Source of the DNA: Kordia antarctica
GTDB lineage: Bacteria > Bacteroidota > Bacteroidia > Flavobacteriales > Flavobacteriaceae
Length of the DNA: 64,000 nt
Assembly (NCBI RefSeq): GCF_009901525.1
Contig: NZ_CP019288.1
Location: 3,005,501-3,069,500, forward strand
Reading direction: 5' to 3'
Shown here: piece by piece, positions 1 to 64,000 of the stretch
How positions within the stretch are numbered: position 1 is the stretch's first letter
Layout: every line of letters starts with the position of its first letter
Notes under the pieces: model-generated
Told to the model about the DNA's origin: nothing
Databases searched by the model: none
Seen by the model: the letters and a program-made list of their open reading frames with translations, nothing else
Program-made: the position numbers and the translations under genes

Positions 1-514
1 GTTATACGGAAAAGAAGATTGGCTCAATAAATTACCTCCATACAAAGGCGGCGGCGAAATGATAGACCAAGTTACGTTTGAAAAAACTACGTTTGCAGGT
101 TTGCCACACAAGTTTGAAGCTGGAACACCAAATATATGTGGTGTTATTGCTTTTGGAGTTGCGCTCGATTATATGAATGACATTGGCTTTGAAGAAATTG
201 GAGCATATGAACATGAATTATTAGTCCATGCTACTGAAAAATTACTCGCTATTGGCGATGTTACTATTTACGGAACTGGCGATAAAACAGCCGTAATTTC
301 GTTTAATATTGAAAACATTCATCCGTACGATATCGGAACTATTATAGATAAACTCGGAATTGCCGTTCGTACAGGACATCATTGTGCGCAACCAATCATG
401 GATTTCTATAAAATTCCTGGAACGGTTCGCGCTTCGTTTTCTTTTTACAATACAAAAGAAGAAATTGACACATTTATTGAAGCTATTAAGAGAGCAAAAA
501 AGATGCTTTCGTAA
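1..514 (+). CDS. sufS: SufS-type cysteine desulfurase, C-terminal part (5' end outside window)
   Basis: PLP-dependent cysteine desulfurase that takes sulfur from cysteine for Fe-S cluster assembly by the cytoplasmic SUF machinery. The reading frame is open to the left edge (position 2 onward reads LYGKEDWLNKLPPY), so the internal ATG at 59 is not the real start. About 170 C-terminal residues are visible. The FEAGTPNICG segment and the RTGHHCAQP motif, with the persulfide-forming cysteine near position 386-388, are characteristic of SufS/CsdA (group II) enzymes. sufE and a sufT-like gene lie 2 kb downstream on the same strand, which supports a suf locus. A hairpin followed by a T-run comes about 25 bases after the stop codon. 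Identification is firm; only the 5' extent is unknown. Confidence 0.95.
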   Translation, partial: LYGKEDWLNKLPPYKGGGEMIDQVTFEKTTFAGLPHKFEAGTPNICGVIAFGVALDYMNDIGFEEIGAYEHELLVHATEKLLAIGDVTIYGTGDKTAVISFNIENIHPYDIGTIIDKLGIAVRTGHHCAQPIMDFYKIPGTVRASFSFYNTKEEIDTFIEAIKRAKKMLS

Positions 515-538
515 CTTCTACATAAAAACACTTTATCT

Positions 539-571
539 AAAGAATCGATCCATTGGTCGATTCTTTTTTTT
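539..571 (+). terminator. Rho-independent terminator after sufS
   Basis: Inverted repeat AGAATCGA / TCGATTCT with an 8-base loop, followed by eight T. It lies 25 bases after the sufS stop and separates suf from the metalloprotease gene. Confidence 0.8.
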
Positions 572-729
572 GTGCGAAACTGAAAAAAATGATGCATTTT
601 ATCGATATTCGTACTAATCTCCACTTGTAAGCGCAATCTATAAAACTGTTTTATTTATAACAAAATTGTTAAATAAATGTATTTCATCTAAAAAACTAAC
701 AAAAATGTTAAATTATTCACAAAATCACA

Positions 730-737
730 TACATTTG
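730..737 (+). promoter_or_regulatory. Bacteroidota -7 promoter element before the M43 protease
   Basis: TACATTTG matches the Bacteroidota -7 consensus TAnnTTTG, 35 bases before the ATG at 772. No good TTTG -33 box is seen at the usual 19-base spacing, so the call rests on the -7 element and position alone. Confidence 0.4.
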
Positions 738-771
738 ATGCATTAACCCGAAAACTTAAAATAAGAAAATT

Positions 772-1809
772 ATGAGAAAAATTTTTCTAAGTCTGATTGC
801 TGTTGCAGCAATTACTGTATCCTGTAGTGATGACCAAACTGCTGATACAAACAATGACGAACAAGTGGCAGTTGACATGAGCGACTTCTACTTACACACA
901 GACAATAGTGAAAAAGCAGCTGGCGGTTGTTTTACAATGCAAAAGTTGAATGCCCAACTTGAAAAAGATCCAAAATTATACGATAGAATGTATGATTTAG
1001 AGAAAAAATACAGACAAACTACACTTGCTAAAAAGAAACCAGCGAAGCCAGGCGGCGGAAACGGCGGCGGCGGCGGAACTCCACCTCCAACTGATGATTT
1101 AGGTGTTGTAACAATTCCTGTATATGTACACGTTGTATATAGTAATAGCAATGAAAATATTAGCAGTACACAAGTAAACTCTCAAATCTCAGTTTTAAAC
1201 GACGATTTTAGAAGAGCTAACAATGATGCAAATCAAACACCTTCTTTGTTTTCTGGAGTAGCGGCTGATACTGAAATTCAATTCAGTTTAGCAGGAACAT
1301 TCAGGCATTCAAACTCAAGAACTTCTTGGGGAACGAATAACTTAGTAAAATCAACATATCCACCAGTAACACCTTCAACTCACATGAATATTTGGGTTTG
1401 TAATATTGGTGGCGGAATCTTAGGATATGCACAATTTCCAGGAGGAAGTCCTTCAACTGACGGTATTGTAGTTGGACCACAATATTTTGGGACATCAGGT
1501 TATGTTGCTTCTCCTTTTGATGGTGGAAGAACAACAACGCACGAAGTAGGTCACTACTTAAACTTACGCCATATTTGGGGAGACGGAAGATGTAACAGAG
1601 ATGATTTTGTTGCTGATACACCAACTTCTGATGCGCCAAACTACGGTTGTCCTTCATTCCCAACAACGAACTGTCGTTCAACGGATATGACAATGAACTA
1701 TATGGATTACACGGATGATGCGTGTATGAATATGTTTAGTGCTGGACAAAAAACTAGAATGAGAGGTATTTTACTTGCAGGTGGATCTAGAGAAAGTCTA
1801 GTAAACTAA
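772..1809 (+). CDS. M43 (pappalysin-family) zinc metalloprotease lipoprotein
   Basis: Predicted secreted zinc endopeptidase of 345 residues. The N-terminus is a lipoprotein signal (MRKIFLSLIAVAAITVSC; lipidated Cys at 18) followed by an acidic linker. A Gly-rich stretch (GGGNGGGGGTPPP, about 95-107) separates the pro-region from the catalytic domain. The catalytic motif HEVGHYLNLRH (about residues 257-267) fits the metzincin HExxHxxGxxH pattern in the variant form typical of M43, and the Met-turn MNYMDYTDDACMNMF lies about 50 residues downstream. The DxC-rich loops around RCNRDDFVADTP match the cytophagalysin/pappalysin subgroup. There is no T9SS tail, so surface anchoring by lipid is likely. 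It sits alone between two terminators and is unrelated to the flanking suf genes. Confidence 0.9.
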   Translation: MRKIFLSLIAVAAITVSCSDDQTADTNNDEQVAVDMSDFYLHTDNSEKAAGGCFTMQKLNAQLEKDPKLYDRMYDLEKKYRQTTLAKKKPAKPGGGNGGGGGTPPPTDDLGVVTIPVYVHVVYSNSNENISSTQVNSQISVLNDDFRRANNDANQTPSLFSGVAADTEIQFSLAGTFRHSNSRTSWGTNNLVKSTYPPVTPSTHMNIWVCNIGGGILGYAQFPGGSPSTDGIVVGPQYFGTSGYVASPFDGGRTTTHEVGHYLNLRHIWGDGRCNRDDFVADTPTSDAPNYGCPSFPTTNCRSTDMTMNYMDYTDDACMNMFSAGQKTRMRGILLAGGSRESLVN

Positions 1810-1836
1810 TTCTAAAATACAATGCTAAATTAATAT

Positions 1837-1866
1837 AAAAAAGACGCCAATATTGGCGTCTTTTTT
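1837..1866 (+). terminator. Rho-independent terminator after the M43 protease
   Basis: Perfect palindromic stem GACGCCAA/TTGGCGTC flanked by an A-run and a T-run (A6/T6), so it could act on both strands. It lies 28 bases after the stop codon. Confidence 0.85.
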
Positions 1867-1902
1867 GTATTATTATAGGATTAAACTTATAAAAAACTTA
1901 CC

Positions 1903-2361
1903 ATGAAATATTTACTGTATTTATTTTCTATTGTTTTATTTGCAAAAGGTTGCGGCGAAACTTCTGCTGAAACTGAAACTACTAAAAGTGCGCAAGACGA
2001 TATCTCTATTATATATGAAGCGTCTTCGCGCGGATTTTACCAAAAGATACAGCTTTCAAAAGAAGAAATTAGTATTCCTAAAGATAGAAACGCAAATCTT
2101 GTGCTTAGAAAAACATGTAGTAAAGCCGATTGGAACGAAGTTGTGCAATTACTAGACAAAATTGATGGTGAAAAACTTGGTGAAACAAGTGCAAATGAAG
2201 AAGATTTTGCCCGCGATGCTGCAATTCCAGCGACACTTACTATAAAATATAAAGATAAAACGGTGACTTCCAAAACGTTTTCGCACGAAAATCCGCCAAC
2301 AACGTTAGCGCCATTAGTTGCAAAATTACAAGCAATGGCAAAAGCAGTTGAAAATCAGTAA
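1903..2361 (+). CDS. Small hypothetical lipoprotein (152 aa)
   Basis: Not assigned to a named family. The N-terminus MKYLLYLFSIVLFAKGC is a short hydrophobic signal ending in a plausible lipobox Cys at 17. The mature part is polar and carries an internal segment (ISIIYEASSRGFYQKIQLSKEEI, in pieces around 36-60) that resembles small Bacteroidota periplasmic proteins of unknown role. There are no catalytic motifs. A -7 promoter for sufE overlaps its end, so it is probably a separate unit. Possible functions are envelope stress or binding; none is supported by the sequence. Confidence 0.7.
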   Translation: MKYLLYLFSIVLFAKGCGETSAETETTKSAQDDISIIYEASSRGFYQKIQLSKEEISIPKDRNANLVLRKTCSKADWNEVVQLLDKIDGEKLGETSANEEDFARDAAIPATLTIKYKDKTVTSKTFSHENPPTTLAPLVAKLQAMAKAVENQ

Positions 2362-2378
2362 TAGTTGTTGTATTTTTG
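2348..2378 (+). promoter_or_regulatory. Promoter for the sufE-sufT-DUF2480 unit
   Basis: TATTTTTG at 2371-2378 matches the -7 consensus TAnnTTTG. A TTG sits 20 bases upstream (2348-2350), close to the expected -33 position. The ATG of sufE is at 2414. Confidence 0.55.
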
Positions 2379-2413
2379 CGTCTAAGATTTTAATCGTGTA
2401 AACGAATAAAAAA

Positions 2414-2836
2414 ATGACAATACAGGAAATACAAGCTGAAATAGTAGACGAGTTTGCCATGTTTGACGATTGGATGCAACGCTACGAATATATGATTGAC
2501 CTTGGAAAATCGCTTCCGCTGATTGATAAAAGCTTAAAAAAAGACGAAAACCTCATCAAAGGTTGTCAAAGTAAAGTTTGGGTTCACGGCGAAATGAATG
2601 CTGATACATTGGTGTTTACCGCAGATAGTGACGCTATTATTACCAAAGGAATCATTGCAATTTTAATTCGTGCTTTTTCAAACCAAAGTCCAGCAGCAAT
2701 TATTGAAGCAAATACTGATTTTATTGACGAAATTGGCCTGAAAGAACATTTATCGCCAACTCGTGCCAACGGATTGGTCAGTATGATTAAGCGACTAAAG
2801 TTATACGCAGTAGCGTATCAATCACAATTAAATTAA
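2414..2836 (+). CDS. sufE: SufE-like sulfur acceptor
   Basis: Cysteine desulfuration protein that accepts the persulfide from SufS and stimulates it. The 140-residue length is standard. The acceptor motif IKGCQSKVWV places the active Cys at residue 51, matching the conserved SufE Cys, and the N-terminal DDWMQRYEYMIDLGK and C-terminal LSPTRANGLVSMI blocks are family hallmarks. It is followed after 14 bases by the sufT/DUF59 gene and then DUF2480, an arrangement that suggests a small Fe-S maturation operon. No oddities seen. Confidence 0.93.
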   Translation: MTIQEIQAEIVDEFAMFDDWMQRYEYMIDLGKSLPLIDKSLKKDENLIKGCQSKVWVHGEMNADTLVFTADSDAIITKGIIAILIRAFSNQSPAAIIEANTDFIDEIGLKEHLSPTRANGLVSMIKRLKLYAVAYQSQLN

Positions 2837-2850
2837 ATTAAATTAAAAAA

Positions 2851-3177
2851 ATGTCAGAAATCACCATAGATACAAACGCTTTAGGCGAGAAAATCGTAAA
2901 AGTATTAAAGACTATTTACGATCCAGAAATTCCAGTAGATATTTACGAATTGGGTTTAATTTATGATGTTTTTGTAAATGAAAGCTCCGATGTGAAAATT
3001 TTAATGACATTAACGTCTCCAAATTGTCCTGTGGCAGAAACGCTTCCGCTGGAAATTGAAGAAAAAGTAAAATCGTTAAAAGAAGTCAACAGCGCTATTG
3101 TTGAAATTACCTTTGAGCCGCCTTGGGACAAAGATTTAATGAGCGAAGAAGCAAAGTTAGAATTAGGCTTACTATAA
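2851..3177 (+). CDS. sufT: SufT/MIP18-family (DUF59) Fe-S assembly protein
   Basis: 108-residue stand-alone DUF59 domain protein. The block YDPEIPVDIYELGLIYDV and the conserved LTSPNCPVAETLP loop, with its Cys near residue 56, define the metal-sulfur cluster assembly factor family related to PaaD, SufT and eukaryotic CIA2. The role inferred from the family is late Fe-S cluster delivery to target proteins in the cytoplasm. It sits 14 bases after sufE and 8 bases before DUF2480, so co-transcription is likely. The exact subfamily (SufT or another DUF59 protein) is the only uncertainty. Confidence 0.88.
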   Translation: MSEITIDTNALGEKIVKVLKTIYDPEIPVDIYELGLIYDVFVNESSDVKILMTLTSPNCPVAETLPLEIEEKVKSLKEVNSAIVEITFEPPWDKDLMSEEAKLELGLL

Positions 3178-3185
3178 AAAACTAC

Positions 3186-3692
3186 ATGGCAGACGAAATT
3201 ATCAACAGAATTGCGCAAAGCAAATTGGTCACTATTAACTTAGAGGATTATTATCCTGTGGGCGAACGTGTGCTTTTTGACATCTCCGATTGGTTGTTAG
3301 AAGGATTGATATTGCGTGAAAAAGATTTTCGAAAATATGTTGCCGAGTATGATTGGTCAAAACATCAAGGACACTATGTTTCCTTAGTTTGTGCTACGGA
3401 CGCTATTATTCCTGCTTGGGCATATATGTTGGTAAGCGTACATTTAACACCTTTTGTCGAAAAAGTAATTATTGGTACGTTGGAGAATTTAGAAACGTCC
3501 ATTTACCAAGATATTATTTCAAAATTAGACGTTTCAAGCTATCAAGATACGCCAATTATTATAAAAGGCTGTGCAAACAAACCTATACCAGACAACGCGT
3601 ACACGATGATAATTTCAAAATTACATGGAGTTGCTAAAAGTATCATGTATGGCGAGGCTTGTTCTTCCGTCCCACTTTACAAAAGAAAATAA
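3186..3692 (+). CDS. DUF2480 family protein
   Basis: 168-residue cytoplasmic protein of the Bacteroidota-specific family DUF2480, whose function is unknown. The start at 3186 (MADEIINRIAQSKLVTINLE) was chosen because it follows the sufT stop by 8 bases and gives the usual N-terminus; a longer upstream reading overlaps sufT. Conserved features seen are DYYPVGERVLFDISDWL, a DWSKHQGHYVSLVCATDAIIPAWAY segment (in pieces, about 58-80), and a C-terminal KGCANKP. The two Cys (KGC and EACSS), together with linkage to sufE and sufT, make an Fe-S-related role plausible but unproven. Confidence 0.85.
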   Translation: MADEIINRIAQSKLVTINLEDYYPVGERVLFDISDWLLEGLILREKDFRKYVAEYDWSKHQGHYVSLVCATDAIIPAWAYMLVSVHLTPFVEKVIIGTLENLETSIYQDIISKLDVSSYQDTPIIIKGCANKPIPDNAYTMIISKLHGVAKSIMYGEACSSVPLYKRK

Positions 3693-3750
3693 TTCTTCCA
3701 AAAAACACTTAATCTACTGATTTTTAAAATATTAAATGTTTTAAAATATT

Positions 3751-3781
3751 TTTGTGAAATGATTTTCAACTATTATATTTG
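3751..3781 (+). promoter_or_regulatory. Bacteroidota sigma-A-type promoter for the DUF3078 gene
   Basis: TTTG at 3751-3754, then exactly 19 bases, then TATATTTG at 3774-3781. This is a perfect match to TTTG-N19-TAnnTTTG. The ATG at 3810 lies about 22 bases past the expected start of transcription. Confidence 0.75.
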
Positions 3782-3809
3782 CCGTCGCAAAAACTTAAAA
3801 TTAATAGAC

Positions 3810-4733
3810 ATGAAAAAAATCATATTTGCAATTGCGTTATGTATCGGAATTACTTCCGTGAATGCGCAATCAGTAGAAGAATTAAAAGCTCAAAAATCTG
3901 AAAAGCAAGCTGCGGCTGATGCTTTACAAGGAGAAGCAAATGCTATACAAGCACAAATTGATGCTTTGCCAGGATGGAAAAAAGGAGCTTTTGGAACTAT
4001 TGGAGGAAGCCTTTCTCAATTTAATGATTGGTATTCACAAGGAACACCAAACATTTCATCTGGAAATATCGGATTTACAGTAAATGCTTTTGCTAACTTG
4101 AATCAAGAAAAGTTTTTCTGGAATAATAGTGCAAATGTAAACTTATCATGGGTTAAGATTGATGACAAAGACGATCCTACGGATAATGACAAATTTAGAG
4201 AAGCTACGGATGTATTCAATGTAAGTTCTTTGTACGGTTATAAATTATCTGAAAAATTTGCGATCTCAGCTTTGGGAGAATATAGGACGACAATTTTGGA
4301 CAATTTTAATGATCCTGGCTATTTAGATCTTGGTGTCGGTGGAACTTGGACGCCAATAAAAAATTTAATTGTTGTTGTTCATCCATTAAACTACAACTTT
4401 GTATTTAGTGACAATGATTCTGTTTTTGAATCTTCATTAGGTGCAAAAATCGTAGCAGATTATACAAGACGTATTGGTGCAATAAACTTTAAGACAAACT
4501 TATCCATGTTTCAAAGCTATAAAAACAGTGATTATTCAAACTGGACATGGTCAAACTCATTTAGTTATACATTATGGAAAAAGATTGGTGTAGGTTTCGA
4601 TTTTGCTTTAAGACAAAATAAACAAGAAGCGGTAAGTTTCAATCTTGCAAATGGAAATTTAGGAACTACGTTTGATAATGTAGATAACAAATTACAATCA
4701 TACTGGACAGTTGGTTTAAGTTATAACTTATAG
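3810..4733 (+). CDS. DUF3078 family secreted/outer-membrane protein
   Basis: 307-residue protein with a signal peptide (MKKIIFAIALCIGITSVNAQ, cleavage after A19), then a short Ala/Gln-rich coiled segment (VEELKAQKSEKQAAADALQ), then a region matching DUF3078: PGWKKGAFGTIGGSLSQFNDW, a SGNIGFTVNAFANLN strand pair and alternating aromatic strands to the C-terminal aromatic residue. The strand pattern suggests an outer-membrane beta-barrel. Function is unknown. The start at 3810 was chosen over an in-frame upstream codon at 3759 because 3759 lies within the promoter. A terminator follows. DUF3078 genes are common in flavobacteria and no pathway link is visible here. Confidence 0.87.
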   Translation: MKKIIFAIALCIGITSVNAQSVEELKAQKSEKQAAADALQGEANAIQAQIDALPGWKKGAFGTIGGSLSQFNDWYSQGTPNISSGNIGFTVNAFANLNQEKFFWNNSANVNLSWVKIDDKDDPTDNDKFREATDVFNVSSLYGYKLSEKFAISALGEYRTTILDNFNDPGYLDLGVGGTWTPIKNLIVVVHPLNYNFVFSDNDSVFESSLGAKIVADYTRRIGAINFKTNLSMFQSYKNSDYSNWTWSNSFSYTLWKKIGVGFDFALRQNKQEAVSFNLANGNLGTTFDNVDNKLQSYWTVGLSYNL

Positions 4734-4756
4734 AAAGCCAATTATAGAATATTTTA

Positions 4757-4787
4757 AAAAAGCGTTCCTATTGGAGCGCTTTTTTTA
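4757..4787 (+). terminator. Rho-independent terminator after the DUF3078 gene
   Basis: Stem AGCGTTCC / GGAGCGCT (one G-T wobble), four-base loop, flanked by A6 and T7. It starts about 25 bases after the stop. Confidence 0.8.
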
Positions 4788-4996
4788 TGCGTATTGTTTA
4801 ACTTTAAGATGTTTTATTTGTCAAGTTGAACTTGATTCAGCTTCACATAACAGTTAGTACACAGGCTAGAATATTCGTGAATTCGAGGCGAAAGACAGTT
4901 ATAAAATCTGTTTTCAAAGTACTTCTCGATACAAATTTGTTTTGAGTTCACCACAAGAAACTCATTTTCAAATTAATACACTTTAAAATTGACGCA
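4788..4996. repeat. Intergenic stretch with dispersed short repeat remnants
   Basis: No gene seen. It contains the palindrome TCAAGTTGAACTTGA near 4819-4833 and the sequence ACTTCTCGATACAAA near 4921-4935. The latter is the reverse complement of the TTTGTATCGAGAAGT motif found twice at 39.18-39.3 kb, so it looks like a dispersed intergenic repeat family. Confidence 0.5.
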
Positions 4997-5851
4997 TTAA
5001 TTTTTTATTATCTTCTTTAAAATAGATTGATTATCTGATAATTGAATGTTTACATAGTACATTCCTTCTGCTAAAGAAGACACATCAATATGTGTGAAGT
5101 TAGTGTTGTAGTTTTTAATAATACGACCAGAAACATCCGCAATAGAAAGCGAAATAGGCATCCTGTTTTTTGTGATAAGTATTAAAAAGTTTCGTGTCGG
5201 ATTGGGAATTAATTGAATTTCATCAATAGTATTTGTAGCAATACCAAGCGCACAATTAGTCGTAGGCGTTGTTCCTGCTTCCATATGATATTCTATGGCG
5301 GCATATTCTTCTGGAGTATCATCAATACAGGCAAAATCTATATTTTCGGTGTAGAATAGTGAAAAAGTTCCGCTAGGAAAATTATTGTTCTGCATATTCA
5401 GATATTCAAGTGTGGTAATATCTTCTATACTTTGATTTACAAGGTTGGGCAAATCAGAAATATCTATTCTTTTTAATGTTGCACATGTTCCGATATACAA
5501 ATCTGTTAAATTGGTTAGTCCGAGTAATTCAAAATTTTCCATGTTTCCAAAATAGAGAATTCTCAGTTTTTCCAAATTGCTAAAATGATGCAAATCCTCC
5601 ACAGATGCAACAAAATACGTATCTGGAAAGTTTCCCAAAAACAAACTCGTTATATTTAATGCTTCAGTCAGTTGTATTTCAGTATCATTATTTACGTCTG
5701 CATCACTATCTGGAACTCCATCATTATTTGTGTCCACACAATTTTCAGTTAGTAAATAAGACTTTAAGTTAGCATCTTCAAAATTGATAGTTTGTCCAAA
5801 ACTTGCGGTTCCAACTGCTAAAGTTATAATTAGCGAGATTGCTGTTTTCAT
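4997..5851 (-). CDS. Secreted LRR-like protein with T9SS type A sorting domain
   Basis: 284-residue extracellular protein. It has a signal peptide (MKTAISLIITLAVGTASFG), a short region with irregular leucine-rich-like units (LTNLTDLYIGTCATLKRIDIS, in pieces), and a calcium-type segment (CVDTNNDGVPDSDADVNND near 37-56). The last 75 residues form a type A T9SS C-terminal domain: LIPNPTRNFLIL, SIADVSGRIIKNY and AEGMYYVNIQL, ending in KKIIKN. Export across the outer membrane by the type IX system is therefore predicted. The binding partner is unknown. It stands alone, opposite to both neighbours. Confidence 0.85.
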   Translation of the reverse strand: MKTAISLIITLAVGTASFGQTINFEDANLKSYLLTENCVDTNNDGVPDSDADVNNDTEIQLTEALNITSLFLGNFPDTYFVASVEDLHHFSNLEKLRILYFGNMENFELLGLTNLTDLYIGTCATLKRIDISDLPNLVNQSIEDITTLEYLNMQNNNFPSGTFSLFYTENIDFACIDDTPEEYAAIEYHMEAGTTPTTNCALGIATNTIDEIQLIPNPTRNFLILITKNRMPISLSIADVSGRIIKNYNTNFTHIDVSSLAEGMYYVNIQLSDNQSILKKIIKN

Positions 5852-6218
5852 ACTGCATCATTTCAAAACAAGTTACGACAAAAAATGTACTTGCAGTTTT
5901 CTGAGTTTATTAAAGTAAACCTATCTCTTTACTTTTTTGTGTATTTGTAAACTAATTTGTTTACTTTTTTACATCTAACACAAACAGAATATTTAACGAT
6001 TAAAACGCGCTGAAGTATTCCCATCTAATAGTCCTGTTACTTCGCCAAAAGTGATAATCTGATTCATACTGAAACTCTAAATTATAAACGTAAACTTAAG
6101 GGTAAATAACAGATAATGTGTAAATTTTACTAGTAAATTTTTATTTGACTTCTTCAATTAAAAAGTCGAACTTCGGTATCAACCGAAAAAATTAATACTA
6201 AAACAGTAAAAGATTGAC
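5852..6218. other. Gene-poor AT-rich intergenic region
   Basis: No complete gene is seen. On the minus strand, 5993-6067 encodes a 24-codon reading frame (MNQIITFGEVTGLLDGNTSARFNR) that resembles the first residues of PfkB-type sugar kinases and may be a decayed remnant. The rest is low complexity and AT-rich. Confidence 0.4.
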
Positions 6219-6836
6219 ATGAAACTTTCATCAAAAGCAAAAAATATATATTCCCAAATTACCCAAAAAAAATACTAAACTTGGCGATTTTCGAAAAATT
6301 GCAAAAGAGATTAAAAAAGATCATGAATTGGCAATGGAATTATGGTCTACCAATGAATTTATTCCGCGTCAATTGGCAATTCTAATCATGGACAAAAAGT
6401 GTATCACTGAAGAGTTCATTAACCAAATTGATACAGATATTCAAAAACATGAGTTGGAGGAAAGAAATCAATTAACGGATTGGTTTATGGCAAATCAACT
6501 CACAAAAGACAAACGTATCATTGCTTTTATTGAATCTTGGAGAAAAAGCACTTCTGTCATAAAAAGACGAGTTTTTTGGTATTATCAGGCAAGATTAAGA
6601 TGGATGGGAAATACCAATCACGCAAACACAGAAGATTTATTAACTATGATAGAAACAGACATCATGACTGAACAACCTGAAGTTCAATGGGCAAATGGGA
6701 AGAAAAATATAGAGCTAGCTGCATTTCCATTGGAGAAAAAACTGGACTTTATAAAGATGAAATAGTTCCAAGAGGATGCACACCAAGTTATCTTCCGCAA
6801 TTTATTTCGATTGAAGTTTCCAAATTGAAAAAGTAG
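6219..6836 (+). pseudogene. Frameshifted DNA alkylation repair (AlkD-like HEAT-repeat) gene
   Basis: The longest intact frame (6241-6765) reads KLGDFRKIAKEIKKDHELAMELW, then FIPRQLAILIMDKK, ERNQLTDWFMANQLTKDK and RRVFWYYQARLRW, matching the HEAT-like DNA alkylation repair family. Two lesions are visible. Near 6270 the plausible start at 6219 (MKLSSKAKNIYSQ) hits a stop in another frame just before the conserved block. Near 6695-6705 the family-typical segment after PEVQWA is missing and the frame shifts, so the genuine C-terminus (ASCISIGEKTGLYKDEIV, then GCTPSYLPQFISIEV) is read in a second frame ending at 6836. The protein is unlikely to be functional. The family assignment is from recognition of the residue pattern, not from a search. 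Confidence 0.68.
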
Positions 6837-6877
6837 CGAGGTTTTCCTCATTCGTTAATACAAATTTAGTAAAATTA

Positions 6878-7516
6878 ATGGGCATAAATATACAAGGAAT
6901 AGCAGTTGATCTAAAAGACATTAATGAGATTTCTAAAAGACTATTATTTAATCCACTATCAGAATTTGGAAAGTCTACATTTGGAGAAATATCAGTGAAC
7001 AGAATTGAAAATGATGAGCTTTATAGTATTAAAACTGAAAAAGGCTACATACTACTTGTTGGTGACAATATTCCTTTATGGGAAATAGAAAAGAGAGAAA
7101 AAAGCAACTCTCATTATTGGAAAATTTCTTTAAAACTACTTTCCAAAAAAGGTAAAGCACTAAAATTTATGATTGGAGAAACCTCAGGGATTTTTGCATA
7201 TAAATATTATGTACACGGAAACCAAATAAGATACTTTAGCTTTAGTGAAGGAGAAATCATCGTTGATAATGGAAACAAAATGAATGTAGAGTTTCAAGGT
7301 TTATTCCCGGATCAGGTTATATATCAATTAATTTCTGAAATAACAGGAGACGATATTTCTACAATATCTCCCATGAAAGAAGTTTATATTTATAAATATG
7401 CTGGAATGAATTTGATGAGTGAAATTATTGCTAACCCAGATACTCAATATCGTAAATGGTACATTTATTATAGAAAGTTGAAAAAAATTATCAAATCACT
7501 TTACACCAAAACCTAA
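6878..7516 (+). CDS. Hypothetical protein, 212 aa
   Basis: Not recognised. A soluble, Lys/Ile/Tyr-rich protein with no signal peptide or membrane segment. It alternates beta-type strands (YSIKTEKGYILLVGDNI, YWKISLKLLSKKG, FMIGETSGIFAYKYYVHG) with a helical C-terminus rich in Tyr and Lys. Its lower-than-average GC and its place next to a pseudogene and dispersed repeats suggest a variable locus. It could be an immunity-like or orphan protein, but nothing in the sequence decides. The start ATG at 6878 lies 41 bases after the pseudogene end. Confidence 0.55.
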   Translation: MGINIQGIAVDLKDINEISKRLLFNPLSEFGKSTFGEISVNRIENDELYSIKTEKGYILLVGDNIPLWEIEKREKSNSHYWKISLKLLSKKGKALKFMIGETSGIFAYKYYVHGNQIRYFSFSEGEIIVDNGNKMNVEFQGLFPDQVIYQLISEITGDDISTISPMKEVYIYKYAGMNLMSEIIANPDTQYRKWYIYYRKLKKIIKSLYTKT

Positions 7517-7575
7517 CAAAGAATTACTCTAAAAACATTCAGAGATTAGTGTTGAAAATAAAATACCGGATTTTT

Positions 7576-7622
7576 AGACTTTTCCTCATTCGCTAGCGTC
7601 AAATTCCTGCCTACGCAGGAAT
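7576..7622. repeat. Short palindromic intergenic repeat
   Basis: ATTCCTGC-CTAC-GCAGGAAT at 7603-7622 is a perfect 8-bp hairpin. It is preceded by TTTTCCTCATTCG, which also occurs at 6842-6854 after the alkylation-repair pseudogene. GCAGGAAT hairpins of this kind are frequent between genes in flavobacteria (general knowledge). Confidence 0.5.
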
Positions 7623-7627
7623 CAAAC

Positions 7628-10027
7628 CTACAACTTCCTTATCGTATTATAATCCAAAAAATACGTCATTTTCAAAGAAACAGTATTGCTATTATCTTGT
7701 TTTACAGTGTTTTTTAAATTAGTTCCGTAACCCGAATTAATTTGATTATTGAATAAGTTTGCGCCCAATTTATAGTTAAAACTTAATTCGCTCGCTGGCG
7801 CGAATTGCCATCTTGCAGTATAATCAACAGTAAAAGAATTGAAATTATCATCAAAATCATTTGGATCAATAGTGTAATTATTTCGGTCTAAATTTCCTTG
7901 CGCATTCAATGTAAATTGATCTTTATAATCCACCTGAATCCAGTAATGACGTACGCGTAAATTCATACTCAGTTTTGAAAATACTGCATAACTCGCTTCA
8001 AATGTATTGGTCAATTCTTGTACGCTTCGTCTTCCAAAAATTAGGTCCTCATTTTCATGTGTTACAAAACCTGCATTGCTTGGAATGTTTGTTATATCTT
8101 GACTGAAATTTAACGAAACATGTTGTCCCAATTGCGCTTTAACTCCGTAACCTGCAATAAATTCATCCGAAAAAACCTCCGAATTCAACGTTTTTACATG
8201 CACCAAATATCCTGCAAACCATACATTTTTATTGCGATTGGTTTGGTATTCCAAAAACGATTCTAACTGTGCAGGTTTATTAAAATTTCGATCTTTTGTA
8301 CGTGGTTCAAAAAAATCTTGGCGTTTTTCTATAAATGCAAACGAACCGAAAAATTGACTATTATTCTTAAAAGTTGCGCTCCCTAAAAGTTTGTAATACG
8401 CCAATTCTTTTTCAAACAAACTATAATAATAGCGTTGCGAATGATCAATTCCAACGGAATATTGATTGAACCATTTTTTAGGGTTATTATTCTGATAATT
8501 TACAGTAGCACGAACGGAAAATTCATTATTTCGTGGCAAAAATCCAAAGTCATTAGTATCAAATGTTTCATCCAATAGCTTTGCCGAAATTCCGCCTGTC
8601 CAATTTCCACTTACTTTAGATAAATACGCATAATATTCATGTCCAAATTCAGCTTTTTTATCTGAAAAATATTTCTGTGAAATTGCTTTTTTTACATACA
8701 AAGAATAGGTTCTGTTTTTAGTATAACCACGAAATAAAAGTGCTGATAAATTACTGTCATAATCGTTTCCGCTTCGCCAAACTGAATTGTTTAAAAACGT
8801 GATAGAAGAATTGTTTTTTAAAGTTTGATCGAACACTAAAGCATTATAATTTGTAAACGGATTTGTCTGTTCGTTTCGAAATTCGTTAGTTGCTGTATTT
8901 TGAATGGAAGCTTCACTTTTAGCCGTAATTCCGTTTAAAACTCCGATTGAAAAACCTTTGGATGATTTCCCTGTAATTTTCACCAAATTCAAAATATTAG
9001 ACGCAATCGGATTTTTGGTGATTTCTTCGTTTTCAGCCAATGAAATACGATTTTTATTAATCGGAACGCCACCAATTCTACGTGTATACAAATAACCGCC
9101 TTTGTCAAAAATCTCGGTTCCTTCCACAAAAAATTGTCTATTTTCATTGAAACGAACTTCAAACGGTGACAAATTAAATATTTGCTTGTCAGATAATGCC
9201 TGGCTAAAATCTGGAATTAGCGAAACGTCTAATGTATACGAATTGTCGTGTACATATTTTACGTCCAAACCGCCATTTAATGTGGTTTTGCTGCTTCCGT
9301 CAGGACTTTTTTCATTGACAACCGACACAAAAGGATAAAATGATAAATTTAATGGCGGCGTAATTTTTGGCAAACCTTCAAGCTTTCCAAATTGATTCAA
9401 AAAACCATCAACATTTGGTTTTATCGGACTCCAATACGATTCTTCATTTAACTTTGTAGAAACGCGTTGAAAGTTTACCTTAAAATTGTCCATTGCATCT
9501 TTTGGAAACCGAATGCTATTGAACGGAATTTTAAATTCTACAATCCATTTATCATCATACAATTTTACGGCACTTTCCCAAACAACATTGAAGTTTGCGT
9601 AACTGTTATTTTGACTCAATTTTATATCCGATTGCACATTCGCAGCAGTCACCGTAAAATCATAACCTTCACGTGTTTCGCCAAAAGGATCAATTTGTAT
9701 GGCAAAAAAATCGGCGTTTCCAGTATCATCTCGTGCGGTTAATTGTTTGCTTATTTCTTCTTTAGTTGCTACATGTAAAATTCCCAAAACATATATATAA
9801 CTTTCATCATATAAGACTGCAATTTCGGTATTTCTGATAGATTTTTCTCCGTTATTTGGGCGTGTTTGTGTAAAGTTTCCAGCTTGTGCAAATTGTTTCC
9901 AATCGGCTTCATCTGCAATTCCGTCAATAGAAATTGGAGCTGTTATTTTGTGAATTTGAATCGAATTTTGTGCTAATAAAGACATGCTAAAAAGTATACA
10001 TGTGTAAAAAATTATAAAATGTTTCAT
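7628..10027 (-). CDS. DUF5916 protein with N-terminal CBM9-like domain
   Basis: 799-residue envelope protein. After a signal peptide (to about residue 19, FSMSLLAQ), residues about 25-210 form a carbohydrate-binding family 9-like sandwich (IDGIADEADWKQF, TEIAVLYDESYIYVLG, ESYWSPI). The remaining ~580 residues match DUF5916, a region of alternating amphipathic strands that probably forms an outer-membrane barrel (FNENRQFFVEGTEIFDKGG, YLYTRRIGG). The ligand is unknown. Some family members are annotated as hydrolases without proof. It is transcribed divergently from the histidine kinase operon across a region with GTTAA direct repeats, so it may be a target of that two-component system. Confidence 0.85.
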   Translation of the reverse strand: MKHFIIFYTCILFSMSLLAQNSIQIHKITAPISIDGIADEADWKQFAQAGNFTQTRPNNGEKSIRNTEIAVLYDESYIYVLGILHVATKEEISKQLTARDDTGNADFFAIQIDPFGETREGYDFTVTAANVQSDIKLSQNNSYANFNVVWESAVKLYDDKWIVEFKIPFNSIRFPKDAMDNFKVNFQRVSTKLNEESYWSPIKPNVDGFLNQFGKLEGLPKITPPLNLSFYPFVSVVNEKSPDGSSKTTLNGGLDVKYVHDNSYTLDVSLIPDFSQALSDKQIFNLSPFEVRFNENRQFFVEGTEIFDKGGYLYTRRIGGVPINKNRISLAENEEITKNPIASNILNLVKITGKSSKGFSIGVLNGITAKSEASIQNTATNEFRNEQTNPFTNYNALVFDQTLKNNSSITFLNNSVWRSGNDYDSNLSALLFRGYTKNRTYSLYVKKAISQKYFSDKKAEFGHEYYAYLSKVSGNWTGGISAKLLDETFDTNDFGFLPRNNEFSVRATVNYQNNNPKKWFNQYSVGIDHSQRYYYSLFEKELAYYKLLGSATFKNNSQFFGSFAFIEKRQDFFEPRTKDRNFNKPAQLESFLEYQTNRNKNVWFAGYLVHVKTLNSEVFSDEFIAGYGVKAQLGQHVSLNFSQDITNIPSNAGFVTHENEDLIFGRRSVQELTNTFEASYAVFSKLSMNLRVRHYWIQVDYKDQFTLNAQGNLDRNNYTIDPNDFDDNFNSFTVDYTARWQFAPASELSFNYKLGANLFNNQINSGYGTNLKNTVKQDNSNTVSLKMTYFLDYNTIRKL

Positions 10028-10085
10028 GATATTGGCTCGTTATTTAATTGATGTGCAAATGTGAAGAAGTCGCACCGATAAACAG

Positions 10086-10112
10086 GTTAAGCAAGAGTTA
10101 ATGAGGAGTTAA
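10086..10112. promoter_or_regulatory. Candidate response-regulator operator (three GTTAA direct repeats, 11-bp period)
   Basis: GTTAA occurs at 10086, 10097 and 10108, exactly 11 bp apart and so on one face of the helix, as expected for tandem OmpR-family binding. A second pair lies at 10193 and 10204. The 19-bp stretches starting at 10096 and 10192 agree at 16 positions. Confidence 0.5.
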
Positions 10113-10190
10113 CGTGTGTTTTGAATATCCGAGAGCTTCATTAACCTAAATCCAAAAACACCGAAAACAAAGACGTTTCAAGCGTTTTTT

Positions 10191-10209
10191 AGGTTAATGA
10201 TGGGTTAAC
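10191..10209. promoter_or_regulatory. Second GTTAA-repeat operator near the kinase promoter
   Basis: AGGTTAATGATGGGTTAACG carries two GTTAA half-sites 11 bp apart, 37 bp before the -7 element of the kinase operon. AGGTTAATGA also occurs inverted at 10138-10147, so the two copies form an inverted pair. Confidence 0.5.
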
Positions 10210-10245
10210 GATCTATTTTTTTATGGCTACATGTACGCTTATTGC

Positions 10246-10253
10246 TACTTTTG
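10246..10253 (+). promoter_or_regulatory. -7 promoter element of the kinase/regulator operon
   Basis: TACTTTTG matches TAnnTTTG, 50 bases before the ATG at 10303. The -33 region (TTTTTTTATGG) is only a rough match, in keeping with an activator-dependent promoter. Confidence 0.5.
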
Positions 10254-10302
10254 AATCGTTGAAACTGCAAAACAGTACAGCAACCAAAAAGAACAACCAT
10301 TA

Positions 10303-11697
10303 ATGAAAAACAAAATCACCATATTAATTATTGCATCGATTGCTACGCTAATTGCCTTATCGGGAATTCAGGCATATTTAATTGAAAACGCCTATCAATT
10401 AAAAAAGAAGTCCTTTATACAGGAAACGGATAATGCGATTTCTGATATTGATAATCATCCTGAATTGGATTCGTTAGTGGATATTTTGGGCGATGATTTA
10501 CGCACCAATTTAGGCGATTACGAAAATAAACGTATTACGAAAGCGGAAGTAATTGGCAGGCTTAAAATGAAAGGCGACAGTATTAATGCTGCGTATATGG
10601 AACGCTATAACAAAGAATTAAGGGCGATTGATTTAGGTTATAAAATTCGATATAAGCGCCAATTGACAAGTATTATTGTGTTTAATAGAAAGGAAAACGA
10701 CACTATTTTTTCTTCCTCAAAACGGAAAGGTTTGGTTATTTTGGGGGAAGATTTTCAGAATGAAGATTCGCATGTAATTAAAAGTGCGCGCACGTTTACA
10801 GAGTTTGATTTTATAATTCAAGAAAACGACAGCGTGTTTACAAATACGTTTGATGTGGAACTGAAAACGAAAGATGTAATTTTAATTACTGACTGGAAAA
10901 GTATTGTTTTTCGCCGAATGGCAAGCTTGATGATTTTTTCTGTATTGCTGTTTCTGTTTGTGGTTGGATTGTTTTATTATTCGATTAAAACGCTAATCAA
11001 TCAGAAGAAAATTACGGAGATTAAAACCGATTTCATTAATAATATTACGCACGAATTAAAAACGCCACTTGCCACATTAAGCGTAGCTTCAAAAAGCTTG
11101 AAGAATGCCGAAATTAGAAATTCTGCGGAAGCATTTGACAATACTTTAAATATTGTAGACAGACAGAATACACGTTTGCAGAAGTTGATAGATCAAGTAT
11201 TGACCAATAGTTTAAGTGCGAAAGAGATTGTATTGTCCAAAGATGTTGTTACTGACAATGAATACTTTAATGATTTAATTTCCGATTTTAAACTCTCCAC
11301 ACAACAACCAGCATTGAGCATTATAAATAAAGTGTGTTCACAAGAAGTGTTGCTTCGCATAGATACGTTTCATTTTACAACCGCATTGTTTAATATTTTG
11401 GAAAATGCTGTAAAATACGGAACTGATGAAACAGAAATTACGATTGAAACTTCGCTGAAAAGCAACGAATATTGCATTAAAATTAGTGACAATGGAGAAG
11501 GAATTTCTATAAAAGATCAGTCACAAATATTTGATAAATTTTATAGAGTAAGTCACGGAAATGTACACAATGTAAAAGGACTTGGTTTAGGATTGTATTA
11601 TACAAGTCAGATTGTAAATGCGCATCAAGGAAAAATTACGGTGCAAAGCGAATTACAACAAGGAACGACGTTTACTATAACAATACCAATTAACTAA
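10303..11697 (+). CDS. Membrane sensor histidine kinase
   Basis: 464-residue two-component sensor. The first membrane helix is at about residues 5-26 and the second at about 205-228, enclosing a periplasmic sensor region of ~180 residues. The dimerisation/phosphoacceptor box NNITHELKTPLATL places the phosphorylated His near residue 250. N-box ILENAVKYG, G1 DNGEGI, F-box FDKFYRV and G2 GLGLGLYY are all present, so the kinase should be active. The stop codon overlaps the regulator start by one base. The arrangement resembles the Bacteroidota RprX/RprY pair. The signal is unknown; an envelope role is likely because the neighbours are envelope proteins. Confidence 0.93.
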   Translation: MKNKITILIIASIATLIALSGIQAYLIENAYQLKKKSFIQETDNAISDIDNHPELDSLVDILGDDLRTNLGDYENKRITKAEVIGRLKMKGDSINAAYMERYNKELRAIDLGYKIRYKRQLTSIIVFNRKENDTIFSSSKRKGLVILGEDFQNEDSHVIKSARTFTEFDFIIQENDSVFTNTFDVELKTKDVILITDWKSIVFRRMASLMIFSVLLFLFVVGLFYYSIKTLINQKKITEIKTDFINNITHELKTPLATLSVASKSLKNAEIRNSAEAFDNTLNIVDRQNTRLQKLIDQVLTNSLSAKEIVLSKDVVTDNEYFNDLISDFKLSTQQPALSIINKVCSQEVLLRIDTFHFTTALFNILENAVKYGTDETEITIETSLKSNEYCIKISDNGEGISIKDQSQIFDKFYRVSHGNVHNVKGLGLGLYYTSQIVNAHQGKITVQSELQQGTTFTITIPIN

Positions 11698-12413
11698 TGA
11701 AAAAAACCAAAGTTTTACTCGCAGAAGACGATTATGATTTCGGAAGTATTTTGAAACAATACTTACTAATTCACAATTTTGAAGTCACTTGGGCAAAAGA
11801 CGGAAAGGAAGCGTTGGATTTTTTTACAGCAGACGAACATCAGCATGAAAACGCATTTGCTATTTGTGTGTTTGATGTAATGATGCCAAAATTGGATGGT
11901 TTTTCGTTAGCCGAAAAAGTGATTCAACACAACCCAGAAATTCCGTTTATCTTTTTGACAGCCAAGAAGATGAAAGAAGATAAAATTCGAGGATTAAAAC
12001 TCGGAGCCGACGATTATATTGTCAAACCATTTGAAGCCGATATTTTAGTTTTACGCTTACAAAACATACTGAAACGAACGCAAAAAACAATCATTTCATC
12101 AAAAAACGAACACGAATACGCGATTGGACAGTATGTTTTTGACACCGTAAATTATCAATTGAAATTCAATGGAGAAACTCAGCGAATTACTGAAAAAGAA
12201 GCGCAACTGATTCAGTTTTTCTATGACAATAAAAACCAACTAATAAAACGAGAAGACGTTCTCGAAAATGTTTGGGGAACTGACGATTTCTTTTCTGGAA
12301 GAAGCATGGATGTTTTTATCAGCCGACTTCGGAAATATTTTAAGAAAGATGCTAACATTGCCATAGAAAGCACTCGTGGTGTTGGACTGACTTTTAAGAT
12401 CATCAACAATTAA
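11697..12413 (+). CDS. OmpR/PhoB-type response regulator
   Basis: 238 residues. It has an N-terminal receiver domain with the acidic pocket (LAEDDYD), phosphoacceptor Asp in FDVMMPK (about residue 60), switch Thr in FLTAKK and Lys in VKPFEAD. The C-terminal winged helix (about 130-236; FDTVNYQLKFNGE, LTEKEAQ-like ITEKEAQLIQFF, SGRSMDVFISRLRKYF) is of the OmpR class. It is translationally coupled to the kinase by a one-base overlap. Its likely operators are the GTTAA repeats upstream of the kinase. It resembles RprY of Bacteroides; orthology is not proven. Confidence 0.93.
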   Translation: MKKTKVLLAEDDYDFGSILKQYLLIHNFEVTWAKDGKEALDFFTADEHQHENAFAICVFDVMMPKLDGFSLAEKVIQHNPEIPFIFLTAKKMKEDKIRGLKLGADDYIVKPFEADILVLRLQNILKRTQKTIISSKNEHEYAIGQYVFDTVNYQLKFNGETQRITEKEAQLIQFFYDNKNQLIKREDVLENVWGTDDFFSGRSMDVFISRLRKYFKKDANIAIESTRGVGLTFKIINN

Positions 12414-12431
12414 TATTTAAAAAACGAACAA

Positions 12432-13658
12432 ATGAAAAATATATTTATAACAACCGCACTTATACTCGCATTTTTCCAAGTGAGCAATGCGCAGACAAAT
12501 ACAACATCATCTTCTTCAACCTCATCTACAACAACTGTAAATGATGATAATGAAAGTACGTCCGTTTCGGTAAGTCACACTGATGACGATTACAAATTGC
12601 GAGCGCGTTTTCCAAAAAATAGAGAAGCAAAATTGAAGCAATTGATTCAGAATACACTTGGCGATAAGAATTTAGATATCCAAAAAGGCTATTCTAAATG
12701 GAGCAATGGTGAGAAAGTATACGAGATAAAATTAACGGAAAAAACCTTGCGAATTTGGTTAGATTTGAATGTTGCGTCTCCTGATTTGATTGAGAAGTTT
12801 GAAACGCTAGGAAGTGATGCAAAAACGATTATTTCTGGAAGTTCAGCTTCTGCTGAAAAAGATCGTATGCAACGTGAAGCAGACAGAATGCGACGAGAAG
12901 CTGATAGAATGCAGCAAGAAGCAAAACGTTTGGAACAACAAGTTGAACGCGAAGTAAAGCGTGAAACCGCTCGTATTGAACGTGACGCAAAACGCATTGA
13001 AAGAGAAGCGAAACGATTGGATATAGAGGCGAAAATAATTGAAGAAAAAGCGCGTCACAAAGGTGGAATAAGTTCCCATATTAAGCGATTGCTAGACGAT
13101 TCTAAAACAACATACACAGAACCTTCTGGTTCAGATTTGAACTGGATTTGGCCAGAAGTTCAAGAAAATTTATTGAAATTTCTTTTGAGAGATAAATTGA
13201 TTGAATCTACAAAAGAAGTAACGTTTACCACAGAAAAAGATCGCATGTATGTCAACGGGAAAGAATTGTCGGCAACACAATATAGTACATATAATAAAAT
13301 GTTACGTACTGCTGGAATTCAGAGAAATGCAGATTTTTCATTTTACAAAAAAGATGATCATATTGTGGTGATTGGCTTAAACGCCAGAATTAAGAAAGTG
13401 TTTGCTGATTTGCACAAAAAAGGATTTATTGCATCAACCGATGAACCTGTAAAGTTATTGATTGATGGAAACTCAATCACGCAAAACGGAACACGTTTGT
13501 CTTCTGTTAAAGTAGCCGCTTATAATGCTATTCTTCGTGACAACGGAGTTATTCCAGCACCTGGAAAGTATATTGAAATGAAAAAAGCAGGAAGTTACCG
13601 ATTGGGTTATAGCTTTGGAAAAAAAGGAATTATTGGTACTTGGATTGAGGAAGATTGA
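12432..13658 (+). CDS. Secreted coiled-coil protein co-transcribed with a two-component system
   Basis: 408-residue protein with a signal peptide (MKNIFITTALILAFFQVSNAQ), a Ser/Thr-rich linker, and a heptad-patterned charged coil at about 140-205 built from units such as DRMQREA, DRMRREA, DRMQQEA and AKRIERE. A C-terminal domain follows with two similar segments (KELSATQYSTYNKMLRTAGI and TRLSSVKVAAYNAILRDNGV, about 280 and 355). No named family recognised. It begins 18 bases after the regulator gene, so it is likely the third gene of the operon. It may be an auxiliary sensor, a periplasmic inhibitor of the kinase, or a regulon member. The two repeated C-terminal segments suggest an internal duplication. 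Confidence 0.75.
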   Translation: MKNIFITTALILAFFQVSNAQTNTTSSSSTSSTTTVNDDNESTSVSVSHTDDDYKLRARFPKNREAKLKQLIQNTLGDKNLDIQKGYSKWSNGEKVYEIKLTEKTLRIWLDLNVASPDLIEKFETLGSDAKTIISGSSASAEKDRMQREADRMRREADRMQQEAKRLEQQVEREVKRETARIERDAKRIEREAKRLDIEAKIIEEKARHKGGISSHIKRLLDDSKTTYTEPSGSDLNWIWPEVQENLLKFLLRDKLIESTKEVTFTTEKDRMYVNGKELSATQYSTYNKMLRTAGIQRNADFSFYKKDDHIVVIGLNARIKKVFADLHKKGFIASTDEPVKLLIDGNSITQNGTRLSSVKVAAYNAILRDNGVIPAPGKYIEMKKAGSYRLGYSFGKKGIIGTWIEED

Positions 13659-13853
13659 TTGTTTTATAAATTGAACACTTATTGTTTTTGCGCCTACAAA
13701 ACAGTATTTATTTTAACTGAAGTTACTGATATGATCAGATTTGAACGCGATTTGCATTGTTTCTGTTTTATAAATTGGCAATTGCTTTCCTTGTAACACA
13801 CCTGATATTGATTTTGTTTTGTATGATATAATTAACAATCAAAATTTTATATT

Positions 13854-14054
13854 ATGAAAAAACAGCACCTTAAAAACTTATCTTTAAGAAAAAGAGAAAT
13901 TTCCAACTTAAATTTTACAACGATACAAGGAGGAAAAAGAAGCGTTAAAAGTCCTTGCGCTACACAAACTGAATATCCAACATGTAATGGTGTAAGCATT
14001 AAGATTGCTTGTGTTACACAAACAGAATTTCCAACGTGTAGAGATTGTGTATAA
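13854..14054 (+). CDS. Orphan RiPP (class I lanthipeptide-type) precursor peptide with GG leader
   Basis: 66-residue precursor. The leader MKKQHLKNLSLRKREISNLN ends at a double-glycine processing site (IQGG, residues 31-32 approximately), typical of Bacteroidota class I lanthipeptide/natural-product precursors. The core of ~34 residues is built from two imperfect repeats, CATQTEYPTC and CVTQTEFPTC, plus a terminal Cys (RDCV), giving five Cys and several Thr/Ser suitable for thioether or disulfide crosslinks. No LanB/LanC, protease or transporter gene lies within the window, so maturation must be supplied in trans. It is isolated between a TCS operon and a bidirectional terminator. The exact modification class is inferred. 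Confidence 0.72.
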   Translation: MKKQHLKNLSLRKREISNLNFTTIQGGKRSVKSPCATQTEYPTCNGVSIKIACVTQTEFPTCRDCV

Positions 14055-14080
14055 TTGTAAGGTTATTACATTCATTGTAA

Positions 14081-14125
14081 ATAGGCTGTCTGAAAAGTAT
14101 ACTTTTCGGACAGCCTATTTTTTTG
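14081..14125. terminator. Bidirectional terminator between the RiPP gene and hflX
   Basis: A 38-base near-perfect inverted repeat (ATAGGCTGTC...GACAGCCTAT with AAAAGTATACTTTT in the middle), followed by a T-run on the plus strand. It serves two convergent genes. Confidence 0.85.
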
Positions 14126-14135
14126 TTTGTTTTTA

Positions 14136-15347
14136 TTATTCTATTTCTTCGTAATCAGGATACAAGAAATTGTTATATGGAAAGCGTGTGATGTGAATTT
14201 CACGCACTACATTATATACTTTACGCTTAAAATCGTTTAGGTTTTCTTTGTTAATGGCTGAAATGAATAATACATCTTCTGCGGAAGAATTCATCCATGT
14301 TCGTTTCCAGTCATCCAAGGTATTATGTGCGTTTGTTCTTTCCGTAACTAAATCGTCCGAATCAATCGTTTCATGTGTAAACGCATCAATTTTATTGAAA
14401 ACCATAATCGTTGGTTTGTCAGCACTTTTAATTTCGCCTAAAATCTGATTGACAGATTCAATATGATCTTCAAAATTAGGATGAGAAATATCTACAACGT
14501 GTAATAATAAATCTGCTTCGCGCACTTCATCCAAGGTGCTTTTGAAAGAATCTACTAATTGTGTTGGCAATTTTCTGATGAATCCTACCGTATCACTTAA
14601 CAAAAACGGAAGATTTCCAATCACCACTTTACGAACTGTTGTATCTAACGTTGCAAATAGTTTATTTTCGGCAAATACATCACTTTTACTAACCACATTC
14701 ATTAAGGTAGATTTTCCAACATTGGTATATCCAACCAAAGCAACCCGAATTAATGCGCCTCTGTTTCCACGTTGTACCGCCATTTGCTTGTCAATAGTTT
14801 TCATTTTATTTTTCAATAAAACAATCTTATCGCGTACAATACGTCTATCTGTCTCAATTTCTGTTTCTCCAGGTCCACGCATTCCAATTCCACCTCGTTG
14901 ACGTTCCAAGTGTGTCCATAAACCTGTTAATCGTGGTAATAAGTATTGATATTGTGCCAATTCTACTTGCGTGCGTGCATAACTTGTTTGCGCGCGTTGT
15001 GCAAAAATGTCTAGAATCAATCCAGTTCTATCTATAATTTTACATTTTAGTAAACGTTCAATATTTCGCTGTTGTCCTGGTGATAATTCATCATCAAAAA
15101 TAACAGAACCAATATCATTTGCATTTACAAATTGCTGTACTTCTTCTATTTTTCCTGTTCCAATAAATGTTTTTGGATTCGGAACTTCCATTTTTTGCGT
15201 AAATCGCTTTATAACTTCCCCACCAGCAGTATATGTCAAAAACTCAAGTTCGTCCAAATACTCTTCAGACTTGGTTTCATCTTGCTCTTTTGTAATCACT
15301 CCTATTAATATAGTACGCTCGTATGCAATGGTTTTCTTTTCTATCAT
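14136..15347 (-). CDS. hflX: GTPase HflX
   Basis: 403-residue ribosome-associated GTPase that splits or rescues stalled ribosomes. The N-terminal HflX domain ends in a helical linker with the family signature RLTGLWTHLERQRGGIGMRGPGE (in pieces, about 138-160). The G domain has P-loop GYTNVGKST, G3 DTVGFIRKLP and G4 NKID. The N-terminal ERTILIGVITKEQ is standard. The length is typical of Bacteroidota homologues. It is transcribed alone on the minus strand, with a TAACTTTG -7 candidate at 15364-15371. Confidence 0.95.
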   Translation of the reverse strand: MIEKKTIAYERTILIGVITKEQDETKSEEYLDELEFLTYTAGGEVIKRFTQKMEVPNPKTFIGTGKIEEVQQFVNANDIGSVIFDDELSPGQQRNIERLLKCKIIDRTGLILDIFAQRAQTSYARTQVELAQYQYLLPRLTGLWTHLERQRGGIGMRGPGETEIETDRRIVRDKIVLLKNKMKTIDKQMAVQRGNRGALIRVALVGYTNVGKSTLMNVVSKSDVFAENKLFATLDTTVRKVVIGNLPFLLSDTVGFIRKLPTQLVDSFKSTLDEVREADLLLHVVDISHPNFEDHIESVNQILGEIKSADKPTIMVFNKIDAFTHETIDSDDLVTERTNAHNTLDDWKRTWMNSSAEDVLFISAINKENLNDFKRKVYNVVREIHITRFPYNNFLYPDYEEIE

Positions 15348-15363
15348 AAATCAAATTAAAAAG

Positions 15364-15371
15364 CAAAGTTA
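15364..15371 (-). promoter_or_regulatory. -7 promoter element of hflX
   Basis: On the minus strand this reads TAACTTTG, matching TAnnTTTG. It lies only 17 bases before the ATG and has no clear -33 box. Confidence 0.35.
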
Positions 15372-15431
15372 CACAATTCCTTTTTTGATTTTAGTACTTT
15401 TATCTTTTATAAACAGACTTTTATAGCGTTC

Positions 15432-16394
15432 ATGGAGAAAAAAGACACCCTAAATAAGTATCACACAATTGCATTTTACAATCTTGAAAACTTGTTTGAT
15501 ACTATTGATGATAAGCATAAACTTGACGATGATTTTCTGCCAGAAGCAGCTCGTAATTGGACTCCAAAACGCTACGACAAGAAAATTTACAAACTAGGTT
15601 CTGCCATTACAAGTTTTGGTTCAGAAGACACAACTAATGTACCTGTATTAATAGGTGTTGCTGAGGTTGAAAATAAAAAAGTGATGAACGATCTTGTGAG
15701 TTCAAAGCCACTTGCTGAATTTAAGTATGATTTTGTGCATTACAATTCGCCTGACGAACGTGGAATTGATGTTGGATTACTATATCAAAAAGAACACTTT
15801 GAGGTAATTTATTCAGAATCGATCCCTATCCTATTATATACTGAAGATGGCGTACGCGATTTTACACGAGATACATTATATGTAAAAGGGTTATTAAATG
15901 GGGAAGCTATTCACGTTTTTGTCAATCATTGGTCTTCCAGAAGACAAGGTGCTAATGAAACTTCACACAAACGTATCAAAGCGGCACAAACCGTTAAAAG
16001 TAAAATCAATGAAATAAAGGCAGCAGAAAATGATCCTCATATAATTATCATGGGCGATTTTAATGACGATCCGACAAGTGAAAGTATTCAAAACCACTTA
16101 ATGGACACGGAGTTGTACAATCCGATGCTAAAACTATTGACTATATATAAAGGTAGCGCAAGTTATAGAGGCGAATGGAATTTATTTGATCAAATCATAT
16201 TCTCTACAAATTTCTTCGATTATAAAAAAGGGACACATAGTTTTGCTTCCGCAGACATTTTTGATGAAGATTTCTTAACAATATGGAAAGGAAAATACAA
16301 AGGCAATCCTTTCCGAACGTATGCAGGTAAAAAATACCTTGGAGGTTACAGTGACCACTTTCCTGTCTATATAAAGTTAAAATTTAACGTGTAA
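15432..16394 (+). CDS. Endonuclease/exonuclease/phosphatase (EEP) family protein
   Basis: 320-residue EEP-fold hydrolase (DNase I/sphingomyelinase/inositol phosphatase superfamily). Catalytic blocks are present in order: YNLENLFDTIDD (metal-binding Asn/Glu), GVAEVENKKV (Glu), FVNHWSSRRQG (His), MGDFNDDP (Asp/Asn) and GGYSDHFPVYI (terminal Asp-His pair). No signal peptide is seen, so it is cytoplasmic or exported without a classical signal. The substrate is not predictable from sequence. The start ATG at 15432 is the first in a divergent arrangement with hflX. It is separated from the adhesin operon by a weak terminator. Confidence 0.88.
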   Translation: MEKKDTLNKYHTIAFYNLENLFDTIDDKHKLDDDFLPEAARNWTPKRYDKKIYKLGSAITSFGSEDTTNVPVLIGVAEVENKKVMNDLVSSKPLAEFKYDFVHYNSPDERGIDVGLLYQKEHFEVIYSESIPILLYTEDGVRDFTRDTLYVKGLLNGEAIHVFVNHWSSRRQGANETSHKRIKAAQTVKSKINEIKAAENDPHIIIMGDFNDDPTSESIQNHLMDTELYNPMLKLLTIYKGSASYRGEWNLFDQIIFSTNFFDYKKGTHSFASADIFDEDFLTIWKGKYKGNPFRTYAGKKYLGGYSDHFPVYIKLKFNV

Positions 16395-16405
16395 CCCTTA
16401 TTTTT

Positions 16406-16448
16406 AGCAAGTAAAGTGTTAAAGTAAAGTTAAGCTTGCTTTTTTTTA
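16406..16448 (+). terminator. Weak terminator after the EEP gene
   Basis: AGCAAG / AGCTTGCT arms with a long AT-rich loop and a T8 run. The stem is short, so efficiency is doubtful. Confidence 0.35.
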
Positions 16449-16486
16449 CTATTTTTATGGCTACTAACTATTAACCAACTTTTTTT

Positions 16487-19400
16487 ATGAAAAAAATTAC
16501 CTTGCTATGTATGGCAGCGTTATTTTATACGTTTTCATATGCACAAGTATTAAATCAACCAGCAGCCTGGCCAAATACAAATTGGTCTGTTACTGGAACA
16601 TATAATACAGATCCGACCGCTTTCGAAGCCGATCCGACACTAACAGCAAATTTTGCTTTTGATGATGATGATGCAGGTTCTACAAGTGACGATACTATCG
16701 CAGCAGAATCTCCAATCATTGATGTTTCCGCTGCATTTGCAGCCTCAGAAACTTGGCTAACTGCCACTGTTGACTACACCTACAATGATTTAGGTGACAC
16801 ACTAACATTAGAATATTGGGATGCCGATGCTAGCGCATGGGTAGCTTGGCAACAATTTGTTGCTAGTGGAGATCAGCCTACTGCCGATTTTTGTAGTGGA
16901 ACCAGAGATTCTTTTACAAGTGATCCGTTAAATATTGGTGGATTCACGGCAACTCAACAAGCAGGATTCCGCTACCGATTATCATTTGATGATAATGCAG
17001 GTTGGCAATGGGGATTTTGCTTTGACTCACCAACAATAACCTCTGCAGCACCTCCAACATGCCCAGACATATCCAATTTAGCTTCCGCAAATATAACAGC
17101 TACTACAGCTGATATTAGCTGGTTGCCTGGAAATACTGAAACTACATGGGAAATTGCAATACAAACTGCAGGAACAGGAATACCAGCAGGCTCAGGAACT
17201 TCTACTACAACAAATGCACCTTATGCTGCTACTGGACTAAGCGCTAGTACAGATTACGAAGTATACGTAAGAGCTGATTGTGGAGTTGATGGTTTTAGCA
17301 ACTGGATTGGTCCTATTACTTTTAGAACTTTAAACTTACCACCTCCACCACCAGTTGGTGTAACATGTGCAAGTGGAACTTCCTCTTTTATATTTTCGGA
17401 AGACTTTGAAACTGATCCTCCTTCAGGATGGACAGGTACAGGTTTTGATGGAAGTAATGGAAATTGGGATATTACTGCAGGTGGAGCTAATTCAGGTGGA
17501 ACAGGTCCTTCTGCTTCCTTTAGTGGAGGAATGCACTTAGAATACGAAGCTTCTGGAAATTCAAGTACAATAGCTTCTGCAATTAGTCCTGCCGTTGATT
17601 TAACTTCAGCCGTAGACGGTGCAGAATTGTCATTCAATATGCATGCATTTGGTGACGATATAGGAACATTGAATGTAAACGTTGGAACCTCAGCAACAGG
17701 TCCTTTTACGAATGTATTTACTTGGACTGGAGACTTACAACTTACTGATGCTGAAGCTTGGGTTCCAGTAGGAGCCAACTTAGATGCTTACTTAGGTCAG
17801 GTTATATTTATCGAATTCAGTTACGGCGGTACCGGAGCAGGATTTGAAGGAGATATATCAATAGATTTAGTGCGTGTTGAAGCGTGTGGTACTTTTTGTA
17901 TAGCTCCAAGTGCATTAACAGCATCGAATATTGATGCTACAACGGCAGATATATCGTGGACACCAAATAGTGGTGAAACTGCTTGGGAAATTGTAATCCA
18001 ACCTGCAGGAACAGGAGTACCAGCAGGTTCAGGAACTGCTACAACAACAAACGCACCTTATGATGCTACTGGACTAAATCCTACTACACAATATGAAGTA
18101 TATGTACGATCAGATTGTGGTGTTAATGGATTCAGTACTTGGACAGGCCCTATTAATTTTACTACATTAAATTCACCACCTCCACCACCAGTTGGTGTAA
18201 CATGTACAAGTGGAACTTCATCTTTTTTATTTTCGGAAGACTTTGAAACTGATCCTCCTTCTGGATGGACAGGTACTGGTTTTGCTGGAAGTAATGGAAA
18301 CTGGGATATTACCGCAGGTGGAGCTAACTCTGGTGGAACAGGTCCTTCTGCTTCTTTTAGTGGAGGAATGCACTTAGAATACGAAGCTTCTGGAAATTCA
18401 AGCACAATAGCTTCTGCAATCAGTCCCGCAGTTGATTTAACTTCAGCAGTAGATGGTGCAGAATTGTCATTCAATATGCATGCATTTGGTGACGACATAG
18501 GAACCTTGAATGTAAACGTGGGAACCTCAGCAACAGGTCCTTTTACGAATGTATTTACTTGGATTGGAGACTTACAACTTACCGATACTGAAGCTTGGGT
18601 TCCAATAGGAATCAACTTAGACGCTTACTTAGGTCAGGTTATATTTATTGAATTTAGTTACGGCGGTGCCGGAACAGGATTTGAAGGAGATATGTCAATA
18701 GATTTAGTGCGTGTTGAAGCGTGTGGTTCTTTTTGTATAGCTCCAAGTGCATTAACGGTTTCTAATGTTGGTGGTACAACTGCTGATATAACATGGACTG
18801 CTAACAACGGAGAAACACAGTGGGAATATGTAATAATTCCAGCAGGAACTGGCCCTCCATCAGGTGCAGGAACTTCTGTAACTACAACTACAGTAAACGC
18901 TACAGGATTAACCACAGAAACAGCTTATGACATATATGTTAGAGCAATTTGTGGTCCAGGCGACGAAAGTGTTTGGTCAGGACCTGTGAGCTTTACGACT
19001 ACAATTCAAACAGATTTCACAGTAGATTGTGCTGTTGGTCCAACCAACACTACGTACTGCTATGGTAATTTTGACAATACCGCATTTACTTATACAAGTT
19101 CTGATGGTGTTTCTACACTAGCTGTAATATTCAACGCAGGACAAGTAGAAAACAATTGGGATCTACTTACCATTTTTGATTCTGACGGTGTAACCGTATT
19201 ATATAGTGGATATGGTAATGCTGGAGACTTAGCTGGAATACTTTTTGAATCTTCAGGACCTAGTATTACAGTTCAAATAACTTCTGACAATATTATAAAC
19301 TGTCAAGGTAACGGATATACTCCGTGGGATTTTGATGTTGCTTGTGTTGATCCAACTGCGCCACCAACTTGTGTGTCGTTACTATCTCCAATGGATGGCG

Positions 19401-21937
19401 CTACCGATATTGAAATTAACCAAGATATTACTTGGAGTCCTGCAATTGGTTCTCCAGCTGGTTATATTTTAACTGTTGGAACTACGCCAGGCGGTAATGA
19501 TGTTGTAAATGGTGTAGATGTTGGAAACGTAACTACATATGCATTAGCTACTAATTATGCTACTACTTATTATATTACAATTTTAGGATATAACGGAAAC
19601 GGATTAGCATCAGGCTGTACCGAAGAAAGCTTTACCACACGACCTGATCCAAACCAAGTATTCAACTTAGTTTGTGCTAACGGAGCTATCAACGTGAATC
19701 ACTGTTATACAAATAACGACGATAACACGTTCTTATTTACATCCGATTCAGGATTTCCAATAATACTAACGTTTACTTCAGGAACGATTGTAGATGATGA
19801 TGATATTATCAATTTCTATAGTGGTTCTGATAATACAGGCGACTTACTATTTACAGGTAACAATGCAGGAGACTTAAGTGGTTTAACCATTACATCTTCT
19901 GGTGGAAACCTATTTATGGAAATTATCACTGATGGATTCCAAAGTTGTGCCAATGGAAACGGAACACAATGGGAATGGACAGCAGAATGTTCAACATGTT
20001 TTAAACCAACGGCTTCTTATACCGTAGTTGAAGATTGTGCAACAGGAGATCAATTCTTAGTAGATGTAGAAATTTTAACTACAGGTGATGCCGTGACAAT
20101 CACAATTTCAGATGATTTCGGAAGTGCTGCACAAGTAGTAACCGCAGCAGGTGTGTATACATTTGGACCGTATCCAAATGCAACACCAGTAATATTTACA
20201 GTAGCTGATACTGATGATACAAACTGTGTACTCACAAGTGATTCGCAAACTCAGGCATTCTGTCCAGATCAAGCTTGTTCAATTATTAATGCTGGATATG
20301 ATCAATTACAAACATGTGATGTTACATCAACAGATTTATCGGCTACCTTTATGGCTAGTTCAATTACATCTAATACAAGTACATACACAATTAGTGATTT
20401 ACAATGTCCACCAGATAACTTAACTGGTTTACCAACTTCTATTACATTAGATGATAGATGGTCTTCTGTAATTCCATTAGACTTTAACTTTCAATACTTT
20501 GGAAATGACTATACAGACGTAGTCATTGGTGCAAATGGATTGATTGGATTTAATACAGGTTTAGCTGGAACTTTCAATGCTTGGAATATAAACGCGGTAG
20601 ATTTAATACCATCGCCAAACCTTCCTTTGAATGCAATTCATGGTGCATACCACGATATTGACCCAAGTGTCGCTGGAAATCATTATATTGAATATACAAC
20701 CGTTGGAACTGCACCATCAAGACAATTTAAAGTGACTTTCTTTGAAGTCCCTCAATTCTCTGGAGCTTGTAACAATTTATTAACCACACAGCAGATGATT
20801 TTATATGAATCTTCTAACGTTATTGATGTTATAATTTTAGAAAAGCCTGTTTGTCCAACATGGAATGGAGGTTTAGCTACTTTAGGTATTCAGAATGAGT
20901 TTGGAACAGTAGGATATGCTCCTCCTGGAAGAAACACTGGTGTTTGGGCAGTTACGCAACAAGAATTATGGAGATTTGTACCAGACGGTAATCCAAACTA
21001 TACATTTGAGTGGTTTGATGAAAATGGAACTTCTTTAGGGAATAATACAGACATTACAGTATCTCCAACAGAAGATACCACATATACAGCCTCTATTTCA
21101 TATGCTTTGGCAAATGGTACATTGGTAACCTTAACGGATGATGTAACAGTTACCGTACAAAGAAATCCTGAAGTTGTAGCAACGGAAACACTAGAAGCTT
21201 GTGATGAAGATTTTACCAACGTTGGCGATTTCGACCTTACAGTGCAAGATGTAAATGTTATTGGTACACAAACCGATGTTACAGTTTCGTACTATGAAAC
21301 AATGGCAGATGCAGAAGCTGGTACAAACATGCTTGCGGATCCTACATCATATGTTAGTGGAGACACTACGGTGTATGTTCGTATTCAGGATAACATTACA
21401 GGATGTTATGCAACAGGAGATTTCTTAATTGAAGTGCTTGCGCAGGTTGATCCTGCCAATATTGGTTTAGAAGGTGAATGTATTGCTGATCAGTATACAA
21501 TTACTGTAACTCCATTGAATAATGGATACGATCCTGCAACTGTTACCTACGAATGGTCAGGTGGTGCATCAACAAACACAACTGGAAATCAGTTTATTGC
21601 AACAGAAGACGGAGAATATACCGTAACAATTACAACTGCTGATGGTTGTGCTAGTATGCAAACATTTACTGTAATCAACGCTATGTGTTCATTCCCGCAA
21701 GGAATTTCGCCAAACGGAGATGGATTGAATGATTCATGGGATTTACGAGCATTCAGAGTAGATGAGTTGGAAATATTTAATTCTCACGGTCGCTCTATAT
21801 ACAAGAAATTTAAGTATACGAACGAATGGATAGGACAAACAAATGATAATGATAATTTACCAGTAGGAACTTATTTTTATGTACTAAGACTCGAAAATGG
21901 AGAAGCTAAAAACGGATGGATTTATTTAAATAAATAA
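16487..21937 (+). CDS. Giant SprB-like surface adhesin with T9SS type B (gliding-motility) C-terminal domain
   Basis: 1816-residue cell-surface protein. It has a signal peptide (to about 19, YTFSYAQ), an N-terminal sandwich, and FN3 domains near 190-283, 470-562 and 748-838. Two nearly identical MAM/choice-of-anchor-like domains (about 290-467 and 569-745) are each preceded by a PPPPPVG linker. Two CUB-like domains lie at about 845-955 and 1047-1155 (paired NTTYCYGN and NVNHCYTN motifs), and further Ig-like domains follow. The last ~80 residues (FPQGISPNGDGLNDSWD, LEIFNSHGR, PVGTYFYVLRLENG, KNGWIYLNK) are the gliding-motility-associated T9SS type B signal, as in SprB. It is followed by porP/sprF and an OmpA/PD40 gene, its usual partners. 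A role in adhesion or gliding is inferred. Confidence 0.93.
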   Translation: MKKITLLCMAALFYTFSYAQVLNQPAAWPNTNWSVTGTYNTDPTAFEADPTLTANFAFDDDDAGSTSDDTIAAESPIIDVSAAFAASETWLTATVDYTYNDLGDTLTLEYWDADASAWVAWQQFVASGDQPTADFCSGTRDSFTSDPLNIGGFTATQQAGFRYRLSFDDNAGWQWGFCFDSPTITSAAPPTCPDISNLASANITATTADISWLPGNTETTWEIAIQTAGTGIPAGSGTSTTTNAPYAATGLSASTDYEVYVRADCGVDGFSNWIGPITFRTLNLPPPPPVGVTCASGTSSFIFSEDFETDPPSGWTGTGFDGSNGNWDITAGGANSGGTGPSASFSGGMHLEYEASGNSSTIASAISPAVDLTSAVDGAELSFNMHAFGDDIGTLNVNVGTSATGPFTNVFTWTGDLQLTDAEAWVPVGANLDAYLGQVIFIEFSYGGTGAGFEGDISIDLVRVEACGTFCIAPSALTASNIDATTADISWTPNSGETAWEIVIQPAGTGVPAGSGTATTTNAPYDATGLNPTTQYEVYVRSDCGVNGFSTWTGPINFTTLNSPPPPPVGVTCTSGTSSFLFSEDFETDPPSGWTGTGFAGSNGNWDITAGGANSGGTGPSASFSGGMHLEYEASGNSSTIASAISPAVDLTSAVDGAELSFNMHAFGDDIGTLNVNVGTSATGPFTNVFTWIGDLQLTDTEAWVPIGINLDAYLGQVIFIEFSYGGAGTGFEGDMSIDLVRVEACGSFCIAPSALTVSNVGGTTADITWTANNGETQWEYVIIPAGTGPPSGAGTSVTTTTVNATGLTTETAYDIYVRAICGPGDESVWSGPVSFTTTIQTDFTVDCAVGPTNTTYCYGNFDNTAFTYTSSDGVSTLAVIFNAGQVENNWDLLTIFDSDGVTVLYSGYGNAGDLAGILFESSGPSITVQITSDNIINCQGNGYTPWDFDVACVDPTAPPTCVSLLSPMDGATDIEINQDITWSPAIGSPAGYILTVGTTPGGNDVVNGVDVGNVTTYALATNYATTYYITILGYNGNGLASGCTEESFTTRPDPNQVFNLVCANGAINVNHCYTNNDDNTFLFTSDSGFPIILTFTSGTIVDDDDIINFYSGSDNTGDLLFTGNNAGDLSGLTITSSGGNLFMEIITDGFQSCANGNGTQWEWTAECSTCFKPTASYTVVEDCATGDQFLVDVEILTTGDAVTITISDDFGSAAQVVTAAGVYTFGPYPNATPVIFTVADTDDTNCVLTSDSQTQAFCPDQACSIINAGYDQLQTCDVTSTDLSATFMASSITSNTSTYTISDLQCPPDNLTGLPTSITLDDRWSSVIPLDFNFQYFGNDYTDVVIGANGLIGFNTGLAGTFNAWNINAVDLIPSPNLPLNAIHGAYHDIDPSVAGNHYIEYTTVGTAPSRQFKVTFFEVPQFSGACNNLLTTQQMILYESSNVIDVIILEKPVCPTWNGGLATLGIQNEFGTVGYAPPGRNTGVWAVTQQELWRFVPDGNPNYTFEWFDENGTSLGNNTDITVSPTEDTTYTASISYALANGTLVTLTDDVTVTVQRNPEVVATETLEACDEDFTNVGDFDLTVQDVNVIGTQTDVTVSYYETMADAEAGTNMLADPTSYVSGDTTVYVRIQDNITGCYATGDFLIEVLAQVDPANIGLEGECIADQYTITVTPLNNGYDPATVTYEWSGGASTNTTGNQFIATEDGEYTVTITTADGCASMQTFTVINAMCSFPQGISPNGDGLNDSWDLRAFRVDELEIFNSHGRSIYKKFKYTNEWIGQTNDNDNLPVGTYFYVLRLENGEAKNGWIYLNK
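17065..18750 (+). repeat. Tandem ~837-bp duplication inside the adhesin gene
   Basis: Two consecutive units (FN3 + PPPPPVG linker + anchor-like domain) start near 17065 and 17905. The linkers begin at 17341 and 18178, i.e. 837 bp (279 codons) apart. The anchor domains differ at only about ten residues over ~180, which points to a recent duplication or gene conversion. Confidence 0.85.
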
Positions 21938-21993
21938 TATTCGTTGCATAAAAATTAAAAAACCATATTATTAAAATAATATCACATCATATC

Positions 21994-22911
21994 ATGAAGA
22001 ACATATATATCGCACTCTTTATATTACTTTTTACGCTACCATCTTTTGCACAGCAAGATCCGCAGTACACTCAGTACATGTACAATATGGCAGTTATTAA
22101 TCCTGCATACGCTGGATCTACAGAAGGAATATCTATAGGAGCATTATACAGAAATCAATGGACCGGATTTGACGGTGCCCCAAGAACGTTTACGTTCTTT
22201 GGGCATTCGCCTGTCGGTAAAAATGTAGGGCTTGGATTATCATTTATCACAGATCAAATTGGACCTGTGAAAGAAACCAATGTCTACACTGACTTTTCAT
22301 ATACATTACAATTAGGAGGCGCTCACAAATTAGCGTTTGGTGTAAAAGGAGGATTAACATTTCATGACATCGGATTGTTTTCTCAAGTAAACCCAACATT
22401 AATAGATCAAGGTGATGAAGCATTCTCAAGTGACGTAAATGAAACAACTTTTAACTTAGGAGCCGGACTTTTTTACTACACAGACAATTACTACTTAGCA
22501 TTATCTGTCCCTAACTTTTTAAAAGGAAAACATTTAGATGTAAATGGTAGAACTTATGGTTCGGAAATATCGCATTACTTCCTTACAGGTGGTTATGTGT
22601 TTCAAGCAACTCCAAACACTAAAATTAAGCCTTCATTCTTAGTAAAATCTGCATTTGATGCACCAACATCTTTTGACTTGAACTTGAATGCTCTATTTTA
22701 TGAAAAATTTGAAATTGGAGCTTCTTACCGTTTAGATGATTCTTTTAGTGGAATGGTCAACTTTGCGATCAACCCGAGATTACGTATAGGCTATGCCTAT
22801 GATGCTGTAACTTCTGAAATTTCATCAGTAGCAAGCTCATCTCACGAAGTATTCATATTATTTGATTTATACTTCCCACGTAAAGTTTCTCGTTCGCCAA
22901 GATATTTCTAA
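21994..22911 (+). CDS. PorP/SprF family T9SS outer-membrane protein
   Basis: 305-residue beta-barrel protein of the PorP/SprF family. SprF-type members pair with one specific type B cargo and are needed for its export or surface attachment. The signal peptide ends at FAQ (about 20). The hallmark start QQDPQYTQYMYNMAVINPAYAGS follows, in pieces at 21-43, and then YRNQWTGFDGAPRTF. Alternating strands continue to the C-terminal aromatic residue. It begins 57 bases after the adhesin and 20 bases before the OmpA/PD40 gene, forming the classic sprB-sprF-like operon. Confidence 0.95.
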   Translation: MKNIYIALFILLFTLPSFAQQDPQYTQYMYNMAVINPAYAGSTEGISIGALYRNQWTGFDGAPRTFTFFGHSPVGKNVGLGLSFITDQIGPVKETNVYTDFSYTLQLGGAHKLAFGVKGGLTFHDIGLFSQVNPTLIDQGDEAFSSDVNETTFNLGAGLFYYTDNYYLALSVPNFLKGKHLDVNGRTYGSEISHYFLTGGYVFQATPNTKIKPSFLVKSAFDAPTSFDLNLNALFYEKFEIGASYRLDDSFSGMVNFAINPRLRIGYAYDAVTSEISSVASSSHEVFILFDLYFPRKVSRSPRYF

Positions 22912-22931
22912 AACCTAATACGCCAAAAACA

Positions 22932-24812
22932 ATGAAAAAACTATATATATTATTTCTAGTTCTAGCAACTACAAACGTTTTTGCTCAGAATGATAAAACA
23001 AAGAAAGCTGACAAGCTTTACGACAGGCTTGAATATGTAAAAGCGGCTAAGGAATATGAAGAAATAGCTCTTGAAAATGCTGACGCTTATGTATATGAAC
23101 GCTTAGCAAACTGCTATTACAATGTATTTCAAACAGAAGATGCTGAACGTTGGTACAGACAAAGTATTGCGGAAGGTAATACCAAAGCAGATACGTACTT
23201 CAAGTTTTCTCAAATGCTAAAAGCAAATGGGAAATACGAAGAACACAACCAATGGATGGCAAAATTTGCCGCAGCAAAACCAGGTGATCAAAGAGCAATT
23301 GCTTTTAAGAAAAATCCAAACTACATTCCGCAAATTCTTGCAAAAGTGACAAAATTTAAAGTGAAGAATTCTGAAATTAATACACAGAATTCTGACTTTG
23401 GAGCAATCTCATCTGGAAACATTGTATACTTCACGTCTACGCGTGACGGTGGAAGAAAATACGGATGGAACGGACAACCATACTTAGACATTTACATGGC
23501 TTCGTATGATGGAGACGGAAAATTATCTAGCGCGCAAGCACTATCAAATGATATCAATACAAAATATCATGAAGGAACGGTAAGTTTCTCTCCTGATAAG
23601 AAAACCATGTACTTTACACGTGAAAGCTATTTTGATGGTAAATTCAAAAAAGATGAAGAAGGTAAAGGAACATTAAACTTGTACAAAGCAACAATGTCAA
23701 GCGGAGAATGGTCAAATGTAGAGCCACTTCCATTTAACAATGACGAGTATTCTGTTGGACATCCATCAGTAAGTGCAGACGGGAAAATGTTATACTTTGC
23801 TTCTGACATGCCTGGAGGTTTTGGACAATCTGATTTATACAAAGTTGCCATTAATGACGACGGTTCTTTTGGAGTACCAAAAAACTTAGGCGCTGACATA
23901 AACACAGAAGGAAGAGAATTTTTCCCTTTCATCAGTAGTAACAACACACTTTATTTCTCGTCTGATGGAAACTTAGGAATTGGAGGATTAGACGTATTTG
24001 CTTCTAAAGTAAATGGAAGTTCGTACGGAGCAGTTCGTAACTTAGGAACGCCTTTAAACAGTAACTCTGATGATTTTTCTTTTACATTTGATGAAGAAAC
24101 TAAAAAAGGATTTGTTGCTTCTAACCGTGAAGGTGGAAAAGGAAGTGACGACATTTACGAAACAACATTATTAAATCCTATTTGTGATGTAGATTATGTA
24201 ATTACAGTTACTGATAAAGAAACTGGTGCTGCATTAAGCGGAGCAAAAGTTGTCTTAGCGGACGATCAAGGAAACAGTGTTGGATCAAAAATGACAGATT
24301 CAGACGGAAAAGTAGCATTCAAAGTTGAATGTGACAAATCTTCCATTTTAGAAGCGTCTATTCAAGGATATGTTCCTCAAAAAGTAAATGTAAATAGTGG
24401 AGATGATACTGAAAAAATTATAGACATCTCATTAGCTCCAATTGAAGAAATAATTGAAGATGTAATTGTGTTAGATCCTATCTATTTTGATTTTGACAAA
24501 CACAACATCCGACAAGATGCTGCTTTTGAATTAGACAAAGTAGTCAATGTGATGACTAAATATCCTAATATGGTTATCAAAGTTGAAACGCATACCGACA
24601 TTAGAGGTTCAGCTCCATACAATCAGAAATTATCTGAAAGAAGAGCAAAATCTACAGTACAATACATCATTTCTAAAGGAATTGATGCTTCACGTTTAAA
24701 CAGTGAAGGAAAAGGAGAAAGCTCTCCATTAATTGACTGTGGTAATAAGTGTACTGATGAAGAACACCAACAAAATCGTCGTTCAGACTTTATCATTGTA
24801 AGTAAAGAATAA
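22932..24812 (+). CDS. OmpA-family protein with TPR and PD40 repeats (T9SS/gliding accessory)
   Basis: 626 residues. Signal peptide (to about 19, NVFAQ), then TPR-type helices at about 25-115 (YDRLEYVKAAKEYEEIALEN, AERWYRQSIAEGN). A PD40/WD40-like propeller spans about 150-410 (VSFSPDKKTMYFTR, PSVSADGKMLYFASDMPGG, FFPFISSNNTLYFSSDG, GKGSDDIYE), followed by a carboxypeptidase-regulatory-like beta domain at about 420-500. A C-terminal OmpA peptidoglycan-binding domain is at about 510-625 (IYFDFDKHNIR, VETHTDIRGSAPYNQKLSERRA, NRRSDF). Proteins of this architecture accompany PorP/SprF and type B adhesins and link the outer-membrane complex to peptidoglycan. Confidence 0.93.
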   Translation: MKKLYILFLVLATTNVFAQNDKTKKADKLYDRLEYVKAAKEYEEIALENADAYVYERLANCYYNVFQTEDAERWYRQSIAEGNTKADTYFKFSQMLKANGKYEEHNQWMAKFAAAKPGDQRAIAFKKNPNYIPQILAKVTKFKVKNSEINTQNSDFGAISSGNIVYFTSTRDGGRKYGWNGQPYLDIYMASYDGDGKLSSAQALSNDINTKYHEGTVSFSPDKKTMYFTRESYFDGKFKKDEEGKGTLNLYKATMSSGEWSNVEPLPFNNDEYSVGHPSVSADGKMLYFASDMPGGFGQSDLYKVAINDDGSFGVPKNLGADINTEGREFFPFISSNNTLYFSSDGNLGIGGLDVFASKVNGSSYGAVRNLGTPLNSNSDDFSFTFDEETKKGFVASNREGGKGSDDIYETTLLNPICDVDYVITVTDKETGAALSGAKVVLADDQGNSVGSKMTDSDGKVAFKVECDKSSILEASIQGYVPQKVNVNSGDDTEKIIDISLAPIEEIIEDVIVLDPIYFDFDKHNIRQDAAFELDKVVNVMTKYPNMVIKVETHTDIRGSAPYNQKLSERRAKSTVQYIISKGIDASRLNSEGKGESSPLIDCGNKCTDEEHQQNRRSDFIIVSKE

Positions 24813-24832
24813 TTACAATCATAACACCTATC

Positions 24833-24867
24833 AAAAACCTGTAACTCCTGTAGTTGCAGGTTTTTTT
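24833..24867 (+). terminator. Rho-independent terminator closing the adhesin operon
   Basis: Stem AACCTGTAACT / AGTTGCAGGTT with a five-base loop and T7. It starts about 20 bases after the OmpA/PD40 stop. Confidence 0.85.
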
Positions 24868-24925
24868 ATGCGATAAATTTTCTTGCTAAACTCAAAATTC
24901 TTAAATTCAAGAAAAAATCATTGTT

Positions 24926-25318
24926 ATGACAATTACCATTACAGATGAATCTCTTACAGGAGACATTCTCAATCAAATACAAATTGCAGTAGCAAACGAA
25001 ATTAGTACCGTAAAAGACATTATTACTGCACGAGTTTCTGCCGAAGTTGAATTATACAACAACAAACTTCCAGAATATTTCAAAGGATTAATTCGTCCGA
25101 CTGCATCGGAAAAAACACTGAATGGTTTCAAACTAAAAAATAGAAAGAAAAAAATAGATATTGAACAGCAAACATTCATCGCTTTTGATGCTTTTCAGAA
25201 AAATGGATACTTACTTCTCATTGACGATCAGCAAGCAGAAACCTTAGAACAAGAAGTATTAATAACTAATACAACTAAGATAAGCTTTGTAAAACTTACG
25301 CCATTAGTTGGTGGATAA
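24926..25318 (+). CDS. Putative ubiquitin-like/sulfur-carrier protein with C-terminal Gly-Gly
   Basis: 130-residue protein, family not recognised by name. It begins with a likely strand (MTITITDES) and then a helix (TVKDIITARVSAEVELYNN). A Lys-rich middle insertion follows (about 45-100), and it ends GYLLLIDDQQAETLEQEVL ... KISFVKLTPLVGG. The last part has the order of the MoaD/ThiS beta-grasp C-terminus, with a final strand, Pro and terminal Gly-Gly at the very end of the chain. A ThiF/E1-like adenylyltransferase, the enzyme class that activates such tails, is encoded two genes downstream. At 130 residues it is longer than MoaD (~80) because of the middle insertion. The function is inferred from the tail and neighbours. 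It could alternatively be an unrelated DUF4132 partner. Confidence 0.6.
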   Translation: MTITITDESLTGDILNQIQIAVANEISTVKDIITARVSAEVELYNNKLPEYFKGLIRPTASEKTLNGFKLKNRKKKIDIEQQTFIAFDAFQKNGYLLLIDDQQAETLEQEVLITNTTKISFVKLTPLVGG

Positions 25319-25327
25319 TTGAGAACT

Positions 25328-27916
25328 ATGGGATTTAAAGAAAGTCTAAAAAATTTATTTGGCGTAAAAAAAGAAGCAGTTTTAGAACATCCAGTATTTG
25401 ATGAACAATTGAATAAAATTGTACATGAAATCATTTCAGTAGGACACACCTATTCAATACCATTTTCAAAATTGGAGTCGTACAAAGCACTCAAAGTAAA
25501 AGATGCAACCACTAAAAAAGAATTTGCACACTATCTAGCTGAGAAAAAAATAGAATTACTTAAAAAAAGTGAAAGGAAAACGCTATCAAATATTGAGAAT
25601 CGCAAACTACATATCAGCGGTGAATTATTAACCGCATTACTGCGTAGTAATCTGGAATATGAACCTGTTGAGTTTGCTAACTTGATGAGTTTCTTTGCAA
25701 GTGCGTCTGCTACTAAACAAAATCTGATACATTTTTCACATTGGCCAATTGGTTATGCAATACAACAAATAGAAAAAAGTGTTAAGAAAAATGGATTGTC
25801 GCCTGAATGGAAAATCTATATAGAAAAATTTCTAGCATCTCCAGAAATGGAATCCAAAAATGATTATTACGGATCTGACTTAGATAAAATAGAAACTAAA
25901 CTAAAAAAAATACTATTTAACGATCAAAATACGGAAGGAAAAACTCCTCCATACTCACATACTGACGATCGGTTTGGAACTATGCTAAATGCCGAAGTGG
26001 CTACTTTTGATGAAGCTTTACGCGATCATTTTTATCAACTATTTCATCTATTTACAAAAGCATCAAGCGGAAAACCATCACAGCGTTTTCTAAAAACTAC
26101 CAGTGAAATTATTGATGCGATCGGAATTTCAAAATACAAAACCAGTATTCATCCGTGGTTAGAATTTGTCACAAAACTCAAAGAAATAGAGACTAAAAAG
26201 CAACATGACTTCGGTGGTGGTGAAGTATATGATTATAGTAATTATGACTTTTTACACGAAAAAAGCACCACTTTCATCAAAGGATTGGTATGGAGTTTGG
26301 CAAAATTTCACGATTCTACCACATTAAATCTAGTCGCAAAACTAGCGGAACGTTGTTATAAAAAAATTCCTGGTGTTGGCCCAGCTTCCGCTGGAATTGG
26401 AAATGCATGTATGTATGTTTTAGGAAATACCAAAGGACTTGAAGGAATAAGCCACTTATCACGATTAAAATTAAAAATCAAGCAAAATAATACTCGAAAA
26501 CTCATTGAAAAATACTTGGATGAAGCTTCTACCAAACTAGGAATTTCTTCGTCTGAAATAGAAGAACTATCCATTCCGCACTTCGGATTGGAAAACGGTG
26601 CCAAAACATACACTTTTGATGATTATGTATTAGAATTAAAAATACAGGAATTAGGAAAAGTAAACTTAAGTTGGCTAAAACCCGATGGAAAATTGCAAAA
26701 AACAACGCCTGCTTTTGTCAAAAATTCTACTAAACATACGCAAACGCTTAAAAAAGCAAAAAGTGATGTCGCGCAAATAAAAAAATACCTCACCGCACAA
26801 CGCGACAGAATTGATCGTTTATATTTAGAAGATCGCGTGTGGACATATGAAGATTTCTCAAAGCATTATGTACATCACGGATTGGTAAATTTTGTCACAA
26901 AACGATTGTTATGGCAATTTAAAAAAGAAGACACATTTGTCACAGCAATCTATCAAAATGAACAATGGACAACACAAAATAATACAACACTAGACTGGAT
27001 TTCGGAAGAAACAGAAGTTCGTTTGTGGCATCCAATTTATGAAAAAGTAGATAACGTATTATTTTGGCGAAAAAAGTTAGAAGAACTCGAAATAAAACAA
27101 CCATTAAAGCAAGCATATCGCGAAGTATATATTTTAACGGATGCAGAAGTCAACACGAAAACGTATAGTAATCGAATGGCGGCGCACATTTTGAAGCAAC
27201 ATCAATTTAATGCGTTGACAAGCGTTCGCGGCTGGAAATACACATTAATGGGTTCTTTTGATAACGGCGTCGATGACGAAATTGCTTCTATACACATGAA
27301 AGCGCATGGAATAGAAGCGCAATTTTGGATCAATGAATTGAATGCGGAAGATGAATTTAACGACTCAGGAATTTGGAATTATATTGCTACGGATCAAGTC
27401 CGATTTGTCAAAAATAATGAAATCATGGATTTGATTGACGTTCCTAAATTAGTGCTTTCGGAAGTACTTCGTGATGTCGATTTATTTGTGGGAGTTTGTA
27501 GTGTTGGAAACGATCCTGAATGGAGAGATAATGGCGGTTTGCCACAATACCGCGATTATTGGACAAATTATTCTTTTGGAGATTTAACCGAAGTTGCAAA
27601 AACTCGAAAACAAATCTTAGAAAAACTCTTACCACGATTAAAGATCAACAAAGTTTCCACGATTGATGGTAAATTTTTAAAAGTAAAAGGCACGAAACGC
27701 ACGTACAAAATTCACATTGGAAGCACGAATATTTTAATGGAACCCAACGATCAATATTTATGTATTGTTCCCGCAAGAGGAAAAGATAAAAACACAGACA
27801 GTATCTTTTTACCGTTTGAAGGCGATCGTGGATTATCGTTGGTATTAAGCAAAGCTTTTTTATTAGCCGCTGATGATAAAATTACGGATACAACTATTCT
27901 TAGTCAAATAAACTAA
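25328..27916 (+). CDS. DUF4132 domain protein
   Basis: 862-residue cytoplasmic protein. The C-terminal ~250 residues match DUF4132 (ILTDAEVNTKTYSNRMAAH, QVRFVKNNE, DLFVGVCSVGNDPEW, and a last block YLCIVPA...IFLPFEGDRGLSLVLSKAFLLA). The N-terminal ~450 residues are helical with HEAT-like character, and a short GVGPASAGIGNACMYVLG stretch lies near 350. No catalytic residues are known for the family; E. coli MolR-type proteins share the domain. The start ATG at 25328 lies 10 bases after the Gly-Gly gene, and a TTG three codons earlier is less likely. The stop overlaps the E1-like gene start by one base, so the three products probably work together. Confidence 0.85.
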   Translation: MGFKESLKNLFGVKKEAVLEHPVFDEQLNKIVHEIISVGHTYSIPFSKLESYKALKVKDATTKKEFAHYLAEKKIELLKKSERKTLSNIENRKLHISGELLTALLRSNLEYEPVEFANLMSFFASASATKQNLIHFSHWPIGYAIQQIEKSVKKNGLSPEWKIYIEKFLASPEMESKNDYYGSDLDKIETKLKKILFNDQNTEGKTPPYSHTDDRFGTMLNAEVATFDEALRDHFYQLFHLFTKASSGKPSQRFLKTTSEIIDAIGISKYKTSIHPWLEFVTKLKEIETKKQHDFGGGEVYDYSNYDFLHEKSTTFIKGLVWSLAKFHDSTTLNLVAKLAERCYKKIPGVGPASAGIGNACMYVLGNTKGLEGISHLSRLKLKIKQNNTRKLIEKYLDEASTKLGISSSEIEELSIPHFGLENGAKTYTFDDYVLELKIQELGKVNLSWLKPDGKLQKTTPAFVKNSTKHTQTLKKAKSDVAQIKKYLTAQRDRIDRLYLEDRVWTYEDFSKHYVHHGLVNFVTKRLLWQFKKEDTFVTAIYQNEQWTTQNNTTLDWISEETEVRLWHPIYEKVDNVLFWRKKLEELEIKQPLKQAYREVYILTDAEVNTKTYSNRMAAHILKQHQFNALTSVRGWKYTLMGSFDNGVDDEIASIHMKAHGIEAQFWINELNAEDEFNDSGIWNYIATDQVRFVKNNEIMDLIDVPKLVLSEVLRDVDLFVGVCSVGNDPEWRDNGGLPQYRDYWTNYSFGDLTEVAKTRKQILEKLLPRLKINKVSTIDGKFLKVKGTKRTYKIHIGSTNILMEPNDQYLCIVPARGKDKNTDSIFLPFEGDRGLSLVLSKAFLLAADDKITDTTILSQIN

Positions 27917-28593
27917 TGTCGGAAGCGAAATCACATATTTCTTTTGAGCAAACGCTAAAAAACACACACGTTATTGCGGTTGGTTGCGGCGGTTTGGGTT
28001 GTGCTACACTACTTTCGCTCGCGTTATTAGGTATTGGAAAACTAACTATTATTGATGATGATATTATAGAAATTGACAATCTACAACGTCAAATTTTATT
28101 TGATTTGAATGCTGTTGGAAAGTATAAATGTGATGTTGCAAAAACACAATTAGAAGCTCGCACAACTACTGTTGAAATTACCGTTTTTAAAGAACGTTTG
28201 ACTTCCAAAAACAGTGAACAATTACTCCAACAAGCCACCATTATTGTTGATTGTACAGATAACTACGCAACTCGCTTGGTGATTGATGCTTTTTGCGCAA
28301 AACACAACATTCCGATGATATATACTGGCGTAAAAGGTGCGGAAGGGCACATTTCGGTATTCAATTACAAAGGCGGAAAATCATTGGCGGAAACCTTTGA
28401 GAACGATCAGGCGATATTTCAAAATGAAGATTGTAATGATTCTCATGTAATGCCACAAATTGTAACGATGGCTTCAAGTTTTCAAGTAAACGAAGTCGTC
28501 AAAATTCTGCAAGATACTTCAAACGTATTACAAGGAAAATTACAAGTGTTTAATTTGTTGAAAAATGTGTTTCGAGCGTTTACCCTAAAATAA
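27916..28593 (+). CDS. ThiF/MoeB/HesA-family (E1-like) adenylyltransferase
   Basis: 225-residue enzyme that, by family, adenylates the C-terminal glycine of a ubiquitin-like or sulfur-carrier protein. The nucleotide-binding motif AVGCGGLGCA is followed by the acidic strand end IIDDDIIEIDNLQRQILF with the conserved Asn-Leu-x-Arg-Gln, and the metal/ATP Asp in VDCTDNYATR. It is short: no zinc-binding CxxC pairs are seen, and the candidate catalytic Cys is in NEDCNDSH (about 174). It is translationally coupled to DUF4132 by a one-base overlap. No thiamine or molybdopterin genes are nearby, so a dedicated modification pathway is more likely than a housekeeping role. Confidence 0.88.
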   Translation: MSEAKSHISFEQTLKNTHVIAVGCGGLGCATLLSLALLGIGKLTIIDDDIIEIDNLQRQILFDLNAVGKYKCDVAKTQLEARTTTVEITVFKERLTSKNSEQLLQQATIIVDCTDNYATRLVIDAFCAKHNIPMIYTGVKGAEGHISVFNYKGGKSLAETFENDQAIFQNEDCNDSHVMPQIVTMASSFQVNEVVKILQDTSNVLQGKLQVFNLLKNVFRAFTLK

Positions 28594-28651
28594 CAACCTC
28601 CAAAAAAAAATAGTAGTTAAAAGCTACACATAAAATTTGATTCTTTTCTAC

Positions 28652-28659
28652 TATATTTG
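28652..28659 (+). promoter_or_regulatory. -7 promoter element before the T9SS cargo gene
   Basis: TATATTTG matches TAnnTTTG, 59 bases before the ATG at 28718. A TTTG lies at 28636, at shorter spacing than the usual 19 bases. Confidence 0.4.
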
Positions 28660-28717
28660 TTTTTAACATATAAAGAAAACAACTTTTTAATCCAGACTTT
28701 AAAAAACCAATCACACT

Positions 28718-29542
28718 ATGAAAATCAACCTTGTTCAGAAAGTATTCATCCTATCGCTAACACTTTTTAGCTTTTTATATTCAACTCAGTCAAATGCGCA
28801 ATGTACATTACAAGTATTTGCCAACGTAATTAATAATGATTGTCAAGGCGGAAGTAATGGTGCTGTAAGTGCCGTTGGTATTTTTGGTACGCCACCTTAC
28901 ACAGCGGTTTGGAGAAATTCTATGGGAACTATAGTAGAAACTGATACGAATTTGCTCCAAGGACAAGCTTCGAATGCTTCAGGCTTACCTGCGGAGGCAT
29001 ATACTGTAACTTTTACAGATGCTACAGTAACTTGTCAAAGAGCTGCGAATATAAGTGTTGCAAATACAACAATTGACACTTCTACGACAACAAACAGCGG
29101 TACTATCACTTCCAATGCTACTGGAGTAACTTACCAATGGGTAGATTGCAATAATGGTATGAGTGCTATTTCTGGTGAGACGAATAGCAGTTATACACCA
29201 ACTTCCGTTGGAGATTACGCAGTACGATTAGATAAAAATGGCTGTATTGACACTTCTGCCTGTGTTGCCATAACAACTTTAGGAATCAGTGAAAATTCTT
29301 TTTCAAATACATTTAAAGTATATCCAAATCCAACCAGCGGAGATTTTTCAATTGATTTTGAGAATACACATAAAAACCTAACTGTAGTTTTATACTCTTT
29401 AACTGGTCAAATAGTACAAAAACAGCATGCAGAAAACACTTCGCTAATTCAATTAAACATAGACAAACCCGCAGGAATATACATTCTTAAAATTATCGGA
29501 GCTAACGGAGAAAACTCATATCTAAAAGTAATTAAACAGTAA
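28718..29542 (+). CDS. Secreted protein with T9SS type A sorting domain
   Basis: 274-residue extracellular protein. The signal peptide ends near residue 27 (STQSNAQ). A Cys-containing SprB-repeat-like sandwich (CTLQVFANVINNDCQGGSNGAVS, in pieces, about 28-110) is followed by a second Ig-like segment (GVTYQWVDCNNGMSA, YTPTSVGDYAVRL) at about 120-185. The C-terminal ~75 residues are a type A T9SS signal (KVYPNPTSGDFSIDF, VVLYSLTGQIVQK, PAGIYILKI, YLKVIKQ). The ligand is unknown. It is a single gene, and a long hairpin lies downstream at 29567-29615. Confidence 0.85.
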   Translation: MKINLVQKVFILSLTLFSFLYSTQSNAQCTLQVFANVINNDCQGGSNGAVSAVGIFGTPPYTAVWRNSMGTIVETDTNLLQGQASNASGLPAEAYTVTFTDATVTCQRAANISVANTTIDTSTTTNSGTITSNATGVTYQWVDCNNGMSAISGETNSSYTPTSVGDYAVRLDKNGCIDTSACVAITTLGISENSFSNTFKVYPNPTSGDFSIDFENTHKNLTVVLYSLTGQIVQKQHAENTSLIQLNIDKPAGIYILKIIGANGENSYLKVIKQ

Positions 29543-29566
29543 AATTTAGTCAATAAAAAACTGTAT

Positions 29567-29615
29567 TTCCAATGCCAAATATTGACTTCACAACAACACT
29601 ATTTGGCAATTGGAA
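29567..29615 (+). terminator. Long stem-loop downstream of the T9SS cargo gene
   Basis: TTCCAATGCCAAAT pairs with ATTTGGCAATTGGAA (one bulged base) across a 20-base loop. No strong T-run follows, so it may stabilise the 3' end or be a repeat rather than a classic terminator. Confidence 0.4.
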
Positions 29616-29727
29616 GACAAGAACTTACAAAAAAACAAAAACTAATGATGCGTTAATTGCGTATTCCCGTACTTTCCGCAAACACAAATCACGTAGTAAC
29701 ACGCTATTATAAAACAACTTAACGTTC

Positions 29728-29735
29728 TATCTTTG
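29728..29735 (+). promoter_or_regulatory. -7 promoter element before the PD40 gene
   Basis: TATCTTTG matches TAnnTTTG, 23 bases before the ATG at 29758. The -33 box is not clear. Confidence 0.4.
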
Positions 29736-29757
29736 GAGTAACCAACCATTCCATAGT

Positions 29758-30675
29758 ATGAAAGTCAAAGATATTTATCCAATAACGCAAGTTGGCGTTA
29801 ACGCAAACGAAAATTTTATAGATGGTCGTCCATGTTTCAGTCGTGACGGCAATACCGTTCTTTTTGAACGTTCCGGAAACGGAATTTCAAAAGCACAATT
29901 CTGGACTGTAGAACTCCCTACAAAAATAGCAAGCCTATATTATAAAAGTGACGGTTATGACTGCTTAAGAGCTTCTTGGTCGTGGAATCTCGCGCAAAAG
30001 TCAAAGCAAATAGCCTTTACGGGAATGTTTCCTGTTCCTGGTAAAGTTGAACTAGTTTCAAAAATTATGCTTTTAGATGAAAACGGTGCAAATAATAGTG
30101 CTACGCATCTATCAGTTTCTGGGTATGAACAATCGCAATTGTCATATCCTGCTTGGTATCCTAATGAACTTTCACTGTTAATGACAAATTACTCACAATT
30201 ACAACTTTTAAAAGTAGATATCACTACGTTAGAATCAAGCGTATTAACCAGTAGTGAATATTGGTCAGGCATGGGAACTGTAAATCAAAACGATTCTAGT
30301 ATGATCGCTTTCGCGGGACAACCCAAAGGTTCAGGAAAATACAATCAACAAATAAACAGAGTATTACTTCAAGTTGGTAATAATACACCTGTTGTATTTT
30401 CAGATCCAGCACAAGGGAAAATTGGGCGTGCGCCGTGGTTTAGTAATGACGGAAACATTATGGCTTTTGAGGCAATTTCACCGAAAGGAAAATTGCAAAT
30501 TTTTATACGAAAAGTTGATCAAGAAAATCCACAATCAACACCTATAATTTCTGTGAGTAATTCTAATTTTGCTGCGCAACATGCCAAGTTCTCCCGTGAT
30601 GGTTCTCAAATAGTTTGGGCGCAAAATAATGAAAAAGGAGGAGCACAAATCTATATGGGAACTGTTGTAAGTTAA
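29758..30675 (+). CDS. PD40/TolB-like beta-propeller protein without signal peptide
   Basis: 305 residues forming TolB/PD40-type blades. Repeating motifs are RPCFSRDGNTVLFERSG (about 24), SYPAWYPNELSLLMTNY (about 125), RAPWFSNDGNIMAFEAIS (about 222) and HAKFSRDGSQIVWAQN (about 278), giving roughly five or six blades. No signal peptide is present, which is unusual because PD40 proteins are mostly periplasmic. It is therefore either cytoplasmic or exported another way. It lies on the same strand, 1.2 kb before the contractile injection locus, but nothing links it functionally. Confidence 0.75.
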   Translation: MKVKDIYPITQVGVNANENFIDGRPCFSRDGNTVLFERSGNGISKAQFWTVELPTKIASLYYKSDGYDCLRASWSWNLAQKSKQIAFTGMFPVPGKVELVSKIMLLDENGANNSATHLSVSGYEQSQLSYPAWYPNELSLLMTNYSQLQLLKVDITTLESSVLTSSEYWSGMGTVNQNDSSMIAFAGQPKGSGKYNQQINRVLLQVGNNTPVVFSDPAQGKIGRAPWFSNDGNIMAFEAISPKGKLQIFIRKVDQENPQSTPIISVSNSNFAAQHAKFSRDGSQIVWAQNNEKGGAQIYMGTVVS

Positions 30676-30755
30676 CATATTCTAATTCAGCAATTATAAC
30701 ATTAAAACGTCAAAAAACAGGTAGTTCTACCGTACGCTGTTAAAACTTTTAGCAC

Positions 30756-30763
30756 TAATTTTG
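30756..30763 (+). promoter_or_regulatory. -7 promoter element before the HTH regulator
   Basis: TAATTTTG matches TAnnTTTG, about 69 bases before the ATG at 30832. No clear -33 box. Confidence 0.35.
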
Positions 30764-30831
30764 AAACATTCCGCTGATATGATTCCCCAAAAACACACTA
30801 TAACATTTTTTTAAGTAAATATAGTACAGTG

Positions 30832-31680
30832 ATGACTACACATGAAAATATACTTATCGGAAGTGATACTTCTGCGTCACTTGCAGCTATTATAAAGAGC
30901 TTGCAAGACGTGAATCAGTATAGTTTTATCACAGCAACACGTGTGTCAGATATTGTTCAAATTGCAAAATCAATTCAGCCAATTTTAATCATTCTTAGCT
31001 TTCGAGACAATCAACATATTATAAAATCACTGTTGACATATAACAAAGATTTTTCGATTCCTATTTTGTGTTTGCTCCAAAAAAATGAACGTCATCATTT
31101 ACAAATGTGTGATACTATTGTAGTTTTTACGCAAATGTTTGAGTATGGAATTCAGTATAATAATTTAAGCACCAATGTTCAAGGAATTTTAAAATTAGTT
31201 CAAAAAACTAAGCCATCGCAAGCACCAAAAACATTTGTGCAAAGTGCAATGCAAACGAAAAACTTAACTCGTTTTACCTTAGAACTCGATCAAAAAAAAG
31301 CCGTTTTAGATAAAATAAAAGAACGCATCAAGCAATTATATGACGGCGTAGATGCTGCTACCAAAACAAAATTGATGTCTATTGTAAATACGATCAAAAT
31401 GACGCGAAATGATCGAAAACATTGGGACGATTTCAAACATTACTTCGAAAATGTAAATCCGAGTTTCTTAAAAGAATTAAGCACAAAATTTCCATGTCTT
31501 ACAGCAAAGGACTTAAAATATTGCTGTTACTTAAAAATGAATATGTCTAATGAAGACATTCGTTTAATCTTAGGAATCAATCAAGAAAGTGTCCGCACAC
31601 ACAAATACCGTCTAAAGAAAAAAATGGTGCTACAAAAACATCAAGATCTTCGCAATTATCTTCAAACCTTTGCGAATTAA
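30832..31680 (+). CDS. Pseudo-receiver/HTH transcriptional regulator upstream of the eCIS locus
   Basis: 282 residues. Residues 1-125 follow a receiver-like beta-alpha pattern (ILIGSDTSASLAAIIKSLQ, PILIILSFRDN, IPILCLLQK), but the phosphoacceptor Asp is missing (IILSF), so phosphorylation is not expected. A charged coil (about 150-185) leads to a C-terminal LuxR-like helix-turn-helix (FPCLTAKDLKYCCYLKMNMSNEDIRLILGINQESVRTHKYRLKKKM), typical of Bacteroidota regulators with a C-terminal HTH. The ATG at 30832 is preferred to a GTG one codon earlier. It ends 286 bases before the first eCIS gene and is the obvious candidate for its control; this is inferred from position. Confidence 0.75.
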   Translation: MTTHENILIGSDTSASLAAIIKSLQDVNQYSFITATRVSDIVQIAKSIQPILIILSFRDNQHIIKSLLTYNKDFSIPILCLLQKNERHHLQMCDTIVVFTQMFEYGIQYNNLSTNVQGILKLVQKTKPSQAPKTFVQSAMQTKNLTRFTLELDQKKAVLDKIKERIKQLYDGVDAATKTKLMSIVNTIKMTRNDRKHWDDFKHYFENVNPSFLKELSTKFPCLTAKDLKYCCYLKMNMSNEDIRLILGINQESVRTHKYRLKKKMVLQKHQDLRNYLQTFAN

Positions 31681-31966
31681 TTCACATCAAACATTAAAAT
31701 AAAAAACAATCAAAACTTCCGTATCTTCAACTCGAAGTATTGCTGTCTTCAAAAACCCAAAAAATTAGTAGTGTAATTGTATCCATAAAAAAGTGTGTAT
31801 TGTTATTTATATACACATTTCACTCTTGTCTACGTTTTGTCTACGGAAAACTTCATACAACTCAAAAATGTACATAAATGGTATACGCTTACAATGCTTT
31901 ATTCTGTAATTGTATCATTAATTTTAACATCCAATAAAGTTAACTAACCAAAACCATTTGCCTATC
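31681..31966 (+). promoter_or_regulatory. Leader region of the eCIS operon with an 11-bp-spaced direct repeat
   Basis: A 286-base AT-rich region with no gene. TTGTCTACG occurs at 31826-31834 and again at 31837-31845, exactly 11 bp apart, as in a tandem operator. GTGTATTG...TATACAC around 31797-31816 gives a small hairpin. No perfect TAnnTTTG element was found, so the promoter itself is not located. Confidence 0.4.
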
Positions 31967-32542
31967 ATGATTGAAAAAGCACTTCAATTTACAGGAAAAG
32001 CACTTAACCAATTTGTCAAAAAGAAATTTGGCTTAGATGAAGATGTGGTCACAATCAATCCTATTATTGATCAAAATGGTGTTGTCCCGAAGGAAAATCA
32101 AAACAAAATTGTCATTTCGTTAATTCACATAGAACAAGATACAACGAAACAATTCTACAATAGAAATCAACAACTACAAAACGGAAATTATATAAAAGCG
32201 CCGCTCTCCTATCGCTACAATCTATTTGTATTAATCACGCCAAACTTTACCAATTATAGTGAAGCGTTAAAATTTTTAGATGCGTCCATTCAGTTTTTTC
32301 AAATCAATGCAATGATTGATGCGACACGAAATGCAGAAATTCCTGCCGATTTAGGAAAACTTGAATACGAATTTCAAAAAGGTGAAAACTATATGCAAAT
32401 GCAAAACTTGTGGACAGCACTTGGCGCAAAATACCAACCATCTGTTATATACAAAATACGTCTAGTAACAATCGCTTCTGACGAAATTGAAGGATTTGAT
32501 ACTGGAATAATAGAAATAAACACAAACGCCAACGAAAAATAA
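31967..32542 (+). CDS. eCIS DUF4255 protein (Afp16/Pvc16-like tail terminator or cap)
   Basis: 191-residue first structural gene of the contractile injection system. The segment IEKALQFTGKALNQFVKKKFGL followed by strands KIVISLIHIEQD, YNLFVLITPNFTNYSEALKFLDASIQFFQ and YKIRLVTIASDEIEGFD matches DUF4255, found at the N-terminus of Afp16/Pvc16, the protein that closes the distal tube end. The start ATG at 31967 gives the standard N-terminus; a TTG nine bases earlier is less likely. The stop overlaps the next start by one base. Length is close to the family's ~190. Confidence 0.85.
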   Translation: MIEKALQFTGKALNQFVKKKFGLDEDVVTINPIIDQNGVVPKENQNKIVISLIHIEQDTTKQFYNRNQQLQNGNYIKAPLSYRYNLFVLITPNFTNYSEALKFLDASIQFFQINAMIDATRNAEIPADLGKLEYEFQKGENYMQMQNLWTALGAKYQPSVIYKIRLVTIASDEIEGFDTGIIEINTNANEK

Positions 32543-33357
32543 TGACTACATCGTATACATCTTTATTTCGAGTAACTGTCGCGCATTCATACTATGCGTC
32601 AGGCAATTGCGAATGCTTACACTACAAAGCAAGTTCAGAAACGCAACTATTAATAGACAAATACGGATTCATTATGAAAGCAACCGCAACGGGTTTTGAA
32701 ATGTATGCAACGAGCAATCAATCTATTGAAAACTACGTAAACTATATCTCGCAAGTATCTGGAAATACGGCTTTCGCTTTCGCTGGAATTACCTCAGATC
32801 AAAACTTTTACAACTTTACTGATGTGCCAATAAACGAACTTGGCGTGCTTTCATTTGCGAGCAATAACACAGAAAATGTAGTAACGAATGAAACGATTCA
32901 ACTGGCAGAAACTTTTAGTACAGATACTACTTCGCAAGAAGCAATTTCAATAACGATACAATTTGAAGATATCATTCGCTTCCGCAGAATGAACTCAGAA
33001 GTACTATTTGACATTCAATTAAAAGCACGAGAAACTCAATGGAAGTATTATGTAATCAACAATTCCAATCAAGAATACAATCAACTAAACATACAAAGTG
33101 AAAATAATATTCAATTTTCAGCACCAACGGAAGTCACACTTCAAAATGGTCAAAATGCAGTATTATTTTCATCTGAAACTACCAAAATTCCATTAAAAAA
33201 TGTGGTAGTATATAACTTCAATCTAACCAATACAAAATCAACAATAGCTGGTGAACGAACAGAAACTATCATCAAAGGATTGCCCATTCCAAATCCTCAA
33301 AATTTACAAGTAAATAACGACCATACAATAGCATCTTTAGTATATCTATATATCTAA
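32542..33357 (+). CDS. Hypothetical eCIS protein (possible cap adaptor), 271 aa
   Basis: Not recognised as a named family. Beta-rich and soluble: residues 1-85 have a compact strand pattern (SLFRVTVAHSYYASGNCECLHYKAS, in pieces), followed by Thr/Ser/Asn-rich strands to the end (VVVYNFNLTN, IASLVYLYI). The gene overlaps the DUF4255 gene by one base and precedes the sheath gene, so co-assembly with the distal end of the particle is likely. Some marine Bacteroidota eCIS encode a cap adaptor; this position fits, but the sequence does not prove it. Confidence 0.6.
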   Translation: MTTSYTSLFRVTVAHSYYASGNCECLHYKASSETQLLIDKYGFIMKATATGFEMYATSNQSIENYVNYISQVSGNTAFAFAGITSDQNFYNFTDVPINELGVLSFASNNTENVVTNETIQLAETFSTDTTSQEAISITIQFEDIIRFRRMNSEVLFDIQLKARETQWKYYVINNSNQEYNQLNIQSENNIQFSAPTEVTLQNGQNAVLFSSETTKIPLKNVVVYNFNLTNTKSTIAGERTETIIKGLPIPNPQNLQVNNDHTIASLVYLYI

Positions 33358-33409
33358 AAATGCCTTATTAAGTAAACTAAAAATTAACAAGAACTAATAA
33401 CTATGTTTT

Positions 33410-34990
33410 ATGAATTTATCAACCATTAAATCTCCAGGTGTTTACATCAATGAAATAAATGGATTCGGAAATTCAGTTGTCCCAGTGCCGACTGCTGTTC
33501 CCGCATTTATTGGATACACACCACAAGCTATGTACGAAGGGAAATCGTATGCAAATGTACCAACGAAGATTACTTCCTTTACAGATTTTCAGGCAATATT
33601 TATGCTACCAAGTCCAGCTGCGCCTGCCGATCCTGCAAAGCAATATAGTCCACAGTACTATTTAGTAGCAGAAAAAAGTCAACCCGAAAAAGGTGACTAT
33701 GTACAAATTGACGGAACCTTCTACTCTATTGTTCCCGATGCAAACACCATTTACTATTTATACAATAGCATTCGCTTATTCTACGAAAATGGTGGCGGAG
33801 ACGCATACATTGTATCTGTTGGAAGTTATGGATCAGCTTCTGGAAAACCAATGACGCCAGGCGATCAAATTGTGAATCCAAATGTACAACTCAACGATCT
33901 TACTGGCGGACTTGCTTTACTAAAAAATGAACAAGAACCAACCATGTATATCTGTCCAGAAGCTACCTTACTTTCTGTAGCAAATAACGGAACCTTAATG
34001 GCTTCTATGTTATTACAAGCGGAAGAAATGCAAACTGCGGTTTCTATTTTAGATATCATTGGTGGTAGAAATCCTGATCCAGTTATGTGGATGGACGATA
34101 TTACAGCATTTCGTGACAGTACAGGAGCCAATGGACTCAGCTACGGAGCGGCATATTATCCGTTTGTAGGAACCACTATTATGCAAACATCTGACTTAGA
34201 CTATACCAACTTATTTGGAGGCGATTTAAAACAATTAAAACCACTTTTAAGTCCGGCAGACAATCCAAATGCTACCGTAGAAACGATTATAGGAAACATT
34301 GAAAATCCGCCAGGAACGCCATTAACGGTAAGTCAATATAACAATTCACTAATTGCAGCAAGTAAAACGTATAACAACATCATCAATCATGTATTAGCGG
34401 ATGCAAACATGTTGCCTCCAAGTGGCGGAATGGCTGGTGTTATTACGGTAACTGATAACGAAGTTGGTCCGTGGCAAGCGCCTGCAAATACCTCCATGGT
34501 AGGTGCGTCTTCGCTTCCTATAAAACTATCAGAAACACAACAAGCAGACTTAAATGTAGATGCGGTTTCAGGAAAATCGATCAATGCAATTCGTTTTTTC
34601 AAAGGACTTGGAATCCTAATTTGGGGCGCAAGAACGCTTGATGGAAACAGTCAAGATTGGCGTTACCTTTCGGTTAGAAGAACTATGAACTTCTTAGAAC
34701 AATCGTCTAAACTCGCAGCACAAGCGTATGTATTTGCACCAAATGACAAAAACACATGGGAAGCTGTGAAAACTATGATTGGAAGTTTCCTATCAGGTAT
34801 ATGGAAACAAGGAGGATTACAAGGAGCTACGGCTGCGGCAGCTTTTTCTGTAGAATGCGGATTAGGAGCAACAATGACGTCAGACGATATCTTAAACGGA
34901 TTTATGAATGTAACTATTAAAGTTGCTGTAGTACGTCCTGCAGAATTTATTGTACTGACTTTCCAACAACAACAAGCAACTTCTAGTTAA
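33410..34990 (+). CDS. Contractile tail sheath protein (Afp2-4-like)
   Basis: 526-residue sheath subunit. The N-terminal signature SPGVYINEINGFGNSVVPVPTAVPAFIGYTP (in pieces, about 8-37) and the C-terminal block IRFFKGLGILIWGARTLDGNSQDWRYLSVRRTMNFLEQS (about 398-436), followed by FVVL-type strands FMNVTIKVAVVRPAEFIVLTFQQQ, are diagnostic of the phage tail sheath family in eCIS. It surrounds the inner tube and contracts on firing. Only one sheath gene is present, unlike Afp/PVC with several. An alternative short ATG frame at 33403 ends after eight codons and is not the start. Confidence 0.97.
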   Translation: MNLSTIKSPGVYINEINGFGNSVVPVPTAVPAFIGYTPQAMYEGKSYANVPTKITSFTDFQAIFMLPSPAAPADPAKQYSPQYYLVAEKSQPEKGDYVQIDGTFYSIVPDANTIYYLYNSIRLFYENGGGDAYIVSVGSYGSASGKPMTPGDQIVNPNVQLNDLTGGLALLKNEQEPTMYICPEATLLSVANNGTLMASMLLQAEEMQTAVSILDIIGGRNPDPVMWMDDITAFRDSTGANGLSYGAAYYPFVGTTIMQTSDLDYTNLFGGDLKQLKPLLSPADNPNATVETIIGNIENPPGTPLTVSQYNNSLIAASKTYNNIINHVLADANMLPPSGGMAGVITVTDNEVGPWQAPANTSMVGASSLPIKLSETQQADLNVDAVSGKSINAIRFFKGLGILIWGARTLDGNSQDWRYLSVRRTMNFLEQSSKLAAQAYVFAPNDKNTWEAVKTMIGSFLSGIWKQGGLQGATAAAAFSVECGLGATMTSDDILNGFMNVTIKVAVVRPAEFIVLTFQQQQATSS

Positions 34991-35055
34991 ACTTTAACGA
35001 AAAGTAAAATCATTTAAAAACAAAATAAAAATTAACATTTAAAAAATATAAAATT

Positions 35056-35517
35056 ATGGCAGATGATGGAAGTGTAGAAGGCGCAACATGGCCCATGCCA
35101 AAGTTCCGATTTGAAGTAGATTTAGGAACTGAGCTTAAAGGAGTCGCATTTCAGGAAGTTTCTGGAATGGATGTAGAAAATCAAATTATAGAATACCGCA
35201 AAAGTAACAGTCCGTTATTCTCTACTGAAAAAATGCCTGGCATTGTAAAGTATGGAAATATAACGATGAAACGTGGTGTATTTGTCAATGACAATACGTT
35301 TTGGGATTGGCATGCAGAAATTTCTATGAACACCATAAAACGTAGAACTGTAATCATAAAACTGTTAGATGAAAAAGGAAAAGTAACCATGCAATGGACA
35401 CTAAATAATGCGTGGCCAACAAAAATTACGAGTACCGACTTAAAATCTGATGGAAACGAAGTTGCAGTAGATACCTTAGAAATTGCACACGAACAACTAA
35501 TTATTGCAAATGGATAA
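35056..35517 (+). CDS. Inner tube protein 1 (Afp1/5-like, gp19 family)
   Basis: 153-residue tube protein. The pattern WPMPKFRFEVDLGTELKGVAFQEVSGMDVENQIIEYR (in pieces), TMKRGVFVNDNTFWDWH, and VTMQWTLNNAWPTKITSTDLKSDGNEVAVDTLEIAHE is the T4 gp19/Afp1 family. It forms the stacked hexameric tube through which cargo is loaded. It is followed by a second tube gene that overlaps its last codons. Confidence 0.95.
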   Translation: MADDGSVEGATWPMPKFRFEVDLGTELKGVAFQEVSGMDVENQIIEYRKSNSPLFSTEKMPGIVKYGNITMKRGVFVNDNTFWDWHAEISMNTIKRRTVIIKLLDEKGKVTMQWTLNNAWPTKITSTDLKSDGNEVAVDTLEIAHEQLIIANG

Positions 35518-35947
35518 TAGTGAATATCCTGTTGGATTCTATTTTTCACTTTCGTTTGAAGGTGAAGATGCGGCTTTTAAGGAAGTCTCAGGAATCAGCA
35601 AAGAACTTGGCGTGGAAGAAGTAGCTGGCGGCGGCGAAAATCGATTCAAATATCGATTGCCAACCGTAAGTACCAGCAAAAACTTAGTCCTCAAAAGAGC
35701 CATTATTCCAACAGGATCGAAACTAATTACTTGGTGCGCTGATACGCTAGACAACGGATTGGCCACAGCAATACAAACACAAGATGTATCTGTTGATTTG
35801 CTTGATAATAAAGGAAAAATATTGATGAAATGGACATTTTACAATGCGTACCCTTTAAGCTATGCGGTTTCAGATTTGAAATCGCAAGAAAGCGAAATCT
35901 TAATTGAAACTATTGAATTAGCTTATAACTATTTCAATATCAAGTAA
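35510..35947 (+). CDS. Inner tube protein 2 (tube/baseplate initiator)
   Basis: 145 residues and the same gp19 family as the preceding gene: YPVGFYFSLSFEGEDAAFKEVSGISKELGVEEV (in pieces), NLVLKRAIIPTGSKLITWC and LMKWTFYNAYPLSYAVSDLKSQESEILIETIELAY. In eCIS a second, divergent tube protein typically starts the tube on the baseplate. The ATG at 35510 overlaps the first tube gene by 8 bases; a TTG six bases upstream is less likely. It is followed by a 328-base structured region. Confidence 0.93.
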   Translation: MDNSEYPVGFYFSLSFEGEDAAFKEVSGISKELGVEEVAGGGENRFKYRLPTVSTSKNLVLKRAIIPTGSKLITWCADTLDNGLATAIQTQDVSVDLLDNKGKILMKWTFYNAYPLSYAVSDLKSQESEILIETIELAYNYFNIK

Positions 35948-36275
35948 TGTAAGTTCGATATAAAACATTAGAGTGCTTTTCTTCTTTTCCGTATTATAAC
36001 AGAGATTTTTCGTTAAAAATTTTTGAAGCCTTGGAAAAAATTTAGAAAAATCACTGTGATTTTAATTTTTTCCTTAAAGAAAAATTAAAAATACCTCTGG
36101 AAAAGTGCACTTTCTTTTGTTTCTTTTCTTTGTGCGAACAAAGAAAACGAAAATAAAAAACTGCTTTTCAGTATTTTCAAAATACAACAGTAGGTGTTTT
36201 CAAAATTTCATTTGAATGAATTTTAAGTCGAACTCAGGTTAAGTAAATAACAAAACAAAGTACACAACTCGAATT
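35948..36275 (+). promoter_or_regulatory. Structured AT-rich intergenic region inside the eCIS operon
   Basis: No gene seen. It holds two strong hairpins. The first is at 36033-36073 (arms GGAAAAAATT / AATTTTTTCC enclosing AAAATCAC-T-GTGATTTT). The second is at 36124-36147 (TTTTCTTTGT-GCGA-ACAAAGAAAA, perfect). The region may be an RNA processing or attenuation site separating tube from baseplate genes, or a small non-coding repeat element. Confidence 0.5.
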
Positions 36276-36446
36276 ATGCCAATAGAAATCAGAGAATTAG
36301 TCATAAAGACAGAAATAAAAACAGTTCACGAAAACGGGAACTCAAAACGTACTGCGTATGATACTTCTAAATTAAAAAATGAAGTATTAGAAGCGTGTCA
36401 ACGTATGATTTCTGAAGCACAAAAACGAGAAAAGTATAACAGGTAA
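36276..36446 (+). CDS. DUF5908-type small eCIS protein (56 aa)
   Basis: Short gene read directly from the sequence: MPIEIRELVIKTEIKTVHEN ... EVLEACQRMISEAQKREKYNR, then TAA. The MPIEIRELVI opening and the amphipathic helix ending in a basic tail match DUF5908, a 50-60-residue family found next to baseplate genes of Bacteroidota contractile systems. Its role is unknown; a chaperone-like or adaptor role at the baseplate is plausible. It sits 44 bases before the LysM gene on the same strand. Confidence 0.75.
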   Translation: MPIEIRELVIKTEIKTVHENGNSKRTAYDTSKLKNEVLEACQRMISEAQKREKYNR

Positions 36447-36489
36447 ATTAACTCAGAATAAAATCTCGATGATCGAGTAAATTACGATT

Positions 36490-37161
36490 ATGGCATTAGA
36501 ATATATGAAAATTACAGGATACAAAGATGAAGCTTTTACACAAGCTGTATCTGGCGACCCGTATAATCTAATGATGAATCCAGAGTCTATAAAATGGAGT
36601 CGAACCATTGAATACAATGAACAACAACCGATAGATACGAGTTCAACATCTCAAAAATACAAAAGTACGCCAAGCGACAATCTCAGTTTTGACATTGTTA
36701 TTGATTGTACTGGAGTTGTAGATAATAAACGAACCGATCTCACCAAGGAAATTCAAACCTTAGAAGACATTGTATATACCTATAACGGCGACATTCACAG
36801 ACCCAATTTCGTAAAAATTCAATGGGGAAGTGATTTGGTGTTTTACAGCGTATTAAAATCATTTGATACCACGTACACGCTTTTCAAACCAGATGGAAGT
36901 CCATTAAGAGCTAAAATTTCATTAAGCTTCGGAAAATATATTTCGCCTGACAAACGCGCAAAAGAAGACAATGAAAGTTCTCCCGACATTTCACACATGG
37001 TGGAAGTTGTACAAGGAGAAAGTTTGCCGCAATTATCCAATAAAATTTGGAATTCACCCTACTATTATGTGCAAGTTGCTAAGTATAACGATCTAAACAA
37101 ATTCAGACAACTAAAAGGAGGACAACAATTAATATTTCCTCCAATTATAAAGCCAACATAA
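36490..37161 (+). CDS. LysM-domain tube/baseplate adaptor (Afp7-like)
   Basis: 223 residues. Residues 1-150 form the CIS tube-like fold (MNPESIKWSRTIEYNEQQPID, LSFDIVIDCTGVV, VKIQWGSDLVFYSVLKSFDTTYTLFKPDGSPLRAKISLSFGKY, in pieces). The C-terminal LysM at about 168-220 (HMVEVVQGESLPQLSNKIW, YVQVAKYNDLNKFRQLKGGQQLIFPP) is the usual ending of Afp7/Pvc7. In the particle it joins the tube to the spike hub. It is 8 bases before the VgrG-like gene. Confidence 0.93.
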   Translation: MALEYMKITGYKDEAFTQAVSGDPYNLMMNPESIKWSRTIEYNEQQPIDTSSTSQKYKSTPSDNLSFDIVIDCTGVVDNKRTDLTKEIQTLEDIVYTYNGDIHRPNFVKIQWGSDLVFYSVLKSFDTTYTLFKPDGSPLRAKISLSFGKYISPDKRAKEDNESSPDISHMVEVVQGESLPQLSNKIWNSPYYYVQVAKYNDLNKFRQLKGGQQLIFPPIIKPT

Positions 37162-37169
37162 CGAACTAT

Positions 37170-38969
37170 ATGAGTGCATCAACAACAATAACAAGTGGCG
37201 GTTTAGTAACCTTCGATATTAAAACCAATGGAAGTACAATTCCGGATACAATGGACGTACAATCTGTTGAAATAGAAAAAGGTGTCAACCGAATTCCGAT
37301 AGCGAAAATTGTCGTTATTGATGGAACGCCTTCGACGGAAACTTTTGAAGCAAGCTCGTCGAGTACGTTTGTTCCAGGAAATACCATTACGATTGAAGCT
37401 GGGTACGATTCTAAAAATCAAGTAATTTTCAAAGGAATCATTACCAAACAAAGCATTCGTATTCATGGAAATGAAGGTTCTGTATTAATTGTTGAATGTC
37501 GTGATGAAGCTGTAAAAATGATTGTCGGACGTAAAAGTTTGACCTATTCAAAGAAAAAAGACAGCGACATTATGAGTTCTATTATTGGTACGTATTCTGG
37601 ATTAAGCGCAGACGTTTCTGCAACAACCACAGAATGGCCAGAACAAGTACAATACTATGCAACCGACTGGGATTTTTTACTCGCAAGAGCAGAAACAAAC
37701 GGAATGATTGTAACCGCTTTAAACGGAAAAGTGTCTGTATTTGATCCAAGTAGTGATACTTCTTCTGTGTTAGAAATTGCTTATGGAGACAATCTATTAG
37801 AATTTAATGCAAGCTTAGATGCTGTTACACAATTAGGCGCGGCAAAAGCAACTTCTTGGGATTTTGCCACACAAAAAACGGTTTCAGGAGAAGCGTCAAG
37901 TAGTTATGCCGGTCCAGGAAATTTATCGTCCAAAAAACTATCGGAAGTTGTGGGACTTTCTAATTACGAATTGCAAAGTACTGCACCAATTGAAACTGGC
38001 GACTTAACAACTTGGTCAAAAGCTGCGTTGGTAAAAAGTGCATATTCCAAAATTCGAGGCGATGTAAAATTTCAGGGAAGCAACCTAGTTGATCCAGCAA
38101 AATACATCACACTTGCAGGATTGGGCGATCGTTTCAATGGCGATCATATCATTTCGAATGTACATCATTTCATTGGACACGGAAATTGGACAACAGAAGT
38201 TTCGGTTGGTTTATCGCCTGTTTGGTTCACAGAAGATCCAGATGTTATGGCGCCGCCAGCTTCAGGATTATTGCCTGGCGCACAAGGATTATTCAATGCA
38301 ACGGTAAAAAAAATGTATGAAGATCCAGACAGTCAATATCGTGTGTTGGTAGACATTCCATTGTTTGATCCAAATGGTGAAGGATTGTGGGCGCGATTAA
38401 CAAATTTCTATTCCACAGCTGGCGCAGGCGCATTTTTTATGCCTGAAGTTGGTGATGAAGTGGTTGTTGGTTTCTTGAATGAAGATCCACGGTATCCAAT
38501 TATTTTGGGAAGTATGTATAGCTCATCAAACAATAAACCATTTGACGGTTTAGATCCTGATGAAAAAAATACAATAAAAGCTTTTGTGTCTAAATCTGGA
38601 ATTAATATAAAATTTGATGATGAAAATAAAGTGCTCACGCTAGAAACGCCAAGTAAAAACACGGCAATTTTTAGTGATAAAGACAAGGAAATTACTATTA
38701 AGGATCAAAACAATAATAGTATTGTCATGTCTGATAGCGGAATTACCATTAAAAGTGATAAAAACATCACAGTTCAGGCAACGCAAAACCTAACGCTCAA
38801 AGGCGACCAAGGAGTTTCTATTGAATCTTCTGGCGGCGATGTTCAAATAAAAGGATTGAATATCAAAGAAACTGCTCAAATGCAATATTCAGCAGAAGGA
38901 AGCATGACAGCATCTTTACAAGGTGGAACGCAAACTACTATTAAAGGTGCGATGGTTATGATTAATTAA
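37170..38969 (+). CDS. VgrG-like central spike protein (Afp8-like)
   Basis: 599-residue hub/spike protein. The N-terminal ~340 residues are the gp27-like hub (FDIKTNGSTIPDTMDVQSVEIEKGVNRIPIAKIVVIDG, in pieces; DWDFLLARAETNGMIVTA). Then comes the gp5 OB-fold (RVLVDIPLFDPNGEGLWARL, FFMPEVGDEVVVGFLNEDPRYPIILGSMYS) at about 390-450, followed by a beta-helix stalk of short repeats (ITIKDQNNNSIVMSDSGITIKSDKNITVQATQNLTLKG, in pieces) to the end. A 7-bp tandem repeat begins directly after the stop codon. Confidence 0.96.
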   Translation: MSASTTITSGGLVTFDIKTNGSTIPDTMDVQSVEIEKGVNRIPIAKIVVIDGTPSTETFEASSSSTFVPGNTITIEAGYDSKNQVIFKGIITKQSIRIHGNEGSVLIVECRDEAVKMIVGRKSLTYSKKKDSDIMSSIIGTYSGLSADVSATTTEWPEQVQYYATDWDFLLARAETNGMIVTALNGKVSVFDPSSDTSSVLEIAYGDNLLEFNASLDAVTQLGAAKATSWDFATQKTVSGEASSSYAGPGNLSSKKLSEVVGLSNYELQSTAPIETGDLTTWSKAALVKSAYSKIRGDVKFQGSNLVDPAKYITLAGLGDRFNGDHIISNVHHFIGHGNWTTEVSVGLSPVWFTEDPDVMAPPASGLLPGAQGLFNATVKKMYEDPDSQYRVLVDIPLFDPNGEGLWARLTNFYSTAGAGAFFMPEVGDEVVVGFLNEDPRYPIILGSMYSSSNNKPFDGLDPDEKNTIKAFVSKSGINIKFDDENKVLTLETPSKNTAIFSDKDKEITIKDQNNNSIVMSDSGITIKSDKNITVQATQNLTLKGDQGVSIESSGGDVQIKGLNIKETAQMQYSAEGSMTASLQGGTQTTIKGAMVMIN

Positions 38970-39132
38970 TGTTAGATGTTAGATGTTAGATGTTAGATGT
39001 TAGATGTTAGATGTTAGATGTTAGATGTTAGATGTTAGATGTTAGATGTTAGATGTTAGATGTTAGATGTTAGATGTTAGATGTTAGATGTTAGATGTTA
39101 GATGTTAGATGTTAGATGTTAGATGTTAGATG
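38970..39132 (+). repeat. 7-bp tandem repeat, about 23 copies (unit TTAGATG)
   Basis: 163 uninterrupted bases made of an identical heptamer (TGTTAGA/TTAGATG in any phase). It starts one base after the VgrG-like stop codon. Because 7 is not a multiple of 3, every frame meets TAG within 21 bases, so it is non-coding. Copy number is likely to vary by slippage. Confidence 0.97.
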
Positions 39133-39389
39133 AAAATTAAAAAAACCAAACGTCACTTCGAGTGAAATTTCAGAGAAATTTTGTATCGAGAAGTGCTTTA
39201 AAATAACAAATGCTTAAAATCAGCACGAGACATTATTTCTCAATACTAAATACTAACAACTCAATACTAAAACAGACTGTATCGAGAAGTGCTTTAAAAA
39301 CAATAAATATTAACTAAAAGAACGAAGAAAGAGTCCATGATTTTTTAATCATTCAATCTTTGAATCATTCAATTTTTAAACTAAAAAAA
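39133..39389 (+). repeat. Intergenic segment with dispersed repeat copies
   Basis: No gene. TGTATCGAGAAGTGCTTTAAAA occurs twice (near 39181 and 39276), and ACTCAATACTAAA-type short repeats also occur. The same motif appears inverted at 4.92 kb. Together with the heptamer array this makes 420 non-coding bases inside the eCIS operon. Confidence 0.6.
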
Positions 39390-39692
39390 ATGCCACCAGC
39401 AGCAAGATTAACCGATTTTCATGAATGTCCAATGCAAACACCAGCAGTTCCTGCTCCAATTCCGCATGTTGGCGGACCAATAGTAGGACCTGGCGAACCA
39501 ACGGTTTTAATTGGAAAATTACCAGCCGCACGCGTTGGCGATATGCTCGTTTGTGTAGGACCACCAGATTCTATCGTAAAAGGTTCTGCAACCGTGATGA
39601 TTGGCGGAATGCCAGCCGCACGTTTAGGCGATTCAACCGCGCATGGCGGATCAATAGTATTAGGATGTTTTACAGTGATGATCGGTGGATAG
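39390..39692 (+). CDS. PAAR-domain spike tip protein (Afp10-like)
   Basis: 100-residue PAAR protein that caps the VgrG-like spike with a sharp metal-stabilised point. Tandem PAAR units are visible: MPPAARLTDFHECPM, LPAARVGDMLVCVGPP and MPAARLGDSTAHGGSIV, with His/Cys metal ligands (H in DFHEC, C in LVCVG, H in TAHGG, C in LGCF). The start at 39390 gives the conventional MPPAARLTD N-terminus; an upstream in-frame ATG at 39360 adds an atypical basic extension. It overlaps the gp25 gene by 8 bases. Confidence 0.95.
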   Translation: MPPAARLTDFHECPMQTPAVPAPIPHVGGPIVGPGEPTVLIGKLPAARVGDMLVCVGPPDSIVKGSATVMIGGMPAARLGDSTAHGGSIVLGCFTVMIGG

Positions 39693-40113
39693 ACAAACAA
39701 ACATATCAAAAGAGTTTCTAGGCTCAGGTTGGTCGTTTCCTGTTACATTTTCAGCAGGAAATAGTCAATTGCAGCTTACAAAATATGAAACAAATATTAA
39801 TGAAATGATCAATTTGATTATGCAAACAACGTACGGAGAACGTCCATTTGCACCACAATTTGGTTCAGGTTTACAAACATTTTTCTTCAAAGAAATGCGT
39901 CCAACATTGCAAGGAGAAATTAGAGAAACGATCAAAACTGCATTACTAAATAATGAACCTAGAATAAAAGTAATATCCGTAACGGTAGCGTTTACCGATT
40001 TACAAACTGGTTTGGTAGAAGTTACTATCAATTACATGTATAATCAAACCAATACAAGACACAATTATGTGTATCCTTTTTACATAAAAGAAGGTACAAA
40101 TTTACAACGATAA
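39685..40113 (+). CDS. gp25-like baseplate wedge protein (Afp9-like)
   Basis: 142 residues of the GPW/gp25 family: FLGSGWSFPVTFSAGN near the N-terminus, then INEMINLIMQTTYGERPFAPQFGSGLQTFFFKEMRPTLQGEIRETIKTALLNNEPRIKVISV (in pieces, about 40-100), the diagnostic gp25 core with its E-R-P-F motif. The protein is part of the inner baseplate that triggers sheath contraction. It probably begins with GTG at 39685, overlapping the PAAR gene. The next gene starts 4 bases after its stop. Confidence 0.94.
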   Translation: MDRQTNISKEFLGSGWSFPVTFSAGNSQLQLTKYETNINEMINLIMQTTYGERPFAPQFGSGLQTFFFKEMRPTLQGEIRETIKTALLNNEPRIKVISVTVAFTDLQTGLVEVTINYMYNQTNTRHNYVYPFYIKEGTNLQR

Positions 40114-40116
40114 GCA

Positions 40117-43100
40117 ATGAATCAACTCGATCAACATAACGCAATACTGTCATTAGAGCAAGCTTTAGTGCCTACTGCTGGCTTGGTTGATAGTAGAACC
40201 GAAGCGGATAATTTACGCTTGCTTGTTGATTTTTCTTCATTATTTAATTTTTACGATCAAACCAATAAAATTAATGGAAGTTGGTCACCTTTTTTACTAA
40301 AAGATCCTGTATTCTTAATCGCTTCAATTGCGAAAACAGCGTTTCAAAAAATATATTCCTTGTTTATTAATACGTGTTCTCAATTGGGAAATGCGGTTAC
40401 GAATGAATTACATATTGATTACATCACAAATGGTTTTAATCAACTATTTGATCAAATTATTTATGTGTTTAAAAATATAGAACGTTGGACACATTACACG
40501 CAAGAATCAAGTTTAGAATACAATCTTAAAACATACATCGTCAATAATGTAACAAATACGTATGGACTTATTCTTTGGTCATTGTTAGACTTGAGAGAAC
40601 AATTATTTACCTATGGAAATTCACCAAATATAACCTTTGACATTCCTGGAATTCAGAAAGTAAACAGACTCGCTTTTACTAAATACGATAAAAAAATCTG
40701 GAAGAATAATAAAGGAGAATTACCCTATTGGACCGTTTTAGGATTGCCAACTTCTCCATGTTTTGACGATCAAAATGATGTTGATGATGAACAACAATGT
40801 TTCTACATTGAAAAACTGACACAAAAACAACTTTTTACAGCATTATATAATACAGGAAAAAAAGTATTTGCCTTTTATAGCAATTGTATTTCATCTGCAG
40901 AAACGGAATTGAAAACAGTACAAACGGTTCCTGGGCATTTTCCAGATACTATTTTACTAAGAACCTTCACGAGTTTGCTAAAAATTTATCAAGGTCAGCT
41001 AAATTCTTTATCAGAAAAGCATTTAAAGTTTTATTATGATGATATATTAAAACAAGCTCCAAAAAGTGTTTCACCAGATACGGTTTTTGCAGCGAGCAAT
41101 TTGGCAAAGAAGACAGCCAATTTTCAATTACTAAAAAACACAGTATTTACCGCAGGTTTAGATGCTGAAAAACAAGCAATTCTATTTGAAACCACAAAAA
41201 ATGTTTGGTTAAATCCTGCGAAAATTGCAAACACCTATACGCTTTTTCAACAAAATGTACATACGTATCATTCAGAATTGTATTTGCAAAAATTACCACC
41301 TGTAAATGTAATTGCTAAAGATGAAGCTGGCGCGATTAAAACGTGGAAAACCTTTGGTTCACAACCAGATTCTACAATAAAACCTAACAAAATGGCAATC
41401 GCTTTTGGTTCGCCATTATTATATTTGACAGAAGCTGCATCGCGTGTAATTACATTTAATTTTACACTAACAAGTTCAACTTTTACAGAAATCATCAAAC
41501 AGGGAACCAGCTTTTATTTAAGTACTGAAAAAGCTTGGTTTGAAATTCCTGCGAGTCAAGTGGTTCGCAATTTTACAACACCAGATTATAAATTACCATT
41601 AACAATTGATCGTACATTGACAATGACAATTACGTTGCAACCAACAGATCCTGTAATTGCCGCATTTACAAAAAATCCTGATGGCTATACAAGCGATTGG
41701 CCATTATTTAAAATGCAATTTTCTGAATTTGAAAACTTAGCAAATCCGCCAAAAATAAAAACCTTAACGATTGATGTTTCGGTAAACGGATTGCAAAATT
41801 TTGCGTTGTATACTGATTTGGGAATGTTGAATGCCAAAAAACCGTTTCAGCCATTGGGTCCTACGCCAGCAGTGAATCAAAACTTTATGGTTGGAAGCGC
41901 GGAAATTTTTAGCAAACCTACCAATAGCTTCACCTTAACGATTGATTGGAACGCATTTCCTGCCAAGTTTGATTTTGCAGTTTACTATACTGAGTACAAC
42001 AATTACTTAAATAATATCTATTCAAAAGAACCGAAAGACGTTGCTGCTGCAAAAAAAATAATTCAAGAAATCATCAGTTCAGAAGAAGTCTTGTTTCAAA
42101 ATATATTGAGTTCGCAAACGACACTTTTCAAATCATTAATTGGCACGAAGCAAGCGGCGGCGAAGAAATTAATTGACAAAGGAAATAGCAATCTTACGAA
42201 TTTAATTCAAACACAAAACAAAACATTACAAAAATTAGTTGATCCTAAAAATGCTACGATTAAGGATGTAATTACGCAGCACAGTATTTTACTTTCCAAT
42301 ATAGTTTCAGAAGAAACCGCACTTTTAAAAGCGATTGATACCGATGGAATTATTGATGCACAAAAAACGATTGAAACAGAAGGCACGGTTTTCTCAGAAA
42401 TTTCTACTACTGAAAATACCGTGATTCAAAAATTAATTAATGCAGAAAGTACTATTTTAGAAACGCCTCTTCCAAAAAAGAAATCATCATTTAAAAACAT
42501 TTTTGGCTCTTTAGGGAATATTTTTCATCGTCAGGATAATACTAAAATGCTATTAGAAGATCCTACTTTAACTGAAGACACAACACCTTTTCAATTTTCC
42601 AATACTTCTTTTATGGTTAATTTTGAATGGTTACAAAACGGATTGTGGCAATATTTTAACATGTATCAGTCAGAAGTTATCATTTCGTCTGCATCTAATT
42701 TGAATTTATTTTTTCCTTTAGAAACGACAAATACAGTCATTCCAAATACGCGTACATTTACGTTTGCTGGACTTGAAATGAATCCGTCTGAAATTGATCC
42801 AACACTGCAAAAAACACCTTTACTACTTTCAGAAAAAAGCACGACTGGATTTATAAAAATGCAGTTGGTTACTCCCGATGACGGTTTTGGCTTAGACCTA
42901 TATCCGAAAGTAATTGGCGCAATTGCATTATATAATGGGCGATTGATTGCAAATAAAAGTAGTGATCCATTAATAAATCCGCCAAGCTTGCCTTTTGCGC
43001 CAACAATTAGTTTATTTTCAGGTAATTATACTGCTTCTGCGAGTTATGATTTTTCAACTAATGAAGCAATATATCCGCTAGAATGTTTTTATAATACGCC

Positions 43101-44382
43101 ATTTCAGAATTACAAAGTGTATGATACTACAAATACGAAGGAAAAAATTACCACAAAATATACAACGCTTGGAAATTCTCCAGAGAGAGATGAAACTGGA
43201 ACTATTATTCCGTTAACTGCGTTGCCATTAGTTCCCGAATTTTCTTCGAGAGGACAATTATTTTTAGAATTAGAAGATGTAATTGCGCCTGCTAACGTAA
43301 GTTTCTATTTTGAATTGGCGCGTACGTATACTGAAAAAGCAGTAACAACTGAAAAAGTAACGTATTCTTATTTGAGTAAAGACGGCTGGAAAACAATTAC
43401 GTCAGTCGTAGATGGAACAAATAATTTTACCTGTTCAGGAATTATCACTTTATATATTCCCGCAGATATTACCACCGAACATGAAACAATTGCAGGAACT
43501 AACTTTTGGATTGCTATTGGAACGACAGATAATCCAGCTAATTTTCCGCAAACTTCCTTTTTAAAAACGAACGGAATTACGTTGCAACGGATTGTAGCTT
43601 CCAATGATTTTTCAACCGTGACGCCACAAATTAAAGCAAATGTAATTACAACTCCACAAACAGCGATTCCAGAAATTTCGGCAACGATTCAGCCGTTTGC
43701 TTCGTTTGGTGGAAAAGCCGCTGAAACGAATCCGCAAATGAATTCGCGCGTAAGTACACGTTTAAAAACGAAAGACAGATTACTGACTTCGGAAGATTAT
43801 TTTAATGTAATTCGGTTGCAGTTTTTAGAAGTTTACTATTCGAAAAGTATCTATAATAAAAAGACAAAAAAAGTAACTACATACGTACTAAAAAGAGTTT
43901 CAGATGTAACAGATACCAACGCGTTTGTTCCGCTATTAAGCGAATGCAACGAGTTAGAAATTCAAAATTATATTAAAGAACGAGTTTCTCCATTTACAAC
44001 GGTTTCTGTAGAAAATTTTGAATTGAATTATGTTAAAATTACAGCAACTATTATCATAAATACGGGTGAAGATGTAACCACAGTTTCCAAAGAAATTAAT
44101 AATGATATCAACGTTTATATGTCGCCTTGGATTACAAGTGCGCAATCGCAAATTACGATTGACACAGGACTGAACACAGCGCAACTTGCTTCATTCATTA
44201 CAAGTTATGACAGCATTATAGAAGTGAAAAGTATTTCGCTTCAAATTGGCACTAAAGATTTTACTACGGGAGAAATAACGTTTACAACTAGCACGCAAGA
44301 ACTAAAACAAACTGATGGAATTATCCTAGTTCCTTCATTGAACAATATAACAGCTAACAGTCTCATTACGTATCAATTATGA
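40117..44382 (+). CDS. Large baseplate wedge protein (Afp11-like, baseplate J type) with hendecad insertion
   Basis: 1421 residues. The C-terminal part carries the baseplate J/gp6-like signature MNSRVSTRLKTKDRLLTSEDYFNVIRLQFLEVYYSKS (about 1208-1245) and the FELNYVKITATIIINTGED region, as in Afp11. The N-terminal ~600 residues are divergent and Bacteroidota-like. Residues about 648-783 contain about twelve consecutive 11-residue units (LFQNILSSQTT, LFKSLIGTKQA, AAKKLIDKGNS, NLTNLIQTQNK, TLQKLVDPKNA and so on), predicting a right-handed coiled coil. Its ATGA junction overlaps the next gene by 4 bases. The role is outer baseplate wedge. Confidence 0.88.
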   Translation: MNQLDQHNAILSLEQALVPTAGLVDSRTEADNLRLLVDFSSLFNFYDQTNKINGSWSPFLLKDPVFLIASIAKTAFQKIYSLFINTCSQLGNAVTNELHIDYITNGFNQLFDQIIYVFKNIERWTHYTQESSLEYNLKTYIVNNVTNTYGLILWSLLDLREQLFTYGNSPNITFDIPGIQKVNRLAFTKYDKKIWKNNKGELPYWTVLGLPTSPCFDDQNDVDDEQQCFYIEKLTQKQLFTALYNTGKKVFAFYSNCISSAETELKTVQTVPGHFPDTILLRTFTSLLKIYQGQLNSLSEKHLKFYYDDILKQAPKSVSPDTVFAASNLAKKTANFQLLKNTVFTAGLDAEKQAILFETTKNVWLNPAKIANTYTLFQQNVHTYHSELYLQKLPPVNVIAKDEAGAIKTWKTFGSQPDSTIKPNKMAIAFGSPLLYLTEAASRVITFNFTLTSSTFTEIIKQGTSFYLSTEKAWFEIPASQVVRNFTTPDYKLPLTIDRTLTMTITLQPTDPVIAAFTKNPDGYTSDWPLFKMQFSEFENLANPPKIKTLTIDVSVNGLQNFALYTDLGMLNAKKPFQPLGPTPAVNQNFMVGSAEIFSKPTNSFTLTIDWNAFPAKFDFAVYYTEYNNYLNNIYSKEPKDVAAAKKIIQEIISSEEVLFQNILSSQTTLFKSLIGTKQAAAKKLIDKGNSNLTNLIQTQNKTLQKLVDPKNATIKDVITQHSILLSNIVSEETALLKAIDTDGIIDAQKTIETEGTVFSEISTTENTVIQKLINAESTILETPLPKKKSSFKNIFGSLGNIFHRQDNTKMLLEDPTLTEDTTPFQFSNTSFMVNFEWLQNGLWQYFNMYQSEVIISSASNLNLFFPLETTNTVIPNTRTFTFAGLEMNPSEIDPTLQKTPLLLSEKSTTGFIKMQLVTPDDGFGLDLYPKVIGAIALYNGRLIANKSSDPLINPPSLPFAPTISLFSGNYTASASYDFSTNEAIYPLECFYNTPFQNYKVYDTTNTKEKITTKYTTLGNSPERDETGTIIPLTALPLVPEFSSRGQLFLELEDVIAPANVSFYFELARTYTEKAVTTEKVTYSYLSKDGWKTITSVVDGTNNFTCSGIITLYIPADITTEHETIAGTNFWIAIGTTDNPANFPQTSFLKTNGITLQRIVASNDFSTVTPQIKANVITTPQTAIPEISATIQPFASFGGKAAETNPQMNSRVSTRLKTKDRLLTSEDYFNVIRLQFLEVYYSKSIYNKKTKKVTTYVLKRVSDVTDTNAFVPLLSECNELEIQNYIKERVSPFTTVSVENFELNYVKITATIIINTGEDVTTVSKEINNDINVYMSPWITSAQSQITIDTGLNTAQLASFITSYDSIIEVKSISLQIGTKDFTTGEITFTTSTQELKQTDGIILVPSLNNITANSLITYQL

Positions 44383-47249
44383 CACAAGAAAACCACATAA
44401 TAGATACGCAACTTCCATTGGAACTTGATTTTAAATCGCTCAAAGCGGAAGGACTTGCCTATATCCAAAAACACAGTAGTACGGAATGGTCTAACTTAAA
44501 TCCGAGTGATCCTGGTGTGACTATTTTGGAGCAATTGTGTTATGCGTTTACCGAACTTGGCTATTGTGCAAACTTCTCGATGAAAGATATTTTGACGCAA
44601 AAAAATGGCGATTTAACAGTTGAAAATCAATTTTATGTTCCACAAGATATTTTAACAACGTCACCAATTACAATTGAAGATTATACAAAGTATATTATTG
44701 ATCAAATTCCGAGTGTAAAAAATGTCATTATCAAGCCAATTCCTGTGAATTTTTCCTTTGTAAATGGTTTGTATGAAGTGTATTTAGTTCGCGACTCGAA
44801 GTACAATGATCCAACTGTTATTGATTCATCTGAAACAGAAACATTTTACTTGTTGAATAGCTGTCGAAATTTGGGCGAATTATTTTTAACGCCACAAATA
44901 TTAGCACCAAAAACATATACAATTACAGGAAAATTACAGCTAGAATCTGGATACGATATCAATACGATTCTGCCAGAAATGATTCAAACAATCAACAATT
45001 ATATTTTCCCTGAGGTTACACAAACTGGATACGATAAGTTAAAAATTGAAGGCGAAACTACGAACGAAATTTTTAATGGTCCAACATTGAAAAACGGCTG
45101 GATTTCTTCTGAAAGTATTCAACCAAAAAAAGATACGATTCAATCTTTTGAAATCACAAAACTGATTCAAGATATTGAAGGTGTGCAATCTATTTCAGGA
45201 ATTTCTTTTACGTACAAAAACAAACCATGTGATATTGCAACTTGTGATGAAGATCAAATTTTAACTTTTGATTTTGCAGCGTCTTTTTCAACAAATACAA
45301 ACGTTTCTAATCTTCAGATAAGTACGCAAGGAAAACAGTTAAATGCTTCGCTGAATACGTCTTTAATTGACGAATTGGCAAACTTGCAACAATCAGATTC
45401 ACAATTAAATGAAGTTGCAGCAGTACAATTAGCGCCAATTCTTCCAGAAGGAAAATTTAGAGATATTACTAGTTATTATTCAATTCAACAGACATTTCCA
45501 GAAGCATATGCCGTTGGACCGAATGCTGTGAATGAAAACACACCAGATTTTCAAGTTGCACAATCTCGCCAATTGAAAGGTTATTTGAGTTTATTTGATC
45601 AAATGTTGAGCAATCAGTTTGCACAATTGGCAAATATTGACAAGTTATTTTCTTTCAAAAATTCTAGCACAGGAACTCCTGCAGATCTTGAAAATTATAA
45701 CAATTTAAAAACGGCTCAAGAAAAAACAACACCTAAATATACGGCACCATTTGAAGTGTTTTCTCCAACGTATTTTTACCAATCGTTGTATAAAAGTGTG
45801 CCAAATGTGGAACCGCTTTTGCGGAATAATGACATCTTTAATTTTGGTCCTGTATCACAATCGGAAACAGCGTTAGCGCATCAAAATTGGTTGCAATATC
45901 AAGATGATCCATACAATTCATATATGTACGGATTGTTGGTTTTTACAGAAAAAGATACTGTAAACCTGCAACGCAGAAACGACTTGCTCGATCATTTATT
46001 GGCACGTCACGGAGAATCGCCTTTGGTAATTGATACGCTTATTTATGGAACTATATATTCTGGCGATGTTTTGAAAGATGCGGTAATTATTAAGAGTCTG
46101 TATTTGCAAAATTTACGAGTTTTATCATACAATAAAACAAAAGCATATAATGAAATTGGTGCAAAAAAACTATACACAGGTATTGTAGAAATTACACCAG
46201 AAATTATTGAGGAATTGTCTAAAAGAGAAATTCCAAAAACTCAAACCGAAAAAGAAATAGATTTAACAAATATCGCAACGCTTAAAGCTGATGAAGTTAT
46301 AGAATATTTAGCCATAAAAAGCACAAAAAAAGAATTGCAAAACATTATAACAAAAACTTATAAAACAAAAGGTGTTTTTGATACAGCGTATGTAAACGAG
46401 GTTCAAAAAGTGTCTGCACAAGATTGTTTGGATTATGCAATGATTTCGATAAAACTAAGCATGCTACTCACGTTACGCCCTTTTTATATCAACTTCATAG
46501 AAGTAAGTGTTGATCCTGAAAATACGCCTGAAACACACTCGGAAGTCATCACTCAATTTCCATCCGCGTTGGTTTGTCAACAAATTGAAGTTGCTTTATG
46601 GATGATTACGCAACGAAAAGGTGTCATTGCTATTGAAACAAATTTGTTATTACAATCGGGAAGTTTTACTGTTTTTATACAAGAAGATACTTTATCAAAA
46701 ACATATTATCGTATTGATACGATACTAAATTACTTAGATTTCATGTCATTGTCCACACAATTAGCAATCATGACTTCGGATGATAACATTGCAGACTATT
46801 TAAAAAATATTGAACCAACATATACACTTGTAAAAATTGAAAGTAACACAATAACAGACGCCGTTTTTACACCAATTGAAAATACAGCGTACGCGTGGAC
46901 AGCAAACATAAGTTGGAACAATGAAAATACCGTATACATTACAGATGCACTTTTTGAAAATACATTGCTTTGGGTTTTTCCAAACTTCATAAAAGAAATT
47001 AGTGCGCCCGAATGGCAACAACGTCTCTCCTATTTTACAGAAAGTCAATTGTCTATTCAATTAGAAGCAACCGCTTTGTATGGAAATGCAACACAACTTA
47101 CTACATTAATTCCGTTGTATGCAGCTTGGTATAACGCCAATATTTACAATGCCGAAACAGAAAGTATTGACTCTAGTACAATTATCTCAAACGCAGGAAA
47201 TATCATTGCGCAATTAAAAAAACTAAAAACAACGCCAACAGATGTATAA
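44379..47249 (+). CDS. Second large baseplate protein (Afp12-like)
   Basis: 956 residues. The N-terminus contains SSTEWSNLNPSDPGVTILEQLCYAFTELGYCANF (in pieces, about 31-64). The DPGVTILEQLCYAFTEL block is the motif that opens Afp12/Pvc12-like baseplate proteins. The rest is mixed alpha/beta without a recognised domain; RQLKGYLSLFDQMLSNQFAQLANI near 400 is a conserved-looking stretch. It probably forms the baseplate wedge together with the preceding protein. It is coupled at both ends by overlaps of 4 and 8 bases. Confidence 0.82.
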   Translation: MTQENHIIDTQLPLELDFKSLKAEGLAYIQKHSSTEWSNLNPSDPGVTILEQLCYAFTELGYCANFSMKDILTQKNGDLTVENQFYVPQDILTTSPITIEDYTKYIIDQIPSVKNVIIKPIPVNFSFVNGLYEVYLVRDSKYNDPTVIDSSETETFYLLNSCRNLGELFLTPQILAPKTYTITGKLQLESGYDINTILPEMIQTINNYIFPEVTQTGYDKLKIEGETTNEIFNGPTLKNGWISSESIQPKKDTIQSFEITKLIQDIEGVQSISGISFTYKNKPCDIATCDEDQILTFDFAASFSTNTNVSNLQISTQGKQLNASLNTSLIDELANLQQSDSQLNEVAAVQLAPILPEGKFRDITSYYSIQQTFPEAYAVGPNAVNENTPDFQVAQSRQLKGYLSLFDQMLSNQFAQLANIDKLFSFKNSSTGTPADLENYNNLKTAQEKTTPKYTAPFEVFSPTYFYQSLYKSVPNVEPLLRNNDIFNFGPVSQSETALAHQNWLQYQDDPYNSYMYGLLVFTEKDTVNLQRRNDLLDHLLARHGESPLVIDTLIYGTIYSGDVLKDAVIIKSLYLQNLRVLSYNKTKAYNEIGAKKLYTGIVEITPEIIEELSKREIPKTQTEKEIDLTNIATLKADEVIEYLAIKSTKKELQNIITKTYKTKGVFDTAYVNEVQKVSAQDCLDYAMISIKLSMLLTLRPFYINFIEVSVDPENTPETHSEVITQFPSALVCQQIEVALWMITQRKGVIAIETNLLLQSGSFTVFIQEDTLSKTYYRIDTILNYLDFMSLSTQLAIMTSDDNIADYLKNIEPTYTLVKIESNTITDAVFTPIENTAYAWTANISWNNENTVYITDALFENTLLWVFPNFIKEISAPEWQQRLSYFTESQLSIQLEATALYGNATQLTTLIPLYAAWYNANIYNAETESIDSSTIISNAGNIIAQLKKLKTTPTDV

Positions 47250-50200
47250 CCAAGAAGCACATATCGTCACGCGTTGTCAATGGAACACAGGATTCGATTC
47301 CAAGCATCTTGCGCACGAATTGCAAACTGCGATTAGTACGTGGAGCGCGTATAAAATGAAGCGTATTATTACGAATGTGTTTGATAGTATTTGTCCAAAA
47401 GGACAGGTTTTGAAGATTAATAAATTGGTTATTGATTTAGGATCAATTACCTATGAAAATATGCTAAGTGAACTTCCATTACGTTTGGAAGAAGCTTTAC
47501 GCAACGCATTGTACGACTTGATTATGTATCCAAAAAGTGGCGACAAAACGTTGGAAATTGTTAATCAAAAAATGGCGCAAATTAGTGTGTTGCGTACTTT
47601 TCTTTTGCAAGGAATGATGCCTTGGAATTATCAAGAAACCTATGGTTCGGCAGCTCAGATTATGCGTTCGCAATTGCTAAACAATCGGTTGGATGCAATT
47701 CAAATGATTCAAGAAATTGGATTGCAAGAAAATGTTCGGAAACGAATTTCTTGGCAGTTTACAGATGATACTATTAAAAAGATTATTGCAGGATTAGAAC
47801 CTAATAATCATCAACAAATTATTAGTTTTTCTGAAGAGTTTGTAAAAGTTCAGGAAAGAGAAACTATTGTTCAGACAAGTACAAGTGATCTTAAAAAGAA
47901 TATTTGGCTGTGGATTTTGAATTATTTATTTACAGATAGAGGAACCATTTTCAACAAAGTTGCTTTTGTTCGAAATACCGTGGAACAAATGGCAAATCAT
48001 TTCAATTTATCGTATGAAGCGATGCTAGAATTGATTGAAAATGCAGTGGAACGCACATGTGAGTATTCACATATAAATAAAGGTTTTATCGCTATTTTAA
48101 GATTATTATCAGAGGAATTACATCATACAGCATTCACGAAAGTGAAAACGAAAAAGCAGAAAGAGAATTTCTGGGTAAAAATTGCGGATTATTTTAATGA
48201 ATCTTCTAAAAGAAGTACACCAACGCAGAAGAATGAGTTTAACGAATTGGTGATTAATTTATCAAAGTTAGATGCAACACGTTTTCAAAAAATTGTGTTG
48301 AATGTGGAACAAAAACCAGCTACTTGGAAAACAATTCTGAACGATTTGATTCCTGCTTCTATTGAAAATTTATTTGTCGCTTTATCGCCTTCGCAATCGA
48401 AAAGTGTGTTGACGCAGATTTCGTTTTTATCAAAATTAAATACAGAAACTGCTGTAAAAATTGATAAACTAGATTTGTATACTTTCGGAATTGAATTTTG
48501 CATTGCAAACCAAAATGCTTCCGTTTCTAAAGATGCATTTTTAGCATTTATTGTGCAGAAATTAGCAACAAAACAGCAGCAAACAAAACTTGTTATATTA
48601 GATCGATTTGTAGCTTCAAACGTAACAAACACACATAAGAAAACTACTTTTATTTCCTTATTCAAATCGCTACATACATTGTATCAACAAGAAGTTTCTA
48701 GCTCAAAAATGGTTGCTTCTGAAGAAACATTGCATCGAATTATTACAACATATAGTTCTGAAATTCAAAACAATAAAGGTCATTCAAAACAAGCTCAAGA
48801 ACTTGAAAAAACAATTTTGATGTGGATTTCGACTTCGCCAGTACAATTTTGGAATGTTGTGACTAAAGTTCAAAAAACACATTCAGTTACTGTTCATATA
48901 TTAACGTTGATTTCAACCTACGGAACACAGCGATTTTTGAAACAAGTACACCCTGAAACTTTCAAGATTGTAGAAAAAGTTCATCAATTTATGGACGAAC
49001 TTATTTCTAAGAATCCTAGAAAAGCAACTGCATTACGTGCAATTAAACATGTTTTAGTAGACACAGCTTTTGAAGTTATATGGAAGCACGAAAAATTGAG
49101 TTCGGCAAAATTATTTTCAGAATTATTATACGTATTGAAGCAAAGTTCGGCGGTTTCAAAAGTTTCCACGAATGCAATTGAAGAAGCAATTCAGTTGTTA
49201 TTAAAGTATCCAAAAACTAAAACATTGGCTTGGTCTTCGCAAGAATTTGAAGCGATTAAAAAACAGCATACAACGAATGTATCAAAAACAGTTTTAGAGG
49301 AAATTTTGGAGTTTGTAGCACAACCAAATCAAGAAGTTATTGTTGCAACATTTGTTTCAAAACTAGTGCGTGCAAAAAAGATAACTACCAACGAATTTAA
49401 AGCACAAGAAAATACCTTTATTTCGTATTTACTTTCCAATGGAATACAGATTCGGGAGCGTTTAGTTTCTAGGTTTTTACAACAAATTTCAGCTACAAAA
49501 ACGACGTTTACGGCAACAGAGATTAAAACGCTATTACAGGATTGTTTCTGGCAATCATTAGTTACATATGATTTATATCGTGGCAATGAACGTAAGTTTA
49601 TCGTGCTTTTTGAAGAGACGGTTTTTGAGACATTTCCAGTATTGAAAAAAGAGGAAAGAAAGCAGAAAATAGAATATAGAGAACAGAACATAGAAAAGAG
49701 AAATGAGAAGATAGAAGTGCGCGTTGCTTTAAAAAATGAAGTTCTAATGACACCTTATAAAATAGCTGTTTCCGTATTGTTTGAAGCATTAAAAGAAAAC
49801 TTAAAAACAACGAATGCTAGCTTTGAAATTTCAAAAAATACGTATTCATACAAACAGTTATTTGTGGTTGGTTTGGAAACATCGCCAACAGAAATTAGAA
49901 ACATTATTAAAGAAACGATTCAGACAGAAAAACAACTATTATTAGTACGAAACGCAATTACTTTTGAAGAATTTATTGTACTGATTGCAAGCGATTTATC
50001 AAGTTCGCAACAAGCTATTTTTAAAGCAATTCATGTAGTATTTGCACTTGCAAAACAACTTGGAAATTCGCAACTGATTGCTTCTTTAGAAACCATTTTT
50101 TGGAAACAAACAATTGCGTTGATTCAAACTAAAAATACAGCAAAAAAAGTACTGGAAATACTCGTAAAAACTACGTTTGAAAAGCTTTCCGAAATTGCAA

Positions 50201-51486
50201 CTTTAGATCAAATTACCATTGTAAAACATATTCAAAATAGCGGATTGAAAGTTCCTGAAATTTTGAAAACCGTATTGCTAGAGAGACATCAAATTTTTGA
50301 ATTGGTTTCAGAAGAAATACACGAAAACACACTTTCGGAAGCGATTAAAACTTGTATTGAACAACAGAAAATTGAGTTGTTGAGCGAATACCTCATCACG
50401 CAATTTGCAATTCCAGCGTGGTTTCAACATAAAGAAACGCGCAATTATCGCAGTATTGTGAACGAATTGATACTGCATCAACCAAGTATTATTTTGAAAA
50501 CGATTCGGAGTCAACAAATTTCGGAAGTGCAATTGACAAAGTTTTCACAAACGATTCATTTTGCAACGTTGATAAAATCGTTGCTAAAGTTATATCCAAC
50601 GCAACAAAAACAACTTACCGATATACAGAAATTGTATGAACATATTGCGCTGATTTCCATGAATGGAATTTCCACGAAAGTGTTACAAGAAATTTTAGTC
50701 AAAAAAGTACTCACCGCTTGGCGAAATTCCAATTGGTCATTAATTGCCAGCACAAACATTTGGAACGAGTTTTTATGGGAAACTTGCGGAAAAAAAGGCG
50801 TAAAAGAACGTGACTTTTTTAAAGCAATGAACACGATAAAAACAGCATTGCCAGCTTCGTTGCTAATACCTTATAAAAACGTATTACCAGTTGTAAAACC
50901 GACTTTACAAACGCAGAAAACAATTGAATATAAAAACACTAAAAAACCGTCTATGAATACAAAATCAATAGCATTACCTGACGAAGGTGTTCCAATTCCG
51001 AATGCTGGATTGGTATTACTAAATTCTTATTTTTTAATGCTTTTTGAACGTTTGGGAATTACTGCTGACAAGGTTTTTAAAACACCCGAAAATCAGTTAG
51101 ATGCTGTGCATTATTTACAATATATCGTCACAGGATTGACACAAACGGACGAATCTTTGTTGACGTTAAATAAAGTTCTTTGTGGGCTTTCGCCAGATAC
51201 GCCAGTGAGAGATTCCATAGAAATGACACAAGACCAAAAACAACTGATTGATGGATTGATTCAGGCAGCAATTGGCTATTGGAGTGCTATTGGAGATACA
51301 TCTATCAATGGATTTCGAGGAAATTGGTTGGTACGAGACGGAATTTTGAGAGAAACCGATGAACGTTGGGAATTAACCGTAGAAAAAAGAGCCTATGATA
51401 TTTTAATGTTGAAATCGCCATTTTCGTTTTCAATCATAAAACTACCATGGATGCGAAAACCATTACATGTGACTTGGGCATATTAA
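47242..51486 (+). CDS. Contractile injection system tape measure protein (Afp14-like)
   Basis: 1414-residue, largely helical protein. Family hallmarks are the N-terminal AHIVTRCQWNTGFDSKHLAHELQTAISTW (in pieces) and the C-terminal domain VPIPNAGLVLLNSYFLMLFERLGI, DAVHYLQYIVTG, LCGLSPDTPV, and GNWLVRDGILRE (about 1250-1405), characteristic of the CIS tape measure family. It sits in the tube lumen or sets tube length during assembly; the length of the helical middle should correlate with particle length. It overlaps the upstream gene by 8 bases. A 139-base gap follows. Confidence 0.92.
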   Translation: MYNQEAHIVTRCQWNTGFDSKHLAHELQTAISTWSAYKMKRIITNVFDSICPKGQVLKINKLVIDLGSITYENMLSELPLRLEEALRNALYDLIMYPKSGDKTLEIVNQKMAQISVLRTFLLQGMMPWNYQETYGSAAQIMRSQLLNNRLDAIQMIQEIGLQENVRKRISWQFTDDTIKKIIAGLEPNNHQQIISFSEEFVKVQERETIVQTSTSDLKKNIWLWILNYLFTDRGTIFNKVAFVRNTVEQMANHFNLSYEAMLELIENAVERTCEYSHINKGFIAILRLLSEELHHTAFTKVKTKKQKENFWVKIADYFNESSKRSTPTQKNEFNELVINLSKLDATRFQKIVLNVEQKPATWKTILNDLIPASIENLFVALSPSQSKSVLTQISFLSKLNTETAVKIDKLDLYTFGIEFCIANQNASVSKDAFLAFIVQKLATKQQQTKLVILDRFVASNVTNTHKKTTFISLFKSLHTLYQQEVSSSKMVASEETLHRIITTYSSEIQNNKGHSKQAQELEKTILMWISTSPVQFWNVVTKVQKTHSVTVHILTLISTYGTQRFLKQVHPETFKIVEKVHQFMDELISKNPRKATALRAIKHVLVDTAFEVIWKHEKLSSAKLFSELLYVLKQSSAVSKVSTNAIEEAIQLLLKYPKTKTLAWSSQEFEAIKKQHTTNVSKTVLEEILEFVAQPNQEVIVATFVSKLVRAKKITTNEFKAQENTFISYLLSNGIQIRERLVSRFLQQISATKTTFTATEIKTLLQDCFWQSLVTYDLYRGNERKFIVLFEETVFETFPVLKKEERKQKIEYREQNIEKRNEKIEVRVALKNEVLMTPYKIAVSVLFEALKENLKTTNASFEISKNTYSYKQLFVVGLETSPTEIRNIIKETIQTEKQLLLVRNAITFEEFIVLIASDLSSSQQAIFKAIHVVFALAKQLGNSQLIASLETIFWKQTIALIQTKNTAKKVLEILVKTTFEKLSEIATLDQITIVKHIQNSGLKVPEILKTVLLERHQIFELVSEEIHENTLSEAIKTCIEQQKIELLSEYLITQFAIPAWFQHKETRNYRSIVNELILHQPSIILKTIRSQQISEVQLTKFSQTIHFATLIKSLLKLYPTQQKQLTDIQKLYEHIALISMNGISTKVLQEILVKKVLTAWRNSNWSLIASTNIWNEFLWETCGKKGVKERDFFKAMNTIKTALPASLLIPYKNVLPVVKPTLQTQKTIEYKNTKKPSMNTKSIALPDEGVPIPNAGLVLLNSYFLMLFERLGITADKVFKTPENQLDAVHYLQYIVTGLTQTDESLLTLNKVLCGLSPDTPVRDSIEMTQDQKQLIDGLIQAAIGYWSAIGDTSINGFRGNWLVRDGILRETDERWELTVEKRAYDILMLKSPFSFSIIKLPWMRKPLHVTWAY

Positions 51487-51625
51487 CCATAAACTATAAC
51501 ACAATGAAATTATATAAATCAACATCAAAAATAGATAGCAGCTAGCGCTGAAGAATTAAATTATTACTATAAAAATAACCTATACCAAGGTTTAAAATTA
51601 ATTAACAAACTAAAAAATTAAATTT

Positions 51626-53917
51626 ATGAGTTCTTACAACGAAAATCTACATTCGAGTGTCGTGTCCTCATTGAACACACAAGAATTAGAATTACAAAGT
51701 GTAGAAGCAAAACTGGAAGCATCCATGTTTTCGCTCTACTACGCACAAGGTGCGCGAATTACAACGGCAGAAGAGTTAGAAATAACCACTGCAAAATATG
51801 CTTTTGAGAAAAATGTGCATGAACAAGCTATTATTGACAGTGATCTTTCCACTAATGTGTTGGAATCTGCTAATAATGCTAAAAGCTACACCTCAAGATC
51901 TGTAACTAATACAGCCGTTGCAGCAGCAAATGTTCAAATTGCGGCAAATGCAATTCTGAAACTAGCAAGTACTACGGGAAGCATTTTTAGCATTATCAAT
52001 GCGGCAGATTTTGACACTGATATTTATACGCAAAGTAACAAAGCAAATGTGTTGATGAATGATACTGCATACGCAGCTGAACAAGCTTCACAACACAGTA
52101 TGGAAGCTTCGGCTTCTGTTGCGGAAGTGACAACAACAACGTTGGCAGCCAAAGCTACGGTAACAGATACTTCTATAAAAGATTTACTGAGTGTTGTGAC
52201 AAAACAGTTTGATGATACGACGACATTATTATCTACACAAAGTGCCGAACTAGCAACTGCGAATACTAAAGAAAAGCAAGCAGAAGGCGTTTTAGAAGAT
52301 TATAGTGTTGCGTATGAGTCTACTGATATTGCCTTTGAATTAAGCAATTCAGAGTTAAACTTAGACCTTACGGTTACAACTCCTATAACTATTGGAAATC
52401 ATGATAGTTATGTGGTTTCATTTAGTCCATATCTAAGTGCTTTTAGTGAGCAAAAGTCATCAACTGATACTGATCCAAAAGATACCAATCAGCCAGTTCA
52501 GGATTACTACATTATGCTTGTAGAAAATAGTAAAAGTGCTACGTTTAGTATGAATGATGCAGAAGGAATTATAACGGGAGCGTATGCAAATCGGTACGCA
52601 CAAATAGTGGAGGCAGATAAAATTAAAAATTCCGCTGGTGTTATAACTGGACTTAAGAAAAAGATTTACATAGCTGGCACTAATTCTGCTACACATCCTG
52701 TTTTACAAGATTCTGAAGGAAAAGCTTTAGTATTAGGAAAAGAGTATGTAGTTGTTGTGTTTGCTACATTTAAAACAGCTTACAAAAAAATCATCAACAC
52801 TTTTGACGATTATTTATCTGCGCCATCTAAAATGTTTATGCTTGAAAATCAGTTGAACGCTGTATTTTCAAATGCAATTCAACCGCCAACAGATGCACAA
52901 GTTATTAATTTTGGTGTGTTTGAAAATCCTGCATATTTAGTAGATTCTGAAGGAGAAGAAGCGTTAGATTATATACAGTATCGTTGTGTATTCTTACCAA
53001 ATAATCCAAATTTAGTTCGAGGTTTATTAACCGATGAAGAATTAAAATACATTGACGCACAGGTAAGCGATAAAATGAAGCTTGACAACATGTATACTGA
53101 AAAGATTGCCACTATTCAAAGTCAACTTGATGCGTTAAAGAGTGACTCAAAAGAAGCAAAAACTGACACGAAAAGTGCAAAAGGTGCTGGTGCTAAGAAA
53201 GTTTCAAAAACTAGTGCTACTACTATTTCAACTACGGAAAGAACGAATTTATTAAGTCTTCAATTAAAGATTCTTACCAAGCAAAAATCAGACGCTTTAA
53301 AAGATCAAGAACATTTACAACCTGGATTCTTCTTTAACTTAACGACTGCAGAGCAAATTCCTGCAGGAAGTTATACACCTGCAGTTCCAGGAACAGATAC
53401 ACTACTAGCATATTTACTAAGAAGTATTACAAATATTGGTGACCTTCTAGACAAACTTGGAGAAGAAAAAGTAACGGAGTTAAATGCGAAAGTAGAAAGC
53501 ACTATTCCTAAAAAAACATCTGCAGCAGATAAGGAACAGTTTATAAATGACATTATCACACTTATTGAAGGTGCTATAGAAAGCGTAATTGATGGTAAGG
53601 AGAAAACACTAGAAAAACTTCTAGTCGATTTTGCACAATTCATCATAGAGTTAATGCTACTAGCAGAAGGTTACAAATTTTATAGCAAGCAAGTAACCTT
53701 AGCAGCTGAAACTACGGATAATTTCGGAAATCGTTTAATTGGAAACAATGCGTACATTCCTACTGTAATTTCTATTTCGAAAAATGCTGATGAAACTGTA
53801 AATACGCAGTTTACCAATGCACTTTCAGATTTCCAACATACGGATGCGTTCACATATAAAGATCCGTTTGCAGATGCTACCAAAATAATAGCGTATCCAA
53901 AACAAACCACAGTATAA
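51626..53917 (+). CDS. Coiled-coil/fibre-like eCIS protein, 763 aa
   Basis: Not recognised as a named family. Residues about 10-240 are Ala/Ser/Thr-rich heptad-like helices (VEAKLEASMFSLYYAQGARITTAEELE, AAEQASQHSMEASASVAEVTTTTLAAKATV, in pieces), reminiscent of phage fibre shafts. Residues about 245-420 form a beta domain (DSYVVSFSPYLSAFS, YYIMLVENSKSATFSMND, EYVVVVFATFKTAYKK) with an FN3-like strand order. A Lys/Ala/Ser-rich linker (KEAKTDTKSAKGAGAKKVSKTS, in pieces, about 512-533) precedes a helical C-terminus. The position after the tape measure, where Afp13-like fibres lie in other loci, suggests a host-binding or structural appendage. Confidence 0.6.
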   Translation: MSSYNENLHSSVVSSLNTQELELQSVEAKLEASMFSLYYAQGARITTAEELEITTAKYAFEKNVHEQAIIDSDLSTNVLESANNAKSYTSRSVTNTAVAAANVQIAANAILKLASTTGSIFSIINAADFDTDIYTQSNKANVLMNDTAYAAEQASQHSMEASASVAEVTTTTLAAKATVTDTSIKDLLSVVTKQFDDTTTLLSTQSAELATANTKEKQAEGVLEDYSVAYESTDIAFELSNSELNLDLTVTTPITIGNHDSYVVSFSPYLSAFSEQKSSTDTDPKDTNQPVQDYYIMLVENSKSATFSMNDAEGIITGAYANRYAQIVEADKIKNSAGVITGLKKKIYIAGTNSATHPVLQDSEGKALVLGKEYVVVVFATFKTAYKKIINTFDDYLSAPSKMFMLENQLNAVFSNAIQPPTDAQVINFGVFENPAYLVDSEGEEALDYIQYRCVFLPNNPNLVRGLLTDEELKYIDAQVSDKMKLDNMYTEKIATIQSQLDALKSDSKEAKTDTKSAKGAGAKKVSKTSATTISTTERTNLLSLQLKILTKQKSDALKDQEHLQPGFFFNLTTAEQIPAGSYTPAVPGTDTLLAYLLRSITNIGDLLDKLGEEKVTELNAKVESTIPKKTSAADKEQFINDIITLIEGAIESVIDGKEKTLEKLLVDFAQFIIELMLLAEGYKFYSKQVTLAAETTDNFGNRLIGNNAYIPTVISISKNADETVNTQFTNALSDFQHTDAFTYKDPFADATKIIAYPKQTTV

Positions 53918-53938
53918 TAATCTTAAAAACTATACATC

Positions 53939-54760
53939 ATGAGTAGAGAAACCATATTAATAGCAGCAGATCCTGCACCTCAAAAGTACGGGATCACCGA
54001 AAAAAAGAAACAAGAAATTGATTTCTTAACGCAAGAAGTGCTAAACGCGCAAAATGAAGTACAACAATACCAGGCTATTGTAACTTCATTAACGGAGAAA
54101 TCAACAAAGCTTGAAACGGAATTATCAACTGCAGAAGCGAACAAAACGCAAGCATTAAATAATAAAAATTCCGTAGATACCGTAGTAAACAATGCAAAAG
54201 ATTTATACGCAAGTTCTGGGAAAACACTCAAGGAATCTTCTGGTGCTGAAACCGACATAAAAGGTGTTGCAACAGAAATAAATACGGTGATTAACAAACT
54301 TATTTATTCGGCGGAAGTCATCAATAAATTATCAAACCTAGTCATTCGTAAAAAAGCAATCAATCCGCTAATTTCTGACGAATTGATTACGATGGTTACG
54401 CAAGCAAGTTCGGATGCAAATAATGCCGTTGCATTAACGTTAATTGCCTTAGAATCGGTGTTTTCTTCACAAGCAACCACCATAGAATCTAAAGCAGCTA
54501 TGGAGTTAGAAGAATCGCAATCAAAAAAACTGTATGAGTTTATTGTTGGTGCTGGAGGTAATGAAAAAACATCACTTGAAGGGTACTTATCTCAAGCATA
54601 CGACATTACAAGCAACATGTACGAAGAATCATTAGCGGCTTCAAATGACACAGTTGGTCAGTTAGACGATGCGCAAGTATCATTGAGCAAAGCACAAGTG
54701 AAGCTAAGTTCATTACAAGCTGGACTCGCTGCAGCAAACGCAGCGGCGTTGGCGTCATAA
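53939..54760 (+). CDS. Ala/Ser-rich coiled-coil eCIS protein, 273 aa
   Basis: Not recognised. Almost entirely helical: VLNAQNEVQQYQAIVTSLTEKSTKLETELSTAEANKTQALNN (in pieces, about 35-75), and again near the C-terminus LDDAQVSLSKAQVKLSSLQAGLAAANAAALAS. Composition and layout resemble the N-terminal part of the preceding 763-residue protein, so the two may be paralogues or pack together. No signal peptide. It begins 22 bases after its neighbour. The role may be fibre shaft, chaperone or internal lumen component. Confidence 0.6.
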   Translation: MSRETILIAADPAPQKYGITEKKKQEIDFLTQEVLNAQNEVQQYQAIVTSLTEKSTKLETELSTAEANKTQALNNKNSVDTVVNNAKDLYASSGKTLKESSGAETDIKGVATEINTVINKLIYSAEVINKLSNLVIRKKAINPLISDELITMVTQASSDANNAVALTLIALESVFSSQATTIESKAAMELEESQSKKLYEFIVGAGGNEKTSLEGYLSQAYDITSNMYEESLAASNDTVGQLDDAQVSLSKAQVKLSSLQAGLAAANAAALAS

Positions 54761-54805
54761 ATTTGAGTATATTACAAACACTAATTGCCTTAAAACAAAG
54801 TACTT

Positions 54806-55729
54806 ATGGATGCCGTATTTAAAAAATTTTACAGAAGTTTTTATAATAGAACGAATGGTTTTATGCCTACAAAACCATTGAATCAAAATATATATCCAGG
54901 AGATTTTTTCCAAATTAAAAACGGAGAACTTATTGTTTTAGGGAATATTTTTAGAAAGAATATAGTGGATGCTGATGATGTAGTTTTTGAGAATGGAATT
55001 AAACTCAATCCTGCTAATTGGAATTTTAGTGAAGGTGTCACAAAACCGTATTCGGGAAGAGACACTGGACACAACCCAATTGAGGGCGATTTTGAGTTTA
55101 GTAAACAAGTATTAGCTTTTGACGGATTTGGAAGTTTCTTCTTTAAAAGTTGCGGTTCCGAATCTGTTAAATTTGCTAATTGGAGTGATTTTAAACAACA
55201 ACTCATCATCAAAATGACGCAAACATTATATTCCTTTAGAGAAGTATATATTGTGACCGAATGTGCCACAGCCGACAATTGGACATTGGCAATTGCAGGT
55301 TCTGACAAGGCCGAATTGGAAATTGCTACAGAATCTGAAAATTTTGGATTGGTCGATATTTTTGGAGATGCTACCGCGAAAACAATTCAGGCAAGAGAAA
55401 TAGAGTTTTATCATCGGGAAGATAAAAAGAAACCTTCCTTTTTTAAAGCAAAGAAATTAATTGTTCAGCAAGAAAAATTAGAAGTATTTATCAGTCAATT
55501 AATTAGTGATCGATCAAAAGTTCCTTCTTGGGCAAATAATTTTTATGAATACGATTTTTATCATGACGAGCTGTCGTTTAGTCCGCCAATTACAACAAAT
55601 GCACAAGCATGCGTGTTAGATATGTTACAAGCCAATCAGCTGAATCCGAATACCGCATTGCAGTATTTTTCATGGACAAATACAACCCTGGATGATGTAG
55701 AAAAACTATTCGCAACGCATGGAAACTAA
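54806..55729 (+). CDS. Hypothetical eCIS-locus protein, 307 aa
   Basis: Not recognised. Mixed alpha/beta soluble protein. It opens MDAVFKKFYRSFYNRTNGFMP, and its first half is beta-rich with a PGDFFQIKNGELIVLGNIF strand pair and GFGSFFFKSCGSE. A central alpha/beta segment (FKQQLIIKMTQTLYSFREVYIVTECATADNWTLAIAGSDKAELEIA, in pieces, about 133-180) looks like an enzyme- or binding-type fold. It overlaps the ATPase gene by 11 bases, so it may be an ATPase partner in assembly or cargo loading. Genes of similar place in other loci are uncharacterised. Confidence 0.6.
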   Translation: MDAVFKKFYRSFYNRTNGFMPTKPLNQNIYPGDFFQIKNGELIVLGNIFRKNIVDADDVVFENGIKLNPANWNFSEGVTKPYSGRDTGHNPIEGDFEFSKQVLAFDGFGSFFFKSCGSESVKFANWSDFKQQLIIKMTQTLYSFREVYIVTECATADNWTLAIAGSDKAELEIATESENFGLVDIFGDATAKTIQAREIEFYHREDKKKPSFFKAKKLIVQQEKLEVFISQLISDRSKVPSWANNFYEYDFYHDELSFSPPITTNAQACVLDMLQANQLNPNTALQYFSWTNTTLDDVEKLFATHGN

Positions 55730-57071
55730 CGAATATATAAGTTCGCTTTATGAAGAAATTGATTGGTTGCAAAATGTCATCAATCAAGTAATCAGTAGCT
55801 ATTTGCAACATGAAGGCGCAGAAACACATTGGACAGAACTTCCAATGCCTGATTTGTCAGAAGTAGATTCGCCTTTTGCAACTACCGTAACCGAATGGAA
55901 TTTGACCAATGTGGAACGCTTGGCTTTAGCACTTGCCATTGTGCCGCACATTCGTCCTGAAGTATTGGATATTTTCTTTGGTCAGAATAAAATTTATAAC
56001 AGAGGTTTTACAGAATTTGGTGGTGTTATTGATAAAGGACATAGTGGATTTTTGCCGACAGGACAAACCTTATTTTTTCTAATTACAGCGTTGAATCCTG
56101 AATGGCGATTGCAAGTACTTTCGCTTTTTGAAAACGATCATATTTTTCAAAAAGAACAAGTAGTTGATATTGAAGCAACCGAAAATTACATTCCAAAATA
56201 CAATGGTGTTTTGAGTATAAATCATCGGTGGTTGCAGTTTTTTATTACAGGCGAAAAGCCAAAATTAGAACACAGCAGTACATTTCCAGCGCAAAAAATA
56301 ACGACCAATTTAGATTGGGAAGATATGGTGTTGAGTCCTGCAATTGAAGATCAGGTTGCAGAATTAAAAACATGGCTGCATCATAAAGATACATTGTTGG
56401 ACGATTGGGGATTATCCAAACATTTAAAACCTGGTTACAGAGCTTTATTTTATGGTCCACCAGGCACAGGAAAAACCTTAACGGTTTCGTTATTGGGTAA
56501 AAACTTAGGGTTAGATGTGTATCGGGTAGATTTATCAATGATTGTTTCCAAATATATTGGAGAAACTGAAAAAAACCTGTCGCGAATATTTGATACAGCG
56601 GCGCATCAAAATTGGATTCTGTTTTTTGATGAAGCAGATGCTTTATTTGGCAAACGTACACAAGCAAATTCGTCTAACGATAGACATGCCAATCAGCAAA
56701 CGGCATATTTATTACAACGTATTGAAGATTTCCCAGGATTCATCATTCTGGCGTCAAATCTAAAAGATAATATGGATAGTGCATTTTCAAGACGATTTCA
56801 ATCGATCATCAACTTCAAAATGCCAACAAAAGAAGAACGTGTAAAACTTTGGCAAAAAGCATTTTCGGGCATGTGTACATTATCTCCTGAAATTGATTTA
56901 AATACAATTGCTGAAAACTATGAACTCGCAGGTGGCGCAATTATCAATGTGCTTCGTTATTGCGCATTGGCAGCGATACAACGTGGCGATACTGTGGTAA
57001 ACAAACAAGAATTACTCACAGGAATTAGAAGAGAATTGAAAAAGGAGAATAAAACCATCACAAAAATTTAA
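55719..57071 (+). CDS. AAA+ ATPase of the eCIS (Afp15-like)
   Basis: 450 residues. The N-terminal ~200 residues are a substrate/assembly domain, followed by one AAA+ module with Walker A GPPGTGKT (about 245-252), Walker B LFFDEADALFG (about 299-309), sensor-1 ILASN and arginine finger SRRFQ, then a small helical lid. Afp15/Pvc15 ATPases are proposed to help load or unfold cargo, or to assemble the particle, in the cytoplasm. The downstream cargo genes fit the loading role. The ATG overlaps the preceding gene by 11 bases. Confidence 0.95.
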   Translation: METNEYISSLYEEIDWLQNVINQVISSYLQHEGAETHWTELPMPDLSEVDSPFATTVTEWNLTNVERLALALAIVPHIRPEVLDIFFGQNKIYNRGFTEFGGVIDKGHSGFLPTGQTLFFLITALNPEWRLQVLSLFENDHIFQKEQVVDIEATENYIPKYNGVLSINHRWLQFFITGEKPKLEHSSTFPAQKITTNLDWEDMVLSPAIEDQVAELKTWLHHKDTLLDDWGLSKHLKPGYRALFYGPPGTGKTLTVSLLGKNLGLDVYRVDLSMIVSKYIGETEKNLSRIFDTAAHQNWILFFDEADALFGKRTQANSSNDRHANQQTAYLLQRIEDFPGFIILASNLKDNMDSAFSRRFQSIINFKMPTKEERVKLWQKAFSGMCTLSPEIDLNTIAENYELAGGAIINVLRYCALAAIQRGDTVVNKQELLTGIRRELKKENKTITKI

Positions 57072-57084
57072 AACGCTTGTGTCT

Positions 57085-57591
57085 ATGGATATTGAAGAAT
57101 TAATATTACTAAAAGAACATTCTCAATTATTGGTGATGAATGATTGGCGCTATGAAATTCCGCAAGAACAACGGAATATTATTATTGCCAACGCGCTCAA
57201 TCAATGTACGAATGATAAAAATTTCAATCTCATTGGATATCTCATTACAAATAGGCGTGTTTTCATGATTGGCGGAAGCGAAACAACACCTTTTCTAGAA
57301 ATATTATATCATTTCTATTATCTAGTTGAAACAGGAATTGCAGAATACAAAAAGGCACATAACGAATATGATGACGAACACCATTTAGAACATCATACAA
57401 AACATAAATTATTTGTACGATATCCTTTTTACAATGAACATATCAGAAGTTTGATAACAGGTAAAGAAGTAGAACTCGTTTATTATGATCCAGATTTAGC
57501 GCGATTGAAAGGGTATATTCACAATCATAAATATTGTTCTGCACTCGATTATGCTGGCGGAGAAGGCCCTGTCATTGTTGACACTACTTAA
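57085..57591 (+). CDS. Degenerate REP-associated-transposase-like (Y1_Tnp-like) protein, 168 aa
   Basis: The segment RNIIIANALNQCTNDKNFNLIGYLITNRRVFMIGG (in pieces, about 24-58) and the ending RLKGYIHNHKYCSALDYAGGEGPVIVD follow the order of REP-associated tyrosine transposases (YxxMPNHVHLL, then YIHNNP...SSARDYAG). The HUH motif is gone: the usual NHVHL is NRRVF, so no DNA cleavage is expected. A His-rich loop (EHHLEHHTKHK, about 102-112) is unusual. The gene begins 13 bases after the ATPase gene and ends the structural part of the eCIS operon. It may be a domesticated DNA/RNA-binding protein. The resemblance is by eye only. A GTG six bases upstream is an alternative start. Confidence 0.5.
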   Translation: MDIEELILLKEHSQLLVMNDWRYEIPQEQRNIIIANALNQCTNDKNFNLIGYLITNRRVFMIGGSETTPFLEILYHFYYLVETGIAEYKKAHNEYDDEHHLEHHTKHKLFVRYPFYNEHIRSLITGKEVELVYYDPDLARLKGYIHNHKYCSALDYAGGEGPVIVDTT

Positions 57592-57627
57592 ATAATACTT
57601 TAATTACTTTAGAAAAAACATTGCATC

Positions 57628-58245
57628 ATGAAAACACATCTTTCCAAAAAATCCGCAGAAAAAACGCATCAAATGGCTGCGGCACATACAAATAATACCA
57701 AAGGAATTACACTTGAAGATAATCGTTCTAAAACCATCATTCAGCAAAAAAAGAATACAGCATTGCCCACTAATTTGAAATCTAGTATTGAAAATTCTCC
57801 TATTCAGCTTCAAGAAATCGCTCAATTGGCAAAAGGAAAAAATAGTAAACATAATAGGAAGAAATTAGCATTAGACAAACGAATGGGAGTAGGTGCACGA
57901 CCTGCAATATGGAAAAACACACCAAAATCTTTATCTGGCGGTGATGCAAAAAAAGCTTTAGGAAATACCAATCGAAATAATCATGCTTCAAGGCATTTAA
58001 CAGACGCTGGAAAATTAGGTGCTTGGAGTGCTGAAACAGAAGAAAATTTTAAACAAATTATTGAACCAATTCTGAAATCTCCTTTTAGAAGTTTTTTTTA
58101 CAATCTACGAGGCGAAGAATGTAAAGGATATATATCGAGTAGTAAAATTACGGCGTTGGTATACAATGGTAGCGGACTTATTGCAACCACCTATGTTGCT
58201 AGTGCGGAACAACTAAAGCAATGGGGATTAGAGAATGATTTTTAA
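57628..58245 (+). CDS. Probable eCIS cargo: leader fused to a small toxin-like domain
   Basis: 205 residues. Residues 1-50 (MKTHLSKKSAEKTHQMAAAH, GITLEDNRS, IIQQKKNTALPTNLKSSIEN) are nearly identical in layout to the N-terminus of the next gene, which carries a DUF4157 domain, but here the DUF4157 core with HExxH is absent. The C-terminal ~115 residues (NHASRHLTDAGKLGAWS, EENFKQIIEPIL, GYISSSKITALVYNGSGLIATTYVASAEQLKQWGL) have the His-pair, Arg/Lys and terminal Thr-Tyr strand arrangement of small RNase toxins of the BECR type. That assignment is tentative. It lies 36 bases after the last eCIS structural gene. Confidence 0.6.
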   Translation: MKTHLSKKSAEKTHQMAAAHTNNTKGITLEDNRSKTIIQQKKNTALPTNLKSSIENSPIQLQEIAQLAKGKNSKHNRKKLALDKRMGVGARPAIWKNTPKSLSGGDAKKALGNTNRNNHASRHLTDAGKLGAWSAETEENFKQIIEPILKSPFRSFFYNLRGEECKGYISSSKITALVYNGSGLIATTYVASAEQLKQWGLENDF

Positions 58246-58284
58246 ATTACAAACTATTCTTTTTTTTAAGAAAATTAATTGACC

Positions 58285-59799
58285 ATGAAAACACATCTTT
58301 CAAAAAAATCAACAGAAAAAACGCATCAAACGGCTGTAGCACATAGCGTTGATCGTACCTCAAAAAATAAGGGTGTTTCATTGGAAGATAATCGTGCGTC
58401 TGCAATTGTTCAACAAAAACAAATAGATGCAATACAGTCTGAAATTCCTCTTCAAAAAAAGAAAAATAATACAGGTTTGCCTGATAAATTAAAATCAGGA
58501 ATGGAAAATCTATCAGGTCATTCTTTAGATGATGTAAAGGTGCATTACAACTCATCAAAACCTGCACAATTAAACGCACATGCATATGCGCAAGGAAAAA
58601 ACATTCACTTAGCTTCTGGTCAAGAAAAACACTTGCCGCATGAAGCTTGGCACGTTGTTCAGCAAAAACAAGGACGCGTACAACCTACGATACAATCAAA
58701 AGGTGTGGCTATCAATGATGATAAAGGCTTGGAAAAAGAAGCTGATGTTATGGGCGCGAAAGCGTTGCAACGGAAGGAGAATAAAAATGATAAAACTTTT
58801 AGGAACAATAGCAATTCACAAATAAGTATTACAGCAAAAAATATAGTTTCGCATTCTGGAGATACGGTTCAGAGAAATTTTGCACCCTCTTTTGAAGGAA
58901 ATGTGAAAGCTACTAAAATTACGAAAGATGTATTTGACGTATTTACGGATGGTCAAAATATTATTATCAAATTCAATGGCGAATTGGATAAAGATTCCTT
59001 AGCAGATAATACATTACGTGCCGCAGGTGCAAAAGCTCCTGAAAGTTCTACTATGGATGCTAACTACTTGCTAACCAAAATCCCTGATGATAAGAATGGA
59101 GGCAATTCATTACTTATAGAAAAGCTTAAAGCTTTTAAAGGTAAAAAAGTTCTTGTTGCTGAGAAAATAGAAGGAGAAGCTCTAGGTCCTAATCCAACTG
59201 ATCCTTCTGAGTCAACGAAGGAATGTTTGAAAGACCCACAATTTGCTTATGATTTAGGAAGAGTAGCTGCTTATGATGTACTTATTGGTAATCAAGACCG
59301 CATATTGATAGGCCTTAATTTAGGGAATATGATGACGCAAACTAAAGATGGAATTCCTCAAATTGACAATCAAATGAGCGACAATAAAATTTACTTAGAA
59401 AAGGTTGTGAAAATGAGAAACATATTCTCTAGCTTTATGAAGAATGAAGAATCTGAATTTGCTGCAAAAACGAAAAAAAGAATAAAAGAAATTTCTGGAA
59501 TTGATATTGATACTTCAAGTTTTCAACGTGGGTTTGTTACCGTCATAAACTCTATAGTATTAAAACAGTTTAGAATTAGTCATTTTTTATACTCACAAGC
59601 AAAAGATGAAAAAAATAAAACAATGCGGAAGAATTTAAATCAATTATCAGATGCTGTACAAGTGATTCCTGAGCATTACCTTTCTGCAAAAAAATTGGAA
59701 AAGGAAAAGTTATTAGGTGGAATAAAAAAAGAAAAGAGCCAAATAGTGCAAAAAGAAAAACCTAAAACAGGATTTTTTCCTAATCTTTTCAAAAAATAG
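58285..59799 (+). CDS. eCIS cargo: DUF4157 protein with PI3K/actin-fragmin-kinase-like C-terminal domain
   Basis: 504 residues. The leader MKTHLSKKSTEKTHQTAVAH is shared with the previous gene. The DUF4157 domain (about 70-155; LSGHSLDDVKVHYNSSKPAQLNAHAYAQG, in pieces; HEAWHVVQQKQGRV at about 119) is the eCIS-associated metalloprotease-like domain typical of eCIS effectors. From about 195 onward a kinase-like fold appears. Candidate ATP-binding Lys in IIIKFN (about 226) is followed by LLTKIPDD. The signature DLGRVAAYDVLIGNQDR...NLGNMM...QIDNQ (about 322-360) has the catalytic Asp, Asn and metal-binding Asp of PI3/4-kinase and actin-fragmin kinase families. The Lys-rich tail ends in KKEKPKTGFFPNLFKK. 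Kinase activity toward a host target is inferred. Confidence 0.7.
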   Translation: MKTHLSKKSTEKTHQTAVAHSVDRTSKNKGVSLEDNRASAIVQQKQIDAIQSEIPLQKKKNNTGLPDKLKSGMENLSGHSLDDVKVHYNSSKPAQLNAHAYAQGKNIHLASGQEKHLPHEAWHVVQQKQGRVQPTIQSKGVAINDDKGLEKEADVMGAKALQRKENKNDKTFRNNSNSQISITAKNIVSHSGDTVQRNFAPSFEGNVKATKITKDVFDVFTDGQNIIIKFNGELDKDSLADNTLRAAGAKAPESSTMDANYLLTKIPDDKNGGNSLLIEKLKAFKGKKVLVAEKIEGEALGPNPTDPSESTKECLKDPQFAYDLGRVAAYDVLIGNQDRILIGLNLGNMMTQTKDGIPQIDNQMSDNKIYLEKVVKMRNIFSSFMKNEESEFAAKTKKRIKEISGIDIDTSSFQRGFVTVINSIVLKQFRISHFLYSQAKDEKNKTMRKNLNQLSDAVQVIPEHYLSAKKLEKEKLLGGIKKEKSQIVQKEKPKTGFFPNLFKK

Positions 59800-59983
59800 A
59801 AACTGTAAATCAATACGTTAAGAATTAACGTATTGATGAAAAATTTTAAACTTGATATGATTTGAGAACTATCATCCCACCAAAAACCTAAAACACTCAC
59901 GAATACTCGCAAGTCTTTTTGAATCTCAGCCATAAGTCAAAATTTAGTATATTTAGCTAATTAACCTTCCAAAAAACCAACCA

Positions 59984-60757
59984 ATGCAAGCTACAAGTAT
60001 CTCTAGTCACGAAAGTAACTTTTTTAAAACAGGAGAAGATTCTGCTGGAAAAAAATTCGACTTAACAGAAATGTCCGTTCCAATCAAAGGCACCGATGAA
60101 GTCATGGAGTATACAAACTGTAGAACAAAAAACGGAGATAAATCATTTTATTACGAAGAAAGAAATACCAAAACTCAAATTGTATTACACTTTACTGCAG
60201 GCTACTTAAAAGGTGATGTAGCAGCCTTAACACAGCCTAATAATCATGTATCTACACCTTTCATTATAGCAAGAAACGGAACTATTTTAAGTATGTGGTC
60301 GTCTGGTTTTTGGTCGTATCATTTAGGAAAAGGCGCTATTGGAGGAAATAAAAACGGATGTAAAAGAACCATTGGTATAGAAATTTCTAATATTGGCTAT
60401 TTAAAAAAAATTGGAGATACATTAATGACGGTTTACAGTGATAAAGATGATTATTGTGAGCTTGAAGAAGAGTATTATCATACAAAATTAGATACGCCAT
60501 TTAGAGGACAAGAATATTATGCAACATTTTCAGAAAAACAGTATGATAGCTTGATAGTTTTGCTTCGTTATTTAACGGCTGAGTATAATATTCCAAGAGC
60601 ATTTTTACCTGAAGAAAAAAGATATGAAGTCGGCTCGGTAAATGAGTTACCTAATTTTAAAGGAATTACTTCACACATAAATTATAGAACTTCTGGCAAA
60701 TGGGATATTGGACCTGCATTTGATTGGGAAAGAGTTATTCAAGGAGTTAATTCTTAA
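59984..60757 (+). CDS. N-acetylmuramoyl-L-alanine amidase (Amidase_2) without signal peptide
   Basis: 257-residue zinc amidase that cleaves the glycan-peptide bond of peptidoglycan. Zinc ligands are His in QIVLHFTAG (H69), His in GITSHINYR (about 231) and Asp in GKWDIGPAFDW (about 241). STPFIIARNGTILSMW and GCKRTIGIEISN are family blocks. No signal peptide or lipobox is visible, so the enzyme stays in the cytoplasm until lysis or is carried by another route. It begins 184 bases after the cargo gene. It could release assembled particles by self-lysis, act as a cargo, or be unrelated; context favours one of the first two. Confidence 0.82.
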   Translation: MQATSISSHESNFFKTGEDSAGKKFDLTEMSVPIKGTDEVMEYTNCRTKNGDKSFYYEERNTKTQIVLHFTAGYLKGDVAALTQPNNHVSTPFIIARNGTILSMWSSGFWSYHLGKGAIGGNKNGCKRTIGIEISNIGYLKKIGDTLMTVYSDKDDYCELEEEYYHTKLDTPFRGQEYYATFSEKQYDSLIVLLRYLTAEYNIPRAFLPEEKRYEVGSVNELPNFKGITSHINYRTSGKWDIGPAFDWERVIQGVNS

Positions 60758-60776
60758 TTATTTTTAATACCTCAGA

Positions 60777-60807
60777 TTTCTTTTCACAACGATTTAGCAT
60801 ACTTTTG
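60777..60807 (+). promoter_or_regulatory. Promoter of the DMT transporter gene
   Basis: TTTC at 60777-60780 (one mismatch to TTTG), 19 bases, then TACTTTTG at 60800-60807. The ATG follows at 60833. Confidence 0.65.
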
Positions 60808-60832
60808 CATTTCTTATTAAACCAACTAATAC

Positions 60833-61669
60833 ATGCTCAAGAAAGCCATTCAATTTATGATTATAAGCGCAATAGCGTTTGCTTTTCTGAATGCAATTGT
60901 GAAGTATTTGGGTGATTTTAATGCATATGAAATTGTATTTTTCAGATCGATTGGGACGTTGGTTTTTACTATTCCATTTTTATTAAAACATAAGATTTCT
61001 ATCTATGGAAATAAAAGAACATTATTAATTATTCGCGGAATTGTTGGCGTAATATCGATGGCATTATTTTTTATGTCGCTAAAGTATTTATCTATGGGTT
61101 CGGCGGTTTCCTTACGCTATATCTCTCCTATTTTTGCAGCTGTTTTCGCGTTAGTTTTACTCAAAGAAAAAATCAAACATATACAATGGTTATTTTTCCT
61201 GATTGCCTTTTGTGGCGTGTTGGTTTTAAAAGGATTTGATACACAAATTGGCACCACAGGATTGTTACTTGCACTCGCGTCTGCCTTTTTTAGTGGATTG
61301 GTTTTTATTGTGATTCGAAAAATTGGAAACAGGGATCATCCTGTCGTAATTGTCAATTATTTTATGATGGTTGCCGTATTGGTTGGTGGAGTTTTGTGTA
61401 TTCCGTATTGGAAAACACCCATTGGTTGGGAATGGGTTTTGTTGTTGAGTTTAGGGATTTTTGGCTACATCGGACAATTGTACATGACAAAAGCGTTGCA
61501 ACTAGCAGAAACTAACAAAGCTGCGCCATTAAAGTACATTGAAGTTATTTTTACAATGCTGATTGGGCTGAGTTGGTTTCACGAATCGTACACACTTTGG
61601 AGTTTGCTCGGAATTATTTTAATTGTCATTGGATTGACGTTGAATACGTATACGAAGTCTGCTAAATAG
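60833..61669 (+). CDS. EamA/DMT-family transporter
   Basis: 278 residues with ten predicted membrane helices and two EamA repeats (first half about 1-135, second about 145-275). Typical segments are FRSIGTLVFTIPFLL, GSAVSLRYISPIFAAVFALVLLKEKI, AAPLKYIEVIFTMLIGLSWFHE and LLGIILIVIGLTLN. The substrate (metabolite, amino acid or drug export) cannot be told. It has its own promoter. The stop is directly followed by the stop of the convergent minus-strand gene with no spacer. Confidence 0.9.
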   Translation: MLKKAIQFMIISAIAFAFLNAIVKYLGDFNAYEIVFFRSIGTLVFTIPFLLKHKISIYGNKRTLLIIRGIVGVISMALFFMSLKYLSMGSAVSLRYISPIFAAVFALVLLKEKIKHIQWLFFLIAFCGVLVLKGFDTQIGTTGLLLALASAFFSGLVFIVIRKIGNRDHPVVIVNYFMMVAVLVGGVLCIPYWKTPIGWEWVLLLSLGIFGYIGQLYMTKALQLAETNKAAPLKYIEVIFTMLIGLSWFHESYTLWSLLGIILIVIGLTLNTYTKSAK

Positions 61670-62494
61670 TTAAAAACCAAGGAAATTTTTCTTATTACCC
61701 ATTGCTTCAATCTTCTCTAAGAAATCGCTTAATAAGGTATTTATTTCTGCTGATTTTTTTAATACTTCTTTAAAATTATTCTGTACATCTGTTTCCATAA
61801 ATTCAACTTTTGTTGTCAATTGTTGAACGTGATTCTCGGAAAGTATTGTGTTTAAATTAGCTTGAGTTAAATTGAATACTTCATTTAAAGTTTCCTTATT
61901 CGTTTCAGAAACTTCTTTTAAACTTTTTTCGCCCAAAGACTGCAACTGTTTCACTTTACTTTCTGTATCAATTTTTATATCTGTAAGCGAAATTTCTAAT
62001 TCTTCTTTGATGTCTTTCACTCCTTTTTCACAACCTGCAACTAATTGTTTTATTTTAGAATATACTTTTTGAAGTTCATCATTGCCATTTATTAAAGCGG
62101 GCTTTAGCTCTTCATTTTGCGTGATACTTTCCTTTGTTCTTTCCAACAATGTGTCTAACAAATTATTATTTTTATTCAATAATTTCGTCAAAGAAGTGTA
62201 ATCTGATTTTATGAAATTTGTTAAATTGTCTATTTTATTTTTCTGGTTTTCAGTAAATTCATGTGTATCATTCTCCAACTCCTTAAATACCTGATTGGCA
62301 TTCGATTGGAAAGTTTTAACCTTAGTATTGACTGCACGAACTCCATTTTCAAAGGAAGTATTTAATTTTTGTAATTCGTTTGTGATATAGTTTTGATTAT
62401 TGATTTTGTAGACATCAATGTATTGTTTTAATTTAAACAATACAACTCCATGAGAAATCAATAATAAAACGATAAGAATAGTCGTAACAATCAT
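61670..62494 (-). CDS. Membrane-anchored coiled-coil protein, 274 aa
   Basis: Not recognised. A single N-terminal membrane helix (MIVTTILIVLLLISHGVVLFKL) is followed by ~240 residues of Lys/Glu/Asn-rich heptad coil (KLNTSFENGVRAVNTKVKTF, VYSKIKQLVAGCEKGVKDIKEELEIS, in pieces), with a short terminal KKNFLGF. The layout resembles RmuC/MCP-like rods but has no functional motif. It begins 2 bases after the upstream minus-strand gene stop, so the two are probably co-transcribed and may interact. Confidence 0.65.
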   Translation of the reverse strand: MIVTTILIVLLLISHGVVLFKLKQYIDVYKINNQNYITNELQKLNTSFENGVRAVNTKVKTFQSNANQVFKELENDTHEFTENQKNKIDNLTNFIKSDYTSLTKLLNKNNNLLDTLLERTKESITQNEELKPALINGNDELQKVYSKIKQLVAGCEKGVKDIKEELEISLTDIKIDTESKVKQLQSLGEKSLKEVSETNKETLNEVFNLTQANLNTILSENHVQQLTTKVEFMETDVQNNFKEVLKKSAEINTLLSDFLEKIEAMGNKKNFLGF

Positions 62495-62496
62495 AA

Positions 62497-64000
62497 TTAG
62501 GTGATTTTAATATTTAATTTCTCTTCTACTTGCCAAAGATCATCAACTAATTGTAAGGTTCCGTTTTCTCCAATTTGTTCTACAACTGTTCCTTGCCTGT
62601 TAAAATTTTCACTCTTTAAAATACAAATAGGCATTAATAAAACATCATAACTTAGAATTGCATTTTTCATCGTATTTTTTTCTTCATACATGAATTGAAA
62701 CGTTGCTTTTGTTTGATTATCTGGATCAATATGCATTTTTATAATACTATCAGGTTTTTTCTTTTTAGATTTCTTATTGTCTTTAAAATAACCATTAGCA
62801 TCTGAAAATGGCAGATAATAAATAAGTGATTCTTCAATAAGTTTACTTAAATCAGCTTTTATGGTATGAATCAGCTTTTTTATTTTTTGTGTGAGTTCTT
62901 CTGTGGTAATCGTTGGAGGAAGTTCACCAATTAGATTATTTTTTCGCAGCTCAATTTTTAAGTCAATTTCCTGCTTTGGAACTAGGTGAAGTTTTGCAAG
63001 TCCAAAGTTTTCTTGGTTTGCTAAATCGACAGCCTTATTTATTTTTTGCGTAGCTAGATTTTTGTTGTTGCAGTTTTGTAACAACGCTACCACATTTTTC
63101 TCATAAGCATCTAGAGTCGCTGCAGCTGTTCTTTTTACATGATCTATTTCTAATAGTTCCCTTTTTAGAATTATTTCAATTACATCACTTTTTGTGCTTT
63201 CTAAATTATCAACAGTTTCTAAACAAGCCTTTGAATATTTGCTAAGATTATTGAGCATTTTCTTGTGTTCAGTTGCTACGATATTTTGGATTTCAAGTCT
63301 TGAGATTGGCTTTTGCTCTTCTTCTTTTTCCTCTTCTTCATCAAATTTACCCAAACTATTTTCAGAACTTTCTTCATCTTTTGGAGCTTCCACAGGCAAA
63401 ACCTCTGTTTTTTTAGTCTTTCGCTTGGAAAGTTTCCATCCTAAAAATATATTTAAGAGTACACTTAAGCCTAAAATTCCTGATATAATATATAATAACA
63501 TAGATTCGTTTTTGGTTCCATCATCAGTCTCTGCTTCATCTTCTACAATTTTAGTTACATTTGTATTCTTGATATCTTCTACATTCACTATTGATGATGC
63601 CTGAGTTTCGTTTTCTTTCGTTTTTGATTGAAATTCTGAAACTGCTTTACTGATAATCAGTTTTATTTCTCCTTTGAGAATTTCACCTAAACTGTCTCTT
63701 TTAGTATCTTCTCCAAGTTTCTTATTTCCGTAGATATTATCTGCTATTAGTTTTGAATTTACTATGTCGCCACTGTTATCTTCAAAAAACCTTTTGTCTG
63801 AAAGGAAAGGTCGATTTTCTAAAAGGCTATCTCTTTTTGCCTTAAATGAATCTATATAAGTTCTAATGATACTATCTACCTCACCTTCACCATTTATCTT
63901 GGATTTCAAACTATCCAGAGTTATTCCTAAAATATTTGGCTTTTTTAAACTATCGTAATTTCTAACTAAGACTAAATCAATACTCTTAAAAGCGATAGTA
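62497..64000 (-). CDS. Membrane-anchored hypothetical protein, partial at the right edge
   Basis: The frame is open to the window edge (upstream of the codon at 63909 it reads IAFKSIDLVLVRNYDSLKKPNILGITLDSLKSKI in pieces), so the true start lies outside and about 500 residues are visible. A polar N-terminal part is followed by a membrane helix (SMLLYIISGILGLSVLLNIFLG), a KKTEVLPVEAPKDEE linker, an acidic EEEEKEEEQ stretch, a coiled region and a C-terminal beta domain (PLMPICILKSENF-like segment, VEQIGENGTLQLVDDLWQVEEKLNI). No family recognised. It pairs with the following coiled-coil gene at a 2-base spacing. Confidence 0.7.
   Translation of the reverse strand, partial: TIAFKSIDLVLVRNYDSLKKPNILGITLDSLKSKINGEGEVDSIIRTYIDSFKAKRDSLLENRPFLSDKRFFEDNSGDIVNSKLIADNIYGNKKLGEDTKRDSLGEILKGEIKLIISKAVSEFQSKTKENETQASSIVNVEDIKNTNVTKIVEDEAETDDGTKNESMLLYIISGILGLSVLLNIFLGWKLSKRKTKKTEVLPVEAPKDEESSENSLGKFDEEEEKEEEQKPISRLEIQNIVATEHKKMLNNLSKYSKACLETVDNLESTKSDVIEIILKRELLEIDHVKRTAAATLDAYEKNVVALLQNCNNKNLATQKINKAVDLANQENFGLAKLHLVPKQEIDLKIELRKNNLIGELPPTITTEELTQKIKKLIHTIKADLSKLIEESLIYYLPFSDANGYFKDNKKSKKKKPDSIIKMHIDPDNQTKATFQFMYEEKNTMKNAILSYDVLLMPICILKSENFNRQGTVVEQIGENGTLQLVDDLWQVEEKLNIKIT

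Follow-up and report, generated by a model that had tools for sequence, protein, structure and literature searches.

Organization of the Kordia antarctica cassette

Why should a small protein ending in Gly-Gly be encoded beside a DUF4132 protein and an E1-like enzyme? The question is raised by three genes in a 64,000-nucleotide stretch of the Kordia antarctica genome (the window; contig NZ_CP019288.1, positions 3,005,501 to 3,069,500), the features of which are collected in Table 1. A preliminary description had read the trio as a dedicated conjugation or thio-transfer system, and the gene assignments behind that reading hold: the middle gene product matches PF13569 (DUF4132) at 124 bits, its stop codon shares one base with the start of the third gene (TAATG), and the third gene product matches PF00899 (ThiF) at 193 bits (cut-off 28.1) and carries a GxGxxG loop, GCGGLG, at residue 23. 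Absent from that account was a second domain of the middle protein, DUF7737 (PF24879, 134 bits). An alternative TTG start at 25319 would give a middle protein of 865 aa (ORF 25319-27916); the true start is more probably the ATG at 25328 (MGFKESL), because the homologue consensus begins MGxK. A gene fusing a small protein of this kind to DUF4132, suspected from an open frame 1053, was discarded, as a stop follows the Gly-Gly, and a fusion of the small protein to a Nonomuraea DUF4132 protein (L114) was not seen.

Table 1. Features of the cassette, in window positions
Feature	Position	Strand	Product or residues	Basis
Ubl gene	24926..25318	+	130 aa, C-terminus FVKLTPLVGG	ORF table, homologue alignment, predicted fold
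Gly-Gly codons (final two codons of Ubl gene)	25310-25315	+		
DUF4132-DUF7737 gene	25328..27916	+	862 aa, ATG start	ORF table, Pfam, consensus start
DUF4132 domain (PF13569)	26687..27235	+	residues 457-639 of 865	Pfam
DUF7737 domain (PF24879)	27596..27910	+	residues 760-864 of 865	Pfam
Cys812 codon TGT (862-aa numbering)	27761..27763	+		Alignment of partner C-terminal regions
ThiF-family E1-like adenylyltransferase gene	27916..28593	+	225 aa	Pfam, NCBIfam, alignment
ThiF Cys173 codon	28432-28434	+		Alignment to Cys184 of E. coli ThiF (1zud)

A conserved Gly-Gly tail on a predicted beta-grasp protein

The product of the first gene, which we refer to as the Ubl (ubiquitin-like protein), matches neither a Pfam family above cut-off nor any NCBIfam model, and a sequence search of solved structures with Ubl and DUF4132 profiles returned no credible match. 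Structure prediction gives a beta-grasp fold, beta-beta-alpha-beta(-beta-beta), as had been conjectured, with a free and flexible C-terminal tail, and the best structural match of the model is human MoaD (MOCS2A). In the window, two of 63 open frames of at least 100 aa finish in GG. Judged by its conservation the Gly-Gly tail is not a chance ending, because it closes all 18 aligned close homologues and 38 rows of the comparison, from four phyla. The expectation that homologues end in Gly-Gly holds for these 38 rows, but a second kind of homologue (18 rows) lacks a free Gly-Gly and has an aromatic end (..GTYW, ..GSYW, ..AGGW or ..GRLW). When both tail kinds are aligned together (19 rows), the Thr, Leu and first Gly of the tail motif do not vary. 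The Ubl search profile was built from both kinds. No Ubl was found in viral contigs searched with the Ubl alignment, and no DUF4132 protein in the phages searched for it.

The Ubl and the DUF4132/DUF7737 protein form a constant pair

The constant pair is the Ubl and the DUF4132/DUF7737 protein, and ThiF is optional. The pairing is shared by members of Bacteroidota, Pseudomonadota, Actinomycetota and Deinococcota, and a linked Ubl is present in 58 of the 66 rows that bear DUF7737 (65 proteins, L049 and L065 being one protein as whole frame and fragment), including two in which the Ubl gene is interrupted (L028, L057); eight rows have no linked Ubl. Two of the 38 Gly-Gly rows use one shared Ubl gene (L036), and in another (L035) the DUF4132 frame is split and the row holds a piece of 323 aa. 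DUF4132 proteins of the E. coli YehI/MolR type have PF13569 in common with this family (E. coli control positive), but E. coli is negative for DUF7737; in 14 YehI-type proteins from eight genomes DUF7737 was not detected, and no Ubl neighbour was present in the flanks read, one of these proteins lying at a contig end.

A ThiF gene lies on the same strand within 500 bases in 12 of the 38 Gly-Gly rows and is missing from 26, so that of the three-gene unit first described the pair stands and ThiF is not an obligate component. None of the 18 aromatic-tail rows has one (Fisher p 0.006, the rows not being independent). The conjugation or thio-transfer reading is partly supported, with linkage, fold and tail conservation in its favor and the inconstancy of ThiF against it. 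Neighbours at other loci were read as ORFs, the Pfam scan covering nine window ORFs (24926-34990). A link to a contractile injection system downstream was considered and rejected: ORFs of the same size follow the K. algicida cassette (L022), and none were noticed outside Kordia among the ORFs listed in the ORF tables.

A single partner cysteine changes with the tail

Cys812 is present in all 38 partners of Gly-Gly Ubls and in none of 16 partners of aromatic-ended Ubls, where the site is Ser (12), Asn (2), His (1) or Ala (1). Of the 28 columns that do not vary among the 38 C-terminal regions, Cys812 alone is missing from every one of the 16 aromatic-tail partners, and no other column is at 36/38 or more in one set and 1/16 or less in the other. 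Deinococcus has both Gly-Gly and Cys despite an architecture of about 1630 aa that is common to aromatic-tail proteins. On the tree, tail and Cys switch together a single time (support 89/84), and several long branches are flagged. The tree, like the column test, dropped four fragments below 250 aa (L054, L065, L066, L121); it holds 62 rows, of which 38 are Gly-Gly, 16 are aromatic, 6 lack a Ubl and 2 have an interrupted one. Because there is one evolutionary switch, this is a strong association and not proof, and the only independent replicate is a weak case in Acetobacter, with Phe at the site and no Ubl on that plasmid (plasmid record only).

That a Gly-Gly end goes with a single partner cysteine suggests, at the level of sequence, an unrecognised way of activating and passing on a Ubl. 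The explanation that we consider most likely, and propose at about even odds, is a two-component Ubl system with an optional dedicated E1, in which Cys812 would receive the activated tail. A ThiF-type enzyme would activate the Ubl at its C-terminal Gly130, Cys812 in DUF7737 would take the activated tail as a thioester or acyl-disulfide, and the outcome would be conjugation or sulfur transfer. The DUF4132/DUF7737 protein may then stand in for E2/E3, or for the partner that accepts the sulfur, and bind the target through its N-terminal helical repeats (residues 20-412, ARM/HEAT-like in a predicted fold of low specificity). No active-site geometry is readable in the DUF7737 part of the model, because pLDDT there is mostly about 45-75. 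Two further observations count against the proposal: one metagenome-assembled genome (L034) has two Cys-bearing DUF4132/DUF7737 copies and no Ubl match in the whole assembly, and in some genomes a single Ubl gene lies beside two or three DUF4132/DUF7737 copies.

In the aromatic branch, a capped tail and loss of the cysteine would leave a non-covalent subunit pair. This branch retains the pairing, and a good part of the tail motif as well, without a free Gly-Gly, and the Ubl could be a non-covalent regulatory subunit throughout, its tail binding DUF4132/DUF7737, with Cys/Gly-Gly and Ser/aromatic as two packing solutions and ThiF incidental or otherwise used. The optional nature of ThiF is consistent with this, as is an aromatic-tail genome (G220) without any ThiF-family match, but Gly-Gly in 38 rows from four phyla and ThiF at Gly-Gly rows only are unexpected for a packing motif, and we regard a purely regulatory role as unlikely.

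Candidate activating enzymes

Under the acceptor proposal, the activating E1 would be the cassette ThiF where present and a housekeeping MoeB-like enzyme elsewhere. The cassette enzymes are 214-236 aa long, and the best solved relatives by sequence are MoeB (1jw9) and ThiF (1zud). All 13 have a Cys at the position of ThiF Cys184, a residue with a role in ThiF; it is unspecific as a hallmark of the cassette, because 19 of the 21 other ThiF-family proteins in the comparison share it. A lost zinc CxxC is no better a hallmark, several housekeeping relatives likewise departing from it in the columns inspected, and a single origin was rejected, 10 of 13 grouping together (88/71) with L105 plus L132 and L134 apart. 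The N-terminal Arg-Tyr pair found in most relatives, which serves catalysis in MoeB (Arg14), is absent from the five Kordia cassette ThiFs, and this counts against the proposal.

Another strong ThiF/MoeB-like protein is present in all 16 searched Gly-Gly-kind genomes without a cassette ThiF (Zobellia, with its interrupted Ubl, among them), against a background of 95/149 genomes of the family; the PF00899 search covered the Gly-Gly genomes except G1400, G1243, G1423, G1435, L032 and plasmid records. E1 availability does not discriminate, and is weak as proof, because 15 of 16 aromatic-tail genomes also have a MoeB-like enzyme. Among the 16 Gly-Gly-kind genomes that lack a cassette ThiF, 13 have their best MoeB-like match within an open frame of 355-448 aa, longer than MoeB, as a putative rhodanese part would make it. 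This would fit a sulfur carrier, in which the Ubl would bear a C-terminal thiocarboxylate as MoaD, ThiS and Urm1 do, and the sulfur would be used by the DUF4132 protein, with Cys812 as a relay and no conjugation. MoaD is also the nearest fold, but the cassette ThiFs are short, and no recurrent biosynthetic neighbour was noticed in the ORF tables of the loci read; we see this as a minority possibility, and rather doubtful.

The Deinococcus radiodurans pair

By synteny, the Deinococcus radiodurans member is DR_A0165 (SEP068184)-DR_A0166, in the gene order thioredoxin, Gly-Gly Ubl, DUF4132, with a partner of 1626 aa and no cassette ThiF found. In the available text of PMC9650054, DR_A0165 is induced by radiation/oxidative treatment, has a deletion phenotype and, in the authors' description, regulates oxidative resistance negatively; the small protein is reported in Deinococcus only, and its model resembles MoaD proteins including 5MPO. 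No connection between tail and partner is drawn in that text, nor is the pair recognised as a Ubl-linked DUF4132/DUF7737 family. The same text reports binding to the adjacent thioredoxin with an effect on oxidative resistance, and in the available text of PMC8533742, which names a Deinococcus moeB, DUF4132 is tied by name to molybdopterin; both favor a sulfur carrier. Among the papers listed, our literature search found no report of the Ubl-linked family and, in the text available, nothing on DUF4132 or DUF7737 biochemistry; DUF4132 is named in three papers and DUF7737 in none.

Conjugation by an E1 alone, as reported for SAMP/Urm1, is a precedent for E2-free conjugation, and the E1 alone might here attach the Ubl to many targets, with DUF4132 as a reader or substrate adaptor and not a cysteine carrier. 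The 157 co-purified proteins common to four groups in the available text of PMC9650054, would be consistent with this, although the protein was overexpressed and carried tags, some of them at the C-terminus. This reading leaves unexplained why Cys812 should be the one residue that switches along with the tail, and we consider it very improbable.

Relationship to known systems

The MoaD, ThiS and Urm1 carriers with MoeB, ThiF and Uba4 resemble the proposed acceptor system in the predicted beta-grasp fold, the free Gly-Gly, the ThiF-superfamily enzyme and the Cys at the Cys184 position. They differ from it in the carrier, the Ubl being 130 aa long, having an insert that separates helix 1 from the long strand after it, and lacking a credible sequence match; in the partner, which is DUF4132/DUF7737 and not MoaE or ThiG; and in the enzyme, the cassette ThiF falling far under the NCBIfam equivalog cut-offs (TIGR02356, 166 bits against 275; TIGR02355, 140 bits against 377).

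Bil and CBASS Cap2/Cap3 are bacterial Ubl operons of the E1-E2-JAB kind. Such operons, as given in rows 6a-6e of the available text of Iyer et al. 2006 (PMC1779556), likewise combine a Ubl with an E1-like enzyme, but no E2-like (UQ_con) or JAB gene is among the nine scanned window ORFs. A text search of the same available text found neither MolR nor molybdate. Elsewhere, the same Kordia genome has a separate operon with an E1, an E2-like protein, a JAB protein and a small YukD-like protein.

Implications

A bolder version of the proposal, which we advance tentatively and as somewhat less probable than its core, is that DUF7737 may be a new cysteine-dependent Ubl acceptor domain replacing E2/E3, in a protein-modification or sulfur-relay system that would span at least four phyla and be DNA-damage-induced in Deinococcus, a natural branch having lost tail and cysteine together to give a non-covalent complex. 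The association of the tail with Cys812 turns the 'function unknown' of DUF4132/DUF7737 into one testable residue pair, for which the aromatic-tail branch is a natural negative control, and offers a frame for the published orphan phenotype of DR_A0165 in D. radiodurans. If the acceptor role is true, this would be a bacterial ubiquitin-like relay without an E2.

Genes of the window locus

The three genes of the preliminary description were borne out as open reading frames in the genome of Kordia antarctica, which comprises 5.5 Mb in one contig. Pfam assigns the last ~105 residues of the gene 2 protein to DUF7737 (PF24879, 134 bits), a domain absent from that description; for the 130-residue gene 1 protein (Ubl, predicted beta-grasp, ending LVGG), Pfam gave nothing above its cut-off and NCBIfam matched no family. 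The closest named relatives of the DUF4132 protein belong to Kordia species (81 to 75% identity, best segment). Its N-terminal half is predicted to form ARM/HEAT-like repeats, a match of low specificity because helical repeats match widely, and the predicted model has low confidence around DUF7737. Among solved structures, the gene 3 enzyme aligns best with E. coli MoeB and ThiF.

Coordinates of features in the window
Feature	Position	Content
Gene 1	24926-25318	Ubl
Gene 2	25328-27916	DUF4132 protein
Cys812 codon	27761-27763	
Gene 3	27916-28593	ThiF-family enzyme
Contractile injection system, downstream	31958-59799	Pvc16_N, sheath, CIS_tube, baseplate, AAA ATPase and eCIS_core domains

A separate operon of this genome (L059, G000:C1:2176000-2184000) encodes an E1 (423 aa), an E2-like protein (UQ_con), a JAB protein and an 87-aa small protein with weak likeness to YukD.

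The Ubl accompanies DUF7737

DUF4132 or DUF7737 proteins were found at 20 named loci, in 19 of 299 genomes of the window's family (Flavobacteriaceae, inferred from Kordia), in 11 of 398 Pseudomonadota genomes (the phylum of locus L039) and in 14 records of a plasmid collection, from which we examined loci of Novosphingobium, Nonomuraea (two places), four Deinococcus, Bacteroides, Acetobacter and one Burkholderia. PF24879 was present in 3/210, 1/146 and 5/198 genomes of three further draws, and a direct search with a Ubl profile was positive in 11/395 Bacteroidota. Most loci come from assemblies without experimental annotation, and neighbours outside the window were judged from ORF tables.

We compared 66 DUF7737-bearing genes (65 proteins). 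A linked Ubl ends in Gly-Gly at 38 and in an aromatic residue at 18 (17 proteins), so that the Gly-Gly end expected of homologues held for the former and failed for the latter; two have an interrupted Ubl gene and eight no Ubl nearby. Among these eight, two lie at a contig end (L034, no Ubl match anywhere in the whole MAG), two are additional copies whose genomes have a Ubl next to a different copy (the third at L036, the second at L095), one shares its replicon with a Ubl-bearing place (L114, with L123), two are fragments (L121 and L054, the latter with no Ubl match in its genome), and one, from Acetobacter (L115), lacks Cys at the 812 site and has no Ubl on its plasmid. At L036, L095 and L034 the DUF4132/DUF7737 gene is present two or three times, accompanied by a single adjacent Ubl gene or by no Ubl gene.

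For 14 DUF4132 proteins without DUF7737, taken from 8 of the 11 Pseudomonadota genomes that had DUF4132, the examined flanks (one at a contig end) gave no Ubl with an E-value of 1 or below; the E. coli control has PF13569 and lacks PF24879. The companion of the Ubl is therefore DUF7737, not DUF4132 as such. DUF7737-less DUF4132 genes at L098, L099 and L102 lie in similar gene-size runs, with neighbours of ~380, 640-690 and 790-850 aa, which presumably resemble the MoxR/vWA/SWIM neighbourhood of the E. coli yeh genes.

Tail type and Cys812

Partners of Gly-Gly Ubls are mostly 818-881 aa (others are 688 and 1117 aa, a 323-aa piece, and about 1630 aa in four Deinococcus); those of aromatic-tail Ubls, without fragments, are 1652-1747 aa (longest open frames). 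In a C-terminal alignment Cys812 is present in 38/38 Gly-Gly partners versus 0/16 aromatic-tail partners, which have S (12), N (2), H (1) or A (1). Of 28 columns invariant in the Gly-Gly set, Cys812 alone is missing from the entire aromatic set, and a relaxed filter (36/38 versus at most 1/16) added no other column. In the first 22 full-length sequences, no other invariant column is a Cys. With a smaller taxon set the contrast was far less specific (20/59 invariant columns differed), and adding Deinococcus and other distant Gly-Gly members reduced the differing columns to one. Both interrupted-Ubl loci (L028, L057) retain Cys812, and their Ubl genes end in LVGG if the reading is carried beyond the break or moved to a different frame. 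Two aromatic-tail Ubls (L051, L052) end in AGGW, a Gly-Gly with a single Trp after it, which looks like a capped or precursor form, and residue 812 of their partners is His or Asn.

The tree places a single change of tail type and a single change of residue 812 on one shared branch inside the class of long proteins (support 89/84); the long branches that were flagged lie elsewhere in it. If the loss falls on just one of the 28 invariant columns, chance alone would pick the only Cys with a probability of 1 in 28. Resting on one evolutionary switch, the sequence association of Cys812 with Gly-Gly is suggestive, not decisive.

Availability of an E1-like enzyme

The three-gene linkage proposed earlier stands for the Ubl and its partner, which recur together at the 38 Gly-Gly loci, and fails in part for the ThiF gene, found (same strand, within 500 bases) at 12 of these, at one interrupted locus and at 0/18 aromatic-tail loci. 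A Cys at the ThiF Cys184 position is present in 13/13 cassette enzymes and 19/21 other family members compared. Ten cassette enzymes form one group distinct from housekeeping MoeB-like enzymes (88/71); the other three are placed apart.

All 16 searched Gly-Gly-kind genomes without a cassette ThiF, counting Zobellia (interrupted Ubl), have a MoeB-like protein, and five of 11 searched cassette genomes (four Kordia and Mangrovimonas) have no other strong MoeB-like match. This distribution fits some E1 being always at hand. As a test it is weak, because aromatic-tail genomes score 15/16; the aromatic-tail genome G220 lacks any ThiF-family match. The background in the window's family is 95/149 genomes, at a threshold (E up to 1e-63) also passed by at least two cassette enzymes.

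The Deinococcus radiodurans pair and a proposed mechanism

In D. radiodurans a thioredoxin gene precedes a 134-aa Ubl ending LTALAGG and a 1626-aa DUF4132 protein; by order and content (synteny) we assign these to DR_A0164, DR_A0165 and DR_A0166. Downstream of this locus (L119), at a distance of ~4-6 kb, the opposite strand carries thiD, thiazole synthase, thiS and thiE; modA is nearer. According to excerpts of PMC9650054, gamma irradiation and oxidative treatment raise DR_A0165 (SEP068184), its mutants mark it as negatively regulating resistance to oxidative stress, its predicted structure is MoaD-type-like (5MPO among the matches), it bound Trx1 in pull-downs, and it is restricted to Deinococcus, a statement that the Ubl homologues found here contradict. 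Excerpts of PMC8533742 list a DdrO site for DRA0165 and report a rise of DRA0166 after mitomycin C that an irrE mutant, unlike wild type, does not show; the two sources are at odds over a radiation/desiccation motif at DRA0165, and neither, in these excerpts, connects the tail, DUF7737 and the cysteine.

We consider best supported a putative mechanism in which an E1-type enzyme would activate the Gly-Gly tail of the Ubl, and the activated tail would then be passed to, or react with, Cys812 of DUF7737. As to the end product, the link to Trx and the likeness of the fold to MoaD lean towards sulfur transfer; the ORF tables, in which we noticed no recurring biosynthetic neighbour at the loci, lean towards a protein conjugate, i.e. 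modification. The predicted ARM/HEAT-like N-terminal half of the DUF4132 protein would be a plausible target-binding part.
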